A DNA stretch of 29,737 nt from a virus. Position 1 is the first letter of the stretch. Each line of letters opens with the position of its first letter. The notes under the pieces are model-generated. The model did no database searches and was not told where the DNA came from. It worked only from the letters and a program-made list of their open reading frames with translations. A program made the position numbers and the translations under genes. This document shows positions 1-29,737 of this stretch, piece by piece. Where the stretch lies: positions 1 to 29,737 of the IMG/VR virus record IMGVR_UViG_3300017727_000097; one strand, written 5' to 3'.

Positions 1-1
1 A

Positions 2-439
2 ATCGGAGCTATCTATGGAGCGATCACTGACATTCGTGTCAACGCTTTCACAGAGCCAGATGCCATCGTTATCCATCCAAATGATTGGGCGCAAATCGTC
101 CTTCAATTAGATGAAGATTTCGCTGGTGACGCAACAGCAGGTTATGCTGCAAAAGCACCTGTATTCACCCAAGCTGGTGGATATGCAGGTGGCGTTGCTA
201 ACCAACTTTGGGGATTAAAAGTTGTTCCGACAACTGCAATCTCTGAAGGAACTATCCTTGTTGGTAAGTTCGGTGGTGGTGAAGCCGCTCATGTCGTAAT
301 GAGACAAGGTATCGATGTCGCAGTAAGCGATAGTCATGGTGATAACTTTACAAAGAATATCATGGTGATTAGAGCTACAATGCGTGTTGGTTTCCCTGTT
401 TATAGACAAGCAGCGTTCCACAAAATCACAAGTGCTTAA
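2..439 (+). CDS. Major capsid protein, HK97 fold (C-terminal part)
   Basis: Open from the left edge (first full codon at 2) to TAA at 437-439, leaving 145 residues of the C-terminus. It would form the icosahedral head shell. The visible part has the usual end of HK97-type capsid proteins: a 'DAIVIHPNDW' strand, then 'LWGLKVVPTTAISEGTILVG' (loop and strand around the conserved G-T-x-L-V-G), then a Gly-rich turn and a 'VSDSHGDNFTKNIMVIRATM' segment that in this family contributes the E-loop/P-domain spine strands, and a final 'RAtMRVgfPVyrqAAFhkI' A-domain ending. The start, any N-terminal delta domain and any protease cleavage site are outside the window. It is followed directly by a strong hairpin terminator, fitting the high expression expected of the capsid gene. 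The identification rests on motif recognition rather than a search; I consider it secure. Confidence 0.92.
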   Translation: MGAIYGAITDIRVNAFTEPDAIVIHPNDWAQIVLQLDEDFAGDATAGYAAKAPVFTQAGGYAGGVANQLWGLKVVPTTAISEGTILVGKFGGGEAAHVVMRQGIDVAVSDSHGDNFTKNIMVIRATMRVGFPVYRQAAFHKITSA

Positions 440-457
440 TAGCATTTAGTATTAATT

Positions 458-487
458 TATGGGGGTTAGCAATAGCCCCCATATTTT
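458..487 (+). terminator. Strong hairpin terminator after the capsid gene
   Basis: An 11-bp stem (TATGGGGGTTA with TAGCCCCCATA, one T-G wobble) closes a GCAA tetraloop of the GNRA class and is followed by TTTT at 484-487. The five G-C pairs make it the strongest short hairpin I found. Its place 18 bases after the capsid stop fits a rho-independent or partly read-through terminator that keeps capsid mRNA abundant relative to downstream genes. The T-run is short (four), so read-through is likely. An RNA-stability role is an alternative. Confidence 0.8.
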
Positions 488-501
488 ATAGAAAGGATAT
501 T

Positions 502-564
502 ATGCCGTATCATAATAAACCCAAGAAAAAACCTAAAGGTAAAAGACCTAAAAAAGGCAAATAG
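502..564 (+). CDS. Tiny lysine-rich basic peptide (20 aa)
   Basis: ATG at 502 to TAG at 564 gives a 20-residue peptide, MPYHNKPKKKPKGKRPKKGK, in which more than half the residues are Lys or Arg and most others are Pro or Gly. A purine-rich GAAAGGA at 491-497 lies at a suitable distance upstream as ribosome binding site. It sits between the capsid terminator and the next basic protein. No fold can be assigned; the composition suggests nucleic-acid or capsid-interior binding. Very short basic reading frames like this recur beside capsid genes in marine phages as I recall, but I cannot verify a match. It may be a chance open frame; the ribosome site and composition make me lean to real. Confidence 0.5.
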   Translation: MPYHNKPKKKPKGKRPKKGK

Positions 565-584
565 TAAGTTAGGATTAAATCATT

Positions 585-833
585 ATGTCAGAGAAATTTA
601 TTAAACTCGAAAAAGATCTTTGGGAGTTAGGTGATGGTTCTTTATTTGAAGGATCTAAAGCTGATCTACCTAAGTCAAATGCTTCTAAAATCGGTGGAGC
701 TGGTAAAACATATCCAGAAAGCTGGTTAAAAGAAAAGGGTTGGAAAGTAGCTAAAAAAGCTCCAGCCAAGAAAAAAGCAGCACCAAAGAAAAAAGTAGAA
801 ACTAAAGCAGTTAAACCATCTGAAAATAAGTAA
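585..833 (+). CDS. Small protein with histone-H1-like lysine/alanine tail
   Basis: 82 residues, with AGGA about ten bases before the ATG. Residues 1-57 are a mixed-charge region with 'DLWELGDGSLFEG' and a 'YPESWLKEKGWKV' motif. Residues 58-82 form a low-complexity basic tail (AKKAPAKKKAAPKKKVETK) like the C-terminal tails of histone H1 or of extended HU proteins. Its place between capsid and connector suggests a head protein, for example a minor head or DNA-contacting protein. I do not recognise the N-terminal domain. It follows the 20-residue basic peptide, so two highly basic small proteins are adjacent. Confidence is high that it is a gene and low for the role. Confidence 0.75.
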   Translation: MSEKFIKLEKDLWELGDGSLFEGSKADLPKSNASKIGGAGKTYPESWLKEKGWKVAKKAPAKKKAAPKKKVETKAVKPSENK

Positions 834-844
834 GGAGATCCTAA

Positions 845-1483
845 ATGGCTCTTTGTTCTTATAACGATGTTGAGGCTATTGTTCAACTAGATTTTAGTGC
901 AACATTACAGACTTCTATAACAAATAATATTATTCCATTTGCAGATCAAGTCATTAAAACCTACTTAGGTTACAGCATTGAAGTCTCGGATCATACAGAA
1001 GTCTTATTTGGAGATAATATAAAAGAGATCTCTTTAAAACACATGCCTGTAAATTCTATTACCTCTATTACTGAAGATGGCAATGTTTTGTCTGAGGGAA
1101 ACGAAAGTGAGTTTGTGTTTCACTCTAATGGTCGTGTCGAAAGAGTAAAAGGTCGCTGGTCAGGGGCTAAACCTAAAAACATAACAGTAGTTTATAATGC
1201 TGGATATTCAACAATTCCTGACGATATAAAATTTACAAGTGCAAGAGTTTCTGCAAGAATTGTCATGTCTGCTTTAAACTTGGGTAGTCAAGCTAAAACA
1301 GGCGCAGTGGAATCACACTTAAGTGACTCTACAAATGGGGCTACGATGACAAATATAACAGAAGAACGCATTGGAGATCTTGCAGTAAAATTTGCTGATC
1401 CGTTGGCATACTTTGATGGCGAGATACTCAAGCAATCAGACAAACTCCTTTTACAACCATATAAAAAACAGGTCTTCGTTTAG
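845..1483 (+). CDS. Head-tail connector (HK97 gp6-like adaptor)
   Basis: 212 residues preceded by a strong AGGAGAT ribosome site. The N-terminus 'CSYNDVEAIVQLDF' followed by an amphipathic helix 'IIPFADQVIKTYLGYSIE' is typical of the helical connector subunits (gp6/gp15 type) that bind under the portal ring: 'ALCSYNDVEAI..l' is the usual opening of these proteins. Then come beta segments with 'LKHMPVNSITSITEDG' (the common 'l...PV.sI.sV...G' motif) and 'ITVVYNAGYSTIPDDIK' (the common 'v.Y.aGy..iP.dik.a' motif that leads into the second helix). Position directly after the capsid and before closure genes supports this. It most likely forms the first ring between portal and neck. A protein-profile search against the gp6/gp15 families would settle it. 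Confidence 0.82.
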   Translation: MALCSYNDVEAIVQLDFSATLQTSITNNIIPFADQVIKTYLGYSIEVSDHTEVLFGDNIKEISLKHMPVNSITSITEDGNVLSEGNESEFVFHSNGRVERVKGRWSGAKPKNITVVYNAGYSTIPDDIKFTSARVSARIVMSALNLGSQAKTGAVESHLSDSTNGATMTNITEERIGDLAVKFADPLAYFDGEILKQSDKLLLQPYKKQVFV

Positions 1484-1653
1484 TGGATCTGGCAAATTTG
1501 GTGTACCTAATAGGATTTTTAAACTTTCATGGTTTAATGTCTATTCATCTGAATAACTACACGAGAGAGAGAGTTGATATGGAAAGCTATATCAATAGAA
1601 AATTTGGTGAGATTATTGCAGGTGAGGAATGGAATATAAGAAGGAATCCTTAA
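1483..1653 (+). CDS. Possible small ORF bridging connector and wbl
   Basis: This frame is open from 1465 to the TAA at 1651-1653. The widest plausible start is GTG at 1483, which overlaps the preceding stop as TAGTG, with CAGG about ten bases upstream; it would give 56 residues with a hydrophobic N-terminus (LANLVYLIGFLNFHGL) and a charged helix-prone end (RERVDMESYINRKFGEIIAG). ATG at 1537 (38 aa) and ATG at 1579 (24 aa, after a GAGAGAGAG run) are alternatives with weaker ribosome sites. It overlaps the start of wbl by 25 bases. This is otherwise the longest gap in the early region (145 bases). I do not recognise it. It could equally be an untranslated leader of wbl. Confidence 0.3.
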   Translation: MDLANLVYLIGFLNFHGLMSIHLNNYTRERVDMESYINRKFGEIIAGEEWNIRRNP

Positions 1654-1922
1654 GTAATCTTCTTAGATTACAAGAATTGTGGTGGCAAGACGATGCTAAC
1701 TGCAAAGACGCTGATCCTGATATCTTTTTTCCTGAACGAGGTGCAAGCACAAGAAAAGCAAAAGAATTATGTAATTCCTGTATTGCCCAAGAACATTGTT
1801 TAGAATACGCTATAGTCAATGCAGAAAAGTTTGGCATATGGGGTGGACTGAGTGAAAGGGAACGCAGAAAAATTCGTAAGGAACGAGGATTAACTAGAAA
1901 GAGGAGAAAAAATGCCGAGTAG
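1629..1922 (+). CDS. WhiB-like (Wbl) iron-sulfur transcription factor
   Basis: 97 residues with all Wbl hallmarks: cysteines at 25, 48, 51 and 57 (C-x22-C-x2-C-x5-C) that ligate a [4Fe-4S] cluster, 'FFP' at 33-35, 'CLEYAI' at 57-62, the conserved GIWGG turn at 69-73, an 'SERERRKIR' segment, and a basic C-terminal tail (RGLTRKRRKN) expected to contact DNA. Known Wbl proteins bind region 4 of the primary sigma factor and act as redox- or NO-sensitive regulators; phage versions (for example WhiBTM4) can dominate the host WhiB2 and block septation and superinfection. AGGTGA at 1620-1625 is the likely ribosome site. The gene overlaps the next one by 11 bases. Its location inside the head-tail genes, not an early region, is odd and implies late expression. 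The family is certain; the target genes are unknown. Confidence 0.95.
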   Translation: MEYKKESLSNLLRLQELWWQDDANCKDADPDIFFPERGASTRKAKELCNSCIAQEHCLEYAIVNAEKFGIWGGLSERERRKIRKERGLTRKRRKNAE

Positions 1923-2466
1923 AAGATTACCTAGCGTTGAAGAGGCACATAAATTATTTAAAGCTGATCCATATAAGCGTTTAAGCGAATGGGCAAAAGA
2001 ATGGGATTGTTCTCATGAAAGAGTAAGACAATTAAGAGATCAAGCTGGTTTTCCTAAAATATCCGAAATAGATTATAAGATATCTAGACAAGTTGTTGAA
2101 AGAATAAGATCAGGTGAATATACACTCACTAGGCGTGTTACTTATGCTGATCTACCAATAGGTTATGAAAAATTTGTTAGTTGGTATCAAGAAGATCCTG
2201 CCATTTATCTTGCTGTTTTAGAGGCACAACAATACGCCTATAATCAAAAAATGAATCCTACTGAAAAACAATGTCAAGGTTGTGGTGAAAATACTACAAT
2301 AGAAAATTTTAAAAGAAGTTCTAAGTATGTTGATGGTTATTCAAAACATTGTAAAACATTTCCAGTATGCGTAAATACTGAAGAACATGTTTTAGATGCA
2401 AAGTTAGATCAAGTTAATGATAGAAGATCTAAGCTAGAGGAACTAAGGAAAAAACTAGAAAATTAA
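1912..2466 (+). CDS. HTH plus zinc-knuckle putative DNA-binding protein
   Basis: 184 residues, overlapping wbl by 11 bases. Residues about 20-47 hold a likely helix-turn-helix, 'RLSEWAKEWDCSHERVRQLR', whose second helix resembles the sigma-region-4/RNAP-type 'S.ERVRQL' recognition helix. Residues 121-153 have a probable zinc site: CQGC at 121-124 and CK at 147 with C153 (or H146), in the frame 'CxxCG....I..F......DGYS..CK.....C', a pattern common in phage zinc-knuckle and HNH-associated proteins. Residues 160-184 form a charged coiled-coil-like helix. No nuclease residues are evident. Co-transcription with wbl suggests a regulatory pair, or a factor acting on wbl targets. It might instead be a small structural or packaging protein; I do not recognise a named family. 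Confidence 0.8.
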   Translation: MPSRRLPSVEEAHKLFKADPYKRLSEWAKEWDCSHERVRQLRDQAGFPKISEIDYKISRQVVERIRSGEYTLTRRVTYADLPIGYEKFVSWYQEDPAIYLAVLEAQQYAYNQKMNPTEKQCQGCGENTTIENFKRSSKYVDGYSKHCKTFPVCVNTEEHVLDAKLDQVNDRRSKLEELRKKLEN

Positions 2467-2488
2467 ATCTGGCTACTAAAGTAGTGGT

Positions 2489-2824
2489 ATGTCATATGAT
2501 TATCAAACAAATTTAAAAGAAACTGTTGTATTCCAATCAGTCTCTACCAACACTGTAGATGAAAGAGGATTGTATAACTCTGACTGGGCAGATGATATTA
2601 CAACAAAATGTAGAATTGAATCTAATGCCTCTATGGAAGAGGATGGTAGAAGAGAGTTTGAGACATTAGATATTGCAATATTTATTCCAGCAGATGTAAA
2701 TGTTAAAACCTCACACAGAGCTGTAATTAACTCTGAATACTACGATGTCTTAGGAATACAGGTAAGAAAGAATAGACACAACGATCCAGTAATAAAGGTT
2801 TGTGCTTTAAGAAAGAGTAAGTAA
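2489..2824 (+). CDS. Head-closure / head-tail joining protein
   Basis: 111 residues with the build of SPP1 gp16 / HK97-type head-closure proteins: a short N-terminal segment, 'ETVVFQSVSTNTVDERGLYN', a run of beta strands with 'CRIESNASMEEDGRREFETL' (this family usually has 'r.e......d..G.e....v.i.ip'), 'IAIFIPADVNVKTSHRAVIN' and 'YYDVLGIQVRKNRHNDPVIKV' (the familiar 'y.V.gv......h....v.v.l'). It would form the ring that plugs the portal channel after packaging. The ribosome site is weak (GTGGT). The stop overlaps the next start as TAATG. Assignment is by motif and gene order. Confidence 0.72.
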   Translation: MSYDYQTNLKETVVFQSVSTNTVDERGLYNSDWADDITTKCRIESNASMEEDGRREFETLDIAIFIPADVNVKTSHRAVINSEYYDVLGIQVRKNRHNDPVIKVCALRKSK

Positions 2825-3867
2825 TGGGTGTAAGACAGATAAACCCAAGTAGAATTAACAAGTTTAGAAACTTCTTGTACAACACATCATCAGCTACTTT
2901 TGGTGCTGGTAACTTAATATCTTTAAATGTTTATTCAAGAGAATTAAGAGGAATTAGATCATTAGCTCTTAATACAGCTCGTCTAACATCTGACTTAAAA
3001 TCTTTATCTGTTGGTGGTCAGGGATTTACTTTGCGTGCTGGTCGTAGAGTAACAGGTAGATTAGCTGGTAAAATTGGTCAATCAATTATTCCTCAAAATA
3101 TGGGATTTCTTTCTCGTATGGCTAACAATTATTATGGTAGAAATGTCGGTAGAGAAGTCCAGCAATATTTCAACAAAAAAACCAAAATACAGGCTTACAT
3201 AAATGGTTACGAGATTACTAATGCTACAAAGAAAGCAATACAGCAAACACCAAGAATGCAAGGGCAATATTCTGCGGCCAAGCTAAGTTATAATACTAGT
3301 GGTGTTAGTTTGTCAGAATATAACCCAGTAAATTTGCTTTTTGATATACAGGCATACATGGTAGGTTTAAATGCTGGAACTGGTAACGCACCGATTGAGT
3401 CTGGTAACTTAGTTAAGTCTATCAATCTAAGAGAGTTTAGAACAGATGATCCAGAAGGACTTGTCACTGGAAGTATAACTGTAGGATCAAGCGAGGGTAA
3501 CAATGGTGATATTGCAGATTTAGCACCTTATTGGTGGAAAACTACTTATGCTGGTGCATTTTATGATCTTCGTAAATTTGGAATTAACAATAACAGCCAG
3601 TGGATAAGTGCCTCAAAGCCTTACTGGTGGGGCAATGCAGTTTTGCAAGGTATCAAAAAAAGTTTACCTAAACGATTAGAAATAGCTACAAAACACTTTG
3701 ATGGCTGGAATTATCAGTTCAGACCTCAATCAGCTTTATCTGTAAAATATCTACAACCTAAAATACCTACTGGTGGTTATAGAGGATCTTTTGAATTATC
3801 TGCCAGAAATGTTACAAGTGAAGACTATGCTTTATTACAAGGTATGGGATATGAAGCAGGAGTATAA
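2824..3867 (+). CDS. Neck protein, HK97 gp10-like, with long N-terminal extension
   Basis: 347 residues, much longer than the usual 110-150 of HK97 gp10-type tail-completion proteins. The C-terminal half has the family pattern: 'NAPIESGNLVKSINLREF' (the conserved 's G.L..Si' motif), 'GLVTGSITVGSS', then 'YAGAFYDLRKFG' (the usual 'YA.yvefG') and a closing helix 'AVLQGIKKSLPKRLEIATKH'. The first about 130 residues are basic and Gly/Arg-rich (FTLRAGRRVTGRLAGKIGQS) and may be an added domain. It starts on the TAATG overlap, suggesting coupled translation with the closure gene. The role would be a neck or tail-completion ring. The extension is unusual and unidentified. Confidence 0.62.
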   Translation: MGVRQINPSRINKFRNFLYNTSSATFGAGNLISLNVYSRELRGIRSLALNTARLTSDLKSLSVGGQGFTLRAGRRVTGRLAGKIGQSIIPQNMGFLSRMANNYYGRNVGREVQQYFNKKTKIQAYINGYEITNATKKAIQQTPRMQGQYSAAKLSYNTSGVSLSEYNPVNLLFDIQAYMVGLNAGTGNAPIESGNLVKSINLREFRTDDPEGLVTGSITVGSSEGNNGDIADLAPYWWKTTYAGAFYDLRKFGINNNSQWISASKPYWWGNAVLQGIKKSLPKRLEIATKHFDGWNYQFRPQSALSVKYLQPKIPTGGYRGSFELSARNVTSEDYALLQGMGYEAGV

Positions 3868-3870
3868 ATT

Positions 3871-4347
3871 ATGACACAAGGTATAGAAGTTGCAAATATG
3901 CCACCTGATCCAGAAATAATATTTCGTCAGTGGCTATTAGATCAATCATCAGTTACAGCAATTGTAGGAACTAGAGTAGCAACAAGGTTGCCGTCAGAAC
4001 CCACACTTCCTTTTGTTGTTATTACAGCCTTAGGTAATGTTCCAACAAATCCAGGATCTCAGGTAGCTTTAAACGATGCAGATATAACAATTGATTGTTT
4101 TGCAGGTCGCTGGGGTGCAGATGGTTCTAAAGCTGAGCCAGATTATGCAACATCATCAAACTTAGCGCAAACAATATATCAAGCATTATTTAAAGTAGGC
4201 AGTTCATATGTCACAACAACTGGTGGTACTAAAGCAAAAATATATGGATTTGAAGTTACTAATGCACCAGTAAGAATAGAAGAGTCAGAAGTTTTAGTAG
4301 CTAATTTTAATGTCGGTGTCACTATGACATACCGATACTCCGAATAA
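3871..4347 (+). CDS. Tail terminator protein
   Basis: 158 residues. 'PDPEIIFRQWLLDQSSVTAIVGTRVATRLPSEPTLPFVVI' is the characteristic opening of tail-terminator/neck proteins (DUF3168 and gpU/gp17 type), where an N-terminal helix is followed by 'v...vg.rv....P....lP.v.i'. Later strands 'DADITIDCFAGRW' and 'ATSSNLAQTIYQALF' (helix) and 'IEESEVLVANFNVGVTMTYR' (the closing 'd........ r...d..v.y' strands) fit the same fold. It caps the growing tail tube and joins it to the neck. The start at 3871 has AGGAG nine bases upstream; an internal ATG at 3898 (MPPDPEI) is a possible alternative. Confidence 0.75.
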   Translation: MTQGIEVANMPPDPEIIFRQWLLDQSSVTAIVGTRVATRLPSEPTLPFVVITALGNVPTNPGSQVALNDADITIDCFAGRWGADGSKAEPDYATSSNLAQTIYQALFKVGSSYVTTTGGTKAKIYGFEVTNAPVRIEESEVLVANFNVGVTMTYRYSE

Positions 4348-4393
4348 CACTAATCTGCATAATAATCCTCTAATATTATCTCAGAGGTAAATT

Positions 4394-4702
4394 ATGGCCA
4401 ATAAGAAAATTAAAGTTAAAGTTAATCCGATCTATCCTAGCGATGCAATCGGTGATGCCGAAACAGGCATAACATTTACTAAGAATAAATGGGAAGAAGT
4501 TAGTCAAACTAATTGGAAAAGACTTAAAGACTCAAAAGGTCGTTTGTGGAAAGATCTAAGCATACCTAGATTTATCACAGAAGATCAACATTGGGAAGTC
4601 CAACCAGTTATTGAATCCGAAATTACAATAGACAATATTGTAGATGAGGTTGTTGAAAAGCCTGACAGTTCTGATGAGTGGTATGCCTCAGAGGAAGAAT
4701 AA
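4394..4702 (+). CDS. Small protein with basic head and acidic tail, unknown
   Basis: 102 residues. Residues 1-12 are basic (MANKKIKVKVNP), the middle (ETGITFTKNKWEEVSQTNWK, then 'RLKDSKGRLWKDLSI') resembles short head/tail accessory proteins that carry a 'f......W..v' motif, and residues 70-102 are strongly acidic (IVDEVVEKPDSSDEWYASEEE). AGAGG six bases before the ATG is the ribosome site; it can pair with CCTCT at 4367-4371 to form a weak 5-bp hairpin. It lies between the tail terminator and the tail tube gene, so a tail-assembly role is plausible, but I do not recognise it. Confidence 0.75.
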   Translation: MANKKIKVKVNPIYPSDAIGDAETGITFTKNKWEEVSQTNWKRLKDSKGRLWKDLSIPRFITEDQHWEVQPVIESEITIDNIVDEVVEKPDSSDEWYASEEE

Positions 4703-4704
4703 AG

Positions 4705-4722
4705 ATATGTTTGCAAACATAT
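4705..4722. promoter_or_regulatory. 18-bp perfect palindrome before the tail tube gene
   Basis: ATATGTTTGCAAACATAT is identical to its own reverse complement. It lies just 3' of the stop codon of the preceding gene and 33 bases before the tail tube ATG. There is no T-run, so a simple terminator is unlikely. A dimeric regulator operator, or an RNA hairpin shaping the 5' end of tail tube mRNA, are the two natural readings. I saw no second copy in the window by eye. Confidence 0.5.
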
Positions 4723-4755
4723 TAAGTATAAGTAACAAGAGTAGAAGGGTATTGT

Positions 4756-5412
4756 ATGTCAACAACATCATATAATACATCAGGATCTATATCTGATGTT
4801 CTAATCGGTACTGGCGTTCTTTATGTCGCCAATGTAGGAACAGCTTTCCCAGAGGAAGATAGTACTACAGCAACCGAGTGGGCAGATGTCAGCTCAAGCT
4901 GGTCAGATGTAGGATATTCCGAAGATGGATGGACCTTAGAATACGATAAGTCTTTTGAGGACATCATGGTTGCAGAAGAGATTGATCCTATTAAATCAGT
5001 CAAAACTGCACAAGAGATCAGAATTACTGGTACACTCGCACAAGCTAGTTTGTCTAACTTACAAACAGCTTTTGGTGGAGGTACATTAACTGAAGATGAT
5101 ACAACTAATTATTCATCAGGTTATGATACCTTAGTCCCACCAGCTACAACTGGATATGGCGAAAAGTCATTATTGTTAATAACTGAAGGACCTTCAGGAA
5201 ACATAAGACATTTCCAAATACCTAGAGCAGTTAATGTAGGTGCATTTTCTATGGCTCACCAAAAAGCACCTCAAAAAGTGCTTATTGCTGTTGAGTTCAA
5301 GATATTAGTACCAAGTTCTACAGCTCAATCTGTCGGAACAACTGATGGAAAAGAAAATCTATTTAGAATAGTAGAAAATACTAATGGCTCAACTGAAGGA
5401 GTCGTAAACTAA
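4756..5412 (+). CDS. Major tail (tube) protein
   Basis: 218 residues, Ser/Thr/Gly-rich, in the gene-order slot of the tail tube protein (after the tail terminator, before the chaperones). The N-terminus 'SDVLIGTGVLYVANVGTAFP' followed by 'WADVGYSEDGWTLEYDKSFE'-like segments (positions about 45-70) is the usual pattern of tube proteins: 'v..G.g.ly.a..gta.P......w..vG.t..G.......' and then 'v....d.vk....e..i.gtlaq.sl.nl..a'. Here 'EEIDPIKSVKTAQEIRITGT' matches that last part well. The protein stacks in rings to form the long non-contractile tail. AGAAGGG lies six bases before the ATG. I am confident of the role from both motif and context. Confidence 0.85.
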   Translation: MSTTSYNTSGSISDVLIGTGVLYVANVGTAFPEEDSTTATEWADVSSSWSDVGYSEDGWTLEYDKSFEDIMVAEEIDPIKSVKTAQEIRITGTLAQASLSNLQTAFGGGTLTEDDTTNYSSGYDTLVPPATTGYGEKSLLLITEGPSGNIRHFQIPRAVNVGAFSMAHQKAPQKVLIAVEFKILVPSSTAQSVGTTDGKENLFRIVENTNGSTEGVVN

Positions 5413-5438
5413 ATTAACTCATAACGATTGGAGGAATA

Positions 5439-5786
5439 ATGAGTAAGCGTTTTAAAGATTTTAGTGCTGCGAAAGAAGGACTAAATACCGAACCTATAGA
5501 GGTTAAGGTAGGAGAAGAAAGTTTTACTTTCCCACCCTTTCTGACAGCCGAGACTATACTGACACAGTTAACTTGGCTAGAAGAAGATGGTTCTATCGCG
5601 GCACCAAATCTTCCGAAGTGGTTTATAGCAATTATGGGTGAAGATAACTTCACAAAGATTGCTGCAAAGGTAGATCTACCTACACTTCAAGAAATATCAC
5701 AATATCTAATGACTGAATATGGTATGCAACCAGAAGATCTTAATGCAGTCGTTCCTGAAGAGGACGAGGGTGATACCCCAAAATAA
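5439..5786 (+). CDS. Tail assembly chaperone, short form (gpG-like)
   Basis: 115 residues read without frameshift, ending at TAA 5784-5786, with GGAGGAA as ribosome site. It has the features of the siphovirus chaperone: 'IEVKVGEESFTFPPFLTAET' beta start, then helices, and an acidic C-terminus (VVPEEDEGDTPK). Its last two sense codons are CCA AAA within CCCAAAA, a canonical -1 slippery heptamer. The short form binds the tape measure and recruits tube protein; it is normally made in excess over the frameshifted form. It is placed between tube and tape-measure genes as in lambda and most siphoviruses. Confidence 0.9.
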   Translation: MSKRFKDFSAAKEGLNTEPIEVKVGEESFTFPPFLTAETILTQLTWLEEDGSIAAPNLPKWFIAIMGEDNFTKIAAKVDLPTLQEISQYLMTEYGMQPEDLNAVVPEEDEGDTPK

Positions 5787-6133
5787 GTTACTCGACTGAG
5801 GATATAATTAATGATTGGTCATCAGTCGAATCCGACTTTAACAAAATCTATAACATTTTAGAACCTTTGGAATTAGAATGGCGTAAATTTTGGCGATTGT
5901 TAGGTACAATACCTATAGACCAGTCTTTATTCTTTGGACCGCAATATAACGCCATTGTTAATGGTGAAGATCCAAAGGAAGCGTTATCCGATGAACCACC
6001 AAAAAACTGGTATAAGGAAGAGTTAGATAAACGCAGAAATAGATCAGGTCGTCAAAGACAGGCAACAAGTATAGATGAAATGATCTCGGATCAGAAAAGA
6101 ATAGGTAAGGAAGATGCCTCCAGTACAAGCTAA
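5439..6133 (+). CDS. Tail assembly chaperone, frameshifted long form (gpGT-like)
   Basis: A -1 slip at CCCAAAA (5777-5783) joins 5439-5783 to the frame 5783-6133, giving about 231 residues. The downstream frame is open from the slip site with no stop and has no ATG near its beginning; the only start a simple ORF caller can use is TTG at 5867, which has no good ribosome site. The added part has 'NILEPLELEWRKFWRLLGTI' and 'SLFFGPQYNAIVNGEDPKEA', and ends in a charged, basic segment (KEELDKRRNRSGRQRQ). In lambda the T extension contacts tail tube subunits while the G part binds the tape measure. The stop overlaps the tape measure start by 20 bases. Confidence 0.88.
5777..5829 (+). promoter_or_regulatory. 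Programmed -1 ribosomal frameshift element
   Basis: Three parts are visible. The slippery heptamer C CCA AAA at 5777-5783 has the X XXY YYZ form in the correct phase. An 8-nt spacer (5784-5791) begins with the zero-frame stop TAA. A perfect 8-bp stem, TCGACTGA at 5792-5799 with TCAGTCGA at 5822-5829, encloses a 22-nt loop. Spacer length and stem position are those of known -1 sites. A pairing of loop GGAT (5800-5803) with ATCC (5830-5833) is possible on paper, but leaves no linker nucleotides and is unlikely to form a real pseudoknot. Confidence 0.9.
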
Positions 6134-9100
6134 AGTCGGATTTTTAAAACTCATCATAGGTGCAACTCCTGTTGCCGAAGGATTACAAGCTGACCTAGCA
6201 AAAAGTGGTAAGGCTATGTCCGAAGCCACAAAAAGAATGCAGGCTGTTCAGTATTCTATGATCACAGGTGCTATGGTCGGTATTGCTGCTGTAACATTTG
6301 AGTTAGTAAAAGCCATACAGGCTAGCGCAGCATTCGAGTCAGCTTTCGCAGGTATCAGAAAAACAGTAGAAGCAAGCGATAAAGAATTTAAAGATTTAGC
6401 ACAAAATATCCTGCGTATGTCAACGGCTATACCTGTTTCTGCTCAGGAATTATCTAGAATTGGTGAACTTGGTGGTCAGTTAGGTATTGCAGTTCAAAAC
6501 TTACCAGAATTTATTGCCACAGTTTCTACTCTTGCAACAACTACTAACTTAACTGTAGATAATGCAGCTCTTGGTTTAGCTAGGCTCGATGCTATTGCAC
6601 AAACTAATGGTGAAACCTTTTCCAATTTAGCTTCAACAATCGTAGATTTAGGAAACAACTTCGCAGCTACAGAGTCAGAAATTATGACTACAGTTTTGCG
6701 TATTGCACAGGCAGCAGCTCAGGTTGGTGCTACTACACAAGATGCACTTGCTTTTGCTACGGCACTTCAGGCAATTGGTGTTCCTGCTCAGGCTGGTGGT
6801 ACTGCTGTAGCTCGTGTATTTCAAAGTATCCAATCAGCAATAATCCAAGCTGGTGACGAAGCTGATATGTTCTCAAAAGTAGCTGCAAGATCAGGCAAAG
6901 TTTCAGCAGAAGGATTTGCACAAATGTTCGGTGATGATCCTGCTATGGCAGCTGCGGCGTTTATAGAAGGTCTTGCCGAAATGAACAAATCTGGTGAAGA
7001 TACTATGACTGTTCTAGAAAAACTGGGACTATCTCAAAGAAGAACAACTCTAGCAATTCTAGGTTTAGCTGAGGCAGGTGATCTTCTACCTAGAGTTTTA
7101 GAGACAGGTAGAACAGCATTTGAGGAAAATACAGCAGCAACGGATGAGGCTATAAAGAGATATACGACTCTAGAGGCACAATTACAAATTACTAAAAACG
7201 CTTTCAACGAATTACAAGTTTCTCTAGGAGATCAGTTAATGCCTGTTGCAAAAGGTTTTAATGATGTAATACAAGAAACAATTTTAGGTTTTAGAGAATT
7301 TAATTTATTATTACCAACTTTGATTGGACTGACTACTAGCTTTTCACTAGTTATATTAAGAGCTTTAAATATTTTAATGCCAATCACAAAAAGAGTTAAA
7401 CAGTTTGGATTTGCTCTACGACTAGCTCTTACAGGACCAGTGGGTTGGATCGCTGCAATCGTAGCTGCTTTATCTATTTTTGCTGTCAAAATGATGAATG
7501 CAAGAGGTGAAGCTGAACAATTACAAAGAACACTTGAAGCCTTTGCACAAGATGGTGAAGTCACAAAAAATACAATAAAAGCTCTTACTGAAGTTACAAA
7601 TGAATATGCCAACGCACTTAACCGATTACAAGAGGAAGATAGAAGAGAAGTACGAGGAAGTATCATTGAGGGACTCGCAGGAACACCTGCTGAAAGATCA
7701 GCATATTTAAATGATCTAGATACGACTATCGAAAAAAATAAAGATCTTATAGATGTTGCTGATGATCTTCTTACACATGGTATGGGTGCTGATCTTAGAA
7801 AAAATGTGCAAAATGGAACAATCAAGACTTTTGAAGAGTTCCAAGAATTTGCTCAGAGATATTCAGGTTATTTATCTACCATAAACCAGCAAACAGATGA
7901 ACAAATGGAATTAATGTTTCAGGCTTTCCAAACAGATGATTATAGAAAATATTTGAATGATGCTGAAAATGGTTTAAAAGAACAAAATAGATTATTAGAA
8001 ATAGAGTTAGAGATAGCTAGAGAAATTAATACAGCAACTACTGAATATGAACAAGCAAGAGATCAGAAGATCAGAGATGATGCTATGGAAGCTCTTGGTA
8101 TCACAAGATTGGCTGAGAAAAGAACAAGACACCGAGAAGAACAAGAAAGAGAAATTGAAAATTATATAAAGAAAAATAAAAAAATGTCTGATACTGAAAA
8201 AGCACTTCAGGCAGAAAAAGAAGCAATACTTCAACTAGATACTGTCTATTCAACTGTTACAGATAATATGAAAAAATCTACAGACTCTTTTGTACAGAGT
8301 TTTGAAGCATTACCAGATGTAACAATTAAGACAGCAGAGGAGATGGCAAAAAACTTTGCAGAAAGATTAGCTCTCGCAGAAATTTTTGAATCACAAATGC
8401 AACAATTAGAATTTGCAGGGCTGGATGATCTAGGTTTATTTGCTTCTACTTTAGGACCAGAGTTTGCACCACAGTTACAAGAATTACTTAATAATCCAGA
8501 AATAGCAAGAGCTATTGAAGCTGGTTTAGAGGGACAAAGAATTACTGCTAGTGAAAAATTAAAAGAAAATACCGAGAAAGTTAGAGCTACTTATGGTGAA
8601 GAGTTTGAATTATTAGGTAAAGATATTGGTGGTAACTTAATGATCGGTGCAGTTCTTGGTTTAGAGGGTGAAGAACAAATATACTATGACGCTATTGATC
8701 GTATAATATCTGAGGGTATAGTGGTCGCAAACGATGCTGCTGGTAACTCATCACCATCTCGTAAAACAGCAAGAATATCTAAATTCATGATGTTAGGTTT
8801 TGTAAAAGGTATCAAAGATAACTACCCAGCATTAGAAACAGAATTTAAAGATACAATGATTGATCTTGTAAATATAGCTGAGCAAAGTGTTACTGATGCT
8901 ATGAGCAGGATCCAAACTGTTTTTGGTAGTCAATTTAGCTTATTTGGATCGCAAAAAAGTTTATTAAGCGAAGAGCAAAAGTATAACGATCTTCTTATAG
9001 AAAGAGATAAACTACTTCAAGGTAATAGTGCTAGACAGGTACTAGCTATTAGAGAAGCACAAGACAAAGTAGATTTTCTTAGAATTGCTTACGCTGAGGG

Positions 9101-9905
9101 AACAATTAGTGCTGAGGAATTAGCTGTTGCTGAAGAGGAGCTAGCTGAGGCACAGAATGCTAGACAAACACAACTTAATAATGTAAATAAACAAATAGAA
9201 GATTCACAAATATCTCAAGCTGAAAGTATGATGAGTTTGGCCAATCAGGCTTTCCAAATACTACAGCTTGGACCAGAGGGTATAAATCAATTTAAGAAAA
9301 TTGCTGAAGTTTTAGGTATCGATAGTGGTTTGATTGAAACTGTTACTGGTAAAACAGAACAGTTGGCTAACACTATAGGAAAAGATTTTGCAGGTGTTAT
9401 TAATGATTTTGGACAAGATTACTTCAACTTAAATATGAAAATGGAACAAGAAGAAATAACTATTAAAGCTGATGCCTCACAAGCAAACAATGCACTTAGT
9501 AATTTTATAAATAATTATGTTGCTGCTCAAAACTTTGCAAGTGAAAACCCAATTGTTTTAGCAGCTGCAAAAGCAGGAATACCTATGGGTGCAGGTGGTA
9601 TGCGTATGTATGCTGGTGGTGGTCGTATTCCGATGTTTGCTAATGGTGGAACATTAAGAAGTGGTTTAGGTCTAGTAGGTGAGTACGGACCAGAAATGGT
9701 GCGAGCAATACCTGGTGGTGGTGTTGATATAACGCCAATAGGTAATCATGGTAGAAGTACAATTTCCATATCTAATCTAAATGTAAATGTTGTTGGTGTA
9801 CCATCTGATCCGTCACAAGCAAGAAAAGCCGCAATAGAAATAAGAAAAGCATTACACAAGCTAGATCGTGAAGGATTAATAGGAACAGGTATAAGAGGTA
9901 GATAA
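6114..9905 (+). CDS. Tail tape measure protein (TP901-type)
   Basis: 1263 residues, the standard tape measure slot after the chaperones. Residues about 1-70 are an Ala-rich helical start; about 75-360 are the PhageMin_Tail (TP901) domain ('FESAFAGIRKTVEAS', 'IPVSAQELSRIGELGGQLGI', 'VPAQAGGTAVARVFQSIQSA'). Residues about 395-465 contain hydrophobic stretches (LLPTLIGLTTSFSLVILRAL and GPVGWIAAIVAALSIFAV) suited to membrane insertion at infection. Long charged coiled-coil stretches follow (about 480-740, 960-1050). The C-terminus has the common Gly-rich motif 'FANGGTLRSGLGLVGEYGPE' then 'PGGGVDITPIGNHG'. It sets tail length and helps DNA enter the cell. No lysozyme or peptidase domain is obvious. 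At about 1.5 angstrom per residue, the tail would be near 190 nm long; this is an estimate from the family rule. Confidence 0.96.
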   Translation: MPPVQAKVGFLKLIIGATPVAEGLQADLAKSGKAMSEATKRMQAVQYSMITGAMVGIAAVTFELVKAIQASAAFESAFAGIRKTVEASDKEFKDLAQNILRMSTAIPVSAQELSRIGELGGQLGIAVQNLPEFIATVSTLATTTNLTVDNAALGLARLDAIAQTNGETFSNLASTIVDLGNNFAATESEIMTTVLRIAQAAAQVGATTQDALAFATALQAIGVPAQAGGTAVARVFQSIQSAIIQAGDEADMFSKVAARSGKVSAEGFAQMFGDDPAMAAAAFIEGLAEMNKSGEDTMTVLEKLGLSQRRTTLAILGLAEAGDLLPRVLETGRTAFEENTAATDEAIKRYTTLEAQLQITKNAFNELQVSLGDQLMPVAKGFNDVIQETILGFREFNLLLPTLIGLTTSFSLVILRALNILMPITKRVKQFGFALRLALTGPVGWIAAIVAALSIFAVKMMNARGEAEQLQRTLEAFAQDGEVTKNTIKALTEVTNEYANALNRLQEEDRREVRGSIIEGLAGTPAERSAYLNDLDTTIEKNKDLIDVADDLLTHGMGADLRKNVQNGTIKTFEEFQEFAQRYSGYLSTINQQTDEQMELMFQAFQTDDYRKYLNDAENGLKEQNRLLEIELEIAREINTATTEYEQARDQKIRDDAMEALGITRLAEKRTRHREEQEREIENYIKKNKKMSDTEKALQAEKEAILQLDTVYSTVTDNMKKSTDSFVQSFEALPDVTIKTAEEMAKNFAERLALAEIFESQMQQLEFAGLDDLGLFASTLGPEFAPQLQELLNNPEIARAIEAGLEGQRITASEKLKENTEKVRATYGEEFELLGKDIGGNLMIGAVLGLEGEEQIYYDAIDRIISEGIVVANDAAGNSSPSRKTARISKFMMLGFVKGIKDNYPALETEFKDTMIDLVNIAEQSVTDAMSRIQTVFGSQFSLFGSQKSLLSEEQKYNDLLIERDKLLQGNSARQVLAIREAQDKVDFLRIAYAEGTISAEELAVAEEELAEAQNARQTQLNNVNKQIEDSQISQAESMMSLANQAFQILQLGPEGINQFKKIAEVLGIDSGLIETVTGKTEQLANTIGKDFAGVINDFGQDYFNLNMKMEQEEITIKADASQANNALSNFINNYVAAQNFASENPIVLAAAKAGIPMGAGGMRMYAGGGRIPMFANGGTLRSGLGLVGEYGPEMVRAIPGGGVDITPIGNHGRSTISISNLNVNVVGVPSDPSQARKAAIEIRKALHKLDREGLIGTGIRGR

Positions 9906-10015
9906 TGAAAGATGACTTTGTACTTCCAGATAATATGTTTACAGATAATCCTGTATTCGTAGATACTTCAAAAGATTTTGAAGCAGATGATTGTGGGGAC
10001 TCATGCAAGATATAA
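9905..10015 (+). CDS. Tiny acidic protein (36 aa) after tape measure
   Basis: The ATG at 9905 overlaps the tape measure stop as TAATG. The 36-residue product is acidic, MKDDFVLPDNMFTDNPVFVD at the start, and ends with a CGDSC pair (Cys 30 and 34). The next ORF starts inside it (10003). It is too short for fold recognition. The overlap with both neighbours, in a stretch where four starts in succession are coupled, makes a real gene likely. Function unknown. Confidence 0.55.
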   Translation: MKDDFVLPDNMFTDNPVFVDTSKDFEADDCGDSCKI

Positions 10016-10092
10016 TTTATTCACACGCTAACTTTCATCAACAACACAAAGCTACTCACGATAATGAATATGTTGAATGGGAAGAAGAGTAA
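10003..10092 (+). CDS. Tiny His-rich acidic protein (29 aa)
   Basis: The ATG at 10003 lies inside the previous small gene (13-base overlap), with GGGGA four bases before it. The 29-residue product has four His (SHANFHQQHKATHDNEY) and ends acidic (EWEEE). Its TAA overlaps the next ATG as TAATG. I do not recognise it; the histidines could bind metal, but that is a guess. Existence is supported only by the chain of overlaps. Confidence 0.45.
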   Translation: MQDIIYSHANFHQQHKATHDNEYVEWEEE

Positions 10093-10214
10093 TGATAGAC
10101 AACAAAGATAAAGAAGTTTTAAAACCATGTAAATCAGATTTTAAATGTGGTAATTATTTTTATGGACCTAAATATAAGTATTGTGAACAATGTAGAGCAA
10201 AGGATATGTGCTAA
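10092..10214 (+). CDS. Small Cys-rich protein, possible zinc knuckle (40 aa)
   Basis: 40 residues, basic, with cysteines at 13, 19, 31, 34 and 40. 'YCEQCRAKDMC' and the preceding 'CKSDFKC' give C-x5-C-x11-C-x2-C, a spacing able to hold one zinc ion. It begins and ends on TAATG overlaps. Position after the tape measure and before the distal tail gene suggests a tail-tip or regulatory accessory, but no family is recognised. The regular cysteine spacing makes this the most credible of the three tiny genes here. Confidence 0.6.
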   Translation: MIDNKDKEVLKPCKSDFKCGNYFYGPKYKYCEQCRAKDMC

Positions 10215-11446
10215 TGGCTAATACAGTAACAATAGGAAGATTAAGTTTTACATCACCAGCTACTTTAAGTGATAGTAAGAGTGGTACTAGTCATGAGTTT
10301 ACTATTACTGGTAAGTTTGTGACAGAAACATTGGCAGAAGTAAAATATCTTAGAGATGAGTTATTAGCAAAAGCTAATGGTTACTATATAGTTCCTTTCA
10401 CTTGGGAGGGTGATGATACTGTGTCTGGTTATGTAAAAGTAACAAGTGCCTCTGTAAATACACAAAGAGTAAATATTGGTGGTTACGATTATTCAATTTC
10501 TATGGAATTTTTAGGGAACATAGGTGAAGTAGAATTAGAAAGTCAATTCTCAGGTGCTTTACTAGAAAATGATCACTCTATAACTTCTACAACTAAACAG
10601 TTTTATGCACCACCAACAAATCACTACAGTCATGATCATAGTAACGAGCCAACAAGTTTTGAAAGAGTAGGGGAAGATGGATCTATTTATGCAAAATTCG
10701 GATCTTCTGTTAGATCTAACAATGCAAAATTTTTAGTAGATCCGAGTGATTTTTATAAAAATGCTTGTGAAATCTATACAAAAGATAGTTCTGATACAGA
10801 AAGGCTACGATGTGGTTTAGAAACACCAAATTTTCCGACATCGGTAAAGTTGCAAAATGGTTTAGTTCAAATGACATTTGATAACACAACTACACAATCT
10901 AGGTTTAATTTAAGAGCTTATGATGGTGATGGTTACAAATCATTAAAACAAATAGCCGTATCAAGAGGTTCTAGTGAAGTCGAATGGCAAGGTTGGAGAT
11001 CAATTCAAATACTTAAAAATGAACCAGAAGTAGCAACTATTAGATTAACAAGTTATTATGACGCTACTACAAAAGATCAAAGACTTACTTTTGATGTCAC
11101 CCTTCGTAGAGGTGCTAGACACTTTTCAATTGTTGCTACACAGTGGTCAACAGGTAAATTAAATTTAAAAACAACCTCTACATTACCTTTTACTGATAAC
11201 ACGAGTTATGCAGTAATGACTAACGATGACGCTGATGGGAATCAATTGGTTATGGGTTCTCCTCAAAACTTTGATGTCGATACTACAAGTGGTGGGATAA
11301 GTACAACATCGAATACAGCTACAATGAAAGCATTTGTTGGATATGTATTCAATGGCTCCTCTGCAACTTCTTACGATACTGCTGACAGTATTAGAGATCA
11401 ATATTTAGATAATATTTATGAAGTTGTGAGGATCGTTAAGTCATGA
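10214..11446 (+). CDS. Distal tail protein-like minor tail protein
   Basis: 410 residues from ATG 10214. An in-frame GTG at 10208 would add two residues, but the TAATG overlap and AAAGGAT ribosome site favour the ATG. The N-terminal about 120 residues ('VTIGRLSFTSPATLSDSKSG', 'LRDELLAKANGYYIVPFTWE', 'DYSISMEFLGNIGEVELES') resemble the belt domain of distal tail proteins, which form the ring at the end of the tail tube. A His-rich linker (NHYSHDHSNEP) leads to a beta-rich C-terminal domain (about 150-410) that looks like a jelly-roll, perhaps carbohydrate-binding. The stop overlaps the next start as ATGA. The role follows from position right after the tape measure. Confidence 0.65.
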   Translation: MANTVTIGRLSFTSPATLSDSKSGTSHEFTITGKFVTETLAEVKYLRDELLAKANGYYIVPFTWEGDDTVSGYVKVTSASVNTQRVNIGGYDYSISMEFLGNIGEVELESQFSGALLENDHSITSTTKQFYAPPTNHYSHDHSNEPTSFERVGEDGSIYAKFGSSVRSNNAKFLVDPSDFYKNACEIYTKDSSDTERLRCGLETPNFPTSVKLQNGLVQMTFDNTTTQSRFNLRAYDGDGYKSLKQIAVSRGSSEVEWQGWRSIQILKNEPEVATIRLTSYYDATTKDQRLTFDVTLRRGARHFSIVATQWSTGKLNLKTTSTLPFTDNTSYAVMTNDDADGNQLVMGSPQNFDVDTTSGGISTTSNTATMKAFVGYVFNGSSATSYDTADSIRDQYLDNIYEVVRIVKS

Positions 11447-14400
11447 GCGTAACAGAAAAATTAATGGCTCAAGGGCAGTTCAGCCTTGCCTTAAATAAAC
11501 AGGACACACCAAATTCTATAATTAACAGTATTGACGCATGGGGACATATCGTAATTGTTAAGGGAGATCTAAATGTGCAAGAGTTTTCTGACAGCACACT
11601 TTTAAGTGCCGCAAGATATGTAGGCATTGTAGAGTCTCTAGAGCTTGGTATGGAAAACGATGTACAAATTATGGGTACAGGTCTAGTCTCGTATCTTGGT
11701 GATGGCGATACTAGAGGTATGCCTATAGCTACAAGTGGTGGTCCATCAGGAGTAAGAAGTTATAAGAACAAAACTTTAGAACAAACATTAGATAGCACAG
11801 GATCTCCAAAAGGTATTTTAAGAGCAGAAGATGGATCATTTGGTCCCATCAGAAAAGGGACGATAACAGAACCTACTGGTTCAAATACAACTTATACAGG
11901 AAAACATTACACAGAGTCAGTTTTAAAAGCACTCAAGTTTATTTGTTCTGATCTGAATGTTGAATTTAAAGTAAGCACTACAGGTTTATTAGATGCAGGA
12001 CCATCAGCGTCTTTGTTTGCTGGTCATGATACTGATCCAACTGCGATCATAGTTCGTGGTGCAAATGGTCAAGATCCAAACATAACTGGTATAAATACCA
12101 CTAGCTTAGTTGCTCAATATGACGCTTCAGAGTTTGTAAGTCGTGTTGAATTGATTGCAAGCAAGCATGGTGCTGAGGCAAACATAGGATCTGCAACTGC
12201 AAGTTCTATTCCGTATAAAGATTTGTTTGGTGAGAGTCTATTTAGAGCGCAATATGTTTCTGATCCTCAGACAGAGGGAACTAAGAAAAATGAAAGAGCG
12301 CAAGAATATCTTTTAGAACTTAACGAGGTAAAAAAACAATTGAATGTTTCTCTAGAGGAATATGATATAGCAGGAGACTTTACTGTAGGTGATAAAATAT
12401 TTATTTTTGATCCTGATATAGGTTTTGTCGATACTGAGGCAGATAGAGTTAGCGATGGTAGATCTTCTCTATTTGAAACTGTTTATCAAGGTCAAGTATT
12501 AAATCCAACTAAGATCCGAGTATTAGGTATCACTTGGCCGATACAAAATGGTTATGGTGTTTTTTATAGAGATAAAGATGGTAATTATTTAGAACTTACA
12601 GACTATTGTATTTTTGAAACTTCAGATGTTCAATTAGAGATAGGTGATGTTGCACCGACAATTAAAGAAAGTTTAGGGTTTAGTGGTCATACTGTAGATC
12701 TTGTAGGTAGTCCAGATAAATCTATACCTGATACACCATCAGGATTAACTACTGTAGCAGGTACTTACTCAGATGGTAATGGTATATCAAAAGGTTTTGT
12801 AAAGCTGAGTTGGACTGAACCTCTTAATACAGATGGAACATCTATAACTGACGGATCCTTTTATCGTGTTAGGTGGCGAGTAGTTCAAGATACAGATGGC
12901 AACAATATTATTGACGAAAACGATACACAAGTTACAGAATTTAACTATTCAACAGTACAGTTTGATACAAGAGAATTTATTATTTATGATTTGTCACCAA
13001 ACACTTATTATTCTGTAGGTGTCCAAGCAGTAGATATCACTGGTTTTGATAGTGATTTTGCCTCAATATCATCAGTACAAACTCCTGCTGATGGTGGAGC
13101 ACCCAATAAACCTGATGGTTTTGCAACAATAGCCTCTAATCCATTAAGAGTTCAGTTTATACATAACTTAGGTCAAGCAAAAGATAGTAATGGTAATGCA
13201 GTCAGTCCAGTTGTAAATTTCACATTAGCTAAGGATCTTAGTCATCTAAACATATATGCCTCAACAACAAGTGGTTTTGATCTCCAATATAATTCAACTA
13301 CTAACAAAGTTACACAGACAGGTTTTAAAATTGGTCAAATAGTTGCAACTTCAGCTCATATACAAAATGGAATTGCTGCTGTTGGCTATATAGATCTTGA
13401 CAATGCAGATACTCATTATTTTAGAGTGACAGCAGTTGATAGTTCTGGTAATGAGTCTGAGCCTAGTAACGAGCAAACTGGTAATGCTGATCTTGTGAAC
13501 TCAGCTAATATTGCAAACTTAGCTGTTACAAATGCTCTTATTGCTAATGCAGCAATTACAGATCTAAAAGTCGCAGATGTTTCAGCAGGTAAAGTTACAG
13601 CAGGTACAATAGCAGGTCAAACAATTATCCTTAACACTAGTGGTGATACTGGCAATGACTCTATTATAAAATCATCTAACTACTCAACAGGATCAGCTGG
13701 TTGGGCTATAACTTCAGATGGAACAGCAGAGTTTCAAAATGCAACTATTAGAGGATCTTTAAATGCTAGTGATATTACAGCAGGTACTTTGTCATCTGAT
13801 AGACTCGATACTAATTTTATAGCTGTAGGTGGCGCTGCAACGGATGTAAACGATGGATCAACAACTATTGATGGTGGCAACATTACAACAAACAGTATTA
13901 CTGCAAACCAATTGAATTTTACACCTTTACAAGATGGTGATGCAATAACAGATGGAACTATTGCAGGTATAACAATAAATAGTACTGAAATACAAAGTAC
14001 AGGATTTAATAGTTCTAGTGGTTTTCAAATAAGTTCTAATGGTAATGCAATATTTAGAGATGTAACTATTAGAGGTACTCTGGAAGGGACATCACTCACA
14101 GATAACTTTACTTTAGATGGTGGAACAATAAGAACAGCTTCATCAGGATCAAGAGTTGAAATAAAAGAAACATCAAGTGTTGGTATGATCAATTTCTATG
14201 ATAGTTCTGATGAACTAACAATGTCAATGCAAGCATCAACTGATGAATTTCAAATGGTTGGTGGTTTAGATGATAATGTCAAACTAAGCACAGTCTTAGG
14301 TAAGGAACTAGAACTTAATGCAGGTACTATAAAAATTAATGCTTATGGTAACGCCTCAGGTGGTCCAATAAATCTAGGTACACCAGGAACTAATAATATT

Positions 14401-15558
14401 TCACAAGTCGATGTAAAAATAGGTATAGCAACTAACAATGGAAACTACGATTATGGTACATCAGGTCAAGTGTTACAAAGTAACTCTACAGGAGTATCTT
14501 GGGAAACTGTTGCAGGACATAATCACACAGGTATAACTTTCCCTAACTCAGGAACAGTATTATCTGATAATACTCACAGTCACAACACAGATTTTTCAAA
14601 TTTCTTAACATCAACAGATTTAAATACTCACGCAAATGCTAATAATCCACATGATAACTATTTGAGTGAATCAGATCACAATGAAAATAACACTGCTCAC
14701 TCTAATTTCATAAGCAATGCTGATTTGTCTGACTATGTAACAAATAGTAATACAAACTTTTTAAGTGCAGTAGGTCACACAGCTATGGCAGCAGGAAACG
14801 CAGGTGTAGCTCATGGGTTGACTTTAGGAGATGTTTTAACTAACAGTAATCACTCACATGGAAATACTCATAATCACTCAGGTACAGTCTTAACAACATC
14901 TGGTGCTGACAATCTTTATTCAACTCCACACAATCACCCTTATGGTACAGGTAATGGAAATGGTAACGGAAATGGTAACTCTAATTTAACAAATGCAAAT
15001 GTTGACACTTCACATGGATCTCATGGATCTCATAATCACTCAGGTACAGTTCTAACTACTTCTGGTGCTGATAACCTTTACGCAACTCCTCATAATAGCC
15101 ACAGTCATAACCATAGTTCTTATGTAACAAATAGTACTTATAGCAATCACTTAAATAACCTTCACTTTTCTGACTCAAGGTTAAAGACAAATATTGTAGA
15201 TACTTCTTTTGGTCTTTCTTACATAAACTCATTAAGACCTGTTGACTATGAATATACTTCAGATACTCTTGATTCTTACTTTAGTGATGAAAATGCACCT
15301 TTTTTAAGAGACATGTATGCAGGAGTTAAACATGGTTTTATTGCACAAGAAGTAAGAACTTCTACTTTTGATAATCACTCCTCTAACACTGCTTTCGGTG
15401 GACTTGGGTATAAAGCTGAATCAGAACAAGACAATTTTGAAGACATACAAACAGTTGATCTAGAACAATTTATAGGTCCTGTTATTAAATCAATACAAGA
15501 ACTATCTGCTAAGATAGAATTGTTAACAGCCAGAGTTGAAGAACTCGAAGGAGAATAA
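11443..15558 (+). CDS. Tail hub / central fibre with FN3, His-rich and S74 chaperone regions
   Basis: 1371 residues. Residues about 1-420 look like a tail hub (Tal/gpJ-like) domain. Residues about 427-548 are a fibronectin type III domain (SIPDTPSGLTTVAGTYSDG start; 'YDLSPNTYYSVGVQAVDITG' core) and about 551-681 a second FN3-like domain. Residues 682-1020 form a repeat-rich fibre shaft ('NIANLAVTNALIANAAITDL', 'ITAGTLSSDRL'). Residues about 1024-1236 hold around 26 histidines, many as H-x-H. The end (about 1240-1371) is a peptidase S74 intramolecular chaperone: 'SDSRLKTNI' at 1243-1251, 'INSLRPVDYEY', 'HGFIAQEV', and a C-terminal coiled coil. S74 domains help trimerise fibres and then cut themselves off just before the conserved Ser. 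Probably the central adsorption fibre. Confidence 0.88.
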   Translation: MSVTEKLMAQGQFSLALNKQDTPNSIINSIDAWGHIVIVKGDLNVQEFSDSTLLSAARYVGIVESLELGMENDVQIMGTGLVSYLGDGDTRGMPIATSGGPSGVRSYKNKTLEQTLDSTGSPKGILRAEDGSFGPIRKGTITEPTGSNTTYTGKHYTESVLKALKFICSDLNVEFKVSTTGLLDAGPSASLFAGHDTDPTAIIVRGANGQDPNITGINTTSLVAQYDASEFVSRVELIASKHGAEANIGSATASSIPYKDLFGESLFRAQYVSDPQTEGTKKNERAQEYLLELNEVKKQLNVSLEEYDIAGDFTVGDKIFIFDPDIGFVDTEADRVSDGRSSLFETVYQGQVLNPTKIRVLGITWPIQNGYGVFYRDKDGNYLELTDYCIFETSDVQLEIGDVAPTIKESLGFSGHTVDLVGSPDKSIPDTPSGLTTVAGTYSDGNGISKGFVKLSWTEPLNTDGTSITDGSFYRVRWRVVQDTDGNNIIDENDTQVTEFNYSTVQFDTREFIIYDLSPNTYYSVGVQAVDITGFDSDFASISSVQTPADGGAPNKPDGFATIASNPLRVQFIHNLGQAKDSNGNAVSPVVNFTLAKDLSHLNIYASTTSGFDLQYNSTTNKVTQTGFKIGQIVATSAHIQNGIAAVGYIDLDNADTHYFRVTAVDSSGNESEPSNEQTGNADLVNSANIANLAVTNALIANAAITDLKVADVSAGKVTAGTIAGQTIILNTSGDTGNDSIIKSSNYSTGSAGWAITSDGTAEFQNATIRGSLNASDITAGTLSSDRLDTNFIAVGGAATDVNDGSTTIDGGNITTNSITANQLNFTPLQDGDAITDGTIAGITINSTEIQSTGFNSSSGFQISSNGNAIFRDVTIRGTLEGTSLTDNFTLDGGTIRTASSGSRVEIKETSSVGMINFYDSSDELTMSMQASTDEFQMVGGLDDNVKLSTVLGKELELNAGTIKINAYGNASGGPINLGTPGTNNISQVDVKIGIATNNGNYDYGTSGQVLQSNSTGVSWETVAGHNHTGITFPNSGTVLSDNTHSHNTDFSNFLTSTDLNTHANANNPHDNYLSESDHNENNTAHSNFISNADLSDYVTNSNTNFLSAVGHTAMAAGNAGVAHGLTLGDVLTNSNHSHGNTHNHSGTVLTTSGADNLYSTPHNHPYGTGNGNGNGNGNSNLTNANVDTSHGSHGSHNHSGTVLTTSGADNLYATPHNSHSHNHSSYVTNSTYSNHLNNLHFSDSRLKTNIVDTSFGLSYINSLRPVDYEYTSDTLDSYFSDENAPFLRDMYAGVKHGFIAQEVRTSTFDNHSSNTAFGGLGYKAESEQDNFEDIQTVDLEQFIGPVIKSIQELSAKIELLTARVEELEGE
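14869..15096 (+). repeat. Two-copy His-rich fibre repeat
   Basis: Two 66-base units (14869-14934 and 15031-15096) encode HNHSGTVLTTSGADNLY followed by [S/A]TPHN, with only one amino-acid change, but many third-position differences at DNA level (for example cttaacaacatct versus tctaactacttct). The unit is separated by a Gly-Asn run (GNGNGNGNGNSN). The pattern points to old duplication kept by selection on the protein. Confidence 0.85.
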
Positions 15559-15779
15559 TGACACACGAATATAAAATAGTTGATCCAACAGTGACCGAAA
15601 GCACAGAAGAAAAGTTGGACAAACTTTATATACAAATTCATGCACTAGAAAAACATCACTTAGTTTTAGATGCAATTGAATCACCAAGTGAAGAAGAGAC
15701 AGATGAAATTGAGGCTATTGAATCTCAATTGACTGCACTTATTGGTGAATATGAAGATCTAGGAGGAAACTTCGATTGA
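15558..15779 (+). CDS. Small acidic coiled-coil protein (73 aa)
   Basis: 73 residues, starting on a TAATG overlap with the fibre gene. It is mostly helical with heptad-like leucines (EEKLDKLYIQIHALEKHHLV) and a glutamate-rich middle (SPSEEETDEIEAIESQL). A length and helix content like this is typical of small phage tail accessory or fibre-assembly proteins. Translational coupling with the fibre gene may point to a chaperone or a connecting protein. No family recognised. Confidence 0.7.
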   Translation: MTHEYKIVDPTVTESTEEKLDKLYIQIHALEKHHLVLDAIESPSEEETDEIEAIESQLTALIGEYEDLGGNFD

Positions 15780-16534
15780 AGTTTTCTTTGGGGGGAAAAC
15801 AATTCATAGAGTTTAAGACCGATGTCGTAGGTCTTGAATCTATTTCACCTGTAAAAAAATCTAATTCCTTTATACCAAGTTGGTTTAAAGATATGGATGA
15901 TTACATTATAAGACAACCAAATCCATCTGGACTTCCGAATGCTTTTGGTAAAACAAAAGAAACTGCTAAAAAACACAGTGGTGGAACTGTAAAAAGATGT
16001 CCTGCAATAATAGACTTAATAACTGAGGGCTTTGTAATCCCTATGTGGTGCGATTTTTTAATTCAGAGAAATGATGCACTTCTTGAGTGGGATAATAAAA
16101 ATTTTCCGTATGGTATTGAATTTCACAGCAAAGAGCAAATAAGTCACTGGAAACTTAAAAAAACAGATTTTCCTGAGGGTGTTAAGTTTGTTAATCCGTG
16201 GCGTATATACACACCACCAGGTTATTCAGTTTTATTTATAGCACCATTTTATGAATTTGAAAAAAGATTTACTGTTCTACCTGGTATCGTAGAAACAGAT
16301 ACATATCATCATATAAATTTTCCAAGCATAGTGCATACAAATAAAGATCTAATAATAGATAGAGGTACGCCATTTATTCAAGTCATTCCATTTAAAAGAG
16401 ATGATTATGACTTTGATGTTGGACAAATGTCTGAAAAGCAAAAAAGTCAAGATACTGGGCATAAAAATGATTTAAACAGTAAGTTTAAAAATGCTTACAG
16501 ATCAATTACCCAAAGACAAAAAAATATCAAGTAA
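15776..16534 (+). CDS. Conserved phage protein of unknown function (DUF6065-like)
   Basis: 252 residues beginning at TTG 15776, which overlaps the previous TGA; a perfect AGGAGG at 15761-15766 (nine-base spacing) supports this unusual start. Recognisable blocks are 'IPSWFKDM' (31-40), 'KRCPAIIDLITEGFVIPMWC' (73-92), 'VKFVNPWRIYTPPGYSVLFI' (about 136-155), 'LPGIVETDTYHHINFPSIVH' (168-187) and 'GTPFIQVIPFKRDDYDF' (197-213). I recall this block order in proteins of marine phages and some bacteria with no known role (DUF6065-type); the name is from memory and unverified. A beta-rich fold with many aromatic and His residues could suit an enzyme or a binding protein. Its place among fibres suggests a virion or fibre-modifying role. 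Confidence 0.75.
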   Translation: MKFSLGGKQFIEFKTDVVGLESISPVKKSNSFIPSWFKDMDDYIIRQPNPSGLPNAFGKTKETAKKHSGGTVKRCPAIIDLITEGFVIPMWCDFLIQRNDALLEWDNKNFPYGIEFHSKEQISHWKLKKTDFPEGVKFVNPWRIYTPPGYSVLFIAPFYEFEKRFTVLPGIVETDTYHHINFPSIVHTNKDLIIDRGTPFIQVIPFKRDDYDFDVGQMSEKQKSQDTGHKNDLNSKFKNAYRSITQRQKNIK

Positions 16535-16558
16535 CCTATAAGTATCTAAAAGGTATTT

Positions 16559-16816
16559 ATGGCAGAATCTTACGAATTTAATGTATTTAATGACAGGATG
16601 AAAAGGCAATATTTATTAGATAATATATTGCAAGGTGAAATACAAATATTTGCTACTTTACTAACACCTGTCGCTGAAAATCACCCTGATTATGCTGAAT
16701 GGAAATATGGTTTAGATCAAATGACTGAGAGTATCAGTAATTTGAAAAAGGTATATGAAAAACTGGGAGGCACCTACGATCTAGGAGATATTAAGAATGT
16801 CGTTAACAACACATAG
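16559..16816 (+). CDS. Small helical protein (85 aa), unknown
   Basis: 85 residues with AAAAGG upstream. Mostly helical: 'FNDRMKRQYLLDNILQGEIQ' then 'MTESISNLKKVYEKLGGTYD'. The end 'YEKLGGTYDL' resembles 'GEYEDLGGNFD' at the C-terminus of the 73-residue protein at 15558, so the two may be distant relatives of one helical family on either side of the DUF6065-like gene. Overlaps the following fibre gene by 20 bases. Function unknown. Confidence 0.7.
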   Translation: MAESYEFNVFNDRMKRQYLLDNILQGEIQIFATLLTPVAENHPDYAEWKYGLDQMTESISNLKKVYEKLGGTYDLGDIKNVVNNT

Positions 16817-17978
16817 TAGAAATACACTTGAAATAGCTAATCTTTCAACACAAGACGACTTTTTTGATAATGATGATACTGGTGAGGGTTATACTTTATC
16901 TAACGCAACTGTCCAAATAGTTTCTTTAAATGATAATTTATATTTAGATGGTAAAACAGTAGTATCTGATGGTAATTTATCTATAGGAACTTCTGCCTCT
17001 AATACATATCTAGTCCTTGGATCTGCCAGTACACCAGCTTTAAAAATCGACAGCTCGCAAAGATTAGATATTCTATCTGCAAAACTTCGCATAAATGGAT
17101 CGGATGGAACATCAGGACAAGTCTTAACAACAGATGGCTTAGGTAATATATCTTGGTCAACTGTAGATAATACTCAATATGCTATTGCTGGAATACAAGT
17201 AAATGGATCGACAACTATTACTGCTGGATCTACAAGTGAAAACATAGAAATAGAAGCTGGATCTGGAATTGGCGTAACTACTGATCCAACTGCTACACCG
17301 AAAAAGATCACAATATCTAATACAAATACTGCTGCCAATGCCTTTTCTACTTTTGCAGTTGGCTCTGGATCTGGTTCTGCTAGTGGATCTGATCTTCTTG
17401 CTGATAGTGAAACGGATACATTAACCTTTGTTGCAGGATCAGGAATTACTTTAACTGCTGATGCTAATAGTGATCAGATAACAATTGACTCAACGAGTAG
17501 TGGATCAGGATCACAAGATATATTTAAAAATGTTTCTGCACCCAATCAAAGTACAATTACAGCAAGCAGCACTACGGATACTTTATCTTTAGATACTGTA
17601 GAGCCAAGTGTTACAAGGACTGAGCGTAAAGGTAAATTAGATATTGTCACAGATACTAGTCAAAGATCTATAACTCTAAAGGCAAATATACCGATAACTC
17701 ATAGTCATAGTGGTAAAATGCCATTAGTGCTTAGTGGAGGATCTACTAGTGGAGTTCCTTTAAAAAATCACTTTATACCAGTAACTACGACTGCTTCGGT
17801 AAATGGTGGTGGTAGCACAGTTGCTATGAGTACGAGAGCTGTTGAAGTATTACAAACAGATGGTTCAACTTTATCAAGAATAGTAATGCCTCCCACTTCA
17901 GATGGTAAATCGTTAGTCCTTACTACGACCTCATCAGATGGCACTACACAGACACAAGACATAAACATGGGTGAATAA
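16797..17978 (+). CDS. Accessory tail fibre protein (393 aa)
   Basis: 393 residues rich in Ser, Thr, Gly, Asn and Asp, with little Cys, typical of trimeric beta-helical fibres. 'GTSGQVLTTDGLGNISWSTV' at about 104-123 closely matches 'GTSGQVLQSNSTGVSWETV' before the His-rich part of the 11443 fibre, a common fibre module. 'ITHSHSGKMPLVLSGG' near residue 300 carries an H-x-H pair. The repeats 'FVAGSGITLTADANSDQITI' and 'AGSGIGVTTDPTATPKKITI' match the 'AGTGI.....GE I.I' module of the giant fibre downstream. GGAGAT gives a suitable ribosome site inside the previous gene. The stop overlaps the next ATG as TAATG. Confidence 0.82.
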   Translation: MSLTTHSRNTLEIANLSTQDDFFDNDDTGEGYTLSNATVQIVSLNDNLYLDGKTVVSDGNLSIGTSASNTYLVLGSASTPALKIDSSQRLDILSAKLRINGSDGTSGQVLTTDGLGNISWSTVDNTQYAIAGIQVNGSTTITAGSTSENIEIEAGSGIGVTTDPTATPKKITISNTNTAANAFSTFAVGSGSGSASGSDLLADSETDTLTFVAGSGITLTADANSDQITIDSTSSGSGSQDIFKNVSAPNQSTITASSTTDTLSLDTVEPSVTRTERKGKLDIVTDTSQRSITLKANIPITHSHSGKMPLVLSGGSTSGVPLKNHFIPVTTTASVNGGGSTVAMSTRAVEVLQTDGSTLSRIVMPPTSDGKSLVLTTTSSDGTTQTQDINMGE

Positions 17979-20900
17979 TGGCAGAAAAAGATCCGATAAG
18001 GCTGAATTTAGACGGAGATGGTAATCCTGATGGTTTTGCTGAATTTCAATCAGCAGATTTTATAGGTTTAACCGATGGTGGAACTGGTGGATCTTATAGT
18101 TCACTAGCAGATTTAAGAATAGGTTTAGGTTTACAAATTGGCTCTAATGTCCAAGCCTATGACGCAGATTTATCAACATTAGCAAATATAACTCATTCAG
18201 ATGGCGTATTTATTGTATCAGATGGAAGTCAATGGGTTTCAGAGTCAGGTGCAACAGCAAGAACAAGTTTAGGTTTAGGAACAGGTGACAGTCCAACATT
18301 TACAGGATTAACAACCAGTGGTTCTGTAACTATACAAGGCAACCTTGATGTTCAAGGTGAATTTCTTAATACTACGGCAGAAGTAATAGTTGTTGATGAC
18401 GCTTTTGTAAAACTGAATACAGGAAATAGCGAAGTTGATGCTGGATTAATTATTGAAACATCAGATACCGATGACGCAAGATTATTTTATGATGTATCGA
18501 CAAATCGTTGGGTTTTGGGTGAAAATCAATCTTATGACGAGATTTTGACACAAACCTCAACTGATACTATAACTAACAAATCAATTGATGGTGGATCTAA
18601 CACTCTTACTAATATTCCTAACACTGCATTTAGTAATAGTTCTATAACAGTCACAGACGGATCTAACTCAACGGATATCTCGTTAGGTGGAACAATAACA
18701 TTTACTGGTGGTACAGGTCTTACTTTAACTGAAGGATCAGGAACAGTTACAGGATCCGTGGATTTTACCGAATTTGATACAGATAGTATTACTGAGGGAA
18801 GCACCAATGTTTACTATACCAATGCTCGTGCAGATGCAAGAATAGCTTTAGCCAATATTGAAGATCTTGCAAATGTAGGATTTTCTGGTCTAGCAAATGG
18901 TGATGTAATTAGATATAATGGATCCTCATGGATTAATGATCCAATAGATTTAGCTACAGATACAGTTGGCGATTTCGTACAAAATTTAGTTGCTGGTACA
19001 GGTATAAGTGTCAGCACGACTAGTGGAGAGTCACAAACCCCTACTGTCGCAGTTACAATGTCGTCATTTGATACCGATGATTTAACAGAAGGATCTTCAA
19101 ACCTCTACTATACGGATGCAAGATCTAATAGTGCTTTTGATACTCGACTAGCTACAAAAGATACTGACGATCTATCAGAGGGATCTACTAATCTTTACTA
19201 TACAGATACACGAGTTGGAACATATTTAACTTCTAACAGTTATGCAACTCAAACTTATGTAGATAGTGCTGTAGCTACAGAAAACGAAATCAGCGAAATG
19301 AATGATGTCACGCTGACATCTTTAGCTGCAAATCAGGTATTAAGATACAGTGGTTCAGCTTGGTTAAATGTCACACTAGATACAGATGACATTGGGGAAG
19401 GTTCAACTAATCTATATTATACTGACGCAAGATTTGATACAAGATTGGCAACTAAGGACACAGCTGATCTAACAGAGGGAACTAATCTTTATTACACAAC
19501 TGCTAGATTTGATACAGCTTTTACAGGTAAATCTACATCTGATTTAACAGAGGGTACAAACCTCTACTACACAACAGCAAGATTTGATACAAGATTAGGA
19601 ACTAAAGATACCGATGATTTGTCAGAGGGATCTACTAACTTATACTTTACAAACGCTAGAGCCAGAGGTTCTTTATCGGTTACTGATGCTGGTGGGGATG
19701 GATCGCTAAGTTACGATAACACAACAGGAGTGTTTACTTACACAGGTCCATCAGCATCGGAAGTTAGAGCGCATTTCACTGCTGGAACTGGTATAGGAAT
19801 ATCCTCTGGTGAGATATCAATAGGTCAGTCTGTTGGCACTACTGATAATGTACAATTTAATAATATACAAGTTGATGGCACTTTAACATCTGATGACATT
19901 ACATCTACAAACATAAGTATTGATGGTAATGCAACTATTTCAGGAGACTTGACTGTAAGTGGTTCGACTACAACTGTTGATAGTACAACTGTCACTGTAA
20001 ATGATCCGTTATTCAAGTATGCAGATGAAAACTCAGGTAATACAGTAGATATAGGTTGGTATGGCGAATACATACAGTCATCGACAACAAAATATGCAGG
20101 TATGGTTTGGGATGCTAGTCAGTCTGATAAATTTAGATTATTTCATGGTTCACAAACAGAGCCTACTACATCAGTCGATACAAGTGCTACTGGTTTTTCA
20201 ACTGGAACATTAATCGCTAATTTACAAGGCGATGTTACAGGAACAGTTTCAGATATATCTAATCATGATACAGATAGTCTTAGTGAGGGTAGCTCAAATC
20301 TTTACTACACAACTACAAGAGCTAATACAGATTTTGATACAAAGTTGGCAGCAGCAGATACAGGTGATTTGTCTGAGGGAACTAATCTCTATTACACCAC
20401 AGCAAGATTCGACAGTGCTTTGTCAGGTAAAACAACAAGCGACTTAGCCGAAGGTACAAATCTTTATTTCACTAATGAAAGAGTTGACGATCAAGTTGAT
20501 AGTTTATTAACAGCAGGATCAAATATAACTTTGTCATATGACGATAGTGCAGGAACACTTACTATTTCGGCAACAGAAGATGATCTATCAAACAATGATA
20601 CAGATGATTTGTCTGAAGGTTCTACAAATCTTTATTTTACAAACGAAAGAGCTCAAGACGCATTAGGCACAGCTTTAACTATGGGAACTCAAACTCTCAT
20701 AACTGTTACCTATGATGACACTAATAATAATTATGATTTTGTAGTAGACAATGACTTATCTAATTATGATAATTCAACTTCTGCATTTACAACTTTGGCC
20801 AGCTTTAGTGGTGGTACAAATATCAGCTTTAGTTCAGGAACAATTGCATTTGATAATACTTCAGATCTTGATATGGGTGGTAGAAGAGTCCTTTTTGGCA

Positions 20901-23900
20901 ATGTGTATTCAGCAGAAGGTGATCTACCAAGTGCTTCAACTTATCATGGTATGTTTGCTCATGTTCATGGAACTGGTAGAGCTTATTATGCACATGCAGG
21001 AAACTGGGTAGATTTAATTGGAGCAAATGAAATAGGATCAGGGCTTACTTATTCTTCAGGATCACTTACAGCAGATTTTACACCAACCAGTACTGATACA
21101 CTTACAAACAAAACAATTAATTTTGAAAACAATACTGCAATAGTCGAATTTGCTGTTACAGTTTCAAACTCTGGATCTGGTAATAAATATTATCTAGATG
21201 GTGAAGAGGCTGCAAGTGTACAATTAGTACCAGGTATAACTTATAGATTCGATTTATCAGATTCATCTACAGGTTCACATCCATTCTTACTATCTACAAC
21301 AAAGGATGGTTCTCATAACAGTGGATCATCATATACTACTGGTGTAACTACGAATGGATCTCAAGGATCTTCTGGTGCATATTTACAAATTACTATAAAT
21401 GCTGCAACATCAGACACTCTATATTATTACTGTTCAGCTCACTCTGGTATGGGTGGAGATGCAGTTGTATCAATAGCTGGATCTAGTTTATCTGCTAGTG
21501 ATACAGACGATTTGACCGAAGGTAGCTCTAACCTTTACTACACAGACGCAAGGGCTAGAGGTGCAGTTTCGGTAACTGATAGTGGTGGTGATGGATCATT
21601 ATCTTACAACAGTGGATCTGGCGTATTTACATATACAGGTCCTAGCGCTAGCGAGACAAGAGCGCACTTCAGCGCAGGAACAGGTGTTACTTTATCATCT
21701 GGAGAAATAAGCATAGGTCAGGCTGTAGGCACTACAAGTGATGTAACTTTTAATGATCTAGTTGTATCAGGAGATTTAACTGTAAGTGGTACTACTACAA
21801 CTTTAAATACTGAAACATTAACAGTTGATGACAACATAATTGTATTAAATAACAATGTCACAGGTTCACCTACAGAAAATGCAGGTATTGAAATAGAGCG
21901 TGGTAGTTCTACTAATAAAACTCTTATCTGGAATGAAACTGATGACAAATGGACTGTTGGATCAGAAAGATTCGATGCAGGAAGTATATACTCAACATTT
22001 ACAGGAAACTTAACAGGTGATGTAACAGGAACAGTTTCCTCAATAGCTAATCATGATACTGATAGTTTGTCAGAAGGATCTTCAAATCTTTACTTTACTG
22101 ATGAAAGAGTAGATGACAGGGTAAATGCTTTACTTACAGAGGGAACTAATGTATCACTTACTTATGATGACACTGCTAATACATTAACAATTACCTCTAC
22201 AGATACAAATACACAACTTACACAAGAACAAGTAGAAGATTATGTAGCAGGAGTTGTAACTGCTGGTACAGATATATCCGTCACTTATGATGACTCAGCA
22301 GGAACATTAACAATTGCTAATACTGCCGCTTTAAGTTCTGAACAAGTTCAAGATATAACAGGCGCACAGATTGTCACAAATGGATCACATACAGGTATAT
22401 CTTTTGCTTATGATGACGCAAACGATGGTGCTATTGACGCAACTGTATCTTTATCAGGATTCAGTACTAGTGATCTATCTGAAGGAACAAACTTATATTT
22501 CACAAATGCAAGAGCTGATGCAAGGATAGCAGCAGCAACTACTGATGACCTAACAGAAGGTAGCACTAATCTGTACTTTACAAATGCTAGAGCAGACGCA
22601 AGGATTACTGCGGCAGATCTAAATGATCTTAGTGATGTATTATTCAGCAATCCAACATCAAGCGATGACGCAAAAGTTTTAGCTTACAGTAATAGCTCAG
22701 GTGGTTTTGTTCTTTCATCTCTTGGTGGTTTATCTGGATCTGGTGAAGTTAACACAGCATCTAATCAGAACACAGCAGGTATTGGTGTATTCCTACAAAA
22801 GACAGGTGAAGATCTAGAGTTTAGAGGTATCAATGCAGGATCTTCCAAGATTACTGTAACTAATGACACTGCAAATGATGAAATAGATATAGATTTTGGA
22901 TCTGTATCCATAGATGATCTTAGTGATGTTGATACAACAACAAGCGCACCTAGTTCAGGTCAAGCTCTCAAATGGTCTGGTTCTACATGGGAACCTGGTG
23001 ACGCAAGTTCACAAGTAGCTCAGTTAACAGATGTAACATTAACTTCTCTCGCTACTAATCAAGTATTACGATACAGTGGATCTGCATGGGTAAATGTAAC
23101 TCTTGATACTGATGATATTGGAGAGGGATCAACAAATCTTTACTATACAGACGCTAGATCTAACAGTGCATTTGACACAAGACTTGCGACTAAAGATACA
23201 GATAATCTAAGTGAGGGTTCATCAAATTTATATTACACAGATGCAAGAGTCCAAACAAAGATAGATAGCTATGTAAGTGGTGGTACAGGTGTTACTGTTT
23301 CATCAGGTGATATCAGTATAGGTCAAGCTGTCTCAACAACTTCCGATGTAACTTTTAATGATTTAATAGTATCTGGAGACTTGACAGTTTCAGGGACTAC
23401 AACTTCCGTTAATACTGAGACAATTAACTTAGCTGATAATCAGATCGTTCTTAATTCCAATGCAACTGGCTCTGCTTCAGAGAATGGTGGTATTGAAATT
23501 GAGAGAGGCGATGACACTAATAAAACTCTTATATGGAACGAATCAACAGACAAATGGACAGTTGGATCCGAAACTTTCGTTGCAGGTACATTTGAGGGTA
23601 ATGCAACAGGCTTAACTACAAGTGCCTTGACAGGTCAATCGGCTTTAACTACAGCAGCAGATGACGATGTTATCTTAATTTATGACACAAGCGCTACTGA
23701 TTATAAGAAGATCACAAAAAGCAATTTAGTAGGAAGTGTTAGTTTCGATGTAAATGATGAAATGCCTCTTACACTTGCAGACAATTCCTCGGATCCTATA
23801 CAATTTGCAAATGTTGGAACATCAGCAACAGATCTTGATCTTGTATTAGCAGATGGAACTGTTGATCCAATAAACATCACAGGAACTTCAAACTCTGCCA

Positions 23901-24214
23901 CAACATTTAGAGATGGCGATACAGATACATTTATTAGAGTAGAAAGTTCTAATTCTGATAATGATGAAATAGAAATGCACACAGCAGGCACAGAAAGATT
24001 AAAAATAGATGCTAGTGTTGCTGATTTCTCTGTACCTGTAAAATTACCGAACATGGACGAAACAGCTAGAGATGCTCTTTCAGGTATGTCAGGTGGGGAA
24101 CAAATATTTAATACCACTACCTCAAAAGTTAATGTATACGATGGTAGTAGCTGGACCGAAGTTGGTGGTGGTGGAAGCACAGGTCTAGCGAATTACTTTA
24201 TATTAGGAGATTAA
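17978..24214 (+). CDS. Giant repetitive tail fibre with embedded cupredoxin-like domain (2078 aa)
   Basis: At 2078 residues this is the largest protein in the window. Its start (MAEKDPIRLNLDGDGNPDGFAE-like) and the segment 'GLTDGGTGGSYSSLADLRIG' are typical of marine-phage fibres. Between about residues 265 and 1765 it has 17 copies of a unit near 'DTDDLSEGSTNLYYTDARA'. A larger module ('GDLTVSGTTTTLNTETLTVD...WTVGSE') occurs four times (about 18262-18530, 19833-20190, 21724-21990, 23330-23583). Between them, about residues 1048-1168, is a cupredoxin-like domain with H1101, C1152, H1155 and M1158. The C-terminus ('MDETARDALSGMSGGEQIFN...GSSWTEV') is a common fibre tip motif. The likely role is a long side fibre for host adsorption. 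No chaperone domain is fused. Confidence 0.9.
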   Translation: MAEKDPIRLNLDGDGNPDGFAEFQSADFIGLTDGGTGGSYSSLADLRIGLGLQIGSNVQAYDADLSTLANITHSDGVFIVSDGSQWVSESGATARTSLGLGTGDSPTFTGLTTSGSVTIQGNLDVQGEFLNTTAEVIVVDDAFVKLNTGNSEVDAGLIIETSDTDDARLFYDVSTNRWVLGENQSYDEILTQTSTDTITNKSIDGGSNTLTNIPNTAFSNSSITVTDGSNSTDISLGGTITFTGGTGLTLTEGSGTVTGSVDFTEFDTDSITEGSTNVYYTNARADARIALANIEDLANVGFSGLANGDVIRYNGSSWINDPIDLATDTVGDFVQNLVAGTGISVSTTSGESQTPTVAVTMSSFDTDDLTEGSSNLYYTDARSNSAFDTRLATKDTDDLSEGSTNLYYTDTRVGTYLTSNSYATQTYVDSAVATENEISEMNDVTLTSLAANQVLRYSGSAWLNVTLDTDDIGEGSTNLYYTDARFDTRLATKDTADLTEGTNLYYTTARFDTAFTGKSTSDLTEGTNLYYTTARFDTRLGTKDTDDLSEGSTNLYFTNARARGSLSVTDAGGDGSLSYDNTTGVFTYTGPSASEVRAHFTAGTGIGISSGEISIGQSVGTTDNVQFNNIQVDGTLTSDDITSTNISIDGNATISGDLTVSGSTTTVDSTTVTVNDPLFKYADENSGNTVDIGWYGEYIQSSTTKYAGMVWDASQSDKFRLFHGSQTEPTTSVDTSATGFSTGTLIANLQGDVTGTVSDISNHDTDSLSEGSSNLYYTTTRANTDFDTKLAAADTGDLSEGTNLYYTTARFDSALSGKTTSDLAEGTNLYFTNERVDDQVDSLLTAGSNITLSYDDSAGTLTISATEDDLSNNDTDDLSEGSTNLYFTNERAQDALGTALTMGTQTLITVTYDDTNNNYDFVVDNDLSNYDNSTSAFTTLASFSGGTNISFSSGTIAFDNTSDLDMGGRRVLFGNVYSAEGDLPSASTYHGMFAHVHGTGRAYYAHAGNWVDLIGANEIGSGLTYSSGSLTADFTPTSTDTLTNKTINFENNTAIVEFAVTVSNSGSGNKYYLDGEEAASVQLVPGITYRFDLSDSSTGSHPFLLSTTKDGSHNSGSSYTTGVTTNGSQGSSGAYLQITINAATSDTLYYYCSAHSGMGGDAVVSIAGSSLSASDTDDLTEGSSNLYYTDARARGAVSVTDSGGDGSLSYNSGSGVFTYTGPSASETRAHFSAGTGVTLSSGEISIGQAVGTTSDVTFNDLVVSGDLTVSGTTTTLNTETLTVDDNIIVLNNNVTGSPTENAGIEIERGSSTNKTLIWNETDDKWTVGSERFDAGSIYSTFTGNLTGDVTGTVSSIANHDTDSLSEGSSNLYFTDERVDDRVNALLTEGTNVSLTYDDTANTLTITSTDTNTQLTQEQVEDYVAGVVTAGTDISVTYDDSAGTLTIANTAALSSEQVQDITGAQIVTNGSHTGISFAYDDANDGAIDATVSLSGFSTSDLSEGTNLYFTNARADARIAAATTDDLTEGSTNLYFTNARADARITAADLNDLSDVLFSNPTSSDDAKVLAYSNSSGGFVLSSLGGLSGSGEVNTASNQNTAGIGVFLQKTGEDLEFRGINAGSSKITVTNDTANDEIDIDFGSVSIDDLSDVDTTTSAPSSGQALKWSGSTWEPGDASSQVAQLTDVTLTSLATNQVLRYSGSAWVNVTLDTDDIGEGSTNLYYTDARSNSAFDTRLATKDTDNLSEGSSNLYYTDARVQTKIDSYVSGGTGVTVSSGDISIGQAVSTTSDVTFNDLIVSGDLTVSGTTTSVNTETINLADNQIVLNSNATGSASENGGIEIERGDDTNKTLIWNESTDKWTVGSETFVAGTFEGNATGLTTSALTGQSALTTAADDDVILIYDTSATDYKKITKSNLVGSVSFDVNDEMPLTLADNSSDPIQFANVGTSATDLDLVLADGTVDPINITGTSNSATTFRDGDTDTFIRVESSNSDNDEIEMHTAGTERLKIDASVADFSVPVKLPNMDETARDALSGMSGGEQIFNTTTSKVNVYDGSSWTEVGGGGSTGLANYFILGD
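18779..23270 (+). repeat. Seventeen-copy 'DDLSEGSTNLYYTDAR' coding repeat
   Basis: Seventeen units of about 16-20 residues are spread through the giant fibre, often in clusters of two to six separated by other modules. The core is D-[DS]-[LI]-[STG]-E-G-[S-T/S]-N-[LV]-Y-[YF]-T-[DNT]-x-R. Units such as those near 19180 and 19620 agree in protein but differ at many third positions, so they are not recent DNA slippage products. The repeat is known as a feature of phage fibres in marine viruses. Coordinates span the first to last unit. Confidence 0.9.
21121..21478 (+). other. Cupredoxin-like (blue-copper-type) domain in the giant fibre
   Basis: Residues about 1048-1168 of the giant fibre. The sequence has a beta-sandwich look ('AIVEFAVTVSNSGSGNKYYL', 'VQLVPGITYRFDLSDSSTGS', 'HPFLLSTT', 'TLYYYCSAHSGMGGDAVV'). 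H1101 in 'GSHPF' with C1152, H1155 and M1158 in CSAHSGM copies the ligand order His-Cys-His-Met of type-1 copper sites; plastocyanin has C-x2-H-x4-M and here the last spacing is two. His-to-Cys distance is 51, close to the 47 of plastocyanin. Copper binding is inferred, not shown. Confidence 0.72.
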
Positions 24215-24215
24215 T

Positions 24216-24545
24216 ATGGCTGAAAGTTATAAATCTGTAAATGCTGATTTAGGAACGACTGCTGATGTTGCTATTTACACTTGTCCATCAGCGACTACTG
24301 CTGTTGTTTTGTTATGTCAAATAGCAAATATAGATGGTAGTGATGCTGTCGATGTAAATGTAGATTACTATGATAGTAGTGCTACATCTGCAAAAGCATT
24401 AGCAAGCACAATTAGCGTCCCTTCTGACTCTTCATTTAATCCTATCGGTGGAAAGCTAGTGCTTGAAACAGGGGATGAAATAAGAGCTTGGGCTAGTGCT
24501 GCCAGCGATGCAGAAATAGTTGTGTCGGTAGTTGAAATTACATAG
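24216..24545 (+). CDS. Small beta-type tail/fibre protein (109 aa), copy A
   Basis: 109 residues, no signal peptide, mostly beta: 'TTADVAIYTCPSATTAVVLL', 'VDVNVDYYDSSATSAKALAS', 'TISVPSDSSFNPIGGKLVLE', 'ETGDEIRAWASAASDAEIVV'. The order 'taI Yt.P....a.v...q.aN....d..v.v...d......l....i.vP......l....l.l..Gd.I.a.a......v.vs.vEi' is typical of small virion proteins placed after fibre genes in marine phages. The gene at 26011 encodes a second protein of exactly 109 residues with the same strand plan. Likely a decoration or tip protein on a fibre. GGAG before the ATG is the ribosome site. Confidence 0.75.
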   Translation: MAESYKSVNADLGTTADVAIYTCPSATTAVVLLCQIANIDGSDAVDVNVDYYDSSATSAKALASTISVPSDSSFNPIGGKLVLETGDEIRAWASAASDAEIVVSVVEIT

Positions 24546-24553
24546 GAGTTAAT

Positions 24554-25294
24554 ATGTTACATAAAATTTTTGGTGCTTTTTTAGGAAAGAAAGCTCCTAA
24601 TTATAAATCGGCCACTAAATCTGGTAATTTTCATGTAAACGAACAAATGATTCTCCAAAAAAATAACGAATGGACTGTTGTTCCTGGCTCTACGGAAGCT
24701 ACTGCTTTTGCTTCAGTAGATGAAGCTGATACTACTGCTGCTCAAGGTATAATATTAGAAGGAACACATTGGTTTAAATTTAGTGTTAATCACACAGCTG
24801 CTCAATATTATTACAAACCTCTTACTTGGACTTACAATAGTATAAGTAAAGGTGCCGTAAGAGTCTATCTTTCTAATTCCCAAAGTGCTGCTACTGAAAA
24901 TTTTTTAGGAGATAATATACCAATGGATTACTTTGTTGTAGGTAGAAAAAATGGTGATACAGGTGAATTTGGACAATCTGGCGAAGTAGAATTTACCAAT
25001 CAACAATTATTTAATTCCACTACAGGACTTACAGGTTCAGCAAGAAATTATTGGATTGATGGTGGCAGTAATTACAATGGCACAAAAGTTATGTTAGGTG
25101 GTGGTGGTAGACACGGAATCTACAATACAGGACAAAATGCTTGTAGCTGGGGTTCTGCTAATGGTTCGATAGGTGCAGGTTATGACGGAAGTTGTGGAAG
25201 TTATCCAAGTGGTTTAAAACTTGGTCTTGGAGATGGAGATGCTTATTACAACAGTATTAGTGGCACATTCGAGTTTTGGATATGGAATGAATAA
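24554..25294 (+). CDS. Probable fibre-tip / adhesin protein (246 aa)
   Basis: 246 residues. A short N-terminal helix 'MLHKIFGAFLGKKAPNYKSA' (amphipathic; a fibre anchor is possible) leads to a beta-rich body with aromatic strands ('EGTHWFKFSVNHTAAQYYYK'). The C-terminal about 90 residues are Gly-rich with a pair of cysteines ('ACSWGSANGSIGAGYDGSCG') that could form a disulfide, and end in aromatic 'GTFEFWIWNE'. This terminal arrangement looks like a receptor-binding lectin-type domain, but I cannot name a family. No reverse transcriptase or template repeat is near, so it is not a diversity-generating target as far as this window shows. It ends on a TAATG overlap. Confidence 0.7.
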   Translation: MLHKIFGAFLGKKAPNYKSATKSGNFHVNEQMILQKNNEWTVVPGSTEATAFASVDEADTTAAQGIILEGTHWFKFSVNHTAAQYYYKPLTWTYNSISKGAVRVYLSNSQSAATENFLGDNIPMDYFVVGRKNGDTGEFGQSGEVEFTNQQLFNSTTGLTGSARNYWIDGGSNYNGTKVMLGGGGRHGIYNTGQNACSWGSANGSIGAGYDGSCGSYPSGLKLGLGDGDAYYNSISGTFEFWIWNE

Positions 25295-25422
25295 TGTTTA
25301 GAGTAAGAATAATAGTAGATGATTCAATAGAAATATATACTTTTGATACCGAAGAAGATGCTAACGATTTTAAAGAAAATAGGTTAGATCAAGGTTCTGT
25401 ATTTCTTATAGATGAGGTCTAA
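25294..25422 (+). CDS. Small acidic protein (42 aa)
   Basis: Starts on a TAATG overlap and ends on another. 42 residues: 'MFRVRIIVDDSIEIYTFDTE' then 'EDANDFKENRLDQGSVFLID'. The pattern of strand, 'eD A..F' helix and strand is like tiny phage proteins with a beta-alpha-beta plan. No family can be named. The two flanking overlaps support that it is translated. Confidence 0.6.
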   Translation: MFRVRIIVDDSIEIYTFDTEEDANDFKENRLDQGSVFLIDEV

Positions 25423-25544
25423 TGGAATACTTAAAAGCCATAGATCACGAAAGTTTAGAATATAATAAAGTTGGTGGGAAAGCACTTGTCAACTATATTA
25501 GTTGCAAGTTTACACCTCAACACTATTTAGGAGAAGGTAAATAA
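25422..25544 (+). CDS. Small protein (40 aa), unknown
   Basis: 40 residues starting on a TAATG overlap and ending two bases before the next ATG. It opens with MEYLKAIDHESLEYNKVGGK and includes one Cys. Its end codes for LGEGK, whose bases (AGGAGAAGG) also provide the ribosome site for the next gene. Function unknown; existence is supported by the tight packing. Confidence 0.55.
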   Translation: MEYLKAIDHESLEYNKVGGKALVNYISCKFTPQHYLGEGK

Positions 25545-25546
25545 AT

Positions 25547-26002
25547 ATGGCTGATAGACAACAATTACTAAGAGTAAAAATGACTGGATCTGACTCATCA
25601 GGTCTAGCAGAATTTCAAGATGGTCATGCTGATGGCGGTCCATTAGTACCTGCGTACACAGAATCACAGAGAGACGCAATTACATCTGCAACCGAAGGTA
25701 TGGTTATATACAATACTGACGATGATCGACTAGAAGTAAGAACTTCAAGCGCTTGGTTGCAATTAGATATTGGTGATGTGACAGGTGTTACAACAAGTGC
25801 CACTTCAGGAATATCTGGTGGTGCAACAAGTGGGGCAGTATCGATCTTAATAGACGCAACAAGACTTACAGATGGAACATCAATAGATGTAGACGAAGAT
25901 AATGATCTAGTCATGCTATATGATAATTCATCTACATCAATGGTAAAAGTAAATCCAGTACAACTATTCACAAACGAATCGTTGCTCTGGATGGGATTAT
26001 AG
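25547..26002 (+). CDS. Short fibre protein (151 aa)
   Basis: 151 residues. 'MADRQQLLRVKMTGSDSSGL' then 'AEFQDGHADGG' is a shortened version of the giant fibre's opening (acidic, 'AEFQSADFIG'). The middle 'ESQRDAITSATEGMVIYNTD' and 'DRLEVRTSSAWLQL' is the fibre-tip motif 'R.A......G..iyNT....v......W' also seen at the C-terminus of the 2078-residue fibre. It looks like a stand-alone tip, or a small version of the giant fibre without its repeat shaft. The role may be an adaptor or alternative adhesin. Confidence 0.75.
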   Translation: MADRQQLLRVKMTGSDSSGLAEFQDGHADGGPLVPAYTESQRDAITSATEGMVIYNTDDDRLEVRTSSAWLQLDIGDVTGVTTSATSGISGGATSGAVSILIDATRLTDGTSIDVDEDNDLVMLYDNSSTSMVKVNPVQLFTNESLLWMGL

Positions 26003-26010
26003 GAGAATAA

Positions 26011-26340
26011 ATGGCAGTATATAACGCAGCTGAGTTAGCCGAAGTAACTGCACTTGGAACATCTGAAGCAGAAATTTTCAGTAATTCTAACAAGTGTATT
26101 ATTAAGCAAATTATGTTAGCTAACTATACAGCAACAGACAGAACAGTGGAGATCAAACTTATTCCTACAGGGGATACAACTGGTGATCAACATATCATTT
26201 TTGGTGATACAACTGTTCAAGCAAATACAACTACAGTTATTGACTTAGCTATGGTTATACCTGCTAATGCTTCTGTTGCTGCAAAATGTTCAGCAGCAAC
26301 TTCAGTGAATATACAAGTTTCTGGTGTAGAGGTAAGCTAA
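26011..26340 (+). CDS. Small beta-type tail/fibre protein (109 aa), copy B
   Basis: 109 residues, same length and strand order as the protein at 24216: 'CIIKQIMLANYTATDRTVEI' then 'DTTVQANTTTVIDLAMVIPA' then 'AAKCSAATSVNIQVSGVEVS'. The ending 'A..V.I.VSGVEV' mirrors 'DAEIVVSVVEI' of the other copy. The identity is low, so they are ancient paralogues or the same fold. AGGAG precedes the ATG. The stop overlaps the next ATG as TAATG. Virion role inferred from the neighbours. Confidence 0.75.
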   Translation: MAVYNAAELAEVTALGTSEAEIFSNSNKCIIKQIMLANYTATDRTVEIKLIPTGDTTGDQHIIFGDTTVQANTTTVIDLAMVIPANASVAAKCSAATSVNIQVSGVEVS

Positions 26341-27692
26341 TGCCTGAAATACAAGTACCTGAGCCAATCTTTTTGGACAGATTAGGTGGCGATGAAATAT
26401 ATGGTTATGGGCAAGATGGTGATGTTACCCTTGCTTCAAATACGACATTGTCTCGTGATATGTATTACAACGATTTATCGATAAACGCCAATGTCACATT
26501 AGATACTAATGGGTATCGTGTTTTTGTAAGAGGTACATTGACATTTGCAGACGCTACATCTCGTATAGGTAGATTTACAAGTAAAGCAACAGCAGGAACA
26601 CTTAAAGGTGGTTTTGATAAAGGTACAGATGCTACAGACACTTTAGGTGGTAGATCTTCAGAACAAACAGACGGAGAACACTCTGGTAATACTTTTTTTG
26701 ATGGTGAAAACGATTTCTTTAACTTGTCAGTAGCTTTAGCTGGGCAAAAGTTTGATCAATCTACTGAAACTTTTAAATTTTTAGGTGGTGGATCAGGCGC
26801 ATCCGATGGTGCAATAACAGCAGACGCTACTGGTGGTGCAGACGGAGGAGACACTGGTTGGGCTGATTATCAAACTGTAGGTGCAGATGGTGGAAAAGGC
26901 GCAGATGGTAACTCAGCATCAGCAGGTACAGGTGCAGTAGGTGGTGGAGTAGTTTTAGTAGTAGCTAAAGCTGTTTCAGGAGATGGAACAATTAGAGCAG
27001 ACGCAGATGATACTACTGGTACCACACAAGGTGCAGATGGCGCACCAGCCCCAGACGCATCCACACCAGGTAATAACTATTCTTATCCTGGTAATACTAA
27101 TCCAACAAACTATGGTGCAAACTATGGTGCCAACAATGGTGCAAACTATGGATCTAACAGTGGCTCAAACCCCTCAAACTCAGGTAGTAATAGTACTAAT
27201 TACGGATCTAACCCAACAAATTATGGTTCTCACACACATTATCACTGGCATCCAAGTCCACCAATAAATAACTACGCAACAGGTTTTTATCATTATCACT
27301 ATGCACATACGCATAGTTATCCTGGTAGTAACTATTCATATCCTGGTAATAACTACTCATATCCAGGTAATAACTATTCATATGGTTATAGCTATGGGTA
27401 TTCATACGGATACTCTTATGGCTATTCATATGGTGGTAACAATAATCCAACAAACAATGATAGCAACCCAACAAACTATCACCCAGGAGGTGCTGGTGGA
27501 TCTGGGGGTACAGCTTCTCAATCTTATAATGCTGGTGGTGGCGCAGTAGTTTTTGTAACAGGAACTAAACCTTTGCCGTCAGGTTTGACATTAGCAGCTG
27601 CGGCTGGAACAGGTGGATCTGGTTCTGCAACAGCAGGAACAGTCGTTACTGTATTTAATATTGCAGCGACAGATACAGATCCAAGTAGTTAG
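26340..27692 (+). CDS. Tail fibre with prion-like Tyr/Asn/Gly/Ser domain (450 aa)
   Basis: The start is ATG 26340 (TAATG overlap); an upstream ATG at 26286 would add 18 residues lying inside the previous gene and is disfavoured. Residues about 20-95 ('DEIYGYGQDGDVTLASNTTL', 'SRDMYYNDLSINANVTLDTN', 'GYRVFVRGTL') form a beta-solenoid start found in marine-phage fibres. About 100-240 is Gly/Asp/Ala-rich. About 243-382 is low complexity, with nearly 30 Tyr and runs such as YGYSYGYSYGYSYGYSYG, plus 'HTHYHWH' and 'HYHYAHTH'. The remaining 68 residues are again Gly/Ala-rich beta sequence. The first part is shared with the next gene, which lacks the low-complexity section. Confidence 0.82.
   Translation: MPEIQVPEPIFLDRLGGDEIYGYGQDGDVTLASNTTLSRDMYYNDLSINANVTLDTNGYRVFVRGTLTFADATSRIGRFTSKATAGTLKGGFDKGTDATDTLGGRSSEQTDGEHSGNTFFDGENDFFNLSVALAGQKFDQSTETFKFLGGGSGASDGAITADATGGADGGDTGWADYQTVGADGGKGADGNSASAGTGAVGGGVVLVVAKAVSGDGTIRADADDTTGTTQGADGAPAPDASTPGNNYSYPGNTNPTNYGANYGANNGANYGSNSGSNPSNSGSNSTNYGSNPTNYGSHTHYHWHPSPPINNYATGFYHYHYAHTHSYPGSNYSYPGNNYSYPGNNYSYGYSYGYSYGYSYGYSYGGNNNPTNNDSNPTNYHPGGAGGSGGTASQSYNAGGGAVVFVTGTKPLPSGLTLAAAAGTGGSGSATAGTVVTVFNIAATDTDPSS
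27066..27485 (+). repeat. Low-complexity Tyr/Asn/Gly/Ser coding tract
   Basis: Encodes about 140 residues made of short degenerate units: NYGAN and NYGSN types (27100-27230), His clusters (27230-27320), three SYPGNNY-type units (27315-27380) and a five-fold Gly-Tyr-Ser-Tyr run (about 27380-27435). Codons within the Gly-Tyr-Ser-Tyr run vary (ggt, ggg, gga, ggc; agc, tca, tct), so the DNA is less repetitive than the protein. Confidence 0.9.
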
Positions 27693-27700
27693 GAGTAATT

Positions 27701-28360
27701 ATGGCAATTACAGAAATAGGTCAAGTACCAAGCGATTTTGAAACTTTTGATGTGATCCCTGATAGCATTTATGGATCAGGTATGGACGGAAATGTTACTA
27801 TCTCATCTAATACAACTCTCACTAGAGATATGCACTATAACAATTTAACAATAGATCCAGGTATTGTGTTAGATACAGCAGGATATAGAGTTTTTGTAAG
27901 GAATAGTTTAGGAATGGCACCAACATCAACTAATCAATCTGATACAAAAATTGGAAGAGTCGGTGGAGTTTCAACATCAGGAACCCTTAGAGGTGGTGCA
28001 GTCGCAGCCGTAACAAACTCTCTTGGTGGTAATGGAAATGGATATACAGCTACAGCACCTACTGTTGGAGCAGAGTATTTTAATCACCCAGACATTGCTA
28101 TAGAGGGCGTAATAGTTCATGGTGGCCAAACAACACCAGCAGCTCTACAAGGTGGTGCAGGCGATAATGTCAATCATGGTGGTGGCATTGTAGTCCTATG
28201 TGCAAGAAAATTGCAGGGCTATGGAACAATAGAAGCTAGTGGTGAGACAACAACTGGTGGTGGCGTTATATTTATTATTTCTCAAGATCTACCACTAACA
28301 GGTATTCTTACGGATGTAACTGGTTATGCAAGTGGTACTGTAAAAACATTTAAGGTATAA
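27701..28360 (+). CDS. Short fibre paralogue of the preceding gene (219 aa)
   Basis: 219 residues. The N-terminal about 75 residues ('DSIYGSGMDGNVTISSNTTL', 'TRDMHYNNLTIDPGIVLDTA', 'GYRVFVRNSL') align over their whole length with the preceding fibre, as do 'TKIGRVGGVSTSGTLRGGAV' and the end 'GGGVIFIISQDLPLTGILTD' with 'GGAVVFVTGTKPLPSGLTLA'. It therefore looks like a duplicate that lacks, or never gained, the low-complexity insertion. AGGAG precedes the ATG. The likely role is a tail-fibre adhesin or assembly partner of its long paralogue. Confidence 0.8.
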   Translation: MAITEIGQVPSDFETFDVIPDSIYGSGMDGNVTISSNTTLTRDMHYNNLTIDPGIVLDTAGYRVFVRNSLGMAPTSTNQSDTKIGRVGGVSTSGTLRGGAVAAVTNSLGGNGNGYTATAPTVGAEYFNHPDIAIEGVIVHGGQTTPAALQGGAGDNVNHGGGIVVLCARKLQGYGTIEASGETTTGGGVIFIISQDLPLTGILTDVTGYASGTVKTFKV

Positions 28361-28362
28361 CA

Positions 28363-29259
28363 ATGTCTACTGTTCGCATTTATTACAGTAGAGAAGATCA
28401 AGATTATGATAACTATAATCTTTGGTATATGCCTGGTCGACACATGGGAAACCCTGATTTACTAGATCCTGATCATACTTATCAAAATCTATACAATGAA
28501 GCACCTAGAGTAAAAAAAGATTTTACTGTTTCTGGTAATTATGGATATGTAGATATAGATCTAAATGGTGCAAAAAATTGTGATTTCTATATTAGGCGTA
28601 AAGACTTTTTATATGACTTAGACGAAAATGCAACATATACTCCTGAGTCAATATTCTGGATGACTGGATTTATATACTCTATACAAGAAAACTTATATGA
28701 AGATGTTTATGTGAAAGAAAATAAACCATACCTATATAAAGATAGTTTTTTTCAAGCAATATCACCAATGGCAATCACTTTAAGTGGTGATGATAGTTAT
28801 ATAGATACAGATGATATTTTACACGAAGATGGTAGAGAACATGGGGAAGAGGGCGAAGGTTGGTGGTGGACACACTACAAAATATTCAATACTTATGAAA
28901 ATTCTACTACACTAGAAATACCACAAAGTGTTCTTAATCAAATATTAAAGAACGAAAATATGGACACAATCATGACCATACTTATGTTAAACTTGTGTGG
29001 TAAGACTTACACTATAGGAGAAGATATGCAATTATCAATTGACGCAGATGCTTTATCAGCTGAAAAAGCTGACGCATTACAAATGGTTGACAAAGCTATT
29101 GCTAACTGTCTTTATAAATTAGGCGAAGTTCCAGCAGATTTTGACGAAGCTGATTTCCTCGCTGACTTCGATACTTATAAAGCTAGTAAAAGTGATGTTT
29201 TAGAAAACACAATAGATTACTTAAAAGAGTTGCTAGAAACAAGACCAAATCTAGTCTAG
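28363..29259 (+). CDS. Virion protein with PUD/CBM41-like N-terminus (298 aa)
   Basis: 298 residues. 'TVRIYYSREDQDYDNYNLWY' at 2-21 and 'GYVDIDLNGAKNCDFYIRRK' at 61-80 followed by 'DFLYDLDENATY' resemble the start and end of PUD/CBM41 alpha-glucan-binding modules ('tv.IhY.r.dgdYdgW.lW.w' and 'a.vdv.l.....vgFiir..d..kD.d.d'). The rest is novel to me: a Trp-rich patch (GEGWWWTHYKIF, near 168-179) and a helical C-terminus (200-298, 'ADALSAEKADALQMVDKAIA'). It could bind host-surface or environmental glycans. The resemblance is by eye and needs a profile search. AAGG precedes the ATG. Confidence 0.75.
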   Translation: MSTVRIYYSREDQDYDNYNLWYMPGRHMGNPDLLDPDHTYQNLYNEAPRVKKDFTVSGNYGYVDIDLNGAKNCDFYIRRKDFLYDLDENATYTPESIFWMTGFIYSIQENLYEDVYVKENKPYLYKDSFFQAISPMAITLSGDDSYIDTDDILHEDGREHGEEGEGWWWTHYKIFNTYENSTTLEIPQSVLNQILKNENMDTIMTILMLNLCGKTYTIGEDMQLSIDADALSAEKADALQMVDKAIANCLYKLGEVPADFDEADFLADFDTYKASKSDVLENTIDYLKELLETRPNLV

Positions 29260-29278
29260 ATCATTTTGGGGAGGTAAA

Positions 29279-29737
29279 ATGAGAGAGGTATTCTTTATAC
29301 CTGAAGGTCACGATATAAACGATTATAAAGATCAGTGGCAGGGTAAATTTCAAGAAATACATACAGGTCTATCTACTAATAATAAAAAATATGTTTTAAC
29401 TCCTGATAAAGCACATCCATTTAGGATCCCTGAATTTCAATTAACACATACACCAGAAACTTGTTCTGATACAGAGTATTTAATTTACAGACTTGTAGAT
29501 GACTATGGTGAGTTTGAAGATGATCCAAGCTACACAATGGAAGTATGGAGTAGGGATTATGATAACCCTAAATCTGAAAAGGAAAAGGTAGACACACACA
29601 TATTAGGTTACAATAAGAAATTTCAATTATATGAAACCGAGCATGTCAGATTAAATACAGGGTGGTATTTACTTATATTTATAAAAAATGGTGAAATGTT
29701 TGATGTCAAAGAACTTGCTGTTTTTGAAAATCAAGAG
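29279..29737 (+). CDS. Hypothetical protein, cut by right edge (153+ aa)
   Basis: ATG at 29279 after a strong GGGGAGG ribosome site (29268-29274), open to the last base (153 codons seen). The visible product is beta-rich with many aromatic and acidic residues ('EVFFIPEGHDINDYKDQWQG', 'TEYLIYRLVDDYGEFEDDPS', 'LNTGWYLLIFIKNGEMFDVK'). It looks like a further beta-sandwich virion or adhesin protein following the PUD-like gene. I do not recognise a family. The C-terminus lies outside the window. Confidence 0.8.
   Translation, partial: MREVFFIPEGHDINDYKDQWQGKFQEIHTGLSTNNKKYVLTPDKAHPFRIPEFQLTHTPETCSDTEYLIYRLVDDYGEFEDDPSYTMEVWSRDYDNPKSEKEKVDTHILGYNKKFQLYETEHVRLNTGWYLLIFIKNGEMFDVKELAVFENQE

Follow-up and report, generated by a model that had tools for sequence, protein, structure and literature searches.

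A protein that resembles the starch-binding modules of pullulanases is encoded in a viral tail-fibre cluster, near the right-hand end of a 29,737-nucleotide stretch of viral DNA (the window; G+C content 36.3%). Capsid (2-439), head-tail, WhiB, tail terminator, tail tube, tape measure and tail-spike-like genes are carried on the plus strand of the window, and the gene at 28363-29259 closes a run of fibre-type genes. The preliminary description had proposed that positions 28363-28680 encode a PUD/CBM41-like carbohydrate-binding domain of a virion protein, which could attach virions to sugars at the host surface. The relevant genes, in which the fibre identity of the neighbours is deduced from their type of sequence, are as follows.

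26340-27692, plus strand: fibre-type protein rich in Tyr, Asn, Gly and His (the mechanical open reading frame runs from 26286; the ATG at 26340 shares bases with the stop codon of the open reading frame before it)
27701-28360, plus strand: glycine-rich fibre-type protein of 219 aa, whose gene immediately precedes each family member that was found
28363-29259, plus strand: PUD/CBM41-fold gene, 298 aa from an ATG start, with an N-terminal PUD/CBM41-fold domain
29279-29737, plus strand: next gene, cut by the end of the window, 155 aa in relatives

The three peptides on which the preliminary description relied lie in a single frame of the 298-aa protein, TVRIYYSREDQDYDNYNLWY at residues 3-22, GYVDIDLNGAKNCDFYIRRK at residues 61-80 and DENATY at residues 87-92. 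In viral contigs the closest relatives share 78-100% identity with it, and the one that is identical probably belongs to the same virus or to one very close to it. The gene is real, conserved and under purifying selection, with dN/dS of 0.19-0.25 against three relatives (0.20 for L003, 0.25 for L002 and 0.19 for L004). The protein has no match in PHROGs. A GH13 catalytic domain is absent from the chain, which is 298 aa long and has no other Pfam family near the cut-off; the protein is not a pullulanase.

The family to which this protein belongs was found at 97 loci, some of which are overlapping stretches of one contig, and these reduce to 34 distinct proteins of 278-312 aa. All 34 immediately follow the 219-aa fibre-type gene; 28 are separated from it by 1-3 bases and the remaining 6 by 84 or 114 bases. 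At 36 further loci the 219-type gene is present and a family member is absent. The gene is thus encoded within the tail-fibre cluster, as would be expected of an adhesin, and from this position we infer that the 298-aa product is a virion protein and receptor binder. It might instead stay inside the cell and form no part of the virion, binding host glycogen or some glycosylated product or assisting enzymes that modify the fibres or the host. Such enzymes are encoded shortly downstream in relatives: in the near-identical contig L001, the 155-aa protein (which has no Pfam family at E<=0.01) is followed by two 2OG-Fe(II) oxygenases, an FkbM-type methyltransferase and a DUF6065 protein. However, the coupling to the upstream fibre gene holds in 34 of 34 proteins and the enzyme genes start after one further gene, so that we regard an intracellular role as very unlikely.

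Several other features of these fibre regions were observed. The protein encoded at 26340-27692 contains a long tract of low complexity made of repeats of Tyr, Asn, Gly, Ser and His (SYPGNNYSYGYS, THYHWHP), and its gene is also present in L004, L013 and L017; in more distant viruses (several of L072-L083) the fibre gene beside the 219-type gene carries collagen-like G-A-T/G-A-S repeats. 2OG-Fe(II) oxygenases lie beside fibre genes in L001 (6384-7786) and L058 (5670-8926). In L058, the place of the PUD gene is taken by a GlcNAc-type glycosyltransferase (PF11397, E 1.9e-26), with a 2OG oxygenase three genes later. The Skp1 hydroxyproline-GlcNAc transferase is one of the PF11397 enzymes, and one might guess at a phage pathway for hydroxylation and glycosylation of fibres. 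A member of the FAD-dependent tryptophan-halogenase family (PF04820, E 8e-103) adjoins collagen-like fibre genes at L077:7777-9270, with a similar open reading frame in L080, and a short ferredoxin (Fer4_15, E 1.7e-15) is encoded at L017:12461-12721, on a viral contig of the same family. Within the window itself, positions 15776-16534 encode a 252-aa protein that matches phrog_7084 (E 2.7e-73, unknown function) and weakly resembles DUF6065, which recurs in the L001 enzyme cluster downstream of the family.

The top Pfam family for the 298-aa protein is PUD (PF03714), which matched residues 3-94 (28369-28644) in hmmscan with E=4.6e-5 and 24.6 bits, at a cut-off of 25; searching the record of the window itself in six frames gave 26.1 bits, above this cut-off. 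When 14 control genomes were searched in six frames, Thermotoga maritima alone matched, and PUD was absent from the other window proteins that were scanned (0/8 at a limit of E 1, 0/8 at E 0.1 and 0/7 entries at E 0.01). The match extends across the family, being present in 11 of the 11 members of the first alignment at E<=10 (best 8.3e-8) and in 25 of the 31 members of a wider alignment at E<=0.1 (best 8.4e-8). At the level of viral records, PUD was detected at E<=1 in 13 of 15 that bear the family and in neither of two that do not, with 7 of the 17 exceeding the cut-off (best 34.8 bits), the record of L013 scoring highest; the records without a match were those of L054 and L113, which carry the family, and those of L066 and L058, which lack it. 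Sequence searches of the PDB were each marginal when taken alone (2j44 at E 1.3, 0.8, 0.03 and 0.35; 2j71 at E 0.8 and 0.1), and CBM41 pullulanases stood at or near the top in every one of them. A sequence-profile search with the 31 members ranked 2j71, 2j44 and 2wan first (E 0.1-0.5), and alignment of the family with three solved CBM41s using hhalign gave a probability of 95.4 (E 1.9e-8). A chance likeness with no true relation to PUD would accord with the marginal PDB searches and with the shortfall of 0.4 bits when the window protein alone is scored by hmmscan, but it is already disfavoured by the agreement between the HMM, profile-profile and template-free fold comparisons and is hardly credible; the proposed resemblance to PUD/CBM41 is therefore borne out. 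Marginal matches to HLH, INTS1_R4, lysenin, DUF1368, Nop5 and Relaxase_M, confined to one or two members each where counted, were set aside as chance.

The structure predicted for the protein divides it into three parts.

28363-28758, plus strand: PUD/CBM41-fold domain, residues 1-132, delimited by Pfam, hhalign, and AlphaFold2 with Foldseek and VIA-align
28759-28980, plus strand: variable middle, residues 133-206, mean pairwise identity 0.25-0.26, with low model confidence at residues 144-166
28981-29256, plus strand: most conserved region, residues 207-298, mean pairwise identity 0.63, mostly helical

A template-free AlphaFold2 model built with 26 relatives had a mean pLDDT of 75.7, with block means of 80-92 at residues 1-20, 51-80 and 101-140 and poor values at residues 85-99 and 144-166; a model built with 11 relatives was poor (pLDDT 47.8) and was left out of all fold searches. 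When the first of these models was compared with the PDB using Foldseek, the six best chains, which were the only matches at E<=0.001, all were or contained CBM41 modules (E 9.7e-6 to 6.6e-4), and CBM25 and CBM26 modules ranked next. VIA-align matched residues 1-133 to the same family, with Z scores of 10.6 for 2j43 (99 residues, rmsd 2.6), 10.1 for 2j71, 10.0 for 2j72, 9.9 for 2ya1 and 9.8 for 2j44, and of 7.9 and less for the structures that followed. Residues 1-132 are accordingly modelled as a complete beta-sandwich of CBM41 type, with a sequence akin to that of the PUD domains in pullulanases. The beta-sandwich that the preliminary description had named as a check was thus recovered in the prediction, with CBM41 at Z 9.8-10.6. 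The start of the interval that it had assigned to the domain, 28363-28680, also stands; its end falls short, since the last strand of the sandwich (residues 114-118, within the region of VYVKENKPYLYKD at residues 115-127) lies beyond both the Pfam match and position 28680, and the modelled domain continues to about residue 132 (28758). In the viral structure library, the AlphaFold2 model found no match at E<=0.001. A likeness of the C-terminus to 4xh3 was rejected, its Z score of 5.6 being within the range that VIA-align terms uninformative.

Whether such a domain could bind alpha-glucan depends on its aromatic residues. We take W27, W29 and W73 to be the stacking tryptophans of the alpha-glucan site in the T. 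maritima CBM41. Comparison of that module (HYHRYDGKYDGWNLWIWP...IVRLNEW) with the window protein (YYSREDQDYDNYNLWYMP...YIRRKDF) gives the following equivalents, of which F82 was aligned by eye on the motif.

28423-28425, plus strand: W21, aligned with the first Trp of L-W-x-W
28429-28431, plus strand: M23, aligned with the second Trp of L-W-x-W
28606-28608, plus strand: F82, aligned with the Trp of IVRLNEW

The expectation that the stacking aromatics would line up therefore held in part: one tryptophan is kept, but the second has become Met and the third Phe, and W-x-W was found in none of the 26 members of the alignment. Among the 31 members, position 21 carries an aromatic residue in 30 (11 Trp, 10 Phe and 9 Tyr) and His in one; position 23 carries Phe in 19, Met in 8 and Tyr, Trp, Ile and Cys in one each; and position 82 carries Phe in 17, Gly in 9, Leu and Met in 2 each and Asn in one. 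R49, F54, Y62, K80, D81 and G102 are invariant in all 31. A sugar site in the domain is plausible, but the alpha-glucan site has not been retained in its canonical form and no particular ligand is indicated. As the three-tryptophan comparison failed, we refer to the domain as having a CBM41 fold and as PUD-related rather than as a functional CBM41. The stretch comprising residues 26-48, which is of low identity and mostly lacks a counterpart in the solved CBM41s when aligned with hhalign, could cover the putative sugar site.

Conservation within the N-terminal domain alternates, with mean pairwise identities of 0.55 (residues 1-25), 0.28 (26-48), 0.50 (49-82), 0.28 (83-101) and 0.46 (102-132). 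In the C-terminal region helices are predicted by AlphaFold2 at residues 228-252, 262-267, 269-274 and 278-297, and residues 207-298 may form the part that serves attachment or oligomerisation. An 89-aa open reading frame weakly like the C-terminal profile (E 0.0058) is located behind the fibre gene of another virus (L082:7389-7658), and given this open reading frame the C-terminus may be a separate module. The overall pattern, in which the helical end and the core of the sandwich are conserved and the loops vary, would fit a docked adhesin. A different use of the same fold would be structural, with the domain holding or trimerising fibre proteins without binding sugar and the middle region acting as the receptor binder. 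The loss of W-x-W in 26 of 26 members, the strict pairing with the 219-aa fibre gene and the position of the middle region as the most variable part all favour such reuse, as does the N-terminal domain having the lowest dN/dS (0.13-0.15, compared with 0.20-0.29 for the whole protein, in three close relatives). However, the retention of an aromatic residue at position 21 in 30 of 31 members and of F, Y, W or M at position 23 in 29 of 31, together with best-scoring folds that are sugar-binding modules and loops that vary in the manner of binding loops, argues against a purely structural function, which we consider a possible but less favoured explanation.

The window contains one marker of the host.

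1629-1922, plus strand: WhiB transcription factor

Of the 15 family-bearing records, 6 have a WhiB gene, the window included, as do both family-less records. One report describes WhiB as actinobacterium-specific and as present in phages of Ca. Actinomarinales, whose hosts possess an island for capsule or envelope polysaccharides; it also describes the cell-wall composition of marine Actinobacteria as not known (PMC7771536). On the basis of the WhiB gene in the window and this account, the virus probably infects marine Actinobacteria. Searches of 50,697 phage records with tblastn returned no relative of the 298-aa family (three queries) or of its 219-aa neighbour, and genome_contigs, scanned once for the family and once for the 219-aa neighbour, likewise yielded none, hence no link to a host or prophage. 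Some actinobacteria carry a capsular alpha-glucan, and the domain might bind alpha-1,4-glucan in the original manner and attach the phage to such a capsule. This would be in keeping with the actinobacterial host suggested by WhiB, with the retention of W21 and F82 in the window protein, and with the closest folds, CBM41 followed by CBM25 and CBM26, all being alpha-glucan modules. It is difficult to reconcile with the fact that just one of the three stacking tryptophans is still Trp, that other members have F, Y or H in its place and that the third position is Gly in many (9 of 31); true alpha-glucan receptor binding is consequently improbable.

We favour the interpretation, with a probability of roughly 0.55, that the gene product is an accessory, virion-associated glycan adhesin of a tailed siphovirus, built on a CBM41 fold with a remodelled site. 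In such an adhesin the C-terminal part would anchor the protein to the tail tip or to neighbouring fibre proteins, leaving the CBM41-type domain to face outward, and an aromatic patch (W21, F82 and others, with the W29 position remodelled) would bind a saccharide of the host envelope. Sugar binding would then add reversible attachment to that provided by the main receptor-binding protein, as proposed for the CBMs of lactococcal 936 phages. The predicted CBM41-like fold suggests that the virus may grip a sugar coat on its host, with alpha-glucan as one possibility for the sugar. A more speculative scenario, which we advance only tentatively, is that an uncultured lineage of marine actinophages took a pullulanase-type starch/glycogen module, freed from its enzyme, into the tail tip, where its aromatic site, now diversified, would recognise capsule sugars on streamlined marine Actinobacteria that resemble alpha-glucan or are related to it. 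If the adhesin interpretation is correct, the CBM41 fold joins the sugar-binding modules used by siphophages and provides an example of an enzyme-associated starch module re-aimed in a virus, as well as an expressible probe or handle for the envelope sugars of marine Actinobacteria.

Amongst known systems, the closest are the CBM41 (PF03714) modules of T. maritima PulA (2j71-2j73), streptococcal SpuA (2j44/2ya1, 2j43) and the pullulanase 2wan, which we take to be from the genus Bacillus. They share the beta-sandwich modelled here for residues 1-132 and a similar first hairpin, V-x-x-x-Y-x-R-x-D-x-x-Y-x-x-x-x-L-W, whereas the phage domain is found within a viral fibre cluster, has no GH13 enzyme attached, lacks the second Trp of W-x-W and contains extra stretches at residues 26-48 and 83-101. 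The starch-binding modules CBM25 and CBM26, also alpha-glucan binders, provide the next-best folds (Z 5.9-7.9), but with scores below those of CBM41 and without a sequence match in the Pfam scan they are not the family concerned. No CBM41-type phage protein is recognised in the literature searched, as judged from titles and the openings of abstracts. CBMs on siphophage virions are already known: in the lactococcal 936 siphophages they form part of the Dit, major tail and neck proteins, and two of these modules bound host cells (PMC6669499). The likeness lies in CBM-type domains on a siphophage for which extra attachment to the host is proposed; the differences are that the present domain, a predicted one, is encoded by a separate gene and belongs to another CBM family.
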